Below are positions 1 through 64,000 of a stretch of DNA of 64,000 nucleotides, in pieces. Made by a program: the position numbers and the translations under genes. The stretch is from an uncultured archaeon (GTDB lineage: Archaea; Thermoplasmatota; Thermoplasmata; Thermoplasmatales; Thermoplasmataceae): positions 692,457 through 756,456 of the forward strand of contig CP009479.1 of the NCBI GenBank assembly GCA_000965745.1, given 5' to 3'. A model generated the notes under the pieces. It was not told the DNA's origin. It ran no database searches and worked only from the letters and a program-made list of their open reading frames with translations. Numbering within the stretch: position 1 is the stretch's first letter; each line of letters opens with the position of its first letter.

Positions 1-600
1 CTCAACATCAGGAACTTCCATCCTCACTGTCCTTGAATCCACCCTCACTTTGTTCAGATAAAAGGTCTTGACACCAAGAACCCTCGATATTTCTTCTGCC
101 CTTACTGATCCCCCGTCATCGGGGGAAACAACGTAATCTATGCCATAGCTGTTGAAATGCTTGGCTATGGACTTGATGATGCTGATGTTTTCAAACGGTA
201 CCGGGGAGTAGCCCAATGTCTCCTCATCATGTATGTCCACCACGTACATCCTGTCTGCCGATGAGGCAAGAGATTGTGTAAAAACCTTGGAAGAGATTGC
301 TTCTCCCGGATTGTATACCCGGTGCTGCCTTGAATACCCGAAATAAGGGAAAACAACAGTCAGTTCATCTGGTGAAGCCTCTCTGACCGCATTCAAAGTG
401 AGAAGCATTTCAATAATGTCAGCATCCATACTGGTGTTTCCTACCACTGCAACATCGTGCCCTGATATCTCTTCATTGATTCGAACGTAAAGCTCACCGT
501 CGGGGAATCGCTTGACAGTCTTGTCTGCAACTTTTGCATTGAGCTCCCTGCCCAAATCATCGCTGAGTTTCTGACCGGATGAGGTAGGTATGATAAGCAT
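1..600 (-). CDS. prs: Ribose-phosphate pyrophosphokinase (3' end beyond window)
   Basis: Makes PRPP from ribose 5-phosphate and ATP in the cytosol, feeding nucleotide, His and Trp synthesis. The 200 visible residues start MLIIPTSSGQ. They carry the FPDGE motif (about residue 32), FPYFGYSRQ (about 84) and the metal/PRPP signature VVDIHDEETLG (about 120), followed by SPDDGGSVRA (159-168), all hallmarks of the family. The frame stays open to the window edge, so roughly the last third is missing. A TATA-like stretch on the minus strand (about 626-640) gives only a short leader before the ATG at 600. The call is firm. Confidence 0.95.
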   Translation of the reverse strand, partial: MLIIPTSSGQKLSDDLGRELNAKVADKTVKRFPDGELYVRINEEISGHDVAVVGNTSMDADIIEMLLTLNAVREASPDELTVVFPYFGYSRQHRVYNPGEAISSKVFTQSLASSADRMYVVDIHDEETLGYSPVPFENISIIKSIAKHFNSYGIDYVVSPDDGGSVRAEEISRVLGVKTFYLNKVRVDSRTVRMEVPDVE

Positions 601-736
601 GTGAAACGAAGTGGTTATGTTCTTTACTTTTAAAAAATCTTTTGAGGACGCCGTTGAATTTTTTCATAGAAAGTGTTCTCCTTCTGAAAACCCACACGAT
701 GACAGGAGAGATGGCTGGAATGATGGATTGTAAATG

Positions 737-744
737 TTTATTAT
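737..744 (+). promoter_or_regulatory. TATA-like box for the ThDP oxidase gene
   Basis: The sequence TTTATTAT ends 22 nt before the ATG at 767. This is the spacing of an archaeal leaderless promoter, and no Shine-Dalgarno sequence lies before the ATG. Confidence 0.5.
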
Positions 745-766
745 CAAATACCTGGATTAGGCTATT

Positions 767-2425
767 ATGAACTCCACAGTTTCAGATGTTGTAATCGAGA
801 CACTGGTCAGTCTCGGGGTAGAACGAATCTACGGAATACCCGGAGACTCAATCGATCCACTGGTAGATTCCATAAGAAAGAATGGTAAAATTCAATATGT
901 CCAGGTCAGGCATGAGGAGGGGGCTGCACTTGAGGCTGCTTTTGAAGCAAAGCTTACTGGTAAACCTGCAGCCTGCATGGGAACTTCAGGCCCTGGCTCG
1001 ATTCACCTTCTCAACGGACTCTACGAAGCTAAGACCGCTCACGTTCCTGTAATTGCTCTAACAGGCCAGGTTGAGACTGACCTTCTTGGCCATGACTTCT
1101 TCCAGGAAGTCAACCTCAACAGGCTTTTTGATGACGTATCCCTCTTCAACAGCCAGATAATGCATCCGGATAATGCGGAATACATCATATGGAGGGCGTT
1201 CAGGGAATCACAAGTAGGGAGGGGGGTATCGCATGTGACTTTGCCCGTTGATGTTCTGAGAATGGAATCAAAAAAAGACAGAAGCTTGAACTACGTTGGA
1301 GAGCCTCCAATAGATTTCAGCATAGATCCATCTGGAGCGGAGAGGATGATCAACAGCAGCAAAAAGCCCGTTCTGTTTATCGGAAAGGGTGCAGCGGGTT
1401 TGACAGATGAAATCAACTCCTTGTCGGAAAGGATTGGTGCTCCTGTTATATACGCACTCAATGGAAAGGGGATAGTCGATGACAATGATCGGAAGGTTCT
1501 TGGCGGACTTGGCCTCCTCGGCTCTAAGGCATCGGTTGAAGCGGTGAGGAAGGCAGACCTCCTTATAATGATTGGGACCTCCTTCCCTTACGAAGATTTC
1601 CTGCCAGATGGTGTAAAGACAATCCAGGTGGACATAAACCGCCTCAATCTGGGAAAGCGCTTTCATGCAGACTTAGCATTAGTGTGCACAGCCGAACATT
1701 TCCTGAAATCAGTTAAACCAGATTCTAAGGACGAGAAGTTCTACGACGACTTTCAGGATGAAAAAGAAAGCTGGATAAACGACCTGAAAAAGAGTGAGGA
1801 AAGCCAGGAAAACCCTATAAAGCCTGAGAGAGTGGCTGCAACGCTTGAAAAATACTCGGACGAAAATTCGGTCGTTGTCATAGACACAGGCAACGTAACT
1901 GTCTGGGGCATGAGGAATTTCAGGAGCGGGACGAAACACACTTACCTTTTCTCGCCATGGCTCGGCAGCATGGGCGTTGGAATCCCGGGAGCGGTTGGAG
2001 CATCATTTGCAACCGACAGGCAGGTTATTGCCATGGTAGGTGACGGAAGCTTTGCAATGACCATGATGGAGCTTATAACAGCAAGGAAGTACTCAAGGCC
2101 GATAAAGGTGGTTGTATTCAACAATTCTAAACTTGGAATGATAAAGTTTGAGCAGGAAGTAATGGGATTTCCTGAATGGGGTGTTGATCTGCTGAATCCT
2201 GATTTTGCACAACTTGCCAGGAGTATGGGAATTGAGGGCTTAAAGGTGGAAGAAAGCAACCAGTTGGATGAAGGCGTAAAGAAACTTCTGGCCACTAAAG
2301 GCCCTGCAGTTCTTGAGGTGATAGTGAACGGAGAAGAAAGGCCCATGCCGCCAAGGCTTACTTTCAAGCAGGTGAGGGGTTATATAACATCACTTTTCAG
2401 AGAAGAACTAATGGAGCATTTCTGA
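767..2425 (+). CDS. Thiamine-diphosphate enzyme, pyruvate oxidase/dehydrogenase (quinone)-like
   Basis: A 552-residue ThDP enzyme with the order N-terminal PYR domain, central domain and C-terminal PP domain. The PYR-domain glutamate lies in VRHEEGAAL (about residue 50). The cofactor motif GDGS (about 426) is followed about 25 residues later by NN. Length and the YGIPGDSIDPL start resemble pyruvate oxidase and PoxB-type pyruvate:quinone oxidoreductase more than acetolactate synthase. It would decarboxylate pyruvate oxidatively to acetate or acetyl phosphate. The C-terminus (FREELMEHF) does not obviously look like the PoxB membrane helix, so the electron acceptor is uncertain. Alternatives are acetolactate synthase-like or another 2-oxoacid decarboxylase. 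It stands alone with its own promoter. Confidence 0.8.
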   Translation: MNSTVSDVVIETLVSLGVERIYGIPGDSIDPLVDSIRKNGKIQYVQVRHEEGAALEAAFEAKLTGKPAACMGTSGPGSIHLLNGLYEAKTAHVPVIALTGQVETDLLGHDFFQEVNLNRLFDDVSLFNSQIMHPDNAEYIIWRAFRESQVGRGVSHVTLPVDVLRMESKKDRSLNYVGEPPIDFSIDPSGAERMINSSKKPVLFIGKGAAGLTDEINSLSERIGAPVIYALNGKGIVDDNDRKVLGGLGLLGSKASVEAVRKADLLIMIGTSFPYEDFLPDGVKTIQVDINRLNLGKRFHADLALVCTAEHFLKSVKPDSKDEKFYDDFQDEKESWINDLKKSEESQENPIKPERVAATLEKYSDENSVVVIDTGNVTVWGMRNFRSGTKHTYLFSPWLGSMGVGIPGAVGASFATDRQVIAMVGDGSFAMTMMELITARKYSRPIKVVVFNNSKLGMIKFEQEVMGFPEWGVDLLNPDFAQLARSMGIEGLKVEESNQLDEGVKKLLATKGPAVLEVIVNGEERPMPPRLTFKQVRGYITSLFREELMEHF

Positions 2426-2452
2426 AAATTCAAGACCTCATTTCTATTCGAA

Positions 2453-3427
2453 TCATAAGACCAGGTAGATGTACAGGACAAAGAAAACGAGGCCGAAGGA
2501 AAGCGCGAATAGCGGGAACCTGCCTCTTCTTATGAAGAAAATGTACACTAGGGAAATAACCTCAGCTGTAATCACGCTAACTACCGCACTTTCGTTTATG
2601 CTCCAAGGTATCAGAAGAAGCGCAAGTCCTGGGTAGAGCGTAGTATAAAGCACCTTTTCCCCAACAAGTGAGGCGACGGCAAAGGTATCTTTGCCCTGGT
2701 ATCCCCATATCATGGCAGTCAAAGTTTCAGGTATTGCTGTGGCAAAAGGAATGATAATTATTGAAAGGGTCAGCGCGTCTATGCCTATACTGAGGGAAAG
2801 ATCGCTTATTGAGTGCACAATGAGTTCTGATCCGTAATAAAGCAGCACTATTGCAACAGCGAGTTGTAGAACTGATGCAACCTTCGCGTTCATAAATCGT
2901 CCCAGAAAGGGCTCTTCCTGCTCCTCCCCAAGAAGTGAGGACTCTTCTTTGTACATTATGTAAACATAAATCACGTACGCCGCAAGAAATACGATTCCGA
3001 GCGCATAGTTAAGGGTCCTTGTCAGGTACCCCGCAAGAATAAGGAATGGATAAAGTATTGAAACGAAAATGTACGGATATGCCAGTCCCTTGTCGACATC
3101 CATGTATCTCTTCTTTTTTTTCTTGATGAACAGGGACCCGATTATTGCAGCCAATACAAGGGTATACGCCAGAGAGGAGGAGATAAAGGGTTCACCAAAT
3201 ATCACTCCAATTGCAATGTCGTTTCCCTGGACATGGTCTGCAGATAAAATCGCAACAACAAAAACTATCAGTTCTGGAAAAGAGGTGAAGAATGGTGATA
3301 TTATGGCGCCTACAAAGGATCTGGACCAGTTAAAGAGCCCCCCTACATATTCAATTGCGTTGACGAAGATGAGAGACCCAAAGAAGACTGTAAGGATACT
3401 GATTGTGAGCAGGAACAGGATATTCAT
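2453..3427 (-). CDS. Sodium/calcium exchanger-family (CaCA) membrane protein
   Basis: A 324-residue polytopic membrane protein with about ten hydrophobic segments in two inverted halves, typical of the Ca2+/cation antiporter family. The two alpha-repeats are visible as SPFFTSFPELIVF (about residue 44) and IPFATAIPETLTAM (about 228). The glutamates in FPE and IPE match the ion-binding acidic residues of the family. A basic and acidic cytosolic loop (KEESSLLGEEQEE) sits between the halves. Substrate (Ca2+/Na+ or Ca2+/H+) cannot be read from sequence. A TATA-like AT stretch at 3449-3462 implies a leaderless transcript. Its 3' end faces the ThDP enzyme, with 27 bp between the stop codons. Confidence 0.85.
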   Translation of the reverse strand: MNILFLLTISILTVFFGSLIFVNAIEYVGGLFNWSRSFVGAIISPFFTSFPELIVFVVAILSADHVQGNDIAIGVIFGEPFISSSLAYTLVLAAIIGSLFIKKKKKRYMDVDKGLAYPYIFVSILYPFLILAGYLTRTLNYALGIVFLAAYVIYVYIMYKEESSLLGEEQEEPFLGRFMNAKVASVLQLAVAIVLLYYGSELIVHSISDLSLSIGIDALTLSIIIIPFATAIPETLTAMIWGYQGKDTFAVASLVGEKVLYTTLYPGLALLLIPWSINESAVVSVITAEVISLVYIFFIRRGRFPLFALSFGLVFFVLYIYLVL

Positions 3428-3540
3428 TGGCCAGACCCCTATTGCCTGAGGTATAATTAAATTCTTATTGTGCGAAGCGAGATCTTGCTTTTACCGCGGA
3501 GATCGTTCCGTTATATCCAGTATATAGCATATGTAAGATA

Positions 3541-3550
3541 GTATTATATT
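3541..3550 (+). promoter_or_regulatory. TATA-like box for the AIM24-like gene
   Basis: GTATTATATT ends about 21 nt before the ATG at 3572, consistent with a leaderless archaeal promoter. Confidence 0.45.
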
Positions 3551-3571
3551 CGCAGGTAGTCATAAACCTCC

Positions 3572-4246
3572 ATGAAATATGAGATCATCAATCCTCAGGG
3601 CGGATATGCAGTCCTGAAGACAAGACTTGCCCATGGGGAAGAATTCTATTCCATGCCCGGAACAGTCACAAGTCTCCACGGCGTTAATTTTGCATCACAG
3701 AGAAAGGGAGGGCTTCTCGGCGGATTGAAAAGGTCCCTCTTGACAGGTACAAATATGTACAAGGACAAGCTCTATTTTGAATCCGATCCGGGTGAGGCTG
3801 TCGTAGCGCCAAGGTTTCCCGGGCAGATAGCAGAAGTCCAGCTTGAACAGGACATGTTTGCTCACAGTCACAGTTTTCTCGCAGCCGAAAATGAAGTAGA
3901 AATCGGCTCTAAATCTCTTGGGGTAAGATCACTGCTTGCAAACGACACCCTATTCTGGGTATCACTCCAGAGAAATCCCGGCAAGAAGGTCTGGCTTTCA
4001 TTCTTCGGTGACGTGATCAAAATGGATGTTAAAGCGAATGAAAGAGTTTCTATTGAGCATGGGCATTTCGTTGCTATAAATGCGGATGCCAAATTCAACA
4101 TCAGGTTTCTTGGCATAAAGAGAGCCTTGCTTGGTGGAGAGGGGCTATACATGGTGGACATAGAAGGACCAGCTCAGGTTTGGCTTCAGACAAGGAATCT
4201 GGAAGCATTCATCCAGATGGTTGCTGCACAGGTTCCAAGGAGGTGA
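3572..4246 (+). CDS. AIM24/TIGR00266-family beta-sandwich protein
   Basis: A 224-residue soluble protein with the repeating beta-strand pattern of the AIM24 (DUF124) family. It has the typical EEFYSMPGTVTSLHGV opening, a GGLLGGLKRSLLTG segment near residue 50, a GLGVR-like turn and the closing GEGLYMVDIEGPAQVWLQTRNLEAF. Family members are widespread in bacteria and archaea, and their biochemical role is not established. It is the last gene of clearly chromosomal character before the accessory block, which starts within a few tens of bases of its stop. Confidence 0.85.
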   Translation: MKYEIINPQGGYAVLKTRLAHGEEFYSMPGTVTSLHGVNFASQRKGGLLGGLKRSLLTGTNMYKDKLYFESDPGEAVVAPRFPGQIAEVQLEQDMFAHSHSFLAAENEVEIGSKSLGVRSLLANDTLFWVSLQRNPGKKVWLSFFGDVIKMDVKANERVSIEHGHFVAINADAKFNIRFLGIKRALLGGEGLYMVDIEGPAQVWLQTRNLEAFIQMVAAQVPRR

Positions 4247-4277
4247 AAAAGAGGAAGATCCGAAGAGAAATGCGAAA

Positions 4278-4293
4278 GGGGCTGCCCGAATCT
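4278..4293 (+). other. Candidate left attachment-site remnant (tRNA-Pro 3'-end-like)
   Basis: The 11 bases GGGGCTGCCCG match exactly the 3' end of the tRNA-Pro gene at 56962-57033 as read on the plus strand, and the next few bases are partly similar (AATCT against GATTT). The orientation is the one expected for a displaced tRNA 3' fragment at the far end of an element integrated in that tRNA. It also lies where chromosomal genes give way to accessory DNA. The match is short and could be chance. Confidence 0.3.
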
Positions 4294-4501
4294 TCTCTTC
4301 ATACCTCTAATTTCTCCCAGCAATTTCCAGCCCTCAGTACGGGGTGGTATTTTGACTTTTAACGCTAATGAAGTCGAAAGAACGCTTGTTAGAAGAGGGA
4401 GAAGGCTTGGGGACCTCTTCTGATCCCTGTCTATTTGAAATCTATTATTCGGAGCATCTCAGGCTTCCTAGAATTATAGGCGATCTCCTGGAGGTGTTGG
4501 A

Positions 4502-4738
4502 GTGGTTTCGCCACAGGACTCACAGATCCATTCTAAAATCGACAGTTACCTTGAGATCAGAAATGGTATGGACGTTTCAGCATCAGAGTTCCTCGAGTCG
4601 GTTGACTTCGATCCTTCGGAAGCTGAAAGACAGATCTCGATATGGATGGAAAGGCACCCCAACGATTTTCATGTGCTTGACAGAAACCCTATAGTTCTGA
4701 AGATCTATGGAACGGTCATTTATTCCAGGAGGAGATAG
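4502..4738 (+). CDS. Small protein of unknown function (78 aa)
   Basis: I do not recognise this protein. It starts with GTG at 4502, placed 4 nt after a strong Shine-Dalgarno GGAGGTG (4491-4497), unusual in a window where most genes look leaderless. The product is hydrophilic (SKIDSYLEIRNGMDVSASEFLESVDF, then ISIWMERHPNDFHVL) and probably helical. It has no metal motif or membrane segment. It lies just inside the accessory block, before the first IS element. An overlapping frame gives a longer but basic, low-complexity product and was discarded. Confidence 0.5.
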   Translation: MVSPQDSQIHSKIDSYLEIRNGMDVSASEFLESVDFDPSEAERQISIWMERHPNDFHVLDRNPIVLKIYGTVIYSRRR

Positions 4739-4909
4739 CTGTGTTCCATTCTCTTAACAATGATTTCTCTTCATTTTCAGACCAATCAATAGCACAGAGA
4801 ACCGCTATTTTCAACGATGGGATAATTTTCTTAATAAGAAAATTCAGAAGGCACAGGGGATCATATCCCCTGGAAATCTCGCAAAGTAAGACATCTCTAT
4901 TTTTCTTTA
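4739..4909. other. Intergenic stretch with two perfect palindromes
   Basis: No gene is supported here. It contains a 21-bp palindrome (4824-4844, arms AATTTTCTTA) and a hairpin with an 8-bp stem CAGGGGAT and a 3-nt loop (4854-4872). They may end transcription from the small gene upstream. The 8 bp at 4902-4909 (TTTCTTTA) are the left target duplication of the next IS element. Confidence 0.5.
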
Positions 4910-6168
4910 GATGGTGTGTGCAAAGTGCTGTAAAAGTTGAAAAGGGTCCTGCGAGATTTGGATGTGAGTTGACCCAAAAATGCAGGACCAATTGAACATG
5001 GTGGAGGATCTAATAAGTCATTTCCTCAAGGACAACAGAGAAGGCAAGAAGCAGCTGATCGAGTGGTTTTGAACTCGGTCATGGACAAAGAGATGATGGA
5101 TCAGATCAGGGCGGAGTGGTATGAAAGATCTGAGCAGAGGAAAGCGCACAGGAATGGCAAGAGAAAGAGATCTCTGAAAACATCGGACGGCGATCTGATG
5201 CTGGAGAAGCCCCAGATACGTGAGTTTCCCCTTGAAACTCAGGTATTCGATCGCTATTCCAGGGTTGAAAGAGCAGTTGAATCAGCTATCCTGGAATCGT
5301 ATATACAAGGTGTCTCAACAAGGAAGGTGAAGAAAATAGTTGAGACCCTTGGGATACGAAAAGTATCCCCGTCATATGTCTCATCACTCTCCTCCGAGCT
5401 GGATGAGAAGGTGAAGGAATTCCTTGAGCGTCCTATCGAACAGGGGATCAGGTACATGTATGTGGATGCCACATACATCAAGGTACGCCAGGATTCCAGA
5501 TACAAAAGCATGGCGCTGTACATTGCTGCTGGCGTCAGGGAGGATGGGTACAGGGAAATCCTGGGGGCAAGGCTGTACGACTCTGAGACAGAGATAGATT
5601 ATGAATCATTCTTCGATGATCTGAAGGAAAGAGGACTGAAAGGCCTTGGTCTCGTCATATCCGACGGCCATAAGGGCATAAGAGAGGCTGTACTCCGATC
5701 ATTCCCGGGTGCATCATGGCAGTTCTGCCATGTGCATTTCATCAGGAACCTGATGAAGAAGGTCTCCAGGAAAAAGTGGGGATCAGTATCACTCATAGTG
5801 AAGGAATCTCTCGAAAATCCTTCACTCATGCCGCTGGCACAGCAGGCCTTGATCGATAATGGGATGGACAGGGCTGCTGAGATGTACGATAGATGGTCGG
5901 ATTCGCTGTACAATTATCAGTCTTCTCCAAGGGAGCATTGGATAAGGATCAGGACAACAAACATGATGGAGCGGTTGAACTATGAGGTCAAGAGACGCAC
6001 AAAGAAAGTTGGTGCGTTTCCATCTGAGAAAGCATTGATCAGGTTAGCAGGTTCCATTCTAATGGACATGAATGAAGAATGGATCACTGGGAGAAAGTAT
6101 TTGAGGATCGAGGATTTGCACGATCAGTAGGACTCTGATCAATTCTACAGCAGTCTCTGCACATGACC
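4910..6168 (+). mobile_element. IS256-family insertion sequence, copy 1 (1259 bp)
   Basis: Ends were set by comparison with the second copy at 27093-28351 and by the perfect 8-bp target duplication TTTCTTTA at 4902-4909 and 6169-6176. The ends carry imperfect inverted repeats (GTGTGCAAAGT near the left, ATGTGCAGAGA on the complement of the right). An 8-bp duplication is normal for IS256. The intact duplication shows a simple, fairly recent insertion. It lies 15 bp from the ISL3 element that follows. Confidence 0.9.
4980..6130 (+). pseudogene. IS256-family transposase, frameshifted near its start
   Basis: A mutator-type DDE transposase of about 383 codons. Relative to copy 2 one base (a C) is missing after about 5069, so the first 28 codons from the ATG at 4980 run into a TGA. 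The remaining frame is open from 5063 to 6130 (355 codons from GTG). The catalytic core is intact: YVDATYIKVR (first Asp), VISDGHKGI (second Asp) and a Glu-bearing C-terminal helix region (MMERLNYEVKRRTKKVGAFP). Whether the 5063 GTG restart yields an active product lacking about 28 N-terminal residues is unknown. Confidence 0.85.
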
Positions 6169-6183
6169 TTTCTTTATAATTAA

Positions 6184-7485
6184 GGTTCATCCTAGAAATG
6201 TGTGGGTATTTTTATCCTTCTTTTCATTATATTTGCCATGCAGGATGCTGAACAGTTGTACTCCGAGCTCTTAGGGCTCAAGAACCCCTGGAGGGTTGAG
6301 AGTGTTTCACTTGATTCAAATGACAAGGTTGTTGAAGTCTTCATAGCACACGACAGGGGAGCTAAGCTCCCATGTCCCGAGTGCAGGAGGGAGTGCATGG
6401 TCTACGATCATCTGAGGGAAAGGGTCTGGAGGGATCTTGACAGCATAGGGTTCAAGACATTCATTCATGCCAGATCACCAAGGATACAGTGTCCGGAGCA
6501 TGGCATAAGAGAGGCGGTCATGCCCCTCTCCGAGAAGAGATCAAGGTTCACTCTCAGATTCGAATCAAGATCCATAAGGATGCTCCAGAACATGGATGTT
6601 GAGAATTTCACCCGGGTAATGGACATTTCCTGGAGCCGGGCATGGAACATCATCGATCATGCGGTTAAGAGAGGACTGTCAAGGAAAACATCAAGGCCAA
6701 GGATCATAGGCGTTGATGACAAATCGTACAGGAAGGGGCACAAGTACATCACGCTGGTGATGGACATGGAGAACAGCGGTGTTGAGTTCATCTCCATGGA
6801 CAGGAGGAAATCATCACTCGATGAGTATTACAAAACGATGAGTGATGATGAATTATCTCGCATAGATGCGGTATCAATGGACATGTGGGATCCGTACATA
6901 TCATCCACGCTTGAGCATGTACCACAGGCTCATTCAAAGATCGTCTTCGACAGGTTTCATGTCATGCGCCATGTGAATGAAGCGGTTGATGCGGTGAGGA
7001 AGGAGGAGAATCGTGAACTGGTGAAGAAGGGTATCATGGACCTCAAAGGATCAAGGTACATATGGCTCTATTCCGGCGATCGCCTTCCCGAAAGGTACAG
7101 GGAGCGGTACAATGAGCTAAGGAATTCAGATCTAAGGACGGGCAAGGCGTACTCCATGAAGGAGAACATAAGGAACCTGTGGAATCTCCCCTCAATGGAG
7201 GATGCAATGGATTACTGGAAGAGATGGCACTCCTGGATCGTGCACTCCTCGATTGATGCAATGAAGAAGGTGGCGAAGATGATGCGAATGCACATCGACA
7301 AGATACTGAACTATTTCATCCACAGGATAACAAACGCAAAGGCAGAGGGAATCAATTCAAAGATCGCGCTGATAGAGAAGATGGCGTATGGATTCAGGAA
7401 CAGAGGCCATCTCAAGACAGCAATATATTTCAAATGCGGAAATCTGGAGCTTTATCCATGAGCCCACACAAAACTAGGAAGAACC
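6184..7485 (+). mobile_element. ISL3-family insertion sequence (about 1302 bp)
   Basis: Imperfect terminal inverted repeats of about 25 bp start GGTTCATCCTAG at 6184 and, on the complement, GGTTCTTCCTAG at 7485; both continue to TGTGTGGG. No 8-bp duplication is seen (ATAATTAA left, ATAGAGGA right). The left flank was altered by the adjacent IS256 insertion, or the element is rearranged. Confidence 0.8.
6238..7461 (+). CDS. ISL3-family transposase
   Basis: About 407 residues from the ATG at 6238; a longer version from a GTG at 6202 is less likely because it would begin in the inverted repeat. The N-terminal zinc-binding part has CPEC near residue 44 and a later CPEH. The DDE core shows IIGVDDKSYRKGHKY (first Asp), AVSMDMWDPY (second Asp) and a C-terminal region NAKAEGINSKIALIEKMAYGFRN carrying the Glu. 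The frame is complete, so it may be active. Confidence 0.9.
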   Translation: MQDAEQLYSELLGLKNPWRVESVSLDSNDKVVEVFIAHDRGAKLPCPECRRECMVYDHLRERVWRDLDSIGFKTFIHARSPRIQCPEHGIREAVMPLSEKRSRFTLRFESRSIRMLQNMDVENFTRVMDISWSRAWNIIDHAVKRGLSRKTSRPRIIGVDDKSYRKGHKYITLVMDMENSGVEFISMDRRKSSLDEYYKTMSDDELSRIDAVSMDMWDPYISSTLEHVPQAHSKIVFDRFHVMRHVNEAVDAVRKEENRELVKKGIMDLKGSRYIWLYSGDRLPERYRERYNELRNSDLRTGKAYSMKENIRNLWNLPSMEDAMDYWKRWHSWIVHSSIDAMKKVAKMMRMHIDKILNYFIHRITNAKAEGINSKIALIEKMAYGFRNRGHLKTAIYFKCGNLELYP

Positions 7486-7563
7486 ATAGAGGATTTCCCA
7501 AAACTATTCGTTATACTTCAACAGTGTTGATGAGTGTCTTCAATTATGCCTGATTCATGGAAA

Positions 7564-7587
7564 ACAGCTCCTTTGAGCTGTATTTTT
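7564..7587. terminator. Hairpin followed by a T-run
   Basis: Stem ACAGCTC / GAGCTGT with a 4-nt loop, then ATTTTT. It lies between the ISL3 and IS5 elements, which converge on it, so it could end read-through from the ISL3 gene. Confidence 0.4.
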
Positions 7588-7599
7588 ACTGTTTATTTC

Positions 7600-8606
7600 C
7601 TTTGTTTTCCCTAAAACTCGAGGGCTTACGCTATCCTGTCAAGATATCTTGCCCTGACAAGGTTGTAGCATATTGCAGTGAAGTATGTCTTCACACGCAC
7701 TCTCTGTACCGTTGTGACCATCACATGTGAGAAGTGGAACATTCGCTTGAAGAATGCATATGGATGTTCCACCAGCGATCTGATGCGAGATATCCTCAGG
7801 TTTCGCCGTATGCTTTTCATGGGAAGCTTGTGATTCCTCACTGCCCTGTCCATGGTGGCATCGATTCCCCTGCAACCGGAGCCGAAGTATCCCTTGTCCC
7901 TGTACACCACAATTCCGGGAATGCTCAGATCTATCTGTGAGTCATGCACGTTGGCAGGTGTCACAGACAGCCTCTCCAGGATCTTGATCTCGTTCACAAG
8001 CGAGTGAGTCTTGTACCCGAAATGCTTCTCATGGTTCTTCGTAGCGGATGCACCGTCCTTAGATCTGCGAGTCTTTGCATCCTCGCCTCTGGGTTTTCCG
8101 TATTCTCCCCTGTCGGATTCGGTGAAGGATGCGTCCTGCATCGTTCCCGGTCTTACACTTATCTTACGCGCCATGATCTGGTCCCTTATCTCGTTGAAAA
8201 CCAGGCGATCCTTACCTGTCTCTGAGAGGCGCTCCTTGAAGTACCAGATCGTGTTCCTGTCCGGTAATTTTTCTGGATATCCGAGAAAGTTCAGGAATGA
8301 TATCCTGTCTCTTATCTCCCTTTCAACTTGCGGATCTGAAAGGTTGTACCACTGCTGAAGCAACAGTATCTTCACCATCAGTATGGGATCATAATTTGGC
8401 CTTCCCCCTTTCTCAGTGTTGTTTTCATACAGGTCTGAGAGGATCGGCCTGATCCTCTCAAAGTCAATGCGGTCTGTAATGCCTGAAAGTGGGTCTCCAA
8501 GTGACTCAACTTCCCTGTACCACTCTGGGAAACTTGATTGCAGCAGGTTCATGCTATTTGATCATGAGGTCATGAAAAAGGTTTGCGGTGGGTTTTTGGA
8601 AAAGCT
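7600..8606 (-). mobile_element. IS5-family insertion sequence (ends approximate)
   Basis: The transposase gene is complete. The outer ends are only estimated, from a weak terminal similarity (TTTTCCCTAAAAC on the left, TTTTCCAAAAACC on the complement of the right). No clear target duplication was found by eye. Confidence 0.6.
7626..8552 (-). CDS. IS5-family DDE transposase
   Basis: 308 residues. The N-terminal half (YDPILMVKILLLQQWYNLSDPQVEREIRDRISFLNFLGY) is the typical DUF772-like region of IS5/IS1182 transposases. The first catalytic Asp lies in GTMQDASFTESDRG, the second in VVYRDKGYFG, and the Glu in SLVEHPYAFFKRMFHF. All three are present and the frame is uninterrupted. It is oriented against the ISL3 gene and away from the RHH gene at 8706. 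Confidence 0.9.
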   Translation of the reverse strand: MNLLQSSFPEWYREVESLGDPLSGITDRIDFERIRPILSDLYENNTEKGGRPNYDPILMVKILLLQQWYNLSDPQVEREIRDRISFLNFLGYPEKLPDRNTIWYFKERLSETGKDRLVFNEIRDQIMARKISVRPGTMQDASFTESDRGEYGKPRGEDAKTRRSKDGASATKNHEKHFGYKTHSLVNEIKILERLSVTPANVHDSQIDLSIPGIVVYRDKGYFGSGCRGIDATMDRAVRNHKLPMKSIRRNLRISRIRSLVEHPYAFFKRMFHFSHVMVTTVQRVRVKTYFTAICYNLVRARYLDRIA

Positions 8607-8614
8607 CCATAATT

Positions 8615-8639
8615 AATTTAATAATTAAATTATTAAATT
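8615..8639. repeat. 25-bp near-perfect palindrome upstream of the RHH gene
   Basis: AT-only palindrome with 12-bp arms (AATTTAATAATT) around a single central base, 66 bp before the TTG start of the ribbon-helix-helix gene. Its size and position fit an operator, but AT-rich DNA gives such symmetry fairly easily. Confidence 0.4.
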
Positions 8640-8705
8640 CTAATTCTAGATTAGATTATAGATACTCTATTCTGAGAAATTCCAGAAGAAGAGGAGGTGT
8701 CTCTT

Positions 8706-9065
8706 TTGCCCAAAGCTAAAGGTGCTGGCAGACCCTCTCTCCAGAAGAAAGACCCAAAAAGGAAAGTTCCAGTATCAGCATCCCTAGAGCAGGGACTACT
8801 CTGGAAACTTGAAGAACTCGGCATATCGCCAACAGAACTTCTCTCTGCAGCAGCTCAAACTGTTGAAACCGACGAACACGGTTTAACGCAGAAGGATTTC
8901 CTGAAACTCATCCTGGATCTTCCAATAAATGACATGAGCGAGGACCAAAATCAACGGGTAAGAAAGGAAGTCATGGAAATGAGCTTCAGTCCAGGAGAAG
9001 ATATCCAGGACATATATGACCAGGCAAGGTATAGAAAAAGGAAAATTCTGAAAAGGGATATGTGA
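8706..9065 (+). CDS. Ribbon-helix-helix-like DNA-binding protein
   Basis: A 119-residue, highly charged protein. The TTG start at 8706 is chosen because a strong Shine-Dalgarno (GGAGGTG, 8691-8697) lies 8 nt upstream. Residues about 13-45 (KRKVPVSASLEQGLLWKLEELGISPTELL) read as a beta strand followed by two helices, the pattern of RHH (Arc/CcdA-type) regulators. The C-terminal half is acidic and then basic (YDQARYRKRKILKRDM). Such proteins are common on archaeal plasmids and integrated elements as copy-control or antitoxin proteins. The exact role is unknown. Confidence 0.6.
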   Translation: MPKAKGAGRPSLQKKDPKRKVPVSASLEQGLLWKLEELGISPTELLSAAAQTVETDEHGLTQKDFLKLILDLPINDMSEDQNQRVRKEVMEMSFSPGEDIQDIYDQARYRKRKILKRDM

Positions 9066-9204
9066 CGACGCATTTATTTCCGAACCATACACAGTCAACG
9101 GATTCACATTCATTCTATCACGATAAGGTGAACAGCAACGAGTGGCGAATTTTTTTCATTAACTTCTGTTTATCAGAAGTATAATCAACTGAATGTGAAA
9201 AGGG

Positions 9205-9447
9205 ATGTACAACCACGAGGGCTGCATTAAGATCGAAGATCCGCATTTTACTGAGAGATCAGACGCTCGTTTTCTGCCTAAAAACACTATCGACAATATT
9301 CTGTCCCGAGGAAGGTGGATGCCTGACGGAAAGAAGGTTAACAATCAGCAAGACTTTCGAGTAGTACTGGGCAAATGGACGCTGAAAATCACCATAAAAT
9401 TCGGAAATCCCTGTACAATTACATTTTGGACTGCTTATTTTAAATAG
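9205..9447 (+). CDS. Small RelE/DUF4258-like protein, candidate toxin
   Basis: 80 residues from ATG at 9205. The order HFTERSDARFLPKNTIDNILSRG, a central strand FRVVLGKWTLKITI and the closing CTITFWTAYF resembles compact RelE/barnase-like nuclease folds. In DUF4258 proteins a His and Arg open a helix, and a final Thr-(Ala)-Tyr strand closes the sheet. This is similarity by pattern, not a search result. It precedes a YgiT-like zinc-ribbon gene by 62 bp, a known toxin-antitoxin arrangement for DUF4258 proteins. No clear ribosome binding site is seen. Confidence 0.4.
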   Translation: MYNHEGCIKIEDPHFTERSDARFLPKNTIDNILSRGRWMPDGKKVNNQQDFRVVLGKWTLKITIKFGNPCTITFWTAYFK

Positions 9448-9509
9448 CGAAAAATGGCAGTGCAAAGTAACAACACAAAAACTTTTATCATGACACCTAT
9501 TCTAATACT

Positions 9510-9875
9510 ATGGACGAACCTCTAAGTTCAATCGAATGTCCCGTTTGTGGTTCTGGCATGGTTAAAGGTAAGATGCCATTCAGTATAGATAGGGTGTTCG
9601 TTGACTTCTATAAAGCATGGCGCTGCACAAGTTGTGGGAACTCTTTTTTCATAACTGAAGAGAGGGATATAAGAATTAGAGACGCCACAATATTGGGAAT
9701 AATTCAATCAGAAAGTGTGCAGGAAGAGCTTGTTTATAAGTCGGATGAGACGAATCATCAAGACATTGAGGTTTCGACAGATGTGCCCAAAATAATATCG
9801 CTCCCTCGAGAATTTAAAAAGGACAAAGAACAGTTATCAGATAATTTCTCTGAGGTTACAGCGATTGTGAGTTAG
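9510..9875 (+). CDS. YgiT/MqsA-like zinc-ribbon protein
   Basis: 121 residues. The N-terminal zinc ribbon has CPVC at residues 10-13 and CTSC at about 39-42, separated by a strand-rich linker (GKMPFSIDRVFVDFYKAWR), as in the N-terminal domain of MqsA/YgiT-type antitoxins. The C-terminal 70 residues are acidic and lack a recognisable HTH. A TATA-like CTTTTATC about 20 nt upstream of the ATG suggests its own leaderless promoter. The next gene starts one base after its stop, so the two are probably co-transcribed. Confidence 0.55.
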   Translation: MDEPLSSIECPVCGSGMVKGKMPFSIDRVFVDFYKAWRCTSCGNSFFITEERDIRIRDATILGIIQSESVQEELVYKSDETNHQDIEVSTDVPKIISLPREFKKDKEQLSDNFSEVTAIVS

Positions 9876-9876
9876 T

Positions 9877-10401
9877 ATGTACCAACCTATTGATTTTCGC
9901 AAATATCCTGAAAAGGACTTTCGTACTAGGGGCCAATTTCAATGGGCAATTTATGATATTGAGCATCCAGATTGTACCGGTACGTTAAAGGTGGCAAATC
10001 TTCCGGTCAAAGTCTTGGAGGTACCGGAATATCTGGCCCCTCCAGGCGCATTTGATGATAATAACCCTCCCTTCATGGTAATGTGGGCGCCGTTAGTGGT
10101 ATCATTTAGGAACAAAGGCGTTAGGAAGAAAGCGGGAGTTCCTTTGACAAGGGAAGATTACAACGAAGCGGACAAAGTGGATCTATTTTCCGGAGACCTA
10201 GTAACGAGATATGAACCAGATAACGAGTATACGGTTATAGATAGATCTTCTTACATTCTAAGAGCGAGGTTAGTCGCCACTAAACTTGAGTTGCTCCAAA
10301 ACAAAGTAGATCAGTTTGGAGATCCAGGTTTATGGGTAACTTGTAACAATAACATTAGTTTCACGAAGTTTACTCCAGGAGTTCCAGGGGTTCACCAATA
10401 G
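9877..10401 (+). CDS. Unknown protein (174 aa) of the integrated-element remnant
   Basis: I do not recognise this protein. It is soluble and proline-rich with predicted beta character (DCTGTLKVANLPVKVLEVPEYLAPPGAF, then MVMWAPLVVSFRNKGVRKKAGVPLTREDY). It has no transmembrane segment or obvious catalytic motif. Its ATG follows the stop of the zinc-ribbon gene by one base, indicating an operon. A stress or toxin-antitoxin accessory role and a viral structural role are both possible, and nothing in the sequence decides between them. Confidence 0.6.
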   Translation: MYQPIDFRKYPEKDFRTRGQFQWAIYDIEHPDCTGTLKVANLPVKVLEVPEYLAPPGAFDDNNPPFMVMWAPLVVSFRNKGVRKKAGVPLTREDYNEADKVDLFSGDLVTRYEPDNEYTVIDRSSYILRARLVATKLELLQNKVDQFGDPGLWVTCNNNISFTKFTPGVPGVHQ

Positions 10402-10477
10402 ATTATCGAGTGATGGCTATTTGTGTTTGTTCTCAAGACATCATTCTTGTAAGTGAATATCTCTACACATCTCAAGT

Positions 10478-10587
10478 TAAGTTTTACGCTAAAACTTAAC
10501 GCCATTTATATATGACTTTGATTAAACACCCTTGATTATATAGTCGATCTATGCGAAAGACGTTAAGTTTTGACACAATCTTAACAT
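10478..10587. repeat. Cluster of GTTAAGTTTT motifs, one as a perfect hairpin
   Basis: GTTAAGTTTT at 10478-10487 pairs with AAAACTTAAC at 10493-10502 (10-bp stem, 5-nt loop). The same decamer recurs at 10564-10573, followed by CTTAAC at 10582-10587. The cluster lies in the 190-bp gap before the integrase remnant and could be an operator, a replication site or an arm-type site. Confidence 0.5.
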
Positions 10588-10591
10588 CACC

Positions 10592-11030
10592 TTGAGGCCG
10601 ATAGTAAGATCATCCAACAAATTCCAGGTCAGGATCCTCAGGCCATCTGAATGGGAAATCTTGAGAGATAAACTGGACATTAACATGAAAAGAATTTGTG
10701 CATCATGCCTGGTAACTGGAATGAGATACGCAGAATTGCGGAGATTCAAGGAAAATCCAGACTGGTTGGAAGGAAGGTTTGTATATCTCCCCAGGGAATC
10801 CACGGTGAAATTCCAGACAAAGTTTGGTGTCAAGGAAGAAGACATTTAAGGGTTCTACGAGGGAGAAGGGGGAATCAATCTGAAAGGGGATTATATGGGG
10901 GCAGCTTGTACCATCGCATGGGGAAATAAAAGACCGTTTTCATTGAAGCGTGTATAAAGCCTGATCTGAGATCAGAGACCATGCCGAGGTCTACGCATAG
11001 AATAGAAATATGCAATAGAATAAACAAATT
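10592..11030 (+). pseudogene. Decayed archaeal tyrosine recombinase (integrase)
   Basis: The first part (10592-10849) contains RPSEWEILRDKLD, then LVTGMRYAELRRF with the first catalytic Arg, then FVYLPRES, the signature of archaeal SSV/plasmid-type integrases. An in-frame TAA at 10847-10849 interrupts it. The same frame continues as FYEGEGGINLKGDY to a TAA near 10937. A further frame reads IEACIKPDLRSETMPRSTHRIE, resembling the next integrase segment. The catalytic His-x-x-Arg and Tyr parts are not recoverable. It is a remnant of an older integrated element, distinct from the intact integrase at 56035. Confidence 0.65.
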
Positions 11031-11057
11031 AATAAGCAGGAGCTATTTTATTTTTTT

Positions 11058-11426
11058 ATGGCCGGAAACTACTATTATGATAAACTTACTCATTGGATGC
11101 AAATAACCAACGGAGACTACAGACCCTACATCAGAAACAAGGGAAAATCTGGAATTTCAAATGAGTTTAAGAATGACCCAAGATTCACGAGGGAAGTTTG
11201 CGGATATCTGAAGACTTATGCAAAGGGGAAGGAAAGAGATTCCGTTTCGACGATTATTAAAGGTATTTCAAATCCAGAGAGTGATGTGCTGGACATTCTG
11301 GTAGGTGCCACATTAGATGCTTGCGGTTACACAGATACTGGGAATACCTTGATTGGCTTGGCTGTTGCGGGCTTAATTGGTGTTGGCATAATATCAATCC
11401 TTGCTGCCCTGACTTCAAAGAGGTGA
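11058..11426 (+). CDS. Unknown protein with one C-terminal membrane helix
   Basis: 122 residues. The N-terminal 85 are hydrophilic (YYYDKLTHWMQITNGDYRPYIRNKG). Residues about 97-118 form a single hydrophobic segment (LIGLAVAGLIGVGIISILAAL) ending in a basic tail, so it is a tail-anchored type. No family is recognised. An AT-rich TATA-like stretch lies directly upstream. Its stop overlaps the start of the next gene (TGATG), so the pair is translationally coupled. Confidence 0.6.
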   Translation: MAGNYYYDKLTHWMQITNGDYRPYIRNKGKSGISNEFKNDPRFTREVCGYLKTYAKGKERDSVSTIIKGISNPESDVLDILVGATLDACGYTDTGNTLIGLAVAGLIGVGIISILAALTSKR

Positions 11427-11710
11427 TGACAATAAACCCATTTATTCCGGACCTATCTTTCTTTGACACTTATATAATTCCCTTGATGTCTGCTTGTTTG
11501 GCTCTTTACGGAACGTTACTAGCACGAAAAGAGAAACTGAACGGTTCAGAGAGGATGTTACAGGGACTAAAAGACCAATTCATGGTCAATGATATGCTAC
11601 TTAAAGTATTAGAACACAGCGTTGCTTTAGCCGAAGACGGTTTTAAGAAATCCCTATTAGGCCAAATTGAACTAATTAGGATTGTATTACAACATTCACA
11701 TTATAGTTAA
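11426..11710 (+). CDS. Unknown membrane-anchored protein, 3' end altered by IS630
   Basis: 94 residues from the ATG at 11426, sharing one base with the upstream stop. One membrane helix near the N-terminus (DTYIIPLMSACLALYGTLLA) is followed by a helical cytosolic part. Its last codon is completed, and its TAA supplied, by the first bases of the IS630 element inserted at the TA 11704-11705. Removing the IS in silico gives two extra codons and a TGA, so the gene is hardly damaged. With the previous gene it forms a two-gene membrane unit of unknown role. Confidence 0.6.
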   Translation: MTINPFIPDLSFFDTYIIPLMSACLALYGTLLARKEKLNGSERMLQGLKDQFMVNDMLLKVLEHSVALAEDGFKKSLLGQIELIRIVLQHSHYS

Positions 11711-12785
11711 ATACCTAACTTTCTATACTTATTATACTCCTCCGGAATGAACTTCCTGATCCAGCCTATCGAGAAGGAATTGAACGGTGACAGTTCCTGG
11801 AAACTCTTAGAAATGAGGGATTTCATGTGATGTTCCGATGCAATGAAATTTCTCGATACAACTCTCTTTATGCTCTTCCATATGAATTCAATTGGGTTGA
11901 GATCAGGCGAGTATGGCGGCAGGAAAATGAGTTCTATTCTGAGTTCTAGGGATAATTCCATCACCTTTGCTGCATGATGTGATGCAAAATTATCCAGCAC
12001 CACCTTGATCTTCTTTTCAGGATTGTTCCTCCTTATCTCAACCAGAAACGCGCAGATATCCTCCTTCCTTGATCGCTCCATGAAGCTGCATGTACTTGTG
12101 CCATTGATTGCATAGAACCCTATGCAATTGATTCTGTACTTAGCTGTGTTCTTTATCTTCTCTGACCTTTTGAAGGACCACATCCTTACAGTGTTGGATG
12201 TGTTCTGTGGAGATGACTCATCCAGGAATCCTATGATCTCATCATCCATGCTGATCTGGCCTAAGTTTTTTTTAGCCTTTCCTCAGCGTCCTTTGGACGC
12301 CTGAAGTCATGCGGATATGGCTTTGAGTACTTCATGCCCATCTGCCTGAGGATCGTGCGTACATGCTTCTGTGAGAACCTGATTCCGAATCTCTTCTCAA
12401 TGAGTTTCTGTACCTCCTCTGTGGTCCAGTCATCCCTTTCCTGCAATATTGTCCTGAGGCGTTCTTTCTTCTCCCCGGAGAGCTTAGCGGGCTTGCCGCC
12501 TGCAAATCTAGGTGCAAGGCCGTCATATCCATCCTCATTCCACCGGTCCTGCCACTGGTACCCGACCATCTTGTACACTCCGACCTTGGATGCAGCCTCT
12601 TCCACTGAATCTCCGTTGTAACGGTGCCTGACAAAGTACAGGCGCTTGAGGATCCGAGTGTCCTTCTCCAGTGTCTTGATACGCTTTTCAAGCTCTTCCA
12701 CACTCATTTTTCTGTCAATTGGTATGGTCTCCTTCCTGCCCATGGTTGTATAATACTAATACGTATTAAAAGTATGGTATTTAAC
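11706..12785 (-). mobile_element. IS630-family element with frameshifted transposase (1080 bp)
   Basis: Flanked by TA on both sides (11704-11705 and 12786-12787), the target duplication of IS630/Tc1 elements. Inverted repeats begin GTTAAATACCTAACTTT on the left and GTTAAATACCATACTTT on the complement of the right. Confidence 0.85.
11707..12743 (-). CDS. IS630-family transposase made by -1 frameshifting (two frames)
   Basis: The upstream frame (12743 down to 12261, 160 codons) is the N-terminal HTH/winged-helix part (DSVEEAASKVGVYKMVGYQWQDRWNEDG). The downstream frame (12249 down to 11707 from its first ATG) is the DDE part, with GFLDESSPQ, then VVLDNFASHHA (second Asp) and LPPYSPDLNPIEFIWKSIKR (third acidic residue). 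The frames meet at a run of eight A (12266-12273 on the complement), where a -1 slip on AAAAAAA continues into the second frame without a stop. The fused product would be about 345 residues, the normal length for the family. This looks like programmed frameshifting, not decay. Confidence 0.8.
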
Positions 12786-12948
12786 TATAATTTGAACCGG
12801 AGAAAAATGGAAACACAACATCACTTTCGCCGATCATGTGAAATTAAAAAATCTCTGAGTTTGTTGAAAGCCAATTTCCCCTTCTCCATGATTCCAATAA
12901 GATACCTGTTCTGATAACTTGTCTTGTCGATCCTCAAGGAGACAACTT

Positions 12949-13149
12949 CTAGTTCATGCCCTTCTCAATACACGCAAATAGTCGATCCACGGATATGCCG
13001 GATCCGTTAAGTATTTCCGTTATTGATTGTTCGCCCTTCTTATCTAGGTAAAGCAGAGTCTCTGAAAGTCGGACTACCTTCCTATTATCACTGCAATAAC
13101 TGAAATTACGTATGAATCTGGCGGGGCCGGCATTTTGACTTGTCACCAT
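12949..13149 (-). CDS. Small protein (66 aa), possibly a winged-helix fragment
   Basis: A TATA-like ATTTAAAAT about 20 nt upstream of the ATG at 13149 fits a leaderless promoter. Residues 30-62 (LSETLLYLDKKGEQSITEILNGSGISVDRLFACIEKG) read as three helices in a winged-HTH arrangement, as in small archaeal regulators. The N-terminus has no recognised motif. It may be a complete mini-regulator or a remnant next to the IS630 element. Confidence 0.45.
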   Translation of the reverse strand: MVTSQNAGPARFIRNFSYCSDNRKVVRLSETLLYLDKKGEQSITEILNGSGISVDRLFACIEKGMN

Positions 13150-13231
13150 AGGAATAGGTCGATTTTAAATCAGAAGGAATTAAATGGATGGGGATTCAGT
13201 ATCTATTGATATTAGCAGAATTAGTTGAGTT

Positions 13232-14266
13232 CTACTTAATTCCTCTAATTATTGCATGATCATGCATGTCTAAAGCGATCCTCGTGATATCTTTCCACCT
13301 AATGACTTCCACCAGCCCATCATTTCTCTTTATACTTAAGTATGGTCCAATTGACACAACCGAACCGACAATAGTTGATAGACCCTTACTTTGTGGGACA
13401 TTGTCAACTTCCGGTTGATAAGTACCGGTGATACCAGTAGGATGTCCGCAGGAGACCTTCTTCAGTCTTGAACCGGTGCTTAAAAAGCCATGACTGTACT
13501 GAGAAATGCTGTTCCGCCTTGTCTGAGGTCTTCTCCACATCAGGATTCTCAAGATACTTTGTGGCATCTTGAAAGTTATCTCCACTTTGAACCATTTCTG
13601 ATTGGATAGCACTTCTGTTTTGAATAGGAAATTCTCCAAATATGGATATAATCCTTTTTGGGAGAATACGACTGCGAATGAAAAAATCACTAAAAAGTCC
13701 CCAAGAAGGCTTATCGGCGTAAATTTACCAACGGGATAAACAACCGTGGGTATATTCGTGTAGAAGTTGGATGAGATAAATAATGGAAGAAGCACCGAAA
13801 TAAAGAAGATTTTGTGTATCTTAATTTTAGAATATAAGTCTGCGAACACACTAATGTCTCCTCCACTAGGGTTCACTTCTTTTGAAGTATATTCAATCAG
13901 ACTGGTTGCTTTATAATGCAGACTTACAAATAATCTAACCCAGACTATACTCTGAATGAAAAATGTAAACCACCACAATAATCCCACGATTGAGTTTGGG
14001 TGCTGAACATTCAAAGGAAAAAGTGATTGAAAGTACAGAGTTACCGCTAGAACAAAAGGCACTGCATAATATAGATCTGAAAATTGCGTTTTATTCACCA
14101 ACTCAAAGAAATTTCTCATTTCTTTATTGGCTGAAGTGAAAATTTGAATCGACTTCTTTCTATTGAATGGTGATAATGGTAGAGCTCCGGTTCTGTTCTG
14201 CAAAATCTGCAAAGTGGGAAGCAAAATAGTTGCCCCCAGAGTAATTTCCGCGAAAGTGCTTACCAT
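13232..14266 (-). CDS. Polytopic membrane protein with apparent compensating frameshifts
   Basis: 344 residues in the annotated frame. The N-terminal 230 residues have about six hydrophobic segments (YYAVPFVLAVTLYFQSLF, LLWWFTFFIQSIVWVRLFV, FISVLLPLFISSNF, LGDFLVIFSFAVVFS). The C-terminus (TIVGSVVSIGPYLSIKRNDGLVEVIRWKDITRIAL) looks like a small beta domain. Between about 13595 and 13420 the annotated frame is Arg/Ser-rich and unnatural, while the neighbouring frame gives a balanced sequence (FQDATKYLENPDVEKTSDKAEQHFSVQSW). Two opposite indels, real or sequencing errors, would explain this. No family is recognised. Confidence 0.55.
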   Translation of the reverse strand: MVSTFAEITLGATILLPTLQILQNRTGALPLSPFNRKKSIQIFTSANKEMRNFFELVNKTQFSDLYYAVPFVLAVTLYFQSLFPLNVQHPNSIVGLLWWFTFFIQSIVWVRLFVSLHYKATSLIEYTSKEVNPSGGDISVFADLYSKIKIHKIFFISVLLPLFISSNFYTNIPTVVYPVGKFTPISLLGDFLVIFSFAVVFSQKGLYPYLENFLFKTEVLSNQKWFKVEITFKMPQSILRILMWRRPQTRRNSISQYSHGFLSTGSRLKKVSCGHPTGITGTYQPEVDNVPQSKGLSTIVGSVVSIGPYLSIKRNDGLVEVIRWKDITRIALDMHDHAIIRGIK

Positions 14267-14473
14267 CTTAAAGTGACAAAACCTTTAGGGAGAAATTATT
14301 TTCGGACTGCAGCAAGCTCTCTTACTTTTCAGTTCTCCCGTAATTAAAATTTGCCTTCGTAGAATCGATTACTTTGAAGTTGTAAAAGTATTTAATTGAT
14401 TAAATAATATGGTTGAATATGTTATATTCTGTAAGATATTTCTTATCTTATCATACTCACATTGGTGAGGCTA

Positions 14474-15686
14474 GATTATCGTTCGCTTAATAATTAGTCT
14501 ATTATTATATACCATCTTTTCATATCTTATGGATATAAATGGTGTTCAGGAGGAATTTTCCGAAACCGAAGTTCACTGAAGAACAGCTTGCAGATCTTGG
14601 AAAGATAAGGAATTCAAGGAGCGAGGAAAGAAGGCGTGTAATCAGGGCAGGAATAATTCTTGACTACATCGCTGATCTCAGCGACGAAGTCATAGCAAGG
14701 AAGAACCATGTAAATAAGAACACCGTAAAGAACACCCTCTCCAAGTTAAGAGAATTCGGCGTTGATTCTGCTCTTGCTGATCTTCCAAGGCCAGGAAAGC
14801 CACGCAGGATCACCGACGACGATAAGGCATGGATCCTGAATCTTGCCTGCACAAAACCATCGGAACATGGATATCCCAATGAACTCTGGACATATTCCCT
14901 GCTCACATCCCATGCAAGGATGAGCAGGCCATCATTGAGAGACGTGAGCCGTTCCACAATTCACGATATACTGACACTTGCAGCGATCAGGCCGCACAAG
15001 ATCCGGTATTACGTAGAGAACAGGGATGAGGATTTCGAGAACAAGATGGCAACCATTCTTCATGTTTACAAGGAGGTCGAAATTATCAACTCCGGATCTG
15101 CAGAGGATGACCTGAAGGATACCATAACAATATCATTCGACGAGAAGCCTGGAATACAGGCACTGTCACTGAAATCTGAGGAGCTTCCTCCTGTTCCCGG
15201 AAAATACCCATCTGTAACGAGGGATTATGAATACAGGAGACTGGGCACGTTATCACTTCTTGCAGGATTGAATCTTCACAGTGGAAAGGTTACGGAGATT
15301 ACCTCCAGAACACACAATAGCGACGACTTCATAAGATTCCTGAAGAAGCTTGATTCCTCATATCCAAAAGAGATAACCCTGAGGCTGATCCTGGACAACC
15401 TCAGGGTTCACACATCAGAGAAGACAAGGAAGTATCTCGCAACCGTTCCGAACAGGTTCGTGTTTGTGTTCACCCCCAAACATGGATCATGGCTCAACAT
15501 CGTTGAAACGCTGTTCAGCAAGATCACAAGGACACTCCTGAAAGAGATAAGAGTGAAGAGATTTGAAGAGCTCAAAGAACGCATAGACCAGTATTTCGAT
15601 GAGCTGAACAGGTCACCAGTCATATTCAGGTGGACCTACAAAATGGATGAAACTGTAATAGCATAGAAATTAAGAGAACGCTCATC
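14474..15686 (+). mobile_element. IS630-family element, copy A of an identical pair (1213 bp)
   Basis: Bounded by TA at 14472-14473 and 15687-15688. Inverted repeats are GATTATCGTTCGCTTAAT on the left and GATGAGCGTTCTCTTAAT on the complement of the right. The sequence appears identical to 51215-52427, and the flanking DNA differs immediately outside. Confidence 0.95.
14539..15666 (+). CDS. IS630-family transposase (copy A)
   Basis: 375 residues, uninterrupted. An N-terminal HTH region (LSDEVIARKNHVNKNTVKNTLSKLREFG) precedes the DDE core. TISFDEKPGIQAL holds the first Asp, LRLILDNLRVHTSEK the second, and FTPKHGSWLNIVETLFSKITR the Glu. The encoded protein is the same, residue for residue, as copy B at 51280-52407, so both may be active. 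Unlike the other IS630 element in this window it needs no frameshift. Confidence 0.95.
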   Translation: MVFRRNFPKPKFTEEQLADLGKIRNSRSEERRRVIRAGIILDYIADLSDEVIARKNHVNKNTVKNTLSKLREFGVDSALADLPRPGKPRRITDDDKAWILNLACTKPSEHGYPNELWTYSLLTSHARMSRPSLRDVSRSTIHDILTLAAIRPHKIRYYVENRDEDFENKMATILHVYKEVEIINSGSAEDDLKDTITISFDEKPGIQALSLKSEELPPVPGKYPSVTRDYEYRRLGTLSLLAGLNLHSGKVTEITSRTHNSDDFIRFLKKLDSSYPKEITLRLILDNLRVHTSEKTRKYLATVPNRFVFVFTPKHGSWLNIVETLFSKITRTLLKEIRVKRFEELKERIDQYFDELNRSPVIFRWTYKMDETVIA

Positions 15687-15806
15687 TAGTTAGTCTGATC
15701 AATTTTTATCGTGAACCCATTCCTGATACCAGTCAAACCTATTATACAACATGAGGTTTCTTGTTACAAAGTTTGGTCACCAAGCAACTACTAAGAGTGT
15801 ATAAAT

Positions 15807-16724
15807 ATGTATCCTGAAGAGATAATTATAGGAATATTTTCATACAATGAGGGAAATAATTTAAAGAGGATAGTTCAGCATATTTTGAGTGAGGAACCAC
15901 GACTTTCCAATCAAATTCTCCTTTTGGATGACAGTGATGATCCTTACAGTCTACAGGTCTTGAAAGAACTAACAGAGAAATACGGTATAAGAAAAATATC
16001 AAACAAAGAAAGAAAAGGGAAAATCTTTTCCTACAATACTCTTTTAAAATACTTTTTAGAATCCAATGCAGATGTACTAGTACATTTTGATGCGGATTTG
16101 ATTCTCGAATCTGGAGTAATCAAAAAGCTCTACAATAATATTGCTAGTGGAATATTCGATGTCACTGGATGCATGAATAGATCACTTCTAGGACGAACCC
16201 TATTTGAAAGATCGGTGAGGTTGTTATCAGTTATGGGGGAAAGAGCTAGAATGGATGGTACAATGGATTTGCCACTGGTAGGCCATAACGGAGCTTATAG
16301 CAGAAGGGCTGCCAATATTATTTACCCTGTTCCTACAGGGGGGATAAACGAGGAACTTTATGTTGTTTCCATAATGTTATCCAATGGCCTGAAAGCTGGC
16401 TTGACCAGGGATGCACTTTCATACTTCAGAGTTCCATCTAACATGAATGATTATATCATGTCTCACAGGAGACTCGCCGCTCAGACCAAGAAATTCATGA
16501 GCATAAACGAGAGTCGATCTGGGGGGAAAATCCTTGAAAAGGCTTTAGAGAAGACAAGAATAAGAATGTCGATGAGGCATGTGTATGCTTCAGTAAGTAA
16601 GGATATAGCAGGACTCATTTTGTCTCCATACATACTTGCCATCAGAAAAGCAGCAATTTGGAGTTCGGGAATCAGTAATGAAGATGAATGGGAAATAGTC
16701 AGCAGCACTAAGAATCTGGATTAA
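15807..16724 (+). CDS. Family-2 glycosyltransferase
   Basis: 305 residues with a GT-A fold. The nucleotide-sugar site opens IIIGIFSYNEGNNLKRIVQHIL. The metal-binding DxD lies in VLVHFDADLIL (about residue 94). GGINEELYVV (about 180) carries the acidic acceptor-site residues. There is no membrane segment, so it is probably cytosolic or peripheral and adds sugars to a lipid-linked glycan. It is the first gene of the glycan island, directly after IS630 copy A. A TATA-like TATAAATA ends within 2 nt of the ATG, too close to drive it leaderless, so the promoter is unclear. Base composition is AT-rich compared with the IS next door. Confidence 0.85.
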   Translation: MYPEEIIIGIFSYNEGNNLKRIVQHILSEEPRLSNQILLLDDSDDPYSLQVLKELTEKYGIRKISNKERKGKIFSYNTLLKYFLESNADVLVHFDADLILESGVIKKLYNNIASGIFDVTGCMNRSLLGRTLFERSVRLLSVMGERARMDGTMDLPLVGHNGAYSRRAANIIYPVPTGGINEELYVVSIMLSNGLKAGLTRDALSYFRVPSNMNDYIMSHRRLAAQTKKFMSINESRSGGKILEKALEKTRIRMSMRHVYASVSKDIAGLILSPYILAIRKAAIWSSGISNEDEWEIVSSTKNLD

Positions 16725-16940
16725 GAATTCTCAACGTATGTGGTTTCTCCATATAAATTCTAAATCGTTTTTTTATCTAATCTATTTGCCTCACCTATGA
16801 GATTCCATAAATACGAGTAATATTACCGTCTGCTTTTTCAATGATGTTGAAGGGACTAAAATTTAGAGTTGTTTTTAATTTGACTTTATCGATCACCAAT
16901 CACTGAAGATCCACTTACTTCGTTGAAGTGAATTTTGGTT
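16725..16940. other. Intergenic stretch, nothing recognised
   Basis: AT-rich spacer between the GT2 gene and the IS3 element. I see no gene, RNA or strong repeat in it. Confidence 0.4.
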
Positions 16941-16978
16941 TGGACCCCTATTGTGGGAGTAGATTGTCTTCTTAGCTA

Positions 16979-18180
16979 TCATCTCTCTTCTATTAGATTT
17001 TCCTTCCATGTTTCATAAACCTCCTTTGGTGCTCTGTATCCGATCGCCGAATGCAGTCTCTCATTGTTGTAGAATGCAATGAACCTGTCGATTGTGCCAT
17101 CTGAATCCTTGAACGATGAGAACTCAAACCTTCTGATCACTTCCTTCTCCAGGATAGAGTTGAACGACTCGATGTGCGCATCTTCCTTTGGTGTGGCGGG
17201 ATGAATCCTCTCATGCTCGATGTTCGAGGAGGAGAGGAACTGTTCCACCATCCTGGATACAAACTGCGTGCCATTGTCGCTCCTTATTCTGACCTTTGAT
17301 ACTGCATTCCCTCCTCGATCCAGGAAAGCGAAGTCCATCGCCATCTTCACATCCCTTGAGGTGCAGTGATATCCCATGTAATGGCCGACAACCTCCCTGG
17401 TGAAGCAATCAATTATGGCGAACAGGTAGGCTGTCCTGTTCTCTCCCTGTATGTAGACATACTTGATGTCCATCTCCCAGACTTCATTTGGTGCATGAAC
17501 ATCCACAACGGACTCAACAACCCTCTTTGCAGGACTGCGATAGTTGTATGTGTGGTTGAGAAGGTTATTCTCCTTCATGAGACGGAAAACCTTCTTCCTG
17601 TTGATCCTGTACCCGGATCTCTGAAGGTGCTTTGTCACCTTCTTGTATCCATAGCAGACAAACTCCCTTGAGAGCAGTTCCCTGATCTCATCGAGTACCT
17701 GATTGTCAGGAACAATGATCTTACCGGCAGTGGAGGAGAGTTCCGTTTTCACAGTACGTTTCCTCCCTCTCCTCATTCCGATCATTGAAGGCTTCCGGTA
17801 ATAGGTGCTCTCAGGAATGTGGAGAAGTTCCAGAATCCTTGAGACATTGAGGCCTCTGGTTCTATATTGTTGGATCAGGACTGCCGCCTCCTTCTTTTTT
17901 TATATGCTTCCTGCAGCATTTCCACCTCGAGTTCCCTCTCGGCAAGCATCTTCTTCAACCGTTCATTCTCCTTCTTCAGCTTCCTCACGCTTGGATCCGA
18001 GTGCCTGGTTCTCGATCTGAGGCCTTCCACACCATACGTGTCGAATATCTCCTTCCAGCGGTAGAACATTGTTGGATCCGCACCATATTTCCTGCATGTC
18101 TCAACAACCTGGCCCTTCTCCTTGATCTCGTTGATCAGTGCGAGTTTCTCCTCTGCCTTCCATCGTCTCCGCTCGGTCAT
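16979..18180 (-). CDS. IS3-family transposase OrfA/OrfB with -1 frameshift
   Basis: OrfA starts at the ATG at 18180 (MTERRRWKAEEKLALINEIKE). It has an HTH (VVETCRKYGADPTMFYRWKEIF) and a leucine-zipper-like coiled coil (LKKENERLKKMLAERELEVEMLQ), ending at 17875. At the A7 run in TATAAAAAAAG (about 17894-17904 on the complement) a -1 slip joins the OrfB frame, which continues KEAAVLIQQYRTRG without a stop into the integrase core ending at 16979. The DDE residues lie in WEMDIKYVYIQ, RIRSDNGTQFVS and KEDAHIESFNSILEKEV. The fused product is about 400 residues, normal for IS3 OrfAB. Confidence 0.9.
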
Positions 18181-18186
18181 TGTTCC

Positions 18187-20087
18187 GTAGGGTAAAAACC
18201 TGGATTTCTCCAGGCCCTTCCACATCAAACCGTACGGTCGGTTTTCCCGAATACGGCTTTCCGGTGCGCTTCACCACGCGGCATTCGACCTGGATAGGAG
18301 ATTCTGCCTGTCATTTTCATAAGACCCGTTTTTCGTGCGACACTCTTAGTATCTCCTTTCCAGGAGACCCTTGGGATCTTATGCTGATGGCTGTAGAACT
18401 TAGAGACCTTCCACTCGACAAACATGTGCAGGGTGGAGTACTGTTTGCTAGCATTTGTATGGTTGAAGTAGTTTGTCCATCCCCTGATCAGGGAGTTCAA
18501 CTCATCGATCAGAGTGTTCATCGATTTGATGTGCGTCAGGTGTATCGATGTGAGTGCTTTCACCTTTTCCCTGAATTTTCTCATGGATCCAGCGGAAGGA
18601 TAGACCTTTGTAACTGGCTTGCCCGATACATGGGACACTTTCCTGATGAAGTGGAATCCCAGAAAATCAAAACCATCTTCGGCAGTGATCACACTGGACT
18701 TCTCCCTGTTCGGTTCAAGTCCGAGAAGGGATATTATCCTTTCCAGCGTTTCTGCCACTGCCTGTGGATCCTTGTTCGTCAGTGCGAGAAGATCGTCTGC
18801 ATATCGAACAAGATGGGCGCTATGCTTGAGCGGGCTTTCCATTCCCCTCCTTGTCCAGAGTGAGTCAAGCTCATTGAGGTATATGTTAGCCAGAAGAGGC
18901 GAGATAACGCCTCCCTGCGGAGTGCCCTGTTCAGGATAACTCGTGTTCCCCTGGAAGACGATACCTGCCCTGAGCCATTCCCTGATGAGCTTGATCACAT
19001 ATGGATCAGTGATTCGCTTCATGACGGAGAAGACCATCTTCTCGTGATCAATGTGGTCAAAGAACCCCTTGATATCCATGTCCACTATGTTCGTGTATCC
19101 AAGGTTGAGCAGATGACGGATCTTCTCCGAGGCCTGCATTGCAGATCTTCCGGGTCGGTACCCGAAGCTGCAGTCCTTGAAATCCGCTTCGAATATTGGC
19201 TCTATGATGGATTTCACCGCCTGCTGAACCACCCTGTCCCGGATCGTTGGAATACCCAGAGGCCGAAGCTTTCCATCGCCCTTGGGTATGAAGACCCGCT
19301 TCACTTTTGGTATCCTGTATGTCTTCATTCGAAGCTGCTGCTGTATCTCTGTTAGGAATTGATCGACTCCGCGATTTTCTATGTCCTCTATTGTCTCGCC
19401 ATCAACGCCAGGTGCTCCATCATTCCCTGCAACTGCTTTCCATGCGGCTCTCAAAACATCGAGCCTGCACACCTTGTCGTGTAGGGAATAAAATCTTCTT
19501 TGTTCGTCCGTCTTGGCCGCGTGGTAGAGCCCATTCTGCAGGGATTCGAGTGTTTTCAATCTTCGTACCCCCTTTCGAGAGAATAGAATACTCCTCCCCT
19601 GTAAATGGGCATGCACAGAGCAGGGTTCCTTCCCTTGTCTGGAGTTGTGCTGTCTCCGGATTCATTGGTACTATTAACCCCTCCGACTCCTTGCATCTCA
19701 TTGCGATCCCTTTCCCTTACGGTTATAGGATCAGCTACCACTACTCAACCCTCCAAGGCATGTTCGTGGAAGCTGCAAGGTCTCCCGATTTAGCGCATAT
19801 GACATTCCTCTCTTGCCGTCGGCAGGACACCGGGAAGGCGGGTATTCCAATGTGGCTGTACAGAATACCCATGGCAGTCTTCGCCTTTTGGGGACGGGCT
19901 CGACCCTTCCATTTGGGCTCACGGTGCTATGTTCCGTTCTCTCTCGATGCGGCCAGAGATTTTGCAGAATGGATAACTTCACACCACCCATCACTGGGAA
20001 GCATGTATCCTCTGCTATGTGGCTGAACCACTGATTTCCACAGTAAGACTTACACTCACTTGCCATATGTTTTCCTCGGCGTGCCCC
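18187..20087 (-). ncRNA. Group II intron (5' end approximate)
   Basis: Domain V is recognisable on the complement of about 18227-18260: an AAAGCCGTATTCGGG arm, a GAAAAC bulge/loop region and the CCGTACGGTT arm. A domain-VI-like hairpin follows (GGGCCTGG / CCAGGTTTTTACCC) and the intron ends in AC at 18187. The downstream exon GGAACA lies directly before the IS3 orfA ATG. The 5' junction was placed near 20087 by matching the upstream exon (GAGGGTCTGGG) to the leader of the IS3 fragment at 42772. A canonical GUGYG start is not clear there. Confidence 0.75.
18225..19616 (-). CDS. Group II intron reverse transcriptase/maturase
   Basis: Up to 463 residues; the exact start is uncertain and the conserved part begins [21 protein letters not shown] blocks are complete: [18 protein letters not shown], the polymerase motif [11 protein letters not shown] and FDFLGFHF. 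The maturase (X) domain follows ([21 protein letters not shown]). No HNH endonuclease is seen. The last dozen codons and the stop are the domain V sequence itself. The protein would splice and mobilise the intron. Confidence 0.9.
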
Positions 20088-20162
20088 CAGACCCTCTTCA
20101 ATATGGTCTTTAATATATTAATATCACTATTAGTCAATCTTCTCCATTGATTTAAGGGGCCA

Positions 20163-20274
20163 GACCAATTTGTTGGTAAGGTAATTCATATTCACTTGTA
20201 AATATGACTTGTTGTTTATGAATGTTTGATGATGTAAACACACTTACGGTATTGCTCAAATTCCATTTTGGGGT
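20163..20274. other. AT-rich spacer before the FkbM gene
   Basis: No gene seen. It holds the likely promoter of the methyltransferase gene, but no single convincing TATA box stands out. Confidence 0.3.
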
Positions 20275-21189
20275 ATGTGTGAGTCTTCTTACTTATTGAA
20301 AGTAGAAGAAAATTTTTATCTTATATATTCTCATGGAAATGTTGTGTTTTCCATAGGTCATATAACCTCAGTAATAAGGTATAGAAAAGCCTTTAGAAAT
20401 TACCCCACTGTTTTTATTAAGTTGTTGAAAGGAAAATATGATTTTCAGGTAATTATGAGAAAAGATAAAAACAGAATTAGAACATATAGTCAATCGTTAT
20501 TATATTTCTTGTCTTTTGCACCCGAGGGTTACTATTACGATAGTAAAGACGATATTCTAAGATTTAATTTCAATGGGAGGTCTGTTTATCTCAAAGGTAC
20601 ACTTAAAAACGGCGACGTAGGTGGCATTTTTGGGGATATGAGTTATGATATTAATGTTAGGGATAAAGTAGTCCTTGATGTTGGTGCAAACATTGGGGAC
20701 AGTGCCGTTTTTTTCGCCTTAAGTGGTGCAAAGAGAGTAATAGCAATCGAACCAATAAAGAAGAACTTTGACTTGTTAACTGAAAATGTACGAGTTAATA
20801 ACCTAGAAGGAATAATAATTCCCATTTTTGGCGGGCTCGGTGCTCAAAGATCTCAAATCTTCATTGATCAAGACAATCTTGTTGGGACAAACATTAATCT
20901 TTCGGAAAGTGCGTATATTGAAGGTTTTAAGACCGAGATCTATTCATTCGGTGAAATTTTGACTAGATATGAATGCTCAGTAATGAAAATTGACTGTGAA
21001 GGGTGTGAATATGACTTATTTGAAAAAGTCTCACTTTCCGATGTTCATCTACTTGATATTATAGTGGGCGAATATCACTCGAATGGGGTCTCGGAGATTG
21101 AGAAAATATTGGGAGAAAAAGCAGGCTTCCATGTTGACATTAGAGGCAACTCCAAGAATGGTATCTTCAAAGCAACTAAAGAAAATTGA
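20275..21189 (+). CDS. FkbM-family methyltransferase
   Basis: 304 residues. The SAM-binding fold starts at KVVLDVGANIGDSAVFFAL (about residue 125), with the acidic ribose-binding residue in RVIAIEPIKKNFDLL. A later SVMKIDCEGCEYDLFEKV segment is the FkbM family mark. These enzymes usually O-methylate hydroxyls, often of sugars. Next to glycosyltransferases it probably methylates a sugar of the surface glycan. The N-terminal 115 residues are a less conserved extension. Codon use is strongly AT-rich, like the two genes that follow, suggesting joint acquisition. Confidence 0.85.
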   Translation: MCESSYLLKVEENFYLIYSHGNVVFSIGHITSVIRYRKAFRNYPTVFIKLLKGKYDFQVIMRKDKNRIRTYSQSLLYFLSFAPEGYYYDSKDDILRFNFNGRSVYLKGTLKNGDVGGIFGDMSYDINVRDKVVLDVGANIGDSAVFFALSGAKRVIAIEPIKKNFDLLTENVRVNNLEGIIIPIFGGLGAQRSQIFIDQDNLVGTNINLSESAYIEGFKTEIYSFGEILTRYECSVMKIDCEGCEYDLFEKVSLSDVHLLDIIVGEYHSNGVSEIEKILGEKAGFHVDIRGNSKNGIFKATKEN

Positions 21190-21218
21190 GTAGATAATTG
21201 ATTTTTGAATAACATGCT

Positions 21219-22415
21219 TTGTATACCTTTTTTTGTACCATACACCCAATAAAGGTAGAGAATAATTTATACTACCACAGATTTCCAAACGTGGATCTTG
21301 CCCTAAAAAAAAAGCTTATAAACCCTAGTATTTGCATAATGATCCCGAGACTTTCATCGATAGATGGTCAGGCCATAAGGGTGATTGATATGGCCGAAAG
21401 CCTAAAAGATTACCGTGTATCCTTTGTAACTCACACAGTAGATAGGGTTGATGAAATATCAACAAAATATGATATATATGTCTCAAATAGGTACTACTTA
21501 TCAATCATAGACGGGAAGTTGATATCGCACTTGAAAGATTACGATCAGATAATAGTACAAGGAGCTATTCCTTTCCTATTAGCCACCATGGTAACAAGGA
21601 AGAGAGTAATTTACAGCAGTCCTGGACCAGACCCCCTTTTTCTATTCAGGTTTCCCGGGAAAATCAAAATGTTCATTTCCAGGATCTTAGAAAGATTTTT
21701 AGTCAAAAAAGCTCGCCTTCTTATATGCAACTCAGAATGGATGGGTGGATATTACGAGAAAATAAAAGTTCACCCAACAATAGTACCATCTTCAATAGAC
21801 AATTCAGTTTTTTTTCCTACTAGTAATTCTAAGTGCATTTCCAAAATGGGCAAAATTAAATTGATATTAGTGGGAGATTGGGATGGTTGGTATGGTAGGA
21901 AAAGGCAACATGAGTTTATATCCCTCCTCCCTGAAGTTTTTTTAGAGTACCCAGAGGTAGATGTAGAGCTTATTGGACTGTCCGAAGAGTCCATAAGGGA
22001 ACTGCATAAGTTTGTTGAAAGATTATCAATAAGTTCCAAGGTAAAACTCCGAGGTAGGATGAGCAGTAAGGAAGTTGCAAATAGACTAAGGCAATCTGAC
22101 ATTTTTGTATCATCCACGATAAGCGACACTTTTTATCGCCCAATTGTTGAGGCATTTGCCTGTGGGCTACCTGCTCTGGTCCGAATTCCACCTACTTTTG
22201 TTCCAAGAGAAAATATCGCCCAAATTCATCATGCAAAAAAATCGGGTGGAGCTGTTTTATTTAACCTAAACCCATCAAGTTTTCTAGATGCATTATATCA
22301 TGTTATTCAAAATTATCAAAATCTACGCTCAAATTCGTTAGAATATTCAAATCTATTCAAAAGAAAGTTAATCAGGGATGAATATAGGGCTTTATTTAAT
22401 GAGATAATGGGGTGA
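21219..22415 (+). CDS. Family-4 glycosyltransferase (GT-B)
   Basis: Up to 398 residues from a TTG at 21219; an ATG at about 21339 (IMIPRLSSIDGQ) is an alternative start because the leading residues are not conserved-looking. The N-terminal Rossmann half contains RLSSIDGQAIRVIDMAESL. The C-terminal half begins IKLILVGDWDGWYGRKRQHEF. The donor-site ExxxE-type segment reads DTFYRPIVEAFACGLPALV (about 325). It is probably a retaining transferase acting in the cytosol on lipid-linked sugar. The next gene starts 9 nt after its stop, so they form an operon. Confidence 0.8.
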   Translation: MYTFFCTIHPIKVENNLYYHRFPNVDLALKKKLINPSICIMIPRLSSIDGQAIRVIDMAESLKDYRVSFVTHTVDRVDEISTKYDIYVSNRYYLSIIDGKLISHLKDYDQIIVQGAIPFLLATMVTRKRVIYSSPGPDPLFLFRFPGKIKMFISRILERFLVKKARLLICNSEWMGGYYEKIKVHPTIVPSSIDNSVFFPTSNSKCISKMGKIKLILVGDWDGWYGRKRQHEFISLLPEVFLEYPEVDVELIGLSEESIRELHKFVERLSISSKVKLRGRMSSKEVANRLRQSDIFVSSTISDTFYRPIVEAFACGLPALVRIPPTFVPRENIAQIHHAKKSGGAVLFNLNPSSFLDALYHVIQNYQNLRSNSLEYSNLFKRKLIRDEYRALFNEIMG

Positions 22416-22424
22416 TCATAATAA

Positions 22425-24737
22425 GTGGAAACTCTTAATTCAATTATACATAGAAACTGCAAGTACCCTAGTAAATGGGCAAAATACATTCTTCTGGTCG
22501 TTATTTTAATTATATCGGCTGTTCTCAGAATCTACTCCCTTTCTAACATCCCTCCTTCCCTATACTTTGACGAGATGAATAATCTTCAAAGCACACAATT
22601 CACTTTATCACACATTGGTTCGTACGTCAGTTCTCTCTCGTCTTTTAGAGTTTTATTTGATCAATTACTAAACGGCGACATTCTTAGCACAATATTGTTT
22701 GGTGGAAACATCAATTTTGCGGCTAGAATACCTACTGCAATCTACGGAACAATTATGCCAATTTCAATTTATCTCTTTACCAAAGAGCTTCTTGGTAGCT
22801 CACGATATGGTTACTTTGCAGCACTCTTGTGGGCAATCTCTCCACTTTCTATCATTAGTTCCCGGTATGAGCCTTCAAATGCGATATTTCCTGCTTTTAT
22901 CTTTCTTATTTTCGTCTATTCTTTAACTAGGCTTAGAAATAGGAATTATGCATTGAAGGATTATGCTTGGTTTCTACTAGTATTCTCACTATCAGTTGCT
23001 TTAGTTGCGAGACAAGTGACTGTATGGGCCGGTATCCCTATATTCTTAGTCTCTTATTTTTGGGTATTTACAGAACTCTATGTTAGATTAAAAAGAGTCG
23101 GAAAACAAAAATACCTGATATTGACATACCTACTTATAAGCATAACCCTTGCTTTCTTGGTTTACGACTTACGGGATGCCATAACACAAAGCATTGGAAT
23201 ACCTGCTCAAATTGACCCCTTAAACTTAGGTATAGTGGGTGCAATTTCATCATTATCCGTTAGGGCCTATTTTTTCATGAGGCCTCAGAACATGGTCGTA
23301 ATTGATATATTCCCAACGAGTTATTTATCACACTCTCCAGACTTGACTCCAGTACTGTTTATCTCCGAGGCCATATTTTTCTATGCTTCTGTAGTATATC
23401 TGTTGTACAGATTTTACAAAGGTCACCAAAGATACGAAATATTGCTCTTATTTGTAATCTTTGTTGGTGGTTATTCGACTGCAATCTTGAATCAAGCCAA
23501 TTCCCCTGACTTCACCAACCAGACTGAAGCCATTATTTCCGAGCCAATTATATTCATAATTACTTCCATCCTCTTTTTTAGACTATTTAAATCTCCCCTC
23601 ATAGAACCTTCGATAGGTCTAGAATCCAATAAATCGCGCAAAAAAAATAAATTTTCCAACATAGCTCGAATCTTATCAGTATTATTCATTGCCCTATTAG
23701 TAGTTAATTTTACAGGTTTTGTGATTGATCTCTTTGACCATTATGACGTTACTATGGAAACCAATACAAATTTTAACCCGTTTTATGCAACATATGGAAT
23801 TGATGCGGTATCTAACTACATAGTCGCGAATAACTTATCCCAAGACACAGTATACTATTACCCTTATGGAGACTTGGGCAACTATATCAACCTTACATCT
23901 AAGCCAAATATAGACTATTATTATTATCACCTTCATTTTCCTTCTCTTTGGTTAAAGGAGTATTCACATGATAAGATTAACAAGACCTCATTGTTGTATC
24001 CAGGACAATTTCCAACCCTTATCAATAATAGTGCAATTGTCATAACTCAAAACAAAACTTACCAAAATCTACTCTCCTCAAATGGTTTCTCATATGAAGT
24101 TCTCAAACGTTTTTATCGCCCTAGTGGAATTACAGCATTCATAGTGTTAAAGGTCTACGGTAGAAATTCCCTCAATTACACCGGTTTTTATGAAAAGCAC
24201 GTTCTATATCACCAAAAGTATTCTTATCTTACCATATCACAGAGAATATTAATCAATGAGAGTAGGGAATTCGGACATAATGGTAGTATTGTGATTGACG
24301 TCAACTCTTCAAACCTAAGAAATATCGGGAGGGTAACTGGCATTATTACTTGGAATTTAAATTCAAGTTTGATCGGTTACGGTTACGCAAGTGATTTTCC
24401 ATGGGTTAATGGAGGCAACCACTCTGTTCCAGTTTTGCGAGAAGTTCCCTTTTACAATAAAAGTCTACAGTTCAATATGACCCGGTACTTTGTACCTAAT
24501 ATTGACATTAAAAATAATATGACATACATGATGACAGTAACTTGGTCCCATTCAAAAATCTCGTGTTATTACAACAATTTTCTAGTTGGAAGTTACACCT
24601 ATCCTCATAGTATGGTATTTAATCAAGGAGATATTTATTTCCATAATCTAGGCATTACTTCCAACATTTACATTTTTAACTCGAGCATGCTACCTGGTTA
24701 TGTGGCTGATATGTACTCCAATTTGATTTATCAATGA
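22425..24737 (+). CDS. GT-C (ArnT/PMT-like) membrane glycosyltransferase
   Basis: 770 residues from a GTG at 22425. After the first membrane helix (about 20-40) the loop PPSLYFDEMNNLQS carries the Asp-Glu expected in the first outer loop of GT-C enzymes. About ten further membrane segments follow to residue 440. A large outer domain (about 440-770) is rich in Asn-x-Ser/Thr sequons. It probably transfers sugar from a polyprenyl-phosphate donor to a glycan or protein on the outer face. The acceptor cannot be inferred. It is co-transcribed with the upstream GT4. Confidence 0.75.
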   Translation: METLNSIIHRNCKYPSKWAKYILLVVILIISAVLRIYSLSNIPPSLYFDEMNNLQSTQFTLSHIGSYVSSLSSFRVLFDQLLNGDILSTILFGGNINFAARIPTAIYGTIMPISIYLFTKELLGSSRYGYFAALLWAISPLSIISSRYEPSNAIFPAFIFLIFVYSLTRLRNRNYALKDYAWFLLVFSLSVALVARQVTVWAGIPIFLVSYFWVFTELYVRLKRVGKQKYLILTYLLISITLAFLVYDLRDAITQSIGIPAQIDPLNLGIVGAISSLSVRAYFFMRPQNMVVIDIFPTSYLSHSPDLTPVLFISEAIFFYASVVYLLYRFYKGHQRYEILLLFVIFVGGYSTAILNQANSPDFTNQTEAIISEPIIFIITSILFFRLFKSPLIEPSIGLESNKSRKKNKFSNIARILSVLFIALLVVNFTGFVIDLFDHYDVTMETNTNFNPFYATYGIDAVSNYIVANNLSQDTVYYYPYGDLGNYINLTSKPNIDYYYYHLHFPSLWLKEYSHDKINKTSLLYPGQFPTLINNSAIVITQNKTYQNLLSSNGFSYEVLKRFYRPSGITAFIVLKVYGRNSLNYTGFYEKHVLYHQKYSYLTISQRILINESREFGHNGSIVIDVNSSNLRNIGRVTGIITWNLNSSLIGYGYASDFPWVNGGNHSVPVLREVPFYNKSLQFNMTRYFVPNIDIKNNMTYMMTVTWSHSKISCYYNNFLVGSYTYPHSMVFNQGDIYFHNLGITSNIYIFNSSMLPGYVADMYSNLIYQ

Positions 24738-24847
24738 GTTGCCTCAGAAATGATAGAATCAGAGTAATATTTTAGAAGTGATTGGCATGGCTCTGGTTTT
24801 GTGTGGTGTATCCTCCTATCAACAGTAAGGTCATCATCGAAGTCGGA

Positions 24848-25978
24848 TTAATCATAAGTGCGTGTCATTCTTAAACGACTCATGGCGTCACTTAGTGCTT
24901 TGCAATGTTTATCCCAGGTGTATCCTTTCGAAAGCTCAACGTTATAATTTGAAATTTGATCCCACAAAGTGCGGTTCGTAAAAAGCTCATCGATTTTATC
25001 AGATACTTCTGAAGATCTTTCTTCGTCAAACTTGAATCCCGAATGCCCCTCACAAAAAATCTCTTTTATACCAATACCGTCGTTTATTATAAGGGGAATT
25101 CCATATGATAGGGCTTCCATTGAACCCATGCCGGGACCCTTCTCGTTATATCCAAACCTGATAAATACCTTTGCTGAATTGTATAGCTGCTTAAGGTTCT
25201 CTTCACTTAAATCGCCAGTAACGCCAATTTTACTCCCCAGGTCAAGCTTAACTATAAGTTTCTTGAAAGAAGCCATGTATTCGTAATCGGCCCAGCTTCC
25301 AACGAGAAGTATTTTCCCGTGGGATAGGTTTTTAGCTATTTCTAATAAGGTTTCAGGATGTCTACCATAATCCCACATCGTTACAGATATCGCAATATTT
25401 TCTCGCTCTTCAAACCTAGAGGTTGCACCCACATATTTTAGACCTGGCCTTAGCACAACTGATTCTTTCCCATAATACTTTTTGACTAAATTGGCATTGT
25501 CTTCTGAATTGGTTATAACACCAGATGCTGATGATAGTGAACGTTTAATGATCCAACTCCATAGTTTGCTCTTATCATGGACTTCATGTATTACAACAAA
25601 ATTTTGATCGTTGTTTAGGATTTTTCCTTTCTTAGAGAAGAACGCTGCAAATTCATCAAAATATATTACGATATCATATCTATGCCTATTCTTTTCGAAC
25701 TTCCATATAAGATCAAGATCGATAGTCGCATCTTTTCCTCTTTCAGGAGCGTACTGCCGAGTTATCAAGTGAAGAATCTTATTTAAAAACCTTTTTTGCA
25801 CCGATTTATTATTCAGTATTCTGAAATTTATAGTCGATTCACTTAGAACTCTTTCAGTATCTCTTATGAATATCAAATCCACATCATGTCCCAATTTTCC
25901 CAGACCATCAGCTTCAGCAAAAGCAGTTCTCTGGACACCTCCGGGCCATAGTATTCTAACAACTATTGCGATATACAT
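24848..25978 (-). CDS. Family-4 glycosyltransferase
   Basis: 376 residues. The N-terminal half opens MYIAIVVRILWPGGVQRTAFAEADGLGKLGHDV, the Gly-Gly loop of GT4 enzymes. The donor half has KILLVGSWADYEY and KVFIRFGYNEKGPGMGSMEALSYGIPLIIND (about 280-310), with the Glu of the ExxxxxxE-type site. It is soluble, with the usual length for GT4. It is transcribed against the upstream GT-C gene and stands alone, with the IS5 element behind its start. Confidence 0.85.
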   Translation of the reverse strand: MYIAIVVRILWPGGVQRTAFAEADGLGKLGHDVDLIFIRDTERVLSESTINFRILNNKSVQKRFLNKILHLITRQYAPERGKDATIDLDLIWKFEKNRHRYDIVIYFDEFAAFFSKKGKILNNDQNFVVIHEVHDKSKLWSWIIKRSLSSASGVITNSEDNANLVKKYYGKESVVLRPGLKYVGATSRFEERENIAISVTMWDYGRHPETLLEIAKNLSHGKILLVGSWADYEYMASFKKLIVKLDLGSKIGVTGDLSEENLKQLYNSAKVFIRFGYNEKGPGMGSMEALSYGIPLIINDGIGIKEIFCEGHSGFKFDEERSSEVSDKIDELFTNRTLWDQISNYNVELSKGYTWDKHCKALSDAMSRLRMTRTYD

Positions 25979-26049
25979 TTATTGTACTGTGAAAGGTATG
26001 TCACTTAAACATTAAGTATTTTATTCAAGACTTTAGTGCGTTGCACAAT

Positions 26050-26979
26050 TCAATAGGCATGTGTCATCTCTCTCATGATGTTGTAGTACTGCACCTTCAG
26101 GGCGATCTCCTGAACTATGTAATCAGACCTGACAGCCTTGATCACCTCACCCATTGTTCTCTTGAGACCTGAGAAATATATCTCTACATTCCACCGTTTC
26201 CCATACTGTACCGATTCCTTCCACCTCTTCTCAGATGTCCTTCTGATCTGTCTGACAACCTTAGCCCTTGCCGGTGATCCCCTGGATTGTGTGGAGGCGT
26301 TCTTCCTTGGCGGTATTATTGTGCCATGCCCAAAGTCATTGAATATCTTCTTTGAATCATATCCCTTGTCTCCGTATATCCTCAGTATTCTGTCCCTGAC
26401 AGATTCCAGTATCTTTCTGCCCTCCTTCGCATCATGGACATGCTCATCGGTGATGGAGAAGGAGAGCACCGAGACATCATGTATTGAGATGACCGCATGG
26501 AGCTTGTTCCATCCTCTTCTGCGGCGATTCCATTTAGTACCCAGATAATCGCCCCTGATAGTGATCTTGAAACCGGTGGAATCAATGGCACAGTCCACCG
26601 GTTTCCCATCAGTATGGGGAAGAGTTGGCACGATCTTCCTGATCCTCCTGAATATGTTGGTATAGCACACTGTCCTGATTCCCGAGATCCTGGAGAATAC
26701 CCTGGCAATTCCTTCAAGAGACCTGAAGGGAACGCTGTACAGTGCTCTCAGCTTCGCAAGGAATGTTATGAACGCATTTGGTGTTTTGAAGGGATGTCCT
26801 CTCTTTCCTCTGTTGTTATCCTGCAGCAGGTTCTTCCAGTTCATGAGGAATGAAGGGTCCATGAGGTCTTCAACCCTGTTCACCAAGGATCGGTTGTACC
26901 TGTCATGCCTTCGGTTAGAACCAACCCAATATCTTCTTGTGCTTCTATTGCCTATTGCAGTGATTTGTTGTGGTGTCAT
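26050..26979 (-). CDS. IS5-family DDE transposase
   Basis: 309 residues, uninterrupted. The N-terminal part HPFKTPNAFITFLAKLRALYSVPFRSLEGIARVF is the usual region before the core. Catalytic acids lie in VDCAIDSTGFKIT (first Asp), ILRIYGDKGYDSK (second Asp) and WNVEIYFSGLKRTMGEV (Glu). The ATG at 26979 lies in the loop of a perfect 10-bp hairpin, and a second hairpin lies upstream, so expression is probably damped. Confidence 0.9.
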   Translation of the reverse strand: MTPQQITAIGNRSTRRYWVGSNRRHDRYNRSLVNRVEDLMDPSFLMNWKNLLQDNNRGKRGHPFKTPNAFITFLAKLRALYSVPFRSLEGIARVFSRISGIRTVCYTNIFRRIRKIVPTLPHTDGKPVDCAIDSTGFKITIRGDYLGTKWNRRRRGWNKLHAVISIHDVSVLSFSITDEHVHDAKEGRKILESVRDRILRIYGDKGYDSKKIFNDFGHGTIIPPRKNASTQSRGSPARAKVVRQIRRTSEKRWKESVQYGKRWNVEIYFSGLKRTMGEVIKAVRSDYIVQEIALKVQYYNIMREMTHAY

Positions 26980-27019
26980 AACAACAAATCGTTCCCCTGT
27001 ATTTCATTATACAGGGGAA
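26962..27019 (-). promoter_or_regulatory. Two tandem hairpins at the transposase start
   Basis: Hairpin one: GATTTGTTGT (26962-26971) pairs with ACAACAAATC (26981-26990). The 9-nt loop (26972-26980) contains the transposase ATG. Hairpin two: TTCCCCTGTA (26992-27001) pairs with TACAGGGGAA (27010-27019). Both stems are perfect. In mRNA they would block ribosome access, especially in transcripts reading in from outside. Confidence 0.6.
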
Positions 27020-27092
27020 TTATGCAACACACTATCAAGACTTTAAAACAGATGGATTTGTATAATCATTCACACAGAGAATTCTACCTCTT

Positions 27093-28351
27093 GATGGTGT
27101 GCGTGAATTGCTGTAAAAATTGAAAAGGGTCCTGCAAGATTTGGATGTGAGTTGACCCAAAAATGCAGGACCAATTGAACATGGTGGAGGACCTAATTAG
27201 AGGTTTCCTCAAGGACAACAGAGAAGGCAAGAAACAGCTGATCGAGTGGTTTCTGAACGAAGTCATGGACAGGGAAGCGATGGATCAGATCAGGGCGAAA
27301 TGGTACGAGAGATCTGAGCAGAGGAAAGCACACAGGAATGGCAAGAGGAAGAGATCACTGAAGACATCGGACGGCGATCTCACTCTGGAGAAGCCTCAGA
27401 TACGCGAGTTTCCATTCGAAACTCAGGTATTTAACCGGTACAGCAGAGTCGAGAGAGCAGTTGAATCAGCAATCCTAGAATCGTACATACAGGGTGTCTC
27501 AACAAGGAGAGTGAAGAGCATTGTTGAGAGCCTGGGAGCGGGGAAGGTATCCCCGTCCTATGTCTCATCACTCTCCTCCGATCTGGATCAAAAGGTGAAG
27601 GAATTCCTTGAGCGTCCCATCGAACAGCCGATAATGTACATGTATGTGGATGCCACATACATCAAGGTACGCCAGGACTCAAGGTACAGAAGCATGGCCT
27701 TGTACATAGCCGCCGGTGTGAGAGAGGATGGATATCGTGAAATTCTAGGCGCAAGACTGTACGATTCTGAAACTGAGATAGATTATGAGTCATTCTTCGA
27801 TGATCTGAAGGAAAGGGACTGAGAGGATTAGAGCTGGTGATATCAGATGGCCATAAAGGAATCAGGGAAGCAGTACTCCGATCATTTCCAGGTGCATCAT
27901 GGCAGTTCTGCCATGTGCATTTCATCAGGAATCTGATGAAGAAGGTCTCCAGGAAAAGATGGTCATCAGTCTCACTTATCGTGAAGGAATCACTGGAGAA
28001 TCCCTCACTCATGCCACTGGCACAGCAGGCCTTGATCGATAATGGGATGGACAGAGCTGCTGAGATGTACGATAGATGGTCGGATTCACTGTACAACTAT
28101 CAGTCCTGTCCACAGCAGCACTGGCGCAGGATAAGGACAACAAACATGATGGAGCGGTTGAACTATGAGGTCAAGCGACGCACAAAGAAGGTTGGTGCGT
28201 TTCCATCTGAGAAAGCATTGATCAGGTTAGCAGGTTCCATTCTAATGGACATGAATGAAGAATGGATCACTAGGAGAAAGTATTTGAGGATCGAGGATTT
28301 GCACGATCAGTAGGACTCTGATCAATTCTACAGCAGTCTCTGCACATGACC
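27093..28351 (+). mobile_element. IS256-family insertion sequence, copy 2 (1259 bp)
   Basis: Same ends as the copy at 4910-6168. Flanked by a perfect 8-bp duplication TACCTCTT (27085-27092 and 28352-28359). The sequence is clearly diverged from copy 1 at many positions, so the two were not formed by a recent duplication. Confidence 0.9.
27163..28313 (+). pseudogene. IS256-family transposase with mid-gene frameshift
   Basis: The frame opens at the ATG at 27163 with the intact N-terminus (MQDQLNMVEDLIRGFLKDNREGKKQ) that copy 1 has lost. It breaks at about 27815, where one base is missing compared with copy 1 (GAAAGGGACT against GAAAGAGGACT). The rest, 27837-28313, is open in the next frame and holds the second catalytic Asp (VISDGHKGI) and the C-terminus. 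As written it cannot make a full transposase. Confidence 0.85.
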
Positions 28352-28430
28352 TACCTCTTTGTGTTTGATATGATTTTCTTAACAGTTAAGTAGCTTAAGT
28401 TATATTACGTCCTTTAACATCGTATGTTAG

Positions 28431-29597
28431 ATGCATGAGGATTTTAGACCAAGTGTAAACATCTATTCGGAGGCCCCACTTTCTTTCTTCGGAGGAGGAG
28501 AGAGAATAGCTGCAAAAATAGGGAACTATCTCGTATCTAAAGGCTACAAAGTTACATATTACGAGCCTAATAATTCTAAAAATGTAAAACGCATAAGCGA
28601 AGAGGAAGTTAGTAAAATGATTAATTTTGACATAGATCAAATTACCTTTAAGAAAGCTCCCTTTTTCTTTGGTCAATCGTTACCTGACCCTTCTGCTTTT
28701 GACATCCGGGCAATATCTTTGGTTCTCCTCAGGCGATTCCCTTCGAAGTCTTATATGAGAAAAATAGCCAGTGTTGGATCGAAAGTGGTCTTTTGCCTTC
28801 ATGGAACTGCTATGGAACCAAAAATCCACCTAAACCCTATTGTACTGGCGCATCAACTTGTAATGAGGAATGGTCTTTCAAAATTTGCTTCAGAAGTGAA
28901 AAAGAATCACTTGATATATGTACAATTTTTTTCGGAAACTATCCAATCCATATTACAAAGGAAAGGTGTGCAAGACGATCAAATTTTTAAAATCAAAAAC
29001 GGTGTTGAAACATCGCACTATCAACCTAAGAGAAACGACGACTGTTTTACGGTCCTTTTTGCCGGAAGAATTGAAAATCTAAGTAAAGGAATTAAAAGAT
29101 TGAAAAAAACCATAAAAATGACTTATAAGATAGACAAAAATATTCAATTCGCCGTAATTGGGACCGGAAAAGATAAACATTTGCTAAACAATTTGCCTCC
29201 AAATTCAAGTTATCTGGGTTTTGTTACGGAAATCGAACGCCTGAATGCTTTTCATAATTCAAACTTGTTGATTGTGACTTCCAACCTTGAACCTTACGGG
29301 ATCGTTGTTGTAGAGGGTCTTTTTTCAGGCTTACCAGTAGTAACGTCTCCTGCTGATGGGCCAAAGAATATAGTAGAACATAATGGAATTTTCGGGAAGG
29401 TCTCCTCATTCAGACCCAGAACGCTAGCCGAAACAATATCTGAATATTATCATCTTTGGGACGAGGATAAAAAAGCTTATTTTGACTTAAAGACAACCAT
29501 ATCCATTGAAGCAAAGAGGTCATTCGACGAAGAACTGATGACAGAAAGTTATCATTCCATGATTGCTGATCTCTGGGAAAAGGGCAACGGTGTTTAG
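28431..29597 (+). CDS. Family-4 glycosyltransferase
   Basis: 388 residues. The acceptor half opens VNIYSEAPLSFFGGGERIAAKIGNYLVSKGYKV. The donor half opens FTVLFAGRIENLSKGIKRL, with the Arg/Lys pair for the nucleotide phosphates. It carries the donor motif EPYGIVVVEGLFSGLPVVTSPADGPKNIV (about 290-318), here with Glu in the EPYGIVVVE pattern. It is soluble. A TATA-like AAGTTATATTA about 25 nt upstream of the ATG indicates a leaderless promoter. It converges with the next gene, 7 bp apart. Confidence 0.9.
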   Translation: MHEDFRPSVNIYSEAPLSFFGGGERIAAKIGNYLVSKGYKVTYYEPNNSKNVKRISEEEVSKMINFDIDQITFKKAPFFFGQSLPDPSAFDIRAISLVLLRRFPSKSYMRKIASVGSKVVFCLHGTAMEPKIHLNPIVLAHQLVMRNGLSKFASEVKKNHLIYVQFFSETIQSILQRKGVQDDQIFKIKNGVETSHYQPKRNDDCFTVLFAGRIENLSKGIKRLKKTIKMTYKIDKNIQFAVIGTGKDKHLLNNLPPNSSYLGFVTEIERLNAFHNSNLLIVTSNLEPYGIVVVEGLFSGLPVVTSPADGPKNIVEHNGIFGKVSSFRPRTLAETISEYYHLWDEDKKAYFDLKTTISIEAKRSFDEELMTESYHSMIADLWEKGNGV

Positions 29598-29604
29598 AAA
29601 GCAT

Positions 29605-30762
29605 TTAAGTTTGCAACAGTATGTCGATGTTGTCTAACACCTCATCAAGTTTTCGTTTAATCCTTAATCTGTACCTATTCCTTCTATACATCAGAACGGT
29701 TCTTATTGCATCTTGTAGGTTATCCCTTTTGCAAAGATGGACAAATTCTAATCCATTTGCCTGTTCTCTATACTCAGCAAAATCTATTGCTACAGTTTCA
29801 ACTTCAAAGAATATTGCTTGTTCTAGTACTCCAGAGTGGCCGCCAGGAGTGTTATATGGAAGTATCAACAGATCAGATTTCGTATAAAGCGACAAAATTT
29901 TCTTTTCGTCAATATATCCTAAGTAGCTACCAATTATATCGGAGAATTCATCTATAATTTTCATGAACTGCTTTTCGTATAACGGGAAGTGTTTATTGAT
30001 CCCTCCTGATATTATAAGATTGAATATTAGTCCTTCATCACTAATTTTTGACAACGCTTCCAATGCAGCTCTTAGGTTCTTTTGTGGCCCCCAGAAGCCG
30101 TGCAAGAGAACCGTTGGAACATCATCATTTCTCTTGTTTTGAAATTCAACAGTATCTAGTAGATCATTTAAGAACAAGGTGGGAATCGCCTCAAGATACC
30201 TGCCACTTGAATATCTCACACGGTTTAAGCCAATCCTCTCGTCAATCGCCTTCTTATAAAGCTCTACTAGCACAATGGTATCAATGAGCTTGAACATCGC
30301 TTTTTCAATAAAACCTAAGACCCTAGACCTAACTCTATCATAGAAGGTGTCATAACCAAGAAGCGCGACATTGTTCGTATACACTGAGTTGTGGTAGACG
30401 ACCCTCAGGCCAGGCGTGCGAAAAATGGCGGCCATGGTGATGGGAACGAGAAGGCCGAATAGATTGGGGAGTGATGTGGAACCGAAACCGGTCGGAAGTA
30501 TGTTGAAAATAATCCTGTCGTAGTTAATTCTCCTTATCTTGAATAAGGTCAGAACAGATAGGGCGTCACCATACCGATAAGTCTCAATGACCCTGATTTT
30601 CTTGTGATGATTCTTTACGTGGGAACCTTTGTCCGAATAGGGACAGAATACATCAATGCTCTCCACCTCCTCATTCAGGGCCAGGAGAAACACTATCGAT
30701 GCTCCCACCGTATTAAGGCCCCTACCGTGATCGAGAAAGTCACCCACGTATGCTATCCTCAA
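29605..30762 (-). CDS. Family-4-like glycosyltransferase
   Basis: 385 residues, a GT-B fold. It opens MRIAYVGDFLDHGRGLNTVGASIVFLL. The donor half starts PTVLLHGFWGPQKNLRAALEAL, typical of GT4 phosphate-binding loops. It continues to LLILPYNTPGGHSGVLEQAIFFEVETVAID (about 300-330), where a Gly-Gly-His-Ser-Gly loop and the Glu of LEQA stand at the donor site. This is more divergent than the other GT4 genes here. It reads away from the 12-bp repeat array behind its start. Confidence 0.75.
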   Translation of the reverse strand: MRIAYVGDFLDHGRGLNTVGASIVFLLALNEEVESIDVFCPYSDKGSHVKNHHKKIRVIETYRYGDALSVLTLFKIRRINYDRIIFNILPTGFGSTSLPNLFGLLVPITMAAIFRTPGLRVVYHNSVYTNNVALLGYDTFYDRVRSRVLGFIEKAMFKLIDTIVLVELYKKAIDERIGLNRVRYSSGRYLEAIPTLFLNDLLDTVEFQNKRNDDVPTVLLHGFWGPQKNLRAALEALSKISDEGLIFNLIISGGINKHFPLYEKQFMKIIDEFSDIIGSYLGYIDEKKILSLYTKSDLLILPYNTPGGHSGVLEQAIFFEVETVAIDFAEYREQANGLEFVHLCKRDNLQDAIRTVLMYRRNRYRLRIKRKLDEVLDNIDILLQT

Positions 30763-30851
30763 TAGAGGGATAAAGAGACACAGTGATTAAAATATTCCTC
30801 TTGAGAAATACTTAAATATATAGGTGTCCGGTAGCGCATGAATATCCACTC

Positions 30852-30950
30852 ATGATCGTCCGGATTCATGTCCGGAACCCCGTCCGATATACTGTCCGTG
30901 TTGATGTCCGAGCGTACGGATCATGGCTGATCGATCCCATTTCAATGTGA
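30852..30950 (+). CDS. Possible 32-aa peptide with VRxx tetrapeptide repeats
   Basis: Short frame starting MIVRIHVRNPVRYTV and continuing RVDVRAYGSWLIDPISM. It contains five units of Val-Arg-x-x, encoded by the 12-bp DNA repeat. A TATA-like TTAAATATA at about 30812-30820 lies upstream. Valine is always GTC while the third base of Arg varies (CGG, CGG, CGA, CGT, CGA). That fits either a protein constraint or a conserved DNA pentamer. It may not be translated. Confidence 0.25.
   Translation: MIVRIHVRNPVRYTVRVDVRAYGSWLIDPISM
30858..30917. repeat. Five GTCCG motifs at exact 12-bp spacing
   Basis: GTCCG begins at 30858, 30870, 30882, 30894 and 30906. The seven bases between copies vary. A sixth copy lies out of phase at 30826. 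The spacing is close to one helical turn, as in iterons or stacked operator sites. It lies about 330 bp upstream of an HTH/coiled-coil gene. Confidence 0.75.
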
Positions 30951-31204
30951 TGAAAGATCATGGGAAATTTCTGTTTTCTCCATTTGATAACTCAGAAGTG
31001 TCCTTGCAGAATCCCAAAAGATTCCACGAGGTTTCTCACCATACTACCCCTCCTGTTTGAGTTTAACTCTGAAAAAGCTGCCCAAGCTGGACATCAAAGA
31101 GTGGATGTATGAAAGGCAAGTTGCGTGGGACGTTTTCCGGAAAAATGGAAAAGTCTGTTTATCGCAGTAATAGAGCGTGTGGCCAAACAAATTAGTGAAA
31201 AAGT

Positions 31205-31233
31205 GGCTACACAGTGGCAGCCCATGTGTAGCC
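31205..31233. promoter_or_regulatory. 9-bp inverted repeat before the HTH/coiled-coil gene
   Basis: GGCTACACA (31205-31213) pairs with TGTGTAGCC (31225-31233) across 11 bases. The right arm ends 10 bp before the ATG at 31244. An autoregulatory operator for the HTH protein is plausible. Confidence 0.5.
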
Positions 31234-31243
31234 CAATCTTAAT

Positions 31244-32854
31244 ATGAATAATTTTGATGTTAATCTTTATGGAAAAATAGCCAAAATAATATCCCTTCAT
31301 ATCCAGGGATTTTCAGTAAGAGAAATAACTCAAAAGACCGGCAAGGCAAAGAGCACAGTGCAGGACTACATCAATAGATGGCGTAGTCACCAGCTGTCAG
31401 CCCTCAGTGACGCCGTGCCACTCGAGGAGGAGCTTATCGAGCTATCAAGATACACCAAGGAGAATGGCATCCCCCTAGAGAGTGTGAAAGAAGCCCTCAC
31501 GCATCAGGGGATAGTCTCAGACCTCGGTATTGATTCAGAGCCATACTACAAGATACTTCTTTTCCTCAAGGACCAGCGGGAGCCTGTTGCAGTTATAAGT
31601 GAGCTGTTCTCGGTCATCCACGAGCTTGCATTGTCGGGGATAACGCCTTCCAAGCTGGCTGAGGATGTGCGTGCTGCTAATGAAGGGATCAATGACGATA
31701 AGAAGCTTCTGAGAGATCTTCAGTCTGAGAACTCAAGGCTGACAGAGGAGAACGCGAAACGGAAGGAGGAGAACAGGAAAGGTATGGAAGAATACTCAGA
31801 ACTCAAAGGCTGTATCCGGGAGAAGCAACAGTCCCTTAATGACATTGAAAAAAGGCTACTGGATAAGAATGATACCGTTGAGAGGGTGACAAAACTTGAA
31901 GAATTCATGTCCAGGCATCACATAGAAGGTGAGGAGCTGATAAAATTTTCAGACAATGCAAAGGCCATGGGATACGATGTCCGCCTCCTGTCCGGCATGA
32001 AGTACATGAACGTGGTGGGGGACAAGAATGGCCTAACTCATGAGGAGCTGGGGTCGCTTGTAGAGGACTGGAAATACCTGTCTAACCATGGTGTAAACAG
32101 CAGCGGAATAAGGCATATGGCCAATAAAATGAGGTCTTCGGGCGTCCAGGAATCCGACGTCGTGAAGAGATTCGTTGAATATTGCCGGAACATGGAGGCG
32201 CATGAAGATGAGCTGCGTGATGTCAATGGACAGGTTGCCACGGCACGCAAAGAGCTGAAGAAACTAGAATGGGATAGAACTAGGGAGAAGGAGAAATGGG
32301 TGAAGGAGATTGCCACCCTGGACCTAGAGAAGAAAGAGTATGAGGGGGAGATAGAATCTTTGAAGGCCGAGCGCGACGAACTGTCCGACGCAATGGACTT
32401 TAGGAACAGCCAATACCAGGAGGCTGAGAATAGGGCCGCTGATGCCCTTGAGAGGCTAGGTGTAGTTTCCGATTACAGTAGGGGGATCTCAGACCTTCAG
32501 AAGAGGATTGAATCCCTTGAGAGTGAACGTGACAATCTAGTTTCAGGAAACCCCGAGCTAAAGAAGATTCGTGACGAATTAAACGATGGCATCACCCTCG
32601 GGAGGAGCATCAGGAAGGTCTTCAGGTCTGCTGGCTCAAATGCAGGATACCTTCTCGAGGGAGGCGCAAACATTCCGGAGGAGGAGGGCGTAATACATGT
32701 TTCCCTTAACAGCAATAAGAACAGGAAGGCGGCGAACGAGGTCTTCAAGATCCTGTTTGAAATAGTATCACGCTACGATGTAATCATTTCACATGGAGGG
32801 ATTCCATCCGGTTTTCCTGAAAATGCTGAACTTCAGAAGCTTCACAGCTGCTGA
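31244..32854 (+). CDS. HTH/coiled-coil protein, ended by an in-frame TGA
   Basis: 536 residues. Residues about 10-48 (YGKIAKIISLHIQGFSVREITQKTGKAKSTVQ) are a resolvase-like helix-turn-helix. About 150-215 and 325-430 are long coiled coils rich in Glu, Lys and Arg. The C-terminal region (GVIHVSLNSNKNRKAANEVFKILFEIVSRYDVIIS) looks globular. The frame continues past the TGA at 32852-32854 with the same character to 33289. The architecture suggests a DNA-binding structural, segregation or replication-associated protein of an accessory element. I do not recognise the family. It is GC-richer than the glycosyltransferases around it. Confidence 0.65.
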   Translation: MNNFDVNLYGKIAKIISLHIQGFSVREITQKTGKAKSTVQDYINRWRSHQLSALSDAVPLEEELIELSRYTKENGIPLESVKEALTHQGIVSDLGIDSEPYYKILLFLKDQREPVAVISELFSVIHELALSGITPSKLAEDVRAANEGINDDKKLLRDLQSENSRLTEENAKRKEENRKGMEEYSELKGCIREKQQSLNDIEKRLLDKNDTVERVTKLEEFMSRHHIEGEELIKFSDNAKAMGYDVRLLSGMKYMNVVGDKNGLTHEELGSLVEDWKYLSNHGVNSSGIRHMANKMRSSGVQESDVVKRFVEYCRNMEAHEDELRDVNGQVATARKELKKLEWDRTREKEKWVKEIATLDLEKKEYEGEIESLKAERDELSDAMDFRNSQYQEAENRAADALERLGVVSDYSRGISDLQKRIESLESERDNLVSGNPELKKIRDELNDGITLGRSIRKVFRSAGSNAGYLLEGGANIPEEEGVIHVSLNSNKNRKAANEVFKILFEIVSRYDVIISHGGIPSGFPENAELQKLHSC

Positions 32855-33289
32855 AAGGATGCGGATAAGCTTGAGGAGACTCTTGAAGAAATGTCTGGAG
32901 ACAGTATCACGATAATAATGAGGATAATGAACACATCTGATTCAGTGCCGGAGTGGTTCCGCCCAGCGATGGATCAGGCTGGTCGGAGGACCTTAGAAGA
33001 AAACATCAGAAAGAAGGCGAGTAAGGCATTTGAAAGACAAATCGATGAAGGCATGATTACGGTTGCAGGAGGCGGCACCATTAGTATTCATGATAAATTT
33101 AACGTAGAGTACCCTACAGAAGAAGACACCCCAGTATCTATCGCCATGGTCTCTGTGTCCTCGGTACCGCAGTCACTCAAGAACGGTCGTGATTATGTGG
33201 AAGCCATCACTCCATCTGAGATCAGGATAGAGTTGTGCAACGCAATCATATCCATGATGAGATTGTGGCTGAAATTTCAGAGTAACTGA
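32855..33289 (+). pseudogene. C-terminal continuation of the HTH/coiled-coil gene
   Basis: Same reading frame as the upstream gene, separated only by the TGA at 32852-32854. It reads KDADKLEETLEEMSGDSITIIM, then a 130-residue domain (VPEWFRPAMDQAGRRTLEENIRKKASKAFERQ and ISIHDKFNVEYPTEEDTPVSIAMVSVSS). It could be a separate protein from the ATG at 32891, but there is no good ribosome binding site and only 36 bp of gap. A nonsense mutation is the simplest reading. Confidence 0.55.
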
Positions 33290-33476
33290 AGCATCAGGGT
33301 GGAGCAATATCGGGCTGAATCATGTTCTCACAAGGCATCGTTATCTCAGAAGTGCAGGAGTAGCGGCGTAAGAACGATTGTCCCACTCTTGCTCTATCAG
33401 AACCAGCCCGTCCGCCTTTTGTTGAAGTTCAATGTGCAGTTCCGAGCGTGAACCGTTGAGAAATGTAGGTGTAAAA

Positions 33477-33713
33477 CTACGCCTCATTGTATCGAGTACC
33501 GTTCAAGACCATACAGTCAAACCTGACCACGCAGAATGGCTCATCTTCTTCACATAAGTAGAATTTTGCCGTTTCATTTTCAATGCTGTAGCTTTCAAAC
33601 TGGTACTCCTCGGTGTATTCATTACCACCAGCAATATGGTACTCCAATGCGATGTAGGAGATGTCCTCAACCTTGAACCTACCTTCATACTTTGAGATAG
33701 TGAGGTTTATCAT
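33477..33713 (-). CDS. Small acidic protein (78 aa), unknown
   Basis: Starts MINLTISKYEGRFKVEDISY and ends VVRFDCMVLNGTRYNEA. Aromatic and acidic residues alternate (EYTEEYQFESYSIENETAKFYLCEEDEPFCVVRF), indicating a compact beta fold. It has no membrane helix or known motif. It stands alone between the coiled-coil gene and the sulfatase-like gene. The 187 bp on its 3' side (33290-33476) hold nothing recognisable. Confidence 0.55.
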   Translation of the reverse strand: MINLTISKYEGRFKVEDISYIALEYHIAGGNEYTEEYQFESYSIENETAKFYLCEEDEPFCVVRFDCMVLNGTRYNEA

Positions 33714-33810
33714 TTTTACCAGATAATTGTACCCGTAGATGCTTCATTACATTATCCGTGAGGGTGAAAAATGAGGAATGACATGGTTCAGTCCCTTAAC
33801 CTATAAGATT

Positions 33811-35169
33811 TTAATTTCCTGGAACAATAAAATCTTCATTTCCGGTAAAAATAGACATTTCTTCTAGGAGGTCTGATGATGCTTCCCTGCGTTCTTTGGG
33901 ACTGGTAGCTATTCCGTCAACTTCAAATTCTTCAACTATCCCTCTTGTTCCATCCACAACAAGCTTGATCCCATTCTTTAGCACTGCCTTCCTCTTGACG
34001 TTGAGGTCCTCAACGTTATCAATCCGTCCATCTGTTACACGGGACAGGCCGTCATGTCCAGAACCAAATTCTTCAGAGAATACGACATCTCTTGAAGGAA
34101 ATGGGATCTTATTACCATTTGACCAAACAGTCAAAAAATCGCGCATATCTATTGTAGTCTGATATCCATTTTCTACTTTGAATTTCTTGGACTGAGGGTA
34201 CTTTATCATTAGTGGGATATTTATTAGAGTGTTATGCAGGAATACTCCGTGACCCACAAACTTATTCTCTTTTAATGCCTCACCATGGTCGGAAGTAATC
34301 ACCAGCAGCGTGTCATCATACAGGTCTTTCTCTTCCAACTTTCGGACGAGCTTAGACAATTGGGTGTCCATCACTTGGACAGAGTTATGGTAACTTCTCC
34401 TATATCTTTGAACTTCTTTACCTTTGAAGGGTCTATCTCCAGTATAGTCCTCTATGGTCCTCTTGGTGAGTTTTCTTTCCCATAGCAAAACATTGGAAGG
34501 GAGTCTGTCGTGAGGCCCGTGCGACTCCATGAAATTCATGAAGACAAAGGATGGTGAGTTTTTGAGATAGGTAGTAGCAGTTTCGACAATATCAGTCCCA
34601 CCCTTATCCACTGGAAAATTCTTCGCTTTCAATTGTTTTCTAAGGCTACTGTTGATGGAGAGGATTTTCCTTATTTCGTCAAATTTAAGATTTAAGATAA
34701 GGTGCTTCAACGCAGCGCTAGTTTGAGTATCCACATCTCCCAGGATATCTTTAATAGATTTCCCGGCTGCAGATATCCACTCGAATGGACCTATCGACAG
34801 GCAGTTGTCAAATCCGACATCGAAGCCACTACCTCCTGAAAGGAGAACATTCGCATGAAGTGAAGTGGTCTCATAACCAGCTGAATACATCCTCTCTGGA
34901 AGTGTGTCCTTCATACTATGTGCCCTATCCATGCTCTCCATTACACCTTCTTCCTGCCTTCTGTGGACTCCATGTTCGGAGGGGTATAGTCCAGAAAATA
35001 TAGACGCATGGGATGGTACTGTCCAAGACGCCGGGGAAATGGCGTTATCATACAGTACACCATCGTTCGCAATCTTCTTGAAGGCCACAGTACTGTTAAT
35101 CTGATCGTAGAGTGTGCTCCTCCGCAATGTATCAAGCACAACGAGAACTATGTTTGGCGGTTCTGTCAC
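33811..35169 (-). CDS. Sulfatase-fold (alkaline phosphatase superfamily) enzyme
   Basis: 452 residues from a GTG whose bases overlap the stop of the upstream gene. Metal-binding VLVVLDTLRRS opens the fold. The nucleophile region is SPASWTVPSHASIFSG (about residue 45-60), and later VITSDHGEAL and KFVGHGVFLHN supply further metal ligands. The classical sulfatase Cys/Ser-x-Pro-x-Arg is replaced by Thr-Val-Pro-Ser-His, so formylglycine cannot form. A Thr nucleophile is known from phosphoethanolamine transferases of this superfamily. It may be a glycan sulfatase, phosphodiesterase or phosphotransferase. No signal peptide is visible. Confidence 0.75.
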   Translation of the reverse strand: MTEPPNIVLVVLDTLRRSTLYDQINSTVAFKKIANDGVLYDNAISPASWTVPSHASIFSGLYPSEHGVHRRQEEGVMESMDRAHSMKDTLPERMYSAGYETTSLHANVLLSGGSGFDVGFDNCLSIGPFEWISAAGKSIKDILGDVDTQTSAALKHLILNLKFDEIRKILSINSSLRKQLKAKNFPVDKGGTDIVETATTYLKNSPSFVFMNFMESHGPHDRLPSNVLLWERKLTKRTIEDYTGDRPFKGKEVQRYRRSYHNSVQVMDTQLSKLVRKLEEKDLYDDTLLVITSDHGEALKENKFVGHGVFLHNTLINIPLMIKYPQSKKFKVENGYQTTIDMRDFLTVWSNGNKIPFPSRDVVFSEEFGSGHDGLSRVTDGRIDNVEDLNVKRKAVLKNGIKLVVDGTRGIVEEFEVDGIATSPKERREASSDLLEEMSIFTGNEDFIVPGN

Positions 35170-35969
35170 ATGTATCCCAAAGCCCGCAGCTTTTCCATCA
35201 TTCCTTCTTTATCTTGTGATCTGCCAGCCCTTTCCTTTGTTTGGTCGAGATCCTGCTCCCATGCTGGCTTATCAGAGACCTTCTTTGAATCATGTATCCC
35301 ATCTATTGAGCGGTAACCTTCGTAATATTTAGGGTGTATGGGCAACTTGTTCTTGAAAATGTAATCCCAGATATCCTTCTCAAGCATGGGCAATATTGGC
35401 TGAACTCGTACATGGGGTGGCTCATCCCGTGGTGATATGAACACCTCACTGCCCCTCGCATCGTTTTCGTCCCACCTAACCCCAGTCAAAAGTGCATCGA
35501 ATCTGTACCTCTTTATTGTGTTGTTCATAGCGACGGTCTTCAATAGGTGGTTTCCCACGTCAGTTTCCAGAGAGTACTCAAATTCACCTCCTTCGAAGCC
35601 TATCCTCTTGACCTCTAGCTTGTTTTCCTCATTAAGATCTGCAACTTCAATGCTGCCATCCTTAAGACTTTTCAACAGGTCATCATTCCTTGCAAATATT
35701 ATTTTGAAATTCCAGTCTCGGCTGACCTTATTCAAGATTTCAAGAGTCTCAGGATAATGGTCACCGTGGTCGATGAATAGAGAGGGCGGCATCTTCATAC
35801 CTCTGGACTCACAGACAGATCGCACAAGATTCAACACCACAGTGCTATCCTTTCCGCCACTCCAAACAACAACGGGCCTTCTGTAATGTGAGAATGCGTC
35901 TTCAATAACAGCTTCAGCAATTGAGACCTTCGCATCAAGGCTCAACAGTAATTCCCTTTTTTCGGTCAT
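35166..35969 (-). CDS. PAPS reductase/CysD-like nucleotide-binding enzyme
   Basis: 267 residues of the adenine-nucleotide alpha-hydrolase type. The PP-loop VVVWSGGKDSTVVLNLV (about 33-49), FIDHGDHYPETLEIL, and TGVRWDENDARGSEVFISPRDEPPHVRVQPILP match the PAPS-reductase/CysD family. The last segment, with Trp-Asp-Tyr after it, favours CysD-like sulfate adenylyltransferase chemistry over a Cys-dependent reductase, as no C-terminal catalytic Cys is present. No CysN is nearby. Its stop overlaps the GTG of the sulfatase-like gene by 4 bp, so the two are coupled, pointing to sulfated glycans. Confidence 0.75.
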   Translation of the reverse strand: MTEKRELLLSLDAKVSIAEAVIEDAFSHYRRPVVVWSGGKDSTVVLNLVRSVCESRGMKMPPSLFIDHGDHYPETLEILNKVSRDWNFKIIFARNDDLLKSLKDGSIEVADLNEENKLEVKRIGFEGGEFEYSLETDVGNHLLKTVAMNNTIKRYRFDALLTGVRWDENDARGSEVFISPRDEPPHVRVQPILPMLEKDIWDYIFKNKLPIHPKYYEGYRSIDGIHDSKKVSDKPAWEQDLDQTKERAGRSQDKEGMMEKLRALGYM

Positions 35970-35988
35970 TCTAAATCCTTAAGGTAGC

Positions 35989-36000
35989 AAATATAAAAAA
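35989..36000. promoter_or_regulatory. Shared AT-rich promoter of divergent genes
   Basis: AAATATAAAAAA read on either strand gives a TATA-like box. It lies about 21-26 nt from the ATG at 35969 (minus) and about 35 nt from the ATG at 36034 (plus). Confidence 0.4.
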
Positions 36001-36033
36001 TTATTTCTGAAGGACGTGTGGTGTTGAAAATCC

Positions 36034-37062
36034 ATGGTAACGAGAATTTTTAATGGTAGTAAACGTTTATCTACCCGTCTCATGGAAACTTTAGAACAAG
36101 TAAATATACGGAGCAGGAGTCCTAGGGTCGTCGTGCTAGTGCTAAACTGGAACGGCCTTCTGATAAAGTACCAAGATGAACCCATCCTGAAGCAATGTCT
36201 GGATAATCTACGCAGCACCAACTACTCCAATCTTGATGTCGTTCTCGTGGATGCTTCGAGTAGTGACGGATCGAAGGAATATGTAGAACAAAACTTCGAA
36301 ACAGTACATGTTCTTACTGTAGACAATATCAGTTGGTCCTATAACAATAACAGAGGTTTAGAGCACATTTTCGGTAACTTTCCAGATGCCGAATACGTAG
36401 TGATGATGAGTAATGACATCATCGCCTATGACAGAAATTGGTTGAGCAGATTTCTGGACCCCATAGAAGGAAATGATTCCATTGGTATAGCAAGTTGCAA
36501 GCTGGTAGATACCGAAGGGCGGACCCAATACACGGGACTTAGGCTCGCAAAATATGGCGGGTTTGAACCCGTAACTTCCAGAGGAACTGGATTCATCTCT
36601 GGGGATGGCTACATTGTTGGAGCATTCTTTTTGATGAATGCGAGAATGCTCAGAAAAATTGGCTTTTTAGATGAGAGTTATGTTATGATGGGATCGGAGG
36701 ATACTGATATCTGCGAGAGAGCTAGATTAGCTGGTTACAAGATTTTTTATGAAGATGATGTGGTTCTGTCACATATCGGGAGTGCTTCCACGTTCTCTTT
36801 ATCCGATGAGATTGAAGGTAGATGGGACCTTAAGGAACTGAAATTCAACATGCGGGTGAACAACTATGTTTTCCTTTTAAGATGGAGAAAAAGCCGGGTA
36901 CCTTTTTTTCTCCTCTACGACGCTGCAAGCACTATAATCCGGATTAAACCTAAAATTCATTTGAATAGGCCACTGTTTTCTGGAATAGTCGAGTCCTTTA
37001 CATCACTACTTCGAGCTGTACAACTTTATAGGACGACGAAAATTAAGTTTCCTAAGAACTGA
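36034..37062 (+). CDS. Family-2 glycosyltransferase (rhamnosyltransferase-like)
   Basis: 342 residues; an ATG at 36082 is an alternative start, since the conserved part begins PRVVVLVLNWNG. The nucleotide site has VVLVDASSSDGSKEYVEQNF. The DxD equivalent is MMSNDIIAYDRNWL. The acceptor region MMGSEDTDICERARLAGYKIFYEDDVVLSHIGS (about 225-258) is characteristic of the GT2 branch containing rhamnosyltransferases. It is followed 5 bp later by the nucleotidyltransferase gene, which is followed by a GT4, so three genes form an operon. Confidence 0.85.
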   Translation: MVTRIFNGSKRLSTRLMETLEQVNIRSRSPRVVVLVLNWNGLLIKYQDEPILKQCLDNLRSTNYSNLDVVLVDASSSDGSKEYVEQNFETVHVLTVDNISWSYNNNRGLEHIFGNFPDAEYVVMMSNDIIAYDRNWLSRFLDPIEGNDSIGIASCKLVDTEGRTQYTGLRLAKYGGFEPVTSRGTGFISGDGYIVGAFFLMNARMLRKIGFLDESYVMMGSEDTDICERARLAGYKIFYEDDVVLSHIGSASTFSLSDEIEGRWDLKELKFNMRVNNYVFLLRWRKSRVPFFLLYDAASTIIRIKPKIHLNRPLFSGIVESFTSLLRAVQLYRTTKIKFPKN

Positions 37063-37067
37063 TTGAA

Positions 37068-37811
37068 ATGGAAAAACGTTCATTTGAAATCAACGCTGCA
37101 GTTATTTTGGCAGCTGGAAGAGGAAAAAGACTTGAATCACCCTACAAAGACTTGCTTCCTAAACCCTTAATTCCGGTAAGGGATAGGCCAATACTCAGTT
37201 ACGTTATAGATAACATTGTTAGTCTTGGCATCAGTAGAGTTTTTGTCGTTGTAAATTACAAAGAGCATTTGATCAAAGAATTTATTGAAAATGCATACCC
37301 CCATCTGAATGTAACCTTCATAAGACAGGATAAACTTGGTGGAATTGCAGAAGCCATACTCCTGACTGAGCCATATCTGCCCAAAGAGCCTTTTATGGTT
37401 CATCTAGGCGACGAAATAGATATTGCGGAAAACCTCGGAGAACTCCTTGAAGTATTTGATGAGAGGAAGGCAAAGGCCGTAACTGGAACGGTGTGTGAAG
37501 ACGATATGGATGTGATAAAGAGGACGTGCGAACTAAAATTTGATCGCGACCTCAAAATAGAGTACATATCCGAAAAGCCCAAAGAACCTATTTCTTCTTA
37601 TCGTGGAACAGGAGTTTACATTTTTTCTCGTGACATATTTGCCTACATTCGTAGAACCCCGGTTTCAGAAAAAAGAAACGAAAAAGAAATCACAGACACC
37701 ATTGGGATTCTGGCAAGTGAAAACTTTGCGTATGCAGTTCCATTAAAGGGGAAAAGCTACAATATAAATACAAAGAGTGACTTAATGCGTGCCAAGACTG
37801 AGATAACCTGA
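37068..37811 (+). CDS. Sugar-1-phosphate nucleotidyltransferase
   Basis: 247 residues. The signature AAVILAAGRGKRLESPYKDLLPKPLIPV (about 10-37) is the GxGxR...KP motif of NDP-sugar pyrophosphorylases. FMVHLGDEIDI (about 108) holds the metal-binding Asp, and EKPKEPISSYRGTGVYIF the product-binding segment. It would make an NDP-sugar donor for the neighbouring transferases. Which nucleotide and sugar cannot be told. No C-terminal left-handed beta-helix is present. Confidence 0.85.
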   Translation: MEKRSFEINAAVILAAGRGKRLESPYKDLLPKPLIPVRDRPILSYVIDNIVSLGISRVFVVVNYKEHLIKEFIENAYPHLNVTFIRQDKLGGIAEAILLTEPYLPKEPFMVHLGDEIDIAENLGELLEVFDERKAKAVTGTVCEDDMDVIKRTCELKFDRDLKIEYISEKPKEPISSYRGTGVYIFSRDIFAYIRRTPVSEKRNEKEITDTIGILASENFAYAVPLKGKSYNINTKSDLMRAKTEIT

Positions 37812-37826
37812 TAATTTTGGTGCGGA

Positions 37827-39002
37827 ATGATGAACCAGCGCGATAAACTAAAGATATCAATAGCCATAAACTCAAATCTCTTACTGGGTGGCGGGGGGGA
37901 AAGGACTTTAATAAATTACATCCTCTCAATCCCTGAAAGTTATTTCGAAATTTTTGATATTCAAATTCTTCAAACAGGTTATTATGACAGGATCAGGCTC
38001 AATAGAAGCATAATTGATGACCTCAGGGAAAAAGTGACAATATTGGACTTTCCTGACTATGAGGAGAGACTAAAAAGGTACAAGGATAGGAACAGTCTAT
38101 TTTCCATAATCTTGTACCGCGCGTTTCTGCAAAGAATACTAGAAAGAGGTACAGTTAAACGCCTTAAGAGTCAACTATCAGATAGCGATATAGTCTATCT
38201 GTTCCATAACGGGTTCAGCAAATATGTGAGTTCGAATAAAACCGTCGTTATTGGAACACTGCATGAATGGCAACCAAATACACTATCTTTAGCCGGAAGA
38301 ATTCAAAATTTTCTTGTGGGGCATAATCTCGTATGGAGAAGAGTCAACATCTTCCATGCCACCACGCAAAGGGGATTTGAATATCTGCCCAAATGTAAGA
38401 AAGAAAATAGTTTTGTCCTTAGAAGCGGCATAGATACGGAGAATTTTTGTCTTTTGACTGACGAATCAAACCAACCTCAAATAAAAGTGCTTTATGTCGG
38501 GAGAATGCTCCCATGCAAAGGGGCGAATATAGTATTGAAAGCCGTCAATATGTTGAGGAACTCTGTGGACGTAGAGCTAACAGTGATAGGTTCCGGAGAG
38601 ATGGAGCAACTTCTGGAACAAGGAAGGTATAACTGGGTAAAACACTACCCAAACGTTTCAATACTCGAGCTTGTTAGTTATTACAATTCTTCTGACATTT
38701 TCCTTTTTCCATCTCAGTGTGATAATTTTGGCCTTGTCGTCCTTGAATCTGTAGCATGCGGCTGCTATCCGATACTGGATGAATCGATGAAAGGATTTTT
38801 CCCGGACTTAGAAGAACGTGGATATCTTCATTTTGCGAGCCACAACTCCGAGGCTGTCTTCAACCGGCTTAAGGAGGCTGCCGATAATATAGGCGCCATA
38901 AGAGCAACGAGGGGGGAGGCCTCCGAATACGTGAGAGAACATTATAGTTGGAGTAATGTTACCAATGAACTTCTTGGCCAAATAGTATCAAGAATCAACT
39001 AA
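37827..39002 (+). CDS. Family-4 glycosyltransferase
   Basis: 391 residues. It opens LKISIAINSNLLLGGGGERTLINYILSIP. The donor half has IKVLYVGRMLPCKGANIVLKAVNML, and the donor motif is CDNFGLVVLESVACGCYPILDE (about 302-324) with Glu in the ExxxxxxxE arrangement. It is the third gene of the operon starting at 36034, 15 bp after the nucleotidyltransferase. Its stop overlaps by 4 bp the stop region of the convergent membrane-protein gene. Confidence 0.85.
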   Translation: MMNQRDKLKISIAINSNLLLGGGGERTLINYILSIPESYFEIFDIQILQTGYYDRIRLNRSIIDDLREKVTILDFPDYEERLKRYKDRNSLFSIILYRAFLQRILERGTVKRLKSQLSDSDIVYLFHNGFSKYVSSNKTVVIGTLHEWQPNTLSLAGRIQNFLVGHNLVWRRVNIFHATTQRGFEYLPKCKKENSFVLRSGIDTENFCLLTDESNQPQIKVLYVGRMLPCKGANIVLKAVNMLRNSVDVELTVIGSGEMEQLLEQGRYNWVKHYPNVSILELVSYYNSSDIFLFPSQCDNFGLVVLESVACGCYPILDESMKGFFPDLEERGYLHFASHNSEAVFNRLKEAADNIGAIRATRGEASEYVREHYSWSNVTNELLGQIVSRIN

Positions 39003-40870
39003 ACAAACTTTTCCAATGCTGCGGAGTTAACCTTGTACAGGGTCAGCTCCTTGTACGACTTCACTTCTTGGGTTACATTGTGATCTGACAAGAAATGAAT
39101 GGCAGTGTGAACATAGGTTTCGGAAGACGATGGTTCATTAATATATTCGTCGACTAAAATATAACTCACATTGTTTTTGATCATCAGATTCGCCCAGTTA
39201 GAGCTAACCTCAATAGTGTTGTTCACGTTGACAACTGGATGTGTTATGTTGAAGTACACGTTCTTGTTTGCGGATGAAATGTAATCACCACCGTAGTTAA
39301 ACTGGTTAATCAGCTTAACTGGGGAGAAGTAGAGCTGATAAAAAGATGCGGAACCTGTATAGTTCCAAGCAGTGCTCAAGTATGTCCCTGTCTGTGGTAA
39401 CAATAGCACTGGTCCATTCTTGGGGATAAGATACGACCTTGCAGAAGAATAGCCTGCCGGAACATGAAATGTAGTGTTTATGGAAGAGTTGTATGGTTGA
39501 GTTTCAGCCTCTCCCGTAAATATTGGCAACATAGAGAAAGATAGAAGAGCGACTATCACAGCTATCACGGAAAACTTCATGTATCCCCTTCTTTTGAATG
39601 ATTTTATCCTCCGAGCCCCCCATCCAGATATGAACACAACTGCGAAAGCTACAAAAGGATAGTAAATCAGTTCAATGTAGAAACTGAAGGAATTCGGCGG
39701 AATGAATTGATACCCTTGAGGTGGAAAAGAATTGATGTCCCACCACAAGCTTCCCAATGGAGGATTTCCACCCTTATACCAGAAAAACATGATGACTGCT
39801 GGCAGCAAGAGTGATGGCAGAACAAGGTTCTTCCTATTCTTAAAAACAACAGCGAATGATACGATGAATAGAAATGGCCATAGATAAGAGGCTAGGGCAA
39901 TTGGATTACTCCCGATGTAGAGGACGTGATATGAAGTGTAGGGAAACAACCAGTTTCCAAATAATCTCAGTGAGTTGTGAATCGTATTAAACTCCCCCGT
40001 GTAAAAACCTAAGTATGCATTAGCTGAAGCGCCTGAATCTGCAACTCCCATATAGAACGATAAGTTTCTAAAGACGGGGAGAAAGGAATAAAAAGAGAAG
40101 ATGGAGATTGATATGATTGAGGCTGCAAATTTTTTTGCTGCAGCCCAAGACCAACCCCGTTCTTTCGGGAATCTCAACTTCCTGACAAGAGCAGACGATA
40201 AATATATCATAACGAAGATAAGAGTTTGAATGACTGCTATTCTAATGTTATTTGGAAATTTAGGGAGTGATAATGCAAAGCCGACTCCCATAAGAATAAG
40301 TGACGGAACCATCCCTAGCAGCGCTCTGCGGTCTGACCTGATCACCATGACGGTTCCGATGAAGAATAGCACGGTGAATATCAGATGTGGGCTCACAATA
40401 TTTCCGGCGAATGAGTATCTGGCTTCTGTTATTGACGAAGGGCCAACTACATAGAAGAATGAAGAAATTACAGACGCGATTCTAGTGTTTCTTGGGGAAA
40501 GTGCATCGAATACAATCAGTCTGGTTAAGTTATAGAAAAGGAATAGTATCATAAACATTATCAGAAAAAGTGCAATGTAGTCACCAGCATAAAAGTTGAA
40601 CCCTCCCAAAACGTTTCCAATGAAGTAAAAGAAAGAGGCAGTGGTTGGATCTAGGGTAAAATCGTAAACGTTGTAGAAACCAGCGTTATCTCCACCAAAG
40701 AATAATCTTCCATGACTGAAAAAAAGCATAAGACCAATGTAGAACAGAGATAGAGAGACTGATGAAAGTGTAGCGTTTATCAGTGTTCTCTTGTCTAGTT
40801 TGAAATCCTCTTTGATAAAGGTTGAGATGCTGCTTTTAAAACTGTCGATAGACTTACTTTTAGACTGCAT
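38999..40870 (-). CDS. Large polytopic GT-C-like membrane protein
   Basis: 623 residues from the ATG at 40870, chosen because GAAGGAG lies 6 nt upstream; an in-frame TTG at 40885 is less likely. About 12 membrane segments fill residues 30-450. The first outer loop contains FGGDNAGFYNVYDF, whose acidic residues resemble the catalytic loop of GT-C enzymes. The last 170 residues form an outer domain with several Asn-x-Ser/Thr sequons (YNSSINTTF, YFNITHP). It may be a polyprenyl-phosphate-sugar-dependent glycosyltransferase or a YfhO-like protein. The specific reaction is unknown. Confidence 0.65.
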   Translation of the reverse strand: MQSKSKSIDSFKSSISTFIKEDFKLDKRTLINATLSSVSLSLFYIGLMLFFSHGRLFFGGDNAGFYNVYDFTLDPTTASFFYFIGNVLGGFNFYAGDYIALFLIMFMILFLFYNLTRLIVFDALSPRNTRIASVISSFFYVVGPSSITEARYSFAGNIVSPHLIFTVLFFIGTVMVIRSDRRALLGMVPSLILMGVGFALSLPKFPNNIRIAVIQTLIFVMIYLSSALVRKLRFPKERGWSWAAAKKFAASIISISIFSFYSFLPVFRNLSFYMGVADSGASANAYLGFYTGEFNTIHNSLRLFGNWLFPYTSYHVLYIGSNPIALASYLWPFLFIVSFAVVFKNRKNLVLPSLLLPAVIMFFWYKGGNPPLGSLWWDINSFPPQGYQFIPPNSFSFYIELIYYPFVAFAVVFISGWGARRIKSFKRRGYMKFSVIAVIVALLSFSMLPIFTGEAETQPYNSSINTTFHVPAGYSSARSYLIPKNGPVLLLPQTGTYLSTAWNYTGSASFYQLYFSPVKLINQFNYGGDYISSANKNVYFNITHPVVNVNNTIEVSSNWANLMIKNNVSYILVDEYINEPSSSETYVHTAIHFLSDHNVTQEVKSYKELTLYKVNSAALEKFV

Positions 40871-40998
40871 TTTGTTCTCCTTCAATCGGCTTCTTCTACT
40901 ACTTTGGAAGTAATTGATGCCAGATCAAACACTTCTAATCAGTATCCGAATGGGCTTCTGTCAAGCTGCTAAATTCATAGAGTGGAGTGTTTTGTCCT

Positions 40999-42090
40999 TC
41001 ATTCGGACCCTCGTTCACAACCCTTGATGAACATATCCAATATACTTTCCATGATCTTTTCCTTATCGTACTTTCGAAATGCTTCTGACTGTATCCTTTT
41101 CTTAACATCAAAGTAATTTCCCCTATCCTGTGACCATTTTTTATGATGTTTTCGTATTTCAGATTCAATATCAGTTACATTGGGTTTACACTCCGTTATT
41201 CCATAAGTTTGGAAAGAGGCTTTTGCGAATTTCCAGGTCGTAACAATTGGCAAACCACATGATAAGGCTTCGAGCATAACAAACGGAAAGACGTCTCGGC
41301 TCGAAAGAAAGATGAGTAGAGAGGAATTTTGAAGAATTTTGAACTTCTCGTACTCTCCCACCCTACCTAAAACCCTTATGTTTGAAACTTTAGACAATGA
41401 ATTCATTATTGGAATGTAACTCTGAGGAACAGAACCCGCTATGTCTATGTAAAAACCAGGCTTCTCCTTAAAGAGATTGGATATCTTGATAAGTACGTCT
41501 GCACCCTTTCTCTTTTCCACTCTACCTAAAAAGACTATCCTGAATTCGTTGGTGTCCATTACATTGCATTTAGCACCGGGGATGAAATTTGGAACAGTAA
41601 AAAACCTTTCTTTCGGAAGATTGAATTTACCTTCTACCACCTTGCTCAGAGCGTGGACAGATAACATTGCCCCCGACACTCTCATGGCAAGTCTAGAAAT
41701 TGTCTGGAATGAATCTATCCCTAGTTTTCTATTTGAAAGAAAAGCATCGTGTGTACCGACTATCAACTTGGTCTTGCATTTCATGAGAATTCTGATAGGC
41801 TGCATTGAGGTGGTGTATACGATGTCAAAGTTGTCGAGTTCTCTGTTGTATGGTATCATAGGAGGAAAGAAGTTTAACTTATTAATGTGTTTGAGAAAAT
41901 TATAAATAAGCGATTTGTAAGCTTTAACGCCGTGATCTCTGGCAATTCTCACATCTTCTTCTGAAACCTCAGGCAAAAAGAATGTGACTTTCCATCCTTT
42001 TCTTCTTAACCGATCAGCTACCTCGACTGACCAGACCTCAGCACCTCCTCTGAATGATAATGGTCCGGGGAGCACAATCGCAACTTTCAT
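40999..42090 (-). CDS. Family-4 glycosyltransferase
   Basis: 363 residues. It opens MKVAIVLPGPLSFRGGAEVWSVEVADRLRRKGWKV. FRIVFLGRVEKRKGADVLIKI marks the donor half with the phosphate-binding Arg and Lys. The donor motif is DVFPFVMLEALSCGLPIVTTW (about 270-291) with the second Glu of the motif. It is soluble and complete. It reads away from the truncated GT4 at 42249, leaving about 160 bp of divergent promoter region. Confidence 0.9.
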   Translation of the reverse strand: MKVAIVLPGPLSFRGGAEVWSVEVADRLRRKGWKVTFFLPEVSEEDVRIARDHGVKAYKSLIYNFLKHINKLNFFPPMIPYNRELDNFDIVYTTSMQPIRILMKCKTKLIVGTHDAFLSNRKLGIDSFQTISRLAMRVSGAMLSVHALSKVVEGKFNLPKERFFTVPNFIPGAKCNVMDTNEFRIVFLGRVEKRKGADVLIKISNLFKEKPGFYIDIAGSVPQSYIPIMNSLSKVSNIRVLGRVGEYEKFKILQNSSLLIFLSSRDVFPFVMLEALSCGLPIVTTWKFAKASFQTYGITECKPNVTDIESEIRKHHKKWSQDRGNYFDVKKRIQSEAFRKYDKEKIMESILDMFIKGCERGSE

Positions 42091-42248
42091 TATGCAGTCA
42101 TATTCTGTCTATTATTAATGATTCCTGCAGAACACCGTATGCAACGCACCTTCCACACTCCCCGAGATGAGATAATCTGTTTGCCTGATAAGAAAATAGT
42201 ATTTTGTAATCTCATAGAAAATTAATAATTGGTCGGGTCAATTCTGCG

Positions 42249-42782
42249 ATGATAAGAGTGAAAATTCTTTGGCTGTCCCATCGTGATATAAGACACCCGA
42301 GAGCCGGTGGTGCAGAACTAACAATATATGAAGTTGGTAAGAGACTTGTTGCCGATGGTCATAAAGTAAACTGGATAACTCCTAGACCTATTGCAAGCCC
42401 AAAAAAAGAGTTAATTGATGGGATAATAATAAGCAGAATTGGTGGGAATTTAATTGTGCATGTAGCATCTATAATTTACATTCTAACTATGCGCCAAGAT
42501 TATGATATCATAATTGATGACATGGGCCATGCAATGCCTTGGTTTTCAAGACTCATCACTAGAAAACCTGTCATCGTATATTTCAGACACCGGCATTCCA
42601 GAACCTTGAAAGGACAGGTGAACAGAATATTGGCGAGTTTTCTTACCTTGATGGAGAGGGGGTATAGAATCTTCTATAGAGGATGCGCTTTTGTGACAGA
42701 GTCTGAAAGCTCCTTGCAGGATTTGATATCGATGGGAATTCCAGAAACGAAAATATTTCTTAATCCTGTGCTGGCCCCTTAA
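42249..42782 (+). pseudogene. GT4 glycosyltransferase truncated by an IS3 fragment
   Basis: 177 codons holding only the acceptor half (VKILWLSHRDIRHPRAGGAELTIYEVGKRLVADG through FVTESESSLQDLISMGIPETKIFLNPV). The true reading frame enters the IS3 terminal repeat at 42772. The last residues (Ala-Pro) and the TAA come from the IS end TGGCCCCTTAA. The whole donor half is missing, so activity is not expected. The C-terminal half is not found downstream, so DNA was also deleted. Confidence 0.85.
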
Positions 42783-43224
42783 ATAATTGGACAACATTGG
42801 CTTATAGTAATAGAAAAGTATATATAGGGGGGTTCTAGGGGGAAATGACTCGCAGATACTGGAAAGCGGAAGAGAAACTGGCACTCATCAACGAGATCAA
42901 AGAAAGCGGACATGTCGTTGAAACCTGCAGAAAATATTCTGTGGATCCATCCATGTTCTACCGTTGGAAACAGGCCTTCGATGCACTAGGCATGGATGGG
43001 CTCAGATCCCGTACAAGGTCCTTGGAACCAGGCCTCAGAAAGCTGAAGAAGGAGAACGAGAGATTGAAGAAGATGCTTGCAGAGAAGGAACTGGAGGTAT
43101 CACTGCTCCAGGAAGCATATAAAAAAACGAGGAGGAAACCGCGTTGATCAATGAGTATGCTGGACGTGGGCTCTCAACGACCAGAATCCTGGAACTTCTA
43201 AGGATACCACGGAGCACATTCTAT
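42772..43224 (+). mobile_element. Truncated IS3-family element
   Basis: Left end TGGCCCCTTAAAT equals the orfA-side end of the IS3 at 16941-20162. It contains a complete orfA (42845-43147, MTRRYWKAEEKLALINEIKESGHVVETC) with the same A7 slip site. It is followed by about 26 codons of orfB (ETALINEYAGRGLSTTRILELL), stopping at GSTFYH-like coding near 43224. The rest of orfB and the other terminal repeat are gone. The leader here lacks the group II intron. Confidence 0.85.
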
Positions 43225-43270
43225 CATACAAAAATTCATATTACTTTAAGAATATAAACGTTCGACTATA

Positions 43271-44065
43271 TTGGAATCGCAAAACCTTGCTGCTCAAGAA
43301 TTTGAGCTTCCTGCTAATGTTTCTATAATCATTCCAGCATACAACGAAGAAGAACGGATCGGGCCTGTCCTAAACGAAATCCTGGATTTTTGCAAACTAA
43401 ATTCCTTGAATTTGCAAGTTATAGTATCCATCGACGGTGATGACAGCACTGAGCAGATTGTATCCGATTTGTTTGATGATGGAATGAATACTCTTGCCAT
43501 CGTAAATAGAAAGAGAATGGGCAAGGGAAGGGCGATCAAAAGAGCCCTGGAGTTTGCAGAAGGAGATTACGTGATATTGATGGACGCAGATGGATCGGTG
43601 AGCTTCAAAGACCTGATTGACCATTTTCCACTAATTTATGATCACGACTTGGTGAATTTTAACCGGTACCTGGATGTAAGTAACTCAATACCACCATATA
43701 GGCGTTTCTTCAGCAGAGCATTCAACTTTCTAGTCAAAGGTTTCCTGGGAATCAAGATAATCGATACCCAGTGCGGGTACAAGATAGCAAGAAAGGACAG
43801 ATTAGTGGGGCTGTTCAGGAAGGTAACCATATCAAACGCATTCTTTGACGTCTTCGTCCACTACTATGCAAAGAGAGAAAACTACATCGTAAAGGAGGTG
43901 CCAATCCACTACACGCACGGCGAAGGGAGCACCTTCAACATTGCTGCCCTGATTTTCAGTGGCCTAATCTCCCTGGTAGCCATAATGATAAGAAACTCAC
44001 CACTCTGGAAATACATTCCGAAGAAGGTGGAAGAGCTTTACTACGAAAAATTCTCTGAATTCTGA
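43271..44065 (+). CDS. Family-2 glycosyltransferase, dolichyl-phosphate-sugar synthase-like
   Basis: 264 residues from a TTG at 43271; a TATA-like AATATAAA about 15-25 nt upstream suggests a leaderless start. VSIIIPAYNEEERIGPVLNEIL opens the GT-A fold. MGKGRAIKRALEFAEGDYVILMDADGSVSF (about 80-110) holds the DxD, and IIDTQCGYKIARK (about 165) is typical of dolichyl-phosphate mannose/glucose synthases. It has one amphipathic or membrane-associated C-terminal segment (LIFSGLISLVAIMI). It would make the polyprenyl-phosphate sugar used by the GT-C proteins of the island. Confidence 0.9.
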   Translation: MESQNLAAQEFELPANVSIIIPAYNEEERIGPVLNEILDFCKLNSLNLQVIVSIDGDDSTEQIVSDLFDDGMNTLAIVNRKRMGKGRAIKRALEFAEGDYVILMDADGSVSFKDLIDHFPLIYDHDLVNFNRYLDVSNSIPPYRRFFSRAFNFLVKGFLGIKIIDTQCGYKIARKDRLVGLFRKVTISNAFFDVFVHYYAKRENYIVKEVPIHYTHGEGSTFNIAALIFSGLISLVAIMIRNSPLWKYIPKKVEELYYEKFSEF

Positions 44066-44086
44066 CCCTGTTCACGTTCAGCCACG

Positions 44087-45502
44087 TCAGGAATTTTTCT
44101 CAATAAGTGTGATATTATACTCATTGTCAACAATGTGATACCGTCCACTGTTTAGCAGAGACTGGAACTCGGATTGGAAGTTGGATATGACGTTTCCGGA
44201 AATATGAACACCATCGAAGTAATAGTAGCTGTAAGGATCACTTAAGGCATACTGGGGAAGATCGGTATGGTTGAGCTGATAAGGAAGGATCCAGTGGTAT
44301 CCGTTGGTGAGCTGAGGCATATTCCCCTGTATAAGGACTGTTGAACCTTTTGGTATCAGGGAAATCATCTGGTTCAATGCATTATCCTGGTTCGTGACCG
44401 TAATCTGGTTGGGTGCGTTGTATCCATCATTGATGCCGGTAGCAATGTTGCCCAGTGGTGAGAGGAGTGATGCGAGCAGTATATTGATCAAAAGAATAGC
44501 CGCGGCGAGATGCTTTGCCTTCAATCTTCTGAAAGACGGGATCTTTTTGAATTTCCTCATCCCGTAGACCGCCGAAGTGAAAATTATGGGTGCAGTCAAT
44601 GCAGGATACTGGTAAAACATGGGTGAGTAAAAGGGGTGGTAACTGTAACTGAAAACGAAGAGTACATACGGTATTATCAGGAGAAGAATTCGTATCTCCA
44701 GGAATGAAAGAAACAGCACAGGCAAAAGAAGCCAGAAGAAATACTCTGCTTTCAGGGGCAAATCTGCCGATAGAGAGGAGAAAAACCCTGCAGAGAATGG
44801 CCTGTTCATCCAGTTATAAATGTATGCAGGACCGAAGTACAGTGCTATCAAGACCAATACTGCAAATGAAAATAAAAGCGCTACCAGAATATATCTTGTT
44901 ATCAGAGGATCTCTTTTCCTCTTGGATGGATAGAGCATATAGCAGACTCCCATGAACAGCATAATAATTGGAACGAGGAGATCTGTCAGGGTCGCTAAGA
45001 ACATGAAGAGCAGCAAATATCTTTTCCTTTCGTATACGAGAAACATTATTCCAAAGAGGAAGAAAGTCGGGAACAGGGCCATGTAGTGGAAGTCAAACCA
45101 GTAAACCCCCCCTAACGGGAAATATACAAGATACGCCAGCGACATCGCAACGGACGCGAATTCGTCACCCAATACCTTCTTCCCGATCTTATAAAGAGGA
45201 AAAGCACCTATCGAGATCCAGAAACTCTGGAATACTAGGAGCGTTCTGGGATCAGGGTATAAGTTGTAGAAAGGTGCGATTAGGAGATAGATGAGCTTGT
45301 TTACAGCAAGATTGCCTGAAGAGAAATCCGGGTGGAACACACCGTATAGAAGGCTTGAATTCACCCCCAGGTCAAGCACATCAGCGTTGAATGCATCATA
45401 CCTCATTACGGATATGAACGACCAGATGGAGGAAAGTGCCAGGATAGCACAAAGGATGGTTAATGTGCCGCGTCTGTTATAGGCAACCTCCTTCCAACTC
45501 AT
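44087..45502 (-). CDS. DUF2079-family polytopic membrane protein
   Basis: 471 residues with about ten membrane helices. The loop after the first helix reads YDAFNADVLDLGVNSSLLYG, and HYMALFPTFFLFGIMFLVYERKRY follows, the pattern of DUF2079 proteins, which have a GT-C-like topology. The C-terminal 120 residues form an outer domain (GNMPQLTNGYHWILPYQLNHTDLPQYALSDPYS). The Asp in the first loop may be catalytic. The function is not established for the family; a glycosyltransferase role in the island is likely. Confidence 0.75.
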   Translation of the reverse strand: MSWKEVAYNRRGTLTILCAILALSSIWSFISVMRYDAFNADVLDLGVNSSLLYGVFHPDFSSGNLAVNKLIYLLIAPFYNLYPDPRTLLVFQSFWISIGAFPLYKIGKKVLGDEFASVAMSLAYLVYFPLGGVYWFDFHYMALFPTFFLFGIMFLVYERKRYLLLFMFLATLTDLLVPIIMLFMGVCYMLYPSKRKRDPLITRYILVALLFSFAVLVLIALYFGPAYIYNWMNRPFSAGFFSSLSADLPLKAEYFFWLLLPVLFLSFLEIRILLLIIPYVLFVFSYSYHPFYSPMFYQYPALTAPIIFTSAVYGMRKFKKIPSFRRLKAKHLAAAILLINILLASLLSPLGNIATGINDGYNAPNQITVTNQDNALNQMISLIPKGSTVLIQGNMPQLTNGYHWILPYQLNHTDLPQYALSDPYSYYYFDGVHISGNVISNFQSEFQSLLNSGRYHIVDNEYNITLIEKNS

Positions 45503-45582
45503 CGGGAATCGTATAGAGGGGATGTATTAATTTATGTGCTGTCGAATAGGGTCATAAAATCTACAACATAGGTTCTAAATGC

Positions 45583-46503
45583 TCAGATATCCACTACCTT
45601 GTCCATCCCCTTAAAAGTAAAGTAGGCTGGTCTGGGGGTATAATCACTTTTGAGGAGCCCAAAGGAATGGTCGAAGTCGGGTACCCAGTCCCTGAACTCG
45701 TACCAGAATATGTGTTGTATACCGAAAGAAGAGAGCATCGGATATACTGCATTTATGTAGGCTACCGGGTCCAGGTCATACGGCATTCCGGTTTCAGTCA
45801 CCCACATAGCCTCATTGCCGACAATTCTTTTAAGATGGGATATTGCAGACCGGTAACTCAGTTCAGTAATCTGGGCGTTTGAAATGGTTGAGTAAAGATG
45901 TATGGAAACAGCATCACAATAGTGCAGAATGCCCATTGAAACTAGTGCCTCCACCCATGCCTGGTCAAGAATATTGTTGTCAAGTATTCTTATGCCGCCA
46001 AATGCTATCACTTTCATAGAAGAATTAACAGATTTTATGATCTCATAAGCTGACTTTACCATTTTATAATACAATGATGCCTTGAAGTTATTCTCCTTGC
46101 CCGATGGGATTGAAACCCTCGGCTCGTTGAGTATCTCCCATGCTGATACGTTTCCGTCATAATTTGTGGCGTATTTTTCCACGGTGCTGTTCCATTTGTC
46201 AAGTTGTTTTGGGCTTGTTACGTTCATCTCAATGATCCCGAGCACTTTGATTCCAGCTGAACTCGCCATTGAAACAGATTTTCCGAATGTGGGCCAGGTA
46301 TCCAGCCTTACCCAGGTGAAATTTGCATCAGAAATCATTACAACATCCTTGGCTGTTAGGTTGTGCACTGAAACTCCGGAGATGGCTTCGACTTTAGAGA
46401 TATTAGGAGGTTCTGAATTGCTACTCAGTTCAGAGGAGATGAGAATGACTAAGATAAAAATAATCAGTAAAGCTGATATCATGGTAGAATCTTCCATTCT
46501 CAT
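45583..46503 (-). CDS. Secreted clan-A-like glycoside hydrolase
   Basis: 306 residues. Residues about 8-26 (MISALLIIFILVILISSEL) are a signal peptide or membrane anchor. The (beta/alpha)8 pattern follows: FTWVRLDTWPTFG, then VSAWEILNEPRVS (about 125-137) with the Asn-Glu-Pro acid/base, and AMWVTETGMPYDL (about 233-245) with the nucleophile Glu. GH5- and GH39-type enzymes share this layout. It would trim or remodel a surface or foreign polysaccharide outside the cell. A hydrolase inside a biosynthetic island suggests glycan turnover. Confidence 0.8.
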   Translation of the reverse strand: MRMEDSTMISALLIIFILVILISSELSSNSEPPNISKVEAISGVSVHNLTAKDVVMISDANFTWVRLDTWPTFGKSVSMASSAGIKVLGIIEMNVTSPKQLDKWNSTVEKYATNYDGNVSAWEILNEPRVSIPSGKENNFKASLYYKMVKSAYEIIKSVNSSMKVIAFGGIRILDNNILDQAWVEALVSMGILHYCDAVSIHLYSTISNAQITELSYRSAISHLKRIVGNEAMWVTETGMPYDLDPVAYINAVYPMLSSFGIQHIFWYEFRDWVPDFDHSFGLLKSDYTPRPAYFTFKGMDKVVDI

Positions 46504-46906
46504 TATTGAATAAATCAGGCAATATTCTTAACCTGAGATTATTAAAAATAAGGTTTCTTAATCAATAGACGTTAGTGCGATCTTCCCCGTGATTTTGGAT
46601 GTTTTTGCACATCTTCTACCTATGTTACTACTTCTCTCTTTTTCATTTCAAACATCCTTTTGAATGATGAATCAATCAGCGACATCTTCCTGAAATCTCT
46701 ATGTTTTTTAATTCCTCTGGTGAAAGATTATTTAACATTCGTTAAAGAGTAAAGAGGATTTCGAATAACATCCCCAATCACTGTAAATGCCGGATCATAA
46801 TTCCTCAATTTTGTCGGTTTAGAATTCCCCAGGATCGCCGGTTTAAAATTCCCCATGTGTTTGATAGAGAACGTGGTGAATTTTGCTCGGCAGTGAGGGG
46901 TGGAGA

Positions 46907-48079
46907 ATGATAAGGAACATGCTGGACAAAGGCTTCAGTATATCTGAGGTCTCAAGGCAACTGGGAATAGACAGAAAGACGGTGAGGAAGTATGCAAAGA
47001 GCGACGGTATTCCCACCACAAAGCCGCGCGTTGGAAGAAGTTCGAAGCTCGATCCTTACAGGGACAGTATCAGGGAGCTGGTGGACAGATATAACCTGTC
47101 CACAGTCAGGATACTCGAGGAGATCCGCAAGCAGGGATACGACGGAGGAAGGACAATCCTCGGAGATTACTGTTACACACTCCGCAAGGATCGAAGGGTA
47201 CAGGCTGTGTACCGTTACGAGACAGATCCTGGAAAACAATCACAAGTGGACTTCGGAGAGTTCGGGCACATCGAGATCGATGCAAAGAGGAAGAAGCTGT
47301 ACGCATTCAGCATCATCCTGGGATACTCAAGGATGCGCTATGCCGAGTTCACCACCGATATATCCACGGAGAATGTCATTAAAATGCACATGAATGCCTT
47401 CCGCTTCTTTGGAGGATACACTGACACCATCCTCTTCGATAACATGAAACAAGTGGTCCTCGAGAGGAGGATAAAGGCCTCCGAATCCGTCTTCAACATG
47501 AAGTTCAGGGATTTCTCGGAATACTATGGATTCATCGTGCGGCTGTGCTTCCCCTATCGTGCCCAGACCAAGGGAAAGATCGAAAACACGATCAAGTATC
47601 TGAGATACAATTTCTGGGCCGGTAGAACATTCACATCCCTTGATGACATGAATGCACAGTGCCTGCAGTGGCTTAAACGAGTGAATTCCCAGATACATGG
47701 CACAACGCACCAGATTCCAATGGACCTCCTTGCAATGGAGAAGCTAAACCCTGTAGATCGTGCACCGGAATACTTCACCCGCAAAGAAGAAACACGCAAG
47801 GTATCCAGGGACTGCTATGTCTCATGGAACGGCAATCGATACAGCGTGCCCTGGATCTATGCAGGAAGGGAGGCACTGGTGACGGAGGAATCGACCCTGA
47901 GGATCCAGGTTGATTCCCATGTCATAGCGGAGCATGACATCCTTCCTGGATCGGGAAGGATATCCAGAAAGAAGGAACACTTCGAAGGCCTTCTCAAGGC
48001 CATAAGGTCTGAGAACCTCACAGCCTTCGAAACGCTTGTGGAGAAACGCGATCTGTCAAGGTATGAGGAGGTGTCATGA
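46907..48079 (+). CDS. istA: IS21 transposase IstA
   Basis: About 390 residues from the ATG at 46907. The N-terminal HTH is MLDKGFSISEVSRQLGIDRKTVRKYAKSDG. The integrase core shows SQVDFGEFGHIEID (first Asp), DTILFDNMKQVVLE (second Asp) and YRAQTKGKIENTIKYLR (Glu). A C-terminal beta domain follows (SWNGNRYSVPWIYAGR). Its TGA overlaps the istB ATG (ATGA), so the two are coupled. Confidence 0.95.
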   Translation: MIRNMLDKGFSISEVSRQLGIDRKTVRKYAKSDGIPTTKPRVGRSSKLDPYRDSIRELVDRYNLSTVRILEEIRKQGYDGGRTILGDYCYTLRKDRRVQAVYRYETDPGKQSQVDFGEFGHIEIDAKRKKLYAFSIILGYSRMRYAEFTTDISTENVIKMHMNAFRFFGGYTDTILFDNMKQVVLERRIKASESVFNMKFRDFSEYYGFIVRLCFPYRAQTKGKIENTIKYLRYNFWAGRTFTSLDDMNAQCLQWLKRVNSQIHGTTHQIPMDLLAMEKLNPVDRAPEYFTRKEETRKVSRDCYVSWNGNRYSVPWIYAGREALVTEESTLRIQVDSHVIAEHDILPGSGRISRKKEHFEGLLKAIRSENLTAFETLVEKRDLSRYEEVS

Positions 48080-48837
48080 TGGACTCATACGAAAGAGTTC
48101 ATGAGCACCTTGCCAGCCTAGGTCTTGACGTCATGGAAAAGACCATTGACAACTACCTGGAAAATGCGCATGATAAGAGTGTCCTGGAAGTACTTGACCA
48201 CCTGCTTTCCGAAGAGGTCAGGAGCAAGCGATCAAAGAGATATGATACCAAGCTGAAGTACGCCGGATTCCCGTTCAGAAAAACCATGGATGAATTCGAT
48301 CTCTCCTTTCAGCCGTCCATAGACAAATCAGTGATCAATGACCTGATGACCCTGAGGTTCATACACAACAGGGAGAACCTTGTCTTCCTGGGTCCTCCGG
48401 GTGTCGGGAAGACCCACCTCTCTGTTGCAATAGGAATGCACGCGCTGCAATCGGATATTTCTGTGTACTATGTGTCAGCGGTGAAGCTTGTCCAGGCACT
48501 GAGGAAGGAATTCATGAAAGACAGCCTGAACACACTGCTCAGGAAATACGCAAGGTATCCTCTCATGATCATTGATGAGATAGGATACCTCCCGTTGAAC
48601 AGGGAGGAATCAAATCTCCTGTTCCAGCTGGTATCGTACAGGTATGAGAAATGTTCCACCATATTCACCTCGAACAAGTCTTTCTCGGAGTGGGGTGAAG
48701 TTCTCGGTGATCAGGTAATGGCATCCGCTGTTCTCGATCGAGTATTGCACCACAGCATCGTGGTGAACATAAGAGGAGATTCATACAGGCTTAAGGACCG
48801 GAGGAAGGGCAACCCTCCTCCATACAAAAAGGTGTGA
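48076..48837 (+). CDS. istB: IS21 helper ATPase IstB
   Basis: 253 residues, a DnaC-like AAA+ ATPase. Walker A is VFLGPPGVGKTHLSVAIG (about 106-123), Walker B LMIIDEIGYLPLNREESNLLFQ (about 167-188), and sensor 1 TIFTSNKSF. It assists IstA in target choice. The length is normal for the family and the frame is intact, so the element may be active. Confidence 0.95.
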   Translation: MMDSYERVHEHLASLGLDVMEKTIDNYLENAHDKSVLEVLDHLLSEEVRSKRSKRYDTKLKYAGFPFRKTMDEFDLSFQPSIDKSVINDLMTLRFIHNRENLVFLGPPGVGKTHLSVAIGMHALQSDISVYYVSAVKLVQALRKEFMKDSLNTLLRKYARYPLMIIDEIGYLPLNREESNLLFQLVSYRYEKCSTIFTSNKSFSEWGEVLGDQVMASAVLDRVLHHSIVVNIRGDSYRLKDRRKGNPPPYKKV

Positions 48838-48916
48838 AAGAAAATGAGTGAAATTATAAATATGGGTGGGGAATTTTATTCCGTCATTATTGGTGAAAAA
48901 TCAACCGGCATTTACA

Positions 48917-49389
48917 AGTACAGGGAAGAGCAGCTCCTCGTCATAGAGGATGATGCTTCCAGATACATCGTCGGTTTCGGATCATTCGAATCTGCAACAA
49001 CGGAGAACAGCCTCATTGTTCTCATGAAGGCAACAGAAGAGCACGAAAAACCCAGGGAAGTCATGACAGATCATGGTACACAGTTCTTCTCAAACGGGAA
49101 GAACGGCGAGCCCGGAGGTCCAAATGAGTTCCAGAGATTCCTTGAATCAGAGGGAATAAGGCACATCCTCGCAAGGGTGAAGCATCCCCAGACAAACGGC
49201 AAGCTGGAGAGGTTCAACGGTACACTGAAGGGATTGAGGAAGCACTTCGGCACCTGGGAGGAAGTTGTGTACTATTACAACAACGAGAGGAGGCACATGT
49301 CCCTGAGCGATAAGGAAAGGCCAGTAGTAACACCTGCAATGGCATATCAGGAGAAGATGAACAATGGCAAGGAAGAAGAGGCAGTATAA
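48917..49389 (+). pseudogene. IS481-like transposase, N-terminus lost
   Basis: An rve integrase core: LLVIEDDASRYIVGFGSFESATTENS (Asp), EVMTDHGTQFFSN (Asp) and RVKHPQTNGKLERFNGTLKGLRKHF (Glu), ending at 49389. The N-terminal HTH part is missing. Upstream coding merely runs through the IS21 right end from an ATG at 48844. No N-terminal part is found left of the IS21, and the IS21 lacks a target duplication, so a deletion accompanied its arrival. Confidence 0.8.
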
Positions 49390-49445
49390 AAAGAAACAAT
49401 ACTCAGGATATCACAAATATATGTAGACAAAGAATCGGTATTACA

Positions 49446-49499
49446 AAACTATAATGTGGAGAAATTACATACAAAATAGATATAATTCCATTATAGTTT
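49446..49499. repeat. 11-bp inverted repeat upstream of the flippase gene
   Basis: AAACTATAATG (49446-49456) pairs with CATTATAGTTT (49489-49499), 32 bp apart. It may be the outer end of the IS481 remnant or an operator. Confidence 0.4.
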
Positions 49500-49619
49500 A
49501 AATGGCGCTAATTGCTGGAATGAAGTTTTCGTAAAACGAACAAATTAGACATTTTTATTGGCTTTAAATGATAACTAACTTAAACAGCAAAGATATTAAC
49601 TCGAAACTTGAGAGATTAA

Positions 49620-51146
49620 ATGAATGAATCGTCTACACAGAAATCCATTGGTTTCGATGCACTATATCAATATGCGGGAGTAAGCGTTCAGGTCATTTCT
49701 GGAGCGGTCTTCTACTTAGCCTTGACAAGGTTGTTTACTACTTCTCAAGTAGGGGCCATCGCACTATTTGTTGCGATCAATGGACTGTTTAATATAGTCT
49801 TCCAATTGGGCCTTGGAAGAGGGGCACAACACTTTATCTCCTACTATATCGGTAGGCATGATTTACGTTCAGCAAAAAAGGTATTGTTAAAGATAGTATC
49901 ATACGGATTCATTTTTTCGATTTTAAGCTATATTGCAATTTACTTATTATCTGGAGACATCTCGCTTCTGTTGCTAAAGGATGAACGCATTCATCTTGCA
50001 ATTCTCCGTCTTTTAGGCATTGTGGTTTTTGGAAATGTTTTGTTCGGAGTCCTGAACTCTTCACTACTAGGACTTCAAAAATTCAAATTATCAGCAATTA
50101 TCAATATAATCGTGTGGACCTGTTACTATCTCATAGCTTTTGTTTTTGCATTTATTGGAGGATCTCTACTCTATATTATATTGGGGTGGGTTGTTGGAAT
50201 TCTGGCCGGGGTAGCTATCGAATTTGCATCAATAATAAAAATTATTTCTTCCTACGCAGGTGGTGGAAATTCCACTCCGAGTCGTGTTATTTTCTATTAT
50301 TCTATTCCTGTGTTTCTGTTTTCTATCACGAGTTTTGGTGCCTCTTACGCTGATCGCTTCATTGTGGCTGGGTTTATGGCATTATCCCAACTTGGCATCT
50401 ATAACATTGCACTCCTCATTTCAAGCTCGATAAATTTTATCATAACGCCTTTTGGAAATATACTTCTTCCAAAATTTTCTGAACTTTATGGATTGGGAAA
50501 AAAGGACGCTATTAGAAACAATTTTCGGGTAGCTTCTCTTCTTCTTTCCTATGTATTTGTCCCTGCCGCTCTTGGGGTGATTTCTATTTCTGGACCTTTG
50601 ATATCCACTCTAGCGGGAGTTCGGTATGTTGGCGCTATGTGGCCCCTTGACATCATCATGTTTTCGGCTGCTTTATTTGTAGTTTTCAACATATCCATAC
50701 AGGCGCTCGCATCGATTCGAAAAACTAGGGTATTAATTTTTACAAGTTCCTCATCATTCACGATAAACGTTTCCTTATCGCTACTACTGATTCCGTCATT
50801 TGGAACAATCGGAGCAGCAGTTGGTTACATTTCAGTATATGTGACGAATTTCTTCACGTTGTTTTATTTTGCACATAAGTATGAGGTCTCTTCTATAGAC
50901 TTTAAAGGATTGACTAAGATATGGATATCCTCTCTTGCTATGTTCTTTTTTCTCAAAGGGGTAACCTTATTAGCCCCATATCCTCCTTACCTAATCCCAA
51001 TTTATATACTAGGAGGATTAATTATTTATATTCTTTTAGGAAGCATAATGAAGATTTTTGTAGACCAGGATAAAGAGTTAGTTATTTCCCTATTCCCGAT
51101 CAGAAATTCGAGAATAAGGAGTTTCTTGACTTTACTTTTGAGATAA
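49620..51146 (+). CDS. Polysaccharide flippase (Wzx/MATE-like)
   Basis: 508 residues with about 14 membrane helices in two similar halves. The start LYQYAGVSVQVISGAVFYLALTRLFTTSQVGAIALF is typical of the polysaccharide transporter (PST) family: a Gly-rich first helix and the LT-x-x-x-x-x-x-VG pattern. FGASYADRFIVAGFMALSQLGIYNIALLI starts the second half. It would flip lipid-linked glycans to the outer face of the membrane, where the GT-C enzymes act. It is the last gene of the island before IS630 copy B and is AT-rich like the other glycan genes. Confidence 0.85.
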   Translation: MNESSTQKSIGFDALYQYAGVSVQVISGAVFYLALTRLFTTSQVGAIALFVAINGLFNIVFQLGLGRGAQHFISYYIGRHDLRSAKKVLLKIVSYGFIFSILSYIAIYLLSGDISLLLLKDERIHLAILRLLGIVVFGNVLFGVLNSSLLGLQKFKLSAIINIIVWTCYYLIAFVFAFIGGSLLYIILGWVVGILAGVAIEFASIIKIISSYAGGGNSTPSRVIFYYSIPVFLFSITSFGASYADRFIVAGFMALSQLGIYNIALLISSSINFIITPFGNILLPKFSELYGLGKKDAIRNNFRVASLLLSYVFVPAALGVISISGPLISTLAGVRYVGAMWPLDIIMFSAALFVVFNISIQALASIRKTRVLIFTSSSSFTINVSLSLLLIPSFGTIGAAVGYISVYVTNFFTLFYFAHKYEVSSIDFKGLTKIWISSLAMFFFLKGVTLLAPYPPYLIPIYILGGLIIYILLGSIMKIFVDQDKELVISLFPIRNSRIRSFLTLLLR

Positions 51147-51214
51147 CATCACTCTTTGTTTATTCTGATTTCTTTATCATAGTGGATGAATCTAGGAGAC
51201 TTGACCGAAAACTA

Positions 51215-52427
51215 GATTATCGTTCGCTTAATAATTAGTCTATTATTATATACCATCTTTTCATATCTTATGGATATAAATGGTGTTCAGGAGGAATTTT
51301 CCGAAACCGAAGTTCACTGAAGAACAGCTTGCAGATCTTGGAAAGATAAGGAATTCAAGGAGCGAGGAAAGAAGGCGTGTAATCAGGGCAGGAATAATTC
51401 TTGACTACATCGCTGATCTCAGCGACGAAGTCATAGCAAGGAAGAACCATGTAAATAAGAACACCGTAAAGAACACCCTCTCCAAGTTAAGAGAATTCGG
51501 CGTTGATTCTGCTCTTGCTGATCTTCCAAGGCCAGGAAAGCCACGCAGGATCACCGACGACGATAAGGCATGGATCCTGAATCTTGCCTGCACAAAACCA
51601 TCGGAACATGGATATCCCAATGAACTCTGGACATATTCCCTGCTCACATCCCATGCAAGGATGAGCAGGCCATCATTGAGAGACGTGAGCCGTTCCACAA
51701 TTCACGATATACTGACACTTGCAGCGATCAGGCCGCACAAGATCCGGTATTACGTAGAGAACAGGGATGAGGATTTCGAGAACAAGATGGCAACCATTCT
51801 TCATGTTTACAAGGAGGTCGAAATTATCAACTCCGGATCTGCAGAGGATGACCTGAAGGATACCATAACAATATCATTCGACGAGAAGCCTGGAATACAG
51901 GCACTGTCACTGAAATCTGAGGAGCTTCCTCCTGTTCCCGGAAAATACCCATCTGTAACGAGGGATTATGAATACAGGAGACTGGGCACGTTATCACTTC
52001 TTGCAGGATTGAATCTTCACAGTGGAAAGGTTACGGAGATTACCTCCAGAACACACAATAGCGACGACTTCATAAGATTCCTGAAGAAGCTTGATTCCTC
52101 ATATCCAAAAGAGATAACCCTGAGGCTGATCCTGGACAACCTCAGGGTTCACACATCAGAGAAGACAAGGAAGTATCTCGCAACCGTTCCGAACAGGTTC
52201 GTGTTTGTGTTCACCCCCAAACATGGATCATGGCTCAACATCGTTGAAACGCTGTTCAGCAAGATCACAAGGACACTCCTGAAAGAGATAAGAGTGAAGA
52301 GATTTGAAGAGCTCAAAGAACGCATAGACCAGTATTTCGATGAGCTGAACAGGTCACCAGTCATATTCAGGTGGACCTACAAAATGGATGAAACTGTAAT
52401 AGCATAGAAATTAAGAGAACGCTCATC
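51215..52427 (+). mobile_element. IS630-family element, copy B of an identical pair (1213 bp)
   Basis: Same sequence and orientation as 14474-15686, flanked by TA at 51213-51214 and 52428-52429. It forms the right border of the glycan island. Confidence 0.95.
51280..52407 (+). CDS. IS630-family transposase (copy B)
   Basis: 375 residues, the same protein as copy A residue for residue, with an intact HTH and all DDE motifs. Identity over the whole element means the second copy arose very recently or the two are kept the same by gene conversion. Confidence 0.95.
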   Translation: MVFRRNFPKPKFTEEQLADLGKIRNSRSEERRRVIRAGIILDYIADLSDEVIARKNHVNKNTVKNTLSKLREFGVDSALADLPRPGKPRRITDDDKAWILNLACTKPSEHGYPNELWTYSLLTSHARMSRPSLRDVSRSTIHDILTLAAIRPHKIRYYVENRDEDFENKMATILHVYKEVEIINSGSAEDDLKDTITISFDEKPGIQALSLKSEELPPVPGKYPSVTRDYEYRRLGTLSLLAGLNLHSGKVTEITSRTHNSDDFIRFLKKLDSSYPKEITLRLILDNLRVHTSEKTRKYLATVPNRFVFVFTPKHGSWLNIVETLFSKITRTLLKEIRVKRFEELKERIDQYFDELNRSPVIFRWTYKMDETVIA

Positions 52428-52608
52428 TAGTAGTCTATGCCGACCCATCCAGACCAAGAAAGGAATGCAAGTAGGGGTGGTTGCTCAGTATTGATATCAT
52501 AAGATTCTGTATTTCTATCCTTAAATTGATTTGTTTGTCGATGGGGGCGCATTGGTCCGTTGTTCTGGATGGGGTCGACTGCGGCAGCAATTACACTTTG
52601 AATTTGTC

Positions 52609-52794
52609 TCAATATGATAAGGGAATTGCCTCTCCTGCCTTTTTATTTACTATGGGTCGAAGTTCAAGAGCTTCCTCAAATGTACTCGCAAGGAGAAATT
52701 TATTTGCCAACGCTTTGTAATTCACAAATGTTCCTGCATATCCAAGTACTCTCCTTGCATCAGCTATCATTTCCAACTTCTCTTCGGTCCACAA
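52609..52794 (-). CDS. Small helical protein (61 aa), unknown
   Basis: Starts with GTG at 52794. A TATA-like CTATTTAAGG about 24 nt upstream on the minus strand fits a leaderless promoter. The product (WTEEKLEMIADARRVLGYAG, then ALANKFLLASTFEEALELRPIV) is amphipathic and helical. No family is recognised. It may be the tail of a gene cut by IS630 copy B or a small gene of the integrative module. Confidence 0.35.
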   Translation of the reverse strand: MWTEEKLEMIADARRVLGYAGTFVNYKALANKFLLASTFEEALELRPIVNKKAGEAIPLSY

Positions 52795-52988
52795 ACTAAG
52801 AGTTCATTTCCTTAAATAGTTCATGAAACGGCTCTTCACATTTGTATGTGGAAGATTATATATGTCAGTAAAAGAGGCATTCCTTCCAGTTTTGGACATC
52901 AACCTTGTAAGTTTCATCTACTTTTCAACAATATTTTCATGAAGTTGTACCCTCAATAATTATAGTGTAGACGCATTATCTATTGTTA

Positions 52989-53123
52989 ATGGCTTACAAA
53001 ACTTGCGCAATATGCGGGAGAAAAGTTTATCCAGGAACCGGTATGTTTTACGGTGGTAGGTTAATACATAGAACTTGTAAGGGCGTAGCCATAATCCAAC
53101 GATTCAAACTTAACAGAAGATGA
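52989..53123 (+). CDS. 44-aa zinc-finger-like mini-protein
   Basis: Begins MAYKTCAICGRKVYPGTGMF and ends FKLNRR. Cys6-x-x-Cys9 and a later His27-Arg-Thr-Cys30 could bind one zinc, as in treble-clef or C2HC-type mini-domains. The tail is basic. A TATA-like AATTATAG lies about 25 nt upstream of the ATG. Such small zinc proteins are common in archaeal mobile elements and may bind DNA or RNA. Confidence 0.55.
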   Translation: MAYKTCAICGRKVYPGTGMFYGGRLIHRTCKGVAIIQRFKLNRR

Positions 53124-53140
53124 CACAATGTAGGATAGAA

Positions 53141-53686
53141 TCAACGCAATAATTCAAATCCCAAACTGGTGTCTGAGTAAACGTCGCAACCGCATGTTTT
53201 GATTCTTGCTTCATCTATACCTCGTCGGGCTAGAAACCTAAACTCGGTCTTAATTCTAGTAAACAGAGAACCAGCATAACCCAAAGCTTCCATTGCTGGT
53301 TCTCCGATCAATAGAATGAAGGTAACCTTCACATTGCCTGTCCTCAATCTGAGATTGGGAAATAGTCTGATGATCTCATTCTCTAGTAACCAAAGGGAAC
53401 CTTCAGCCTTGTTTTTCACGGTTTCAGGTGAAATGACATTGGCTACAAAGTCTGGGTTAGGGTTATTGACATCTCTCAGCTCTATCAAATAAACTTCCGT
53501 ATTGACGCCGTTTCTACCAATAAAAACCAAATCGCAATGCATATTCCCATTGTAGTTCAGCACTTCTGCGTTCAGTACGGCACTTGTTTCAATTTCAGGT
53601 AATTTAACTGCGCAAGTTTCCCTCGTGTCATAGTAGTATATCGAATCATCATTTCTATAGGTCTTTAGTTTCGGCATTGTTATCAC
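53141..53686 (-). CDS. Putative PD-(D/E)XK-like partner of the AAA ATPase
   Basis: 181 residues (ATG at 53686 or 53677). The segment CDLVFIGRNGVNTEVYLIELRDV (about 51-73) has an Asp followed after about 17 residues by a hydrophobic strand ending Glu-Leu-Arg. This matches the Asp...Glu-x-Lys core of restriction-type nucleases, with Arg for Lys. A helix with KAEGSLWLLENEIIRLF follows, then a further strand VKVTFILLIGEPA. The fold call is inference. It overlaps the end of the ATPase gene by about 23-32 bp, so the two are translated together. Confidence 0.45.
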   Translation of the reverse strand: MITMPKLKTYRNDDSIYYYDTRETCAVKLPEIETSAVLNAEVLNYNGNMHCDLVFIGRNGVNTEVYLIELRDVNNPNPDFVANVISPETVKNKAEGSLWLLENEIIRLFPNLRLRTGNVKVTFILLIGEPAMEALGYAGSLFTRIKTEFRFLARRGIDEARIKTCGCDVYSDTSLGFELLR

Positions 53687-55505
53687 CCGATGCTTTCTTC
53701 CTTTCCTTTGAGGTATTTGATCTTTTTATTAGTTCAGAAACCGTCCATTTATAAAAGGAATCGACCGTACTGGATATTCCCGGCACACTTTTGTCTAATT
53801 CTTCCCTTCCGATTATACGGGATTTTCCATTCTGTTCGATGAAACATGAAATTGAGTCTGTACTTCTGTTCATATTAGTTATAGCGCTGGCCAACCAACG
53901 AATCTGATGAGATCCTTTGTTTGCAGCTGGCAATAAACTCTTAATTAGGGAAATAAGGCTTTCTTCTTCAGGGCGGAGTTCTAATACGTAATGTATCACT
54001 AATGCCAACAGATCACTATGTGTCGATATAACTATTTTCAGATTCTTCTGTGCAGCAATTGCAATTAACAATAACCCCATAAGAATCTGAGTACTAACAT
54101 GAAGCTGTGCCTCTGGTTCTTCTATTAAAATCAGTTCAGATTCTGATGCAGAAAGCAGAGGTAGCAATATTCCAGCCAATTCTTCCACCATCGCAGAAGA
54201 TAACCCAAGGTTGACCCCCTCTCCTTTAGAGTAGTTATAAACCAATGCCCCACTTTCTTCTAAGTATGAAATTTTACCTCCAAGAATGGGCTCAAATAAG
54301 CCAATAAATTCTTCAGGTGCATTATTTATCAATTTTTTACCTTCAATTGCCCACTCCAAATAATTGGCAGCTGGAGTAGAATCAATACCTCTCAGAATGT
54401 CTATTATCTCATCAGAGTCATAATATGGATTACCAAATGAAAGGTTTGCTAGTTGCATAACTAAATTCCTTCCATACGGGAAGAACTTAACAGATTTGAA
54501 AGAAGTAAGGTTGTAGATCTCGTTACTAACCTCATCGAATGCCAATTGCATCACGAAGTCGTGATATTCCTTTGTTATATCTTCTAAAATTTGTGTTGAA
54601 GAATAGTTGATAAGGTTCTCTTGATCTTCTGATGTAATTTTCTCAAGCACGTCGAGGTATCTGTCAAGTGGTACCCTAAGCTCTCGCAGGTAACTATGCC
54701 GTTCATACATCAGATTTGCCTTTTCCAAATCAAAGTGTAATGAAATTGATACAATCATTCTGACTGAGTTTGTTTCTACTCCTATTATCTTCCCATCAAA
54801 ATCAAACAAAATTGGAAAGTCATGTCTTAAACGTCGTATTGTGTAAGCAATAGCTGAATCATTTGAGTTAGAAAACTCTGGGAGAAAAAAATGGTAGTCT
54901 CTGCCGGTTATTATATGATCTCTTTCGGGGACTATAGAATTGATTGCCCTTTTCAAAACCTGCTGTAAATTAGAATCATTTATCATTATATGATCTATGG
55001 CACCACTTCCCACAAATTTGTTGAGTTCCTTTACATACAGCTCGGATATGTTCTCATATAGCTCCTCCCTTGGTATTCTAATTTCAATCTCCATATCCTT
55101 CTGAAATGATTCTATATTCAATTTTTTCAAGGGTCTCTTCCGACTTTGCTCACTTTGTTCCTTAGGTTTTTCCAACGAATATTCTTCTTTTAACTGTTTC
55201 AAAACTTTGATCAAATAATCAAAAAGTGGCCTCGCAAACTCATTGAGTTGAAACGAATTTAACTCGGGAGTTTCCAAGCTGTATGCTGTTCCATAGCTCT
55301 GCACCAATCTTATCAAGGCTTTCTCATCAAGACTCTGGAGAAACCAATAGATGGACCTCAACGAATAAGATTTTCCAGAATTTGGTCTCCCAAGTAGTAA
55401 AGATAAATCACGAAGTGGAAGTTCTAGTTTCTTTATAGGTCCAATCTCCTTGACAATAACAGTGTTTCCTTTTCTTACAACGTCCTTTTCAAATTTCGCC
55501 GTCAT
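53655..55505 (-). CDS. AAA15/OLD-like ABC-type ATPase
   Basis: 616 residues. Walker A is LSLLLGRPNSGKSYSLRSIYW (about 35-55). Residues about 90-400 form a long helical, coiled-coil-like insertion. The signature-like VNLGLSSAMVEELAGILLPLL (about 428-448) is followed by Walker B ELILIEEPEAQLHV (about 455-468) and the His switch IVISTHSDLLALVIHYVLE (about 493-511). This is the SMC/ABC-type layout of AAA15 (OLD, AriA-like) ATPases. Such ATPases are common sensors in phage-defence systems. No Toprim domain is attached; the next gene may be the effector. It starts 5 bp after the winged-helix gene. Confidence 0.8.
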   Translation of the reverse strand: MTAKFEKDVVRKGNTVIVKEIGPIKKLELPLRDLSLLLGRPNSGKSYSLRSIYWFLQSLDEKALIRLVQSYGTAYSLETPELNSFQLNEFARPLFDYLIKVLKQLKEEYSLEKPKEQSEQSRKRPLKKLNIESFQKDMEIEIRIPREELYENISELYVKELNKFVGSGAIDHIMINDSNLQQVLKRAINSIVPERDHIITGRDYHFFLPEFSNSNDSAIAYTIRRLRHDFPILFDFDGKIIGVETNSVRMIVSISLHFDLEKANLMYERHSYLRELRVPLDRYLDVLEKITSEDQENLINYSSTQILEDITKEYHDFVMQLAFDEVSNEIYNLTSFKSVKFFPYGRNLVMQLANLSFGNPYYDSDEIIDILRGIDSTPAANYLEWAIEGKKLINNAPEEFIGLFEPILGGKISYLEESGALVYNYSKGEGVNLGLSSAMVEELAGILLPLLSASESELILIEEPEAQLHVSTQILMGLLLIAIAAQKNLKIVISTHSDLLALVIHYVLELRPEEESLISLIKSLLPAANKGSHQIRWLASAITNMNRSTDSISCFIEQNGKSRIIGREELDKSVPGISSTVDSFYKWTVSELIKRSNTSKERKKASGDNNAETKDL

Positions 55506-55510
55506 TCATC

Positions 55511-55786
55511 TTACCCCAATAGTTCTTCCAGTTCTTTCAACTTTTCAGCTACCTTTTTTCCTTTTTCAGTCAAAGAAATCAAGTTCTTTGGTGGATATGA
55601 AGAACTCTCAATCCTTGCTTTTATTATACCAAGATCCTTTAACTTCTCAAGTGCTTTGTATCCTTGGTTTATAGAAACACCAGAATCTGGCCATATTCTT
55701 GACAATAAGTATTCGTCCTTGTCTCTGAGAAACAATGTAATTCTAAGAATACCTGACTGTTTTTCAAGTTCTCCAATTGAAGTCAA
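55511..55786 (-). CDS. Winged-helix regulator (MarR/PadR-like)
   Basis: 91 residues from a TTG at 55786, with a TATA-like CTATAATCTAT about 28 nt upstream. LLSRIWPDSGVSINQGYKALEKLKDLGIIKARI is the HTH, and the wing is SSSYPPKNLISLTEKGKKVAEKLKELEELL. It is the first gene of a three-gene operon with the ATPase and the nuclease-like gene. A 14-bp inverted repeat overlaps its promoter and the divergent one, so it probably represses both. Confidence 0.75.
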   Translation of the reverse strand: MTSIGELEKQSGILRITLFLRDKDEYLLSRIWPDSGVSINQGYKALEKLKDLGIIKARIESSSYPPKNLISLTEKGKKVAEKLKELEELLG

Positions 55787-55804
55787 AGCGTATTGTTATA
55801 TCTT

Positions 55805-55885
55805 ACTTCCAATATAGATTATAGCTTCTATCTTCCAAATCAGAATATACTTATATTTGTTTCATATAACTTCTATATTGGAAGT
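55805..55885. promoter_or_regulatory. 14-bp inverted repeat overlapping two divergent promoters
   Basis: ACTTCCAATATAGA (55805-55818) and its exact complement TCTATATTGGAAGT (55872-55885). A related half-site TTCTATCTTCCAAAT lies between them near 55826. The arms overlap the TATA-like regions of the winged-helix operon (minus) and the RHH/integrase operon (plus). Confidence 0.75.
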
Positions 55886-55891
55886 TAGAAT

Positions 55892-56038
55892 ATGAATTCG
55901 CAACAGTCTATACCGATCTTGACAAAGAGAGAAACTCATTCTCTATTGAAAGAGTTAAAATTTGATTTTAGAGTTGATTCTCTAGACAAAGTCATTAAAA
56001 TCTTGATTGAAGAACACAGACGGAGGAGTATTTCTTGA
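55892..56038 (+). CDS. 48-aa RHH-like/antitoxin-like protein
   Basis: Starts MNSQQSIPILTKRETHSLLK, continues ELKFDFRVDSLDKVIKILIE and ends EHRRRSIS. The pattern, a short strand then two helices with VDSLDKVIKILIEEHRRR, is that of small archaeal antitoxin-like RHH proteins. Its TGA overlaps the TTG start of the integrase gene, so the two are coupled. It may regulate excision or the divergent promoters. Confidence 0.6.
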   Translation: MNSQQSIPILTKRETHSLLKELKFDFRVDSLDKVIKILIEEHRRRSIS

Positions 56039-57009
56039 ATGAAAGGGATTTTCAAAATAAACTCCAGGAATATCGGATTTGGGCAATGACAATGGGGAGA
56101 TACTCTCCTTCAACTGTAAAACGAGCCTTAAGAAGAATACGAAGTTTTTCTCGTTTAATTGACTTATTTAATCCAGATCAAGGCAAGATTCTAGATTTTT
56201 TTGCCTCTGAAATAGAGAACAGGACAAAGCCGCATACTATTAACAATCAGAGGAAAGATCTATCATCGTGGTTCAGATTTCTCGGTTTAGATATAGAATT
56301 GCCCAAATTAAAAGAACCTCCGGTTCCAGATCCTTGGATTCCAACAAATACTGAAGTAGAGATAATCATACAAGCTGCCGGTCATATGAGTACAAGAAGG
56401 GAGGTCAATATCAGAAATTCAATAATTGCGCATATTGCTTTCTTTGGTGGTGCTCGAATAGGCGAAATTGTACAGATAAACATCTCCGATATCCAGGAAA
56501 ATGGAATAAGAATCAGATCTGAGAAAGTAGAAGCAGAACGTATCATAGGCCTACCTGATAAAATTATGAACGATGTCAGAAAGTATATCAAAGATTACAG
56601 GCCAAACACAGATCAAACAGCACTTTTCACAACACCAACAGGAAGAATGACCTATGACTACATCAGAAAAATCGCCAAAAGGATAGGGGCTTTCACTGGC
56701 ATCAAAAAATTCCACTGGCACGCTGCGAGGCACTGGTGCGCCACATCCCTTCTAAAAGGGTATCACGGAGCAAAACCACTGGACATTCGCATGGTCCAAA
56801 TCCATCTCGGACATCGGTCACTTCGGACCACTCAGCGCTACACCCACTTTTCTCAGTATGAAGTTGCGGAGGTGGTAATATCCCGCCTCAGGGATATATT
56901 TCAGGGAAGTGGAAAAATGACGGAATTGGTATCGATGTACGAATCTGGTAGTGGACCACATGGGGCTGCCCGGATTTGGACCGGAGTCTCAGGCTCCCAA
57001 AGCCCGTAG
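56035..57009 (+). CDS. Tyrosine recombinase (XerC/integrase-type)
   Basis: 324 residues from a TTG at 56035 with GGAGGAG 8 nt upstream. The N-terminal SAM-like core-binding domain is about 10-85. Catalytic residues are Arg in AFFGGARIGEIVQ (about 142), His-x-x-Arg in WHAARHWCATSLL (about 233), His in IHLGHRSLRTTQRYTHFS and Tyr in QRYTHF (about 264). The last 22 codons run through the 3' half of the tRNA-Pro gene on the opposite strand. This is expected when an element carries its integrase across the attachment site. It is intact, so the element may still be mobile. Confidence 0.9.
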   Translation: MNERDFQNKLQEYRIWAMTMGRYSPSTVKRALRRIRSFSRLIDLFNPDQGKILDFFASEIENRTKPHTINNQRKDLSSWFRFLGLDIELPKLKEPPVPDPWIPTNTEVEIIIQAAGHMSTRREVNIRNSIIAHIAFFGGARIGEIVQINISDIQENGIRIRSEKVEAERIIGLPDKIMNDVRKYIKDYRPNTDQTALFTTPTGRMTYDYIRKIAKRIGAFTGIKKFHWHAARHWCATSLLKGYHGAKPLDIRMVQIHLGHRSLRTTQRYTHFSQYEVAEVVISRLRDIFQGSGKMTELVSMYESGSGPHGAARIWTGVSGSQSP

Positions 57010-57033
57010 GATACCAAGCTACCCCACAGCCCC
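56962..57033 (-). tRNA. tRNA-Pro (anticodon TGG)
   Basis: Reads on the minus strand GGGGCTG...CAGCCCC as the 7-bp acceptor stem, with discriminator A and no encoded CCA. The anticodon arm is CGGGC-TTTGGGA-GCCTG with TGG in the loop. The D-arm contains TAGCTTGGTA, and the T-arm is CCGG-TCCAAAT-CCGG. The 3' half is overlapped by the end of the integrase gene, making it the likely attachment site. Confidence 0.9.
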
Positions 57034-57106
57034 TTTGTGATATTCTGGAAATGCCGTCCGAATAAAAACTTACCGCAATATGATGTATTTACTCCCGCAT
57101 CAGGAC

Positions 57107-57526
57107 TCACTTGTATTTGAAGGGGAGAAGATCAAGAACGTCGGATTTGCGGAGTTTGCCATTGTCGGGATAGATAACCTTGGCAGTTCTGTCATAATCG
57201 GAGACCAGTTCACGGCACATTCCGCATGGTGAAACTACTTTCATTGACTGATCGGGATTTGATGGGCGCGGATGCTTCACGGCAACTATTGTATCAAACT
57301 GGCTGCTTCCATCGTATAATGCTTTGGCCACAGCTATGGCTTCTGCGCAGACAGCTATTCGTCCAACGCTTGCTTCAATGTGGACAGAAGTGAAGATTTT
57401 GCCATCCTTAGTTCTCAAAGCCGCGCCAATAGAGTGCCAATTTTCCAGGTACCTGTCTACAATGGCCTTTTTTGCCATTTCTACAAGCTCCTCGTCTTCC
57501 TTTTTAATCTCATAATCCACGGTCAT
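57107..57526 (-). CDS. Cytidine deaminase-family protein
   Basis: 139 residues from the ATG at 57526. The zinc site is seen as VHIEASVGRIAVCAEAIAVAKAL (Cys and Glu at about 62-63) and VVSPCGMCRELVSD (Cys pair at about 101-104), in the order of small homotetrameric cytidine deaminases. The wording around the Cys-Ala-Glu is also like blasticidin-S deaminase. It would convert (deoxy)cytidine to (deoxy)uridine in pyrimidine salvage. It is the first chromosomal gene after the tRNA. Confidence 0.85.
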   Translation of the reverse strand: MTVDYEIKKEDEELVEMAKKAIVDRYLENWHSIGAALRTKDGKIFTSVHIEASVGRIAVCAEAIAVAKALYDGSSQFDTIVAVKHPRPSNPDQSMKVVSPCGMCRELVSDYDRTAKVIYPDNGKLRKSDVLDLLPFKYK

Positions 57527-57792
57527 CAACCTTTCCCAGTATGCACAGTTAGGTTTTATGAATACTTATTCAGGCAAAAAGGAAACGGTGATATATTTCT
57601 CAGCAATAATTGATGAGCCACTGTGATGAATTCAGCCTTGACTGAAATTATGATGAAAGACGGGCAGACTGAGTGGTTTACATACATGTGAATTTTGTGG
57701 AATGCAGTAATCAAAATGCTCTACATTCACTTAATTTCTGCCAAATTTATATTTCAAAATCAAGTTTTTTAGTAATTCTAGAAAAGATTTTT
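57527..57792. other. Intergenic stretch, no gene recognised
   Basis: AT-rich upstream DNA between two divergent genes. I see no open frame worth calling and no RNA fold. The promoter of the deaminase lies at its left end and the metal box of the transporter gene follows it. Confidence 0.4.
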
Positions 57793-57811
57793 TTAGGTTA
57801 GCCTAATATCT
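57793..57811. promoter_or_regulatory. DtxR/IdeR-like metal box
   Basis: TTAGGTTAGCCTAATATCT matches the classical 19-bp DtxR site TTAGGTTAGCCTAACCTAA at 15 positions, including the first 14 in a row. It lies 67 bp before the NRAMP-related gene, right for repression of its promoter by a metal-loaded DtxR/IdeR-type regulator. Confidence 0.75.
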
Positions 57812-57846
57812 GAATTAATGTGCTCCCTAGAATATGATTCGAAATT

Positions 57847-57865
57847 CCCCACTGAAAGGGTGGGG
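57847..57865 (+). promoter_or_regulatory. Hairpin overlapping the transporter's ribosome binding site
   Basis: CCCCAC (57847-57852) pairs with GTGGGG (57860-57865). The right arm is part of the Shine-Dalgarno-like GGGGTG before the ATG at 57878. It could limit translation. It also resembles the end hairpins of IS200/IS605 elements, but no such transposase is present. Confidence 0.4.
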
Positions 57866-57877
57866 TGAAAAGCGGGC

Positions 57878-59119
57878 ATGTATAATGTATTCAAGCATAC
57901 CCGAACTGGGAGACACTCCTTCCTGGCTTCCTTTGGGCCTGCGTGGATCGTAATGATTGCGGATGTCGACGTAGCCAGCATCGTAACAGGAATACAATCA
58001 GGCTCGTCATTCGGTTTTCATCTCATCTTCATCGAACTGATGCTCACAGTTCCCCTTGCAGTCATACAGTTTGTATCAGGCAGCATAGCAATAGCTACTG
58101 GGAAGGGGATAGCAGAATCAATCAGGGGAACATGGGGCTCAAAATATGCCTATATTTCTGCGATTCCAATGGCGCTCACTGATTTTCTCTCTTATGTCAC
58201 AGAATACGCCGGAATAGCCATCGGCTTCCTCCTAATTGGCCTAAACCCGGCAATAGGGATATTAACAGCATTCATTCTGCACAATGTTCTGGTTATGACC
58301 AGACGTTTTGAAACTGTTGAGAAGCCGCTTCTCATCATAAGTTTTGTACTGGTTGCATCTTTTGTCATAGCTGCAGTTATGTCCTCACCGGATCTGCACA
58401 GCCTCGTATTCACCGGACTTAGTCCGATTCAGCCGTACGGAAATTCAGATTACACTTACCTGGCGGTCGCGAACATTGGTGCTGTAATAATGCCCTGGAT
58501 GATATTCTACCAGGCAGGGGCCAGCGTTGAAAAGAAGATTCCAGCAACATCCATTAAAGGTCAGAAGAGGGAAACTTACATGGGTGCCCTAGTAAGCGAA
58601 CTAATCATGGTTGCAATAATTATAGCATCTGCAAGAATAAGCTCTTTCGGAACTTTGGACCTTGGGGACATTTCTGGTGCTTTCTCGTATATGGGGCCAA
58701 TGGGGCATTTCCTGATGGCAATAGGATTCATTTCAGCGGCTTTCCTAGCACTTGTCGTAATATCACTCTCGTCTGCGTGGGGGGTATGCGAAGCAGCAGG
58801 CATCAAATTCAGGTTCTCCGAGAAAATCTCCCGCCGCAAGGGTTTCTATTTCATCTTCCTCCTTGAAAGTTTCCCGGCGATGATCCTGAGTATGGTTGCA
58901 TCCTCAGGCCTCATCTCCTTGATGCTCAACCTGATGGTGATCTACGTCATCGTCGACATACCTGTGCTAATTATGGTAGGAATGATTACAATAAAACAGA
59001 GAATGGTCCAAAGGGGGACACTCTCAAGGAAAACCATGGCAGCTTACTGGGCTTTCTTCTTTCTAATAGAGGCTATGGGAATATACAGCCTGCTCACGTC
59101 CAGCCTGGCTTTTCTTTGA
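57878..59119 (+). CDS. NRAMP-related divalent metal transporter
   Basis: 413 residues, about 11 membrane helices, of the NRAMP fold. The first helix has FGPAWIVMIADVDVASIVTG where canonical members have Asp-Pro-Gly-Asn. The sixth has VIMPWMIFYQAGASVEKK where canonical members have a Met-Pro-His pair. The residues that ligate Mn2+/Fe2+ are therefore partly changed, placing it in a divergent clade whose substrate is uncertain (Mn2+, Fe2+ or Mg2+). The DtxR-like box upstream supports Fe2+ or Mn2+ uptake. Confidence 0.8.
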   Translation: MYNVFKHTRTGRHSFLASFGPAWIVMIADVDVASIVTGIQSGSSFGFHLIFIELMLTVPLAVIQFVSGSIAIATGKGIAESIRGTWGSKYAYISAIPMALTDFLSYVTEYAGIAIGFLLIGLNPAIGILTAFILHNVLVMTRRFETVEKPLLIISFVLVASFVIAAVMSSPDLHSLVFTGLSPIQPYGNSDYTYLAVANIGAVIMPWMIFYQAGASVEKKIPATSIKGQKRETYMGALVSELIMVAIIIASARISSFGTLDLGDISGAFSYMGPMGHFLMAIGFISAAFLALVVISLSSAWGVCEAAGIKFRFSEKISRRKGFYFIFLLESFPAMILSMVASSGLISLMLNLMVIYVIVDIPVLIMVGMITIKQRMVQRGTLSRKTMAAYWAFFFLIEAMGIYSLLTSSLAFL

Positions 59120-59154
59120 TACCATTGACGGAGAATGGTATGTTGGGAAAAACC

Positions 59155-60105
59155 TTATCGTACCCTTTCAAGCGTGAATGATCCGAGATCATAACCAGTT
59201 TCGGAGGGATACATCTCTATCCACTCCCTGGATCTTGCATTTCCTATCCCCTCAATTCTGATGTAATTGTCAGTAAATGTCTTTCTAAGGTGGATCGCAC
59301 CATCCATGAGGTAGCTCACAGCCTCATACATCCTGTCGTCAAATAGCCCGTCCTCTAGTATGTAAAAGGTCAGGGATCCCTCAGTCTTTCTCTTCTGTGA
59401 AAACTGCTGCAGAAGCCTGAGAAAAGTCTTCTCGTCGTGCTGAGTAATAAATGTTGTGAGGGATGTAAGAAGGAATCTGTAGCCTTTGTGTTTCTGGCAC
59501 ACTTCAGAAGTAACCGAATCCACAGTCTTGATCAGCGAACTCAGGTTGTACGAGTCGACTTGGACAGCATGCTTTGACCCGACTTCCGCCTGGATGGACC
59601 TTGAATAAGCGTCAATAAATCTAAGGAGCCCTGACTCTTCGGCTTTTTCAACATCACCAGCGATCTTTGAAAGCGACTCTTTCATCTGCACAATATCCTT
59701 GTCGGCAGAAAGGACAATTACCGGTATCCCGTCTCTCAGAGACTGTGCAACGAAGTTGTTTGCGATGATAAATTTGCCGCTGAATGGGGGGCCCCTCAGA
59801 ACTATATTGCTTGGAGGGGCAATTCCACCATAAAGGAGAGAATCGAGCTTGCCATTGCCCGTTGACATCTTCTGGCCTTTCACATTCTCAGAGACGGCCT
59901 TGATGAGGGCCTCCCTGGCAACTGAATCGCTGCTAGTGCTTTTGCCCTTCGAAGAATTTTCCGGTACACTGAGAGCATCCAGAAGTCTCCGGACCTCCTT
60001 CTTTTTCTCGTTCAGCTTATCGATTAGGGCATCCACTTCCCTGCTTCTCTTCTCCAGTTCGCTGATCGCGCTGGATATCCTTTCTAGATCATCCTCTCCG
60101 GTCAC
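59155..60105 (-). CDS. KaiC/RecA-superfamily ATPase with coiled-coil N-terminus
   Basis: 316 residues. Residues 1-50 are a coiled coil (ERISSAISELEKRSREVDALIDKLNEKKKEVRRLL). The RecA-like domain starts TGNGKLDSLLYGGIAPPSNIVLRGPPFSGKFIIANNF, with Walker A GPPFSGKF (about 106-113). The Walker B strand is poor (YRFLLTSLTTFI), with no clear acidic residue, so ATPase activity is doubtful. Archaeal KaiC-like proteins often act as regulators. Its start overlaps the stop of the gluconate dehydratase gene (ATGA), so the two are coupled. Confidence 0.75.
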   Translation of the reverse strand: MTGEDDLERISSAISELEKRSREVDALIDKLNEKKKEVRRLLDALSVPENSSKGKSTSSDSVAREALIKAVSENVKGQKMSTGNGKLDSLLYGGIAPPSNIVLRGPPFSGKFIIANNFVAQSLRDGIPVIVLSADKDIVQMKESLSKIAGDVEKAEESGLLRFIDAYSRSIQAEVGSKHAVQVDSYNLSSLIKTVDSVTSEVCQKHKGYRFLLTSLTTFITQHDEKTFLRLLQQFSQKRKTEGSLTFYILEDGLFDDRMYEAVSYLMDGAIHLRKTFTDNYIRIEGIGNARSREWIEMYPSETGYDLGSFTLERVR

Positions 60106-61310
60106 TTACTGCTCTCCTTCTTTGCAAATGTCCCCGAAACAACCCAGGGGGGCTCCCTTGGATCAAAGGGTTCCATGCCTTCAACTTTGTGATCCTCTTC
60201 TATTTTTTGATCGACTTCAATTCCAAGGCCAGGTTTGCCGGAAAGTTCGAAATAGCCATTATTCAGCTTATATCCCGACTTGACAAGATTCTGCTTCCAG
60301 TCCGGCCAGAACTTCTCGAAACTTTCCTGGATCAGGAAATTAGTCAAGGTGACATCAACATTTAAGGATGCGGCGGTCTGCACAGGCCCGAAGGCATTGT
60401 GGAATGCAACAGGAACCCCGAAGGCATCGGCAATGGCGGCAGTCTTCTTCGCTTCCAGAATTCCAAGCGAGTTTGTCAGATCGGGCTGTATTGTATCGAC
60501 AAGCCCCTGTGATATCAGCCTGGCAAAGTCTCTCTTGTTCAGTACTCTCTCTCCCAGTGCAACCGGCGTGAGCACATATTTCTTAAATTCAGAAAGGCCG
60601 ACTTCAAGCTCAGGGTGCACCGGCTCCTCCATGAAAAGAGGGGAAAATTCGTCAAGGGCCATTCCTGCCTTTACCGCTGCAGGAGTGGAAAATCTCCCAT
60701 GGCACTCTATAAGCAGGTCCACCTTGTCACCCAGCTCCGCCCTAAGAGTTCCAACTATGTCCCTTGCATTGTCTATTCCCTCCTTGGTTATTGTATCATA
60801 ATTGTCACCGAAGGGATCGAATTTCATGGCAGTGAATCCCATTTTCACAACTTCCTTTGCTTTTTTCAGGAAGTCGTCTGCTGTCATGCAATCATCATAC
60901 CAGCCGTTCGCATAGGCCCTTATTTTGCTGTGGAAAGTTCCTCCGAGCAGGTCGTACACAGGTGCACCCAACTCCTTGCCAATCAGGTCCCAACTCGCTA
61001 TCTCAAACGCACTGAGGGCTGAGGTTGCTTCCATTGATCTGGACAGATAAAATGAATTTCTGTAGAAATCTCTAATGTTTTTCTCAACATTGAAGGGATT
61101 TGCCCCCTTGAATATCCTTTCAACCTCTTTCATGCTTTCCAGGACCGGCAGCGTCATGAGGGTTGTAGGAGCTTCACCGTATCCTACAGTCCCGTCCTTT
61201 GTCGTGAGCTTCACAAGAAGCATTGTGGAGCTCCAGGGTGACGATATCTCCTTCCCTCTGACACCCAGCTCAAGAATTTCAACATCGCTTATCTCAGAAT
61301 TCATGGACAA
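60102..61310 (-). CDS. Enolase-superfamily sugar-acid dehydratase, probably gluconate dehydratase
   Basis: 402 residues of the mandelate racemase/muconate-lactonising type. The capping domain comes first, then GFTAMKFDPFGDN with the catalytic Lys. Metal ligands are Glu in LLIECHGRFS, MEEPVHPEL and ALGERVLNKRD. A His lies in PVAFHNAFGPVQT, with GWYDD earlier. In Thermoplasmatales such an enzyme makes 2-keto-3-deoxygluconate from gluconate in the non-phosphorylating Entner-Doudoroff pathway. Galactonate or another aldonate is the main alternative. Confidence 0.8.
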   Translation of the reverse strand: MSMNSEISDVEILELGVRGKEISSPWSSTMLLVKLTTKDGTVGYGEAPTTLMTLPVLESMKEVERIFKGANPFNVEKNIRDFYRNSFYLSRSMEATSALSAFEIASWDLIGKELGAPVYDLLGGTFHSKIRAYANGWYDDCMTADDFLKKAKEVVKMGFTAMKFDPFGDNYDTITKEGIDNARDIVGTLRAELGDKVDLLIECHGRFSTPAAVKAGMALDEFSPLFMEEPVHPELEVGLSEFKKYVLTPVALGERVLNKRDFARLISQGLVDTIQPDLTNSLGILEAKKTAAIADAFGVPVAFHNAFGPVQTAASLNVDVTLTNFLIQESFEKFWPDWKQNLVKSGYKLNNGYFELSGKPGLGIEVDQKIEEDHKVEGMEPFDPREPPWVVSGTFAKKESSK

Positions 61311-61409
61311 AGATGGAAATCTTCATATTTAATGTTGTTAAACTTTACTCTTTTCAAGCATCGTTTCGACTCATCAAAACACTAATTAGCCTTAGCTCAA
61401 TGCCTCTTC

Positions 61410-64000
61410 ATGCCTGATGACTTGAGAATTCTTAAACAGATTGAAGTATCCGGTAAGGAGTACAATTATTTTTCACTGCCAGACCTTGAAAAGAAAGGTT
61501 ACAATATATCAAAACTCCCCCGTTCAATTAGAATAGTTCTGGAGTCCCTGATCAGAAACCTTGACGGAAAAGCCGTCAGGGAAAAGGATGTTCTCAATCT
61601 CCTGAACTGGAACTCAAAAGACCCCGGCAAAGAGGAAATTCCATTCAAAGTTTCCAGAGTTGTGATGCAGGACTTCACGGGAGTTCCTGCAGTAGTTGAT
61701 CTTGCCGCATTGAGAGACACTGCTAAAAGGCTGGGCAAAGATCCGTCAATAATACAGCCGCAGGTTCCAGTGGATCTCGTAATAGACCACTCTGTTCAGG
61801 TTGACTTTTACGGAACACCCACGTCCATAGAAATGAACACCGACAGGGAATTCGAGAGAAACGGGGAAAGGTACCTCTTCCTTAAATGGGCGCAGAATTC
61901 GTTCAAGAACCTCAGAATTGTTCCACCATCGGTTGGCATTGTGCACCAGGTCAACCTTGAATATCTCGGTAAAGTTGTTATGGAGGCAGAAAGAGACGGA
62001 AAAACATACGCGTTCCCAGATACGCTGGTAGGAACTGATTCGCACACAACCATGATAAATGGCCTAGGCGTGGTCGGCTGGGGAGTCGGAGGAATTGAAG
62101 CGGAGGCTGCAATGCTCGATCAGCCTGTTACTATACTTACCCCAGAAGTCGTTGGGGTCAACCTGCATGGAAAGTTGAAACCAGGAGTTACAGCGACCGA
62201 TCTGGTCCTCACCCTGACGGAACTTCTGAGGAGGAACAGAGTAGTCGGAAAGTTCGTAGAATTCTATGGTGAAGGTGTAACATCACTACCGCTCCCTGAC
62301 AGGGCAACCCTGTCCAACATGTGCCCTGAATATGGTGCAACGCTGGCACTGTTCCCTGTGGACGATGAGACACTCAAGTATCTCAGGACCACTGGGCGAA
62401 GCGATGAACACGTAGAGCTCATTGAGAAATACCTGAAGGCTCAGGGTCTCTATGGCTCTCCTGACAGCCTTGATTACAGCCAGGTGATTGATCTTGACCT
62501 TAGCTCTGTCACACCCACAGTTGCCGGCCCCAAGCTTCCCAATCAGAAAGTGGAAATGGGCCATATCAGTAACAGCTTCCTCAACTACATGGAGGGAAAC
62601 TCGGACATTCAGATGATGGATAACGGCCAGCGGAGCACAACTGTATCCCTGAAGAGTGTCCCTGTATCCGTTAAGGGCGAAGATACAAAACTTTCTGATG
62701 GAGATGTTGTAATCGCAGCTATCACAAGCTGCACAAACACTAGCAATCCGCAGGTAATGGTAGCAGCTGGCCTGCTTGCAAAGAAGGCCGCTGAGAAGGG
62801 CCTTACGGTAAGCAAGAAGGTGAAGACAAGCCTCGCACCTGGATCACGTGTTGTTACCGACTACCTTGGAAAATCCGGCCTTCAGGAGTACCTGGACAAG
62901 CTGGGATTCTATCTTGTAGGGTACGGCTGCACCACGTGCATAGGGAACAGCGGCCCTCTGGATGAGAACATAGAAAAAGCGATAGTCGACAATAACCTCA
63001 GCACTGCGGCGGTACTGTCCGGGAACAGGAATTTCGAAGCTAGGATACACAAGAACGTGAGAGCCAATTACCTGATGTCCCCGCCGCTTGTTGTTGCTTT
63101 TGCTATCGCGGGGAAAGTCACTATCAACCTAGAGAAAGAGCCGATAGGGAAAGACAGGGATGGCAAGGATGTCTTTCTGAAGGAAATATGGCCATCTGAC
63201 GATGAAATATCTAATGTCATTAACGAGACAATAAACGTGAAGATGTTCAGGGAGAAATACAAGAATCTGGACATCTACAATGAGAAATGGTCTAAGCTAA
63301 ATGCTCCAACGGGAACCACATACGACTGGGAAGATTCAAGCACATACATAAGAAACCCACCCTTCTTCGACGACTTCTCACCTGACAAGTCTGTAGAAAT
63401 GACCGAAGTCTCTGAGGCCCGGCCGCTTCTGATACTAGGGGATTCAGTTACGACCGACCACATTTCCCCCGCTGGTGCCATATCCAAGAACAGCCCCGCG
63501 GGAAAGTATCTAATGGAGAACGGTGTGGAACCTGTAGACTTCAATTCATTCGGATCAAGAAGGGGAAACCATGAAGTAATGATGCGCGGAACATTCGGGA
63601 ATGTCAGGATCAGGAACAAGCTTGTGGACAAGGAAGGTGGATTCACCCTTCACCTCCCGGATAAGAAAGAGACCACTGTGTATGACGCTGCTATGCAGTA
63701 CGTGAAGGAGAAAACACCCCTGCTTGTATTTGCCGGTATAGAGTACGGGACAGGAAGCTCAAGGGACTGGGCTGCAAAGGGAACCATGCTTCTTGGGGTG
63801 AAGGCCGTAGTTGCAAGAAGCTATGAAAGAATACACAGAAGCAACCTGATAGGCATGGGTGTATTGCCTCTCCAGTTCAAGGAAGGGGAAGAATTCGGCA
63901 AACTGGATGCAGACTGGAACAAGCCCTTTACAGTTAAGGTACCGGAAAACCTGGAGCCGGGAACTCAGGCAGAACTAAGCTATACGGATAACTCCGGAAA
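61410..64000 (+). CDS. acnA: Aconitate hydratase AcnA (3' end beyond window)
   Basis: Open from the ATG at 61410 to the window edge, 863 codons; only some tens of C-terminal residues are missing. The [4Fe-4S] ligands are Cys in AITSCTNTSNP and the pair in GYGCTTCIGNSGPL. Other signatures are GTDSHTTMINGLGVVGWGVGG, GDSVTTDHISPAGAI, FNSFGSRRGNHEVMMRGTF and EYGTGSSRDWAAKGTMLLGVKAV. Domain order and length are those of AcnA/IRP1-type enzymes. It interconverts citrate and isocitrate in the TCA cycle. Confidence 0.97.
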   Translation, partial: MPDDLRILKQIEVSGKEYNYFSLPDLEKKGYNISKLPRSIRIVLESLIRNLDGKAVREKDVLNLLNWNSKDPGKEEIPFKVSRVVMQDFTGVPAVVDLAALRDTAKRLGKDPSIIQPQVPVDLVIDHSVQVDFYGTPTSIEMNTDREFERNGERYLFLKWAQNSFKNLRIVPPSVGIVHQVNLEYLGKVVMEAERDGKTYAFPDTLVGTDSHTTMINGLGVVGWGVGGIEAEAAMLDQPVTILTPEVVGVNLHGKLKPGVTATDLVLTLTELLRRNRVVGKFVEFYGEGVTSLPLPDRATLSNMCPEYGATLALFPVDDETLKYLRTTGRSDEHVELIEKYLKAQGLYGSPDSLDYSQVIDLDLSSVTPTVAGPKLPNQKVEMGHISNSFLNYMEGNSDIQMMDNGQRSTTVSLKSVPVSVKGEDTKLSDGDVVIAAITSCTNTSNPQVMVAAGLLAKKAAEKGLTVSKKVKTSLAPGSRVVTDYLGKSGLQEYLDKLGFYLVGYGCTTCIGNSGPLDENIEKAIVDNNLSTAAVLSGNRNFEARIHKNVRANYLMSPPLVVAFAIAGKVTINLEKEPIGKDRDGKDVFLKEIWPSDDEISNVINETINVKMFREKYKNLDIYNEKWSKLNAPTGTTYDWEDSSTYIRNPPFFDDFSPDKSVEMTEVSEARPLLILGDSVTTDHISPAGAISKNSPAGKYLMENGVEPVDFNSFGSRRGNHEVMMRGTFGNVRIRNKLVDKEGGFTLHLPDKKETTVYDAAMQYVKEKTPLLVFAGIEYGTGSSRDWAAKGTMLLGVKAVVARSYERIHRSNLIGMGVLPLQFKEGEEFGKLDADWNKPFTVKVPENLEPGTQAELSYTDNSG

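Follow-up and report, generated by a model that had tools for sequence, protein, structure and literature searches.

Five GTCCG pentamers set at exact intervals on an archaeal chromosome likely serve in cis as a DNA site for the protein encoded by the adjacent gene, the long form of a protein with an HTH domain and coiled coils. The recurrence of arrays with 11-12 bp spacing upstream of nearly every long-form homologue in relatives strongly supports the DNA-level (operator- or iteron-like) explanation put forward by the sequence-only reading, together with its link to the HTH/coiled-coil gene. The window analyzed here is a stretch of 64,000 nucleotides, part of one 2.23-Mb contig, and positions given without a locus name refer to it.

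The GTCCG array and its surroundings

The array lies on the forward strand at 30858..30910, with pentamers starting at 30858, 30870, 30882, 30894 and 30906, so the exact 12-bp spacing first noticed from the sequence alone was confirmed. Three triple GTCCG units at a 12-bp step were observed, whereas none of 100 dinucleotide shuffles gave three such units. Background rates were taken from 464 kb of the same genome, that is, the window plus 20 sampled stretches (400 kb). Within them the GTCCG array was the sole case of any exact pentamer repeated five times at a constant period of 7-40 bp, and an exact pentamer repeated four times at a constant period was found once. The pair GTCCG(N7)GTCCG occurs at one further place in the 2.23-Mb genome. 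Because the array and the surrounding intergenic DNA are single copy, a multi-copy transposon end or MITE was ruled out. The array is not a freshly duplicated minisatellite either, since ten pairwise comparisons of its 7-bp spacers, counted by hand, gave 18 identical positions out of 70 (26%), which is the chance level. The nearest background case consists of four CATAT pentamers at 12 bp (CATATGATTAAC units; L283:10084-10140, at about 1.51 Mb of the genome), directly behind a TATA-like box and flanked by a primase-like gene and a gene of 312 aa; it has the appearance of an operator or iteron belonging to a plasmid-like element that has integrated.

A TATA-like box, CTTAAATATATA (30811..30822), stands about 36 bp 5' of the array and could serve either the forward strand or the divergent glycosyltransferase-like gene on the reverse strand (29605..30762), a gene whose match is below the Pfam cut-off and whose start is 96 bp from the array; a similar gene occupies the equivalent place in G012. 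A lone additional GTCCG (30826..30830, forward strand) precedes the array by 32 bp, not in phase with its units, and inside the HTH gene the same strand carries two copies 11 bp apart (31979..31994, starting at 31979 and 31990) and a single one at 32383. Between 30600 and 33289 (2.7 kb, a region picked post hoc) there are five same-strand GTCCG outside the array against 0.8 expected (P = 0.0014). A decayed gene was considered for the gap at 30.92-31.24 kb, which gave weak matches only.

The HTH/coiled-coil gene (31244..32854, forward strand) was recognized from its Pfam HTH match, its homologues and a low-confidence structural model. At residues 13-54 its product carries a homeodomain-like HTH (HTH_23, PF13384) that resembles the domains with which Sleeping Beauty transposase and gamma-delta resolvase bind DNA. 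This domain is followed by a helical region and then by long coiled coils; a single-sequence AlphaFold model of low confidence (mean pLDDT 54.5) predicts helices at residues 135-224 and 306-404, and the homologues show many coiled-coil Pfam matches. The gene is interrupted by an in-frame TGA (32852..32854), which may reflect a genuine nonsense mutation, an error in sequencing or some other cause. A tblastn alignment of the intact 692-aa homologue of G015 passes through this codon in one frame, and the same-frame continuation (32855..33289, forward strand), listed as a separate 132-aa ORF at 32891-33289, has clear homology to the C-terminal region. The copies in G010 and G011 are likewise broken, and the long-form gene therefore appears to decay often. 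Literature searches, limited to sources other than subscription journals, turned up nothing on this family.

Three other features of the window deserve mention. A 324-aa ORF resembling a tyrosine recombinase (56035-57009, forward strand) overlaps a tRNA-Pro gene (56961-57033, reverse strand), possibly marking the integration site of a mobile element. A Mutator-family transposase in two frames (27163-28313) lies beside a DDE transposase (26050-26979). Finally, a 24-bp spaced repeat (AATTCC...CGGTTTA) is present at 46799-46870 and at L279:14246, and elsewhere in the genome also reversed; it is probably an interspersed repeat.

Arrays beside long-form homologues in relatives

Profile searches of the order and the class yielded ten long-form loci, with strong E-values for the N-terminal 130 residues and a similarity elsewhere that is inflated by the coiled coils. 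When the DNA 5' of these genes was scanned without bias, nine of the ten loci and five of the six protein lineages showed an array with five units or more, always upstream, with a period of 11 or 12 bp and an array-to-gene distance of 226-526 bp. The sequence-only reading had stated that a lack of the array next to this gene in close relatives would count against it, and the outcome was the opposite, with motifs that differ. It had also proposed looking for GTCCG(N7) arrays near the homologues; the arrays are there but the pentamer is not. This literal form was wrong in detail because the motif changes with the protein lineage: GTCCG in the window (five units, 12-bp step), TACGG in G015 (five units, steps 11, 12, 12 and 12) and, with the same steps and one imperfect unit each, in G010 and G111, CCAT in G012 (five units, steps 12, 11, 12 and 11), TGTCT(A) in G089 (nine units, step 11, some imperfect) and TTCAA(A) in G073 (seven units) and in G076 and G033 (six units each), these last three with a step of 11 and a final step of 12. 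No significant array was detected upstream of the broken gene of G011. The CCAT array is built on a 4-bp motif, and 4 of 860 control windows, from two low-complexity loci, reached an equal score. A literal GTCCG array was absent elsewhere in the 117 genomes of the order, and among the matches listed for GTCCG(N7) in genome and viral collections most were bacterial contigs and uninformative.

Several controls bear on how closely the arrays are tied to the long-form gene. Exact pentamer chains of at least five units at 10-13 bp were found in 0 of 860 overlapping 900-bp windows of the same genome, and at the relatives' loci the sole windows with such chains were the arrays themselves. Each array tested is single copy in its genome. 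Short-form paralogues (about 330 aa), which form a separate clade in the tree, had no array in any of the 12 cases checked, and none was seen in G026, G030, G048 and G043, the genomes sampled from the same genera that lack the long gene. Among these, G026 has a divergent 440-aa relative without an array, and G043 gave one single-mismatch match, no more than the reversed-pattern control. From these controls we conclude that the arrays are specific to the long-form gene. A conserved short-form paralogue of about 330 aa has a metallo-hydrolase-like gene as its neighbour in many family f3 genomes (L358-L367), again without an array.

Concerning the evolution of the units, in the two groups with close relatives that were aligned, 2 of 55 motif columns were variable against 15 of 71 spacer columns (Fisher P = 0.004). 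The array of G073 has exactly one 11-bp unit more than those of G076 and G033. G015 and G111 belong to different genera and yet share the same motif and N-termini that are 94% identical, which indicates that the motif follows the protein and not the species. Ten loci with five independent motif types are too few for a formal test of covariation between HTH and motif. In G089, three reverse-orientation copies of the motif (AGACA at 321, 332 and 345 of the L317 reverse complement, region 320-350) lie in the stretch from the direct array to the gene, at steps of 11 and 13 bp, and could allow looping; in the other lineages reverse copies between array and gene were at or near background.

The long-form locus is patchy within the order and near-identical across genera. 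The upstream gene and its orientation vary by lineage, leaving the HTH gene as the constant partner of the array, and the gap between the two is long and partly conserved. Most loci sit among glycan genes encoding glycosyltransferases, GDP-mannose dehydratase, UDP-sugar dehydrogenase, nucleotidyl transferase and flippases, a context that is less clear for G089 and G011. In G015 a 203-aa gene 3' of the HTH/coiled-coil gene (L289:8464-9075) matches the viral family phrog_10048, of unknown function (E 4e-19), hinting at a mobile-element ancestry. No homologue of the HTH/coiled-coil protein was confirmed in the viral contigs searched.

Proposed function and alternative explanations

Judging from the co-occurrence and the spacing, the long-form protein most likely binds its own array. 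Each short motif would be contacted by one HTH, and motifs 11-12 bp apart would be presented about one helical turn from each other. The long coiled coil would dimerise and so hold several subunits side by side on the array, which could build a nucleoprotein patch or filament. The protein's own gene would be under the control of such a patch, which would probably also anchor or organise the DNA around it, and the motif would drift together with the HTH until each protein lineage had its own. We infer both the cooperativity and the regulatory or scaffold role of the complex, and whether this role is autoregulation, DNA scaffolding or a partition-like tethering is less certain than the binding itself. 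Simple blocking of a promoter is not obvious, because the arrays are 226-526 bp upstream and in G015 a TATA-like box is close to the start codon (about 29 bp 5' of it). Other points that weigh against this reading are the TGA within the window's copy of the gene, the missing array at the broken gene of G011, the short motif of the G012 array and the small number of motif types. We also suggest, tentatively and as one possibility only, that this new archaeal HTH/coiled-coil family and its self-linked, motif-switching array act, without an ATPase, as a tether or nucleoprotein scaffold of surface-glycan islands that can be exchanged, with rapid co-evolution of protein and site on the chromosome as in plasmid incompatibility groups.

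A related proposal, which we regard as possible but rather unlikely, is that the array is a centromere-like partition site at which the HTH/coiled-coil protein tethers or positions the chromosome, or an ex-plasmid or mobile island, as in ParR/parC or KfrA. The 11-12 bp direct repeats, the turnover of the motif and the coiled-coil tail fit what is known of plasmid segrosomes (PMC9426499, PMC7783346, PMC7821693), a patchy locus that is near-identical across genera is expected for mobile DNA, and the neighbour of one homologue has the viral match described above. However, no ParA, ParM or TubZ was seen among the scanned flanking proteins, and in G000, G010 and G011 a long distance separates the site from the main Orc1/Cdc6 genes, at odds with a partition site near the origin. 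The gene is moreover missing from most genomes of the order, and the array is therefore no general chromosome centromere. It is doubtful that the array serves another regulator of the glycan cluster, with the HTH gene merely adjacent. The glycosyltransferases, sugar-nucleotide enzymes and flippases around most loci, and the short distance to the divergent glycosyltransferase start in the window, would suit this idea, but the upstream gene and its orientation change while the HTH gene stays, the changes of motif track the HTH protein, and an array that is unique in each genome would be odd for a regulon.

The remaining explanations place the function outside duplex DNA or deny it. An array acting as RNA, either as a long 5' leader or as the repeats of a small RNA, bound by protein or pairing with RNA, could account for the TATA-like box 5' of the window array and for the long, partly conserved gap before the gene. 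We find it improbable nonetheless: folding of the array was ordinary on both strands (z = -0.52 and 0.19), Rfam and tRNA searches gave no match for it, and a spacing near the DNA helical repeat suits duplex DNA. The peptide-level explanation that had been kept beside the DNA-level one is unsupported. Its 32-codon frame MIVRIHVRNPVRYTVRVDVRAYGSWLIDPISM (30852..30950, forward strand) does exist, open and with five Val-Arg-x-x units behind the equally real TATA-like box, but the 11-bp or mixed 11/12-bp periods of the relatives keep no reading frame, which excludes a VRxx peptide as the general explanation; the relatives' motifs are also wholly different, and the Val codon is GTC in five out of five units, pointing to constancy at the DNA level. 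A functional VRxx-repeat micropeptide is accordingly extremely improbable, and the frame is best regarded as incidental to the 12-bp period. Nor do we give much credit to a functionless, decayed tandem repeat. Whole 11-bp units have indeed been gained or lost between relatives, but the motif is exact where the similarity of the spacers is that of chance, and members of this one gene family are repeatedly accompanied by independent arrays, differing in motif, that the controls lack, which makes this explanation very improbable.

If the preferred reading of the array as the binding site of the long-form protein is correct, the five or more protein lineages found on Thermoplasmatales-like chromosomes, with different motifs at near-equal spacing, would provide natural matched and mismatched protein-site pairs, making the drift of HTH specificity directly testable by simple binding assays. 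Should the protein tether or organise DNA, it would open a way into chromosome organisation in these archaea, about which little is known, and would account for what is carried along with their variable clusters of glycan genes.

Comparison with known repeat-binding systems

The best-known protein-site pairs of this kind come from bacterial plasmids, in their segrosomes and the operators of these. The earlier remark that nothing standard explains the spacing was too strong, as direct-repeat sites of 9-12 bp are known for KfrA of plasmid RA3 and for ParR of R1 and pB171 (PMC7783346, PMC9426499). Phased short direct repeats also recall replication iterons and archaeal ORB sites, but here the motif and the period are much shorter. 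No Rep or Orc1/Cdc6 gene was found adjacent to the array, and in G000 the nearest Orc1/Cdc6-family matches are about 110 kb (a weaker match) and 630 kb (a strong match) from the site.

TubR of type III partition is a winged-HTH protein, and like TubR/tubC the system described here pairs a putative DNA-binding protein with a repeat array upstream, although a long coiled coil is fused to the HTH and no TubZ gene was seen among the scanned flanking proteins. The tubC array serves the centromere-binding protein and is also autoregulatory (PMC7762940). In the ParR/parC systems, 11-bp repeats are needed by the ParR of R1 and the repeats of pB171 are 10-bp, and between ParR families the sequence and spacing of the repeats differ in step with the binding protein (PMC9426499). 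The arrays described here share with parC direct repeats about one helical turn apart, a position upstream of the genes of the system and a motif that varies with the protein. ParR, however, belongs to the ribbon-helix-helix proteins and has the ParM filament as its partner, whereas the DNA-binding domain here is an HTH and no ParM-like gene was seen among the scanned flanking proteins.

In KfrA of the IncU plasmid RA3 the HTH is N-terminal and leads into a long alpha-helical coiled tail; its operator OK consists of five 9-bp direct repeats, partly in opposite orientation, which lie upstream of its own gene and overlap the -35/-10 promoter elements, and the protein forms filaments on this operator, while KfrA proteins are poorly conserved in sequence (PMC7783346, PMC7821693). 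The long-form protein likewise appears to combine an HTH with a long helical coiled-coil tail, according to the low-confidence model and the coiled-coil Pfam matches, and has short direct repeats upstream of its own gene. Pfam searches with the proteins of the window, G015 and G012 gave HTH_23, HTH_29 and Sigma70_r4-like matches and no KfrA_N. It further differs from plasmid-borne, bacterial KfrA in residing on archaeal chromosomes, in an additional C-terminal region and in repeats spaced at 11-12 bp and placed 226-526 bp upstream, apparently not over the promoter as in OK. Although they belong to neither family by the tests made, the array and its protein resemble KfrA and ParR/parC in anatomy and may well work like them.
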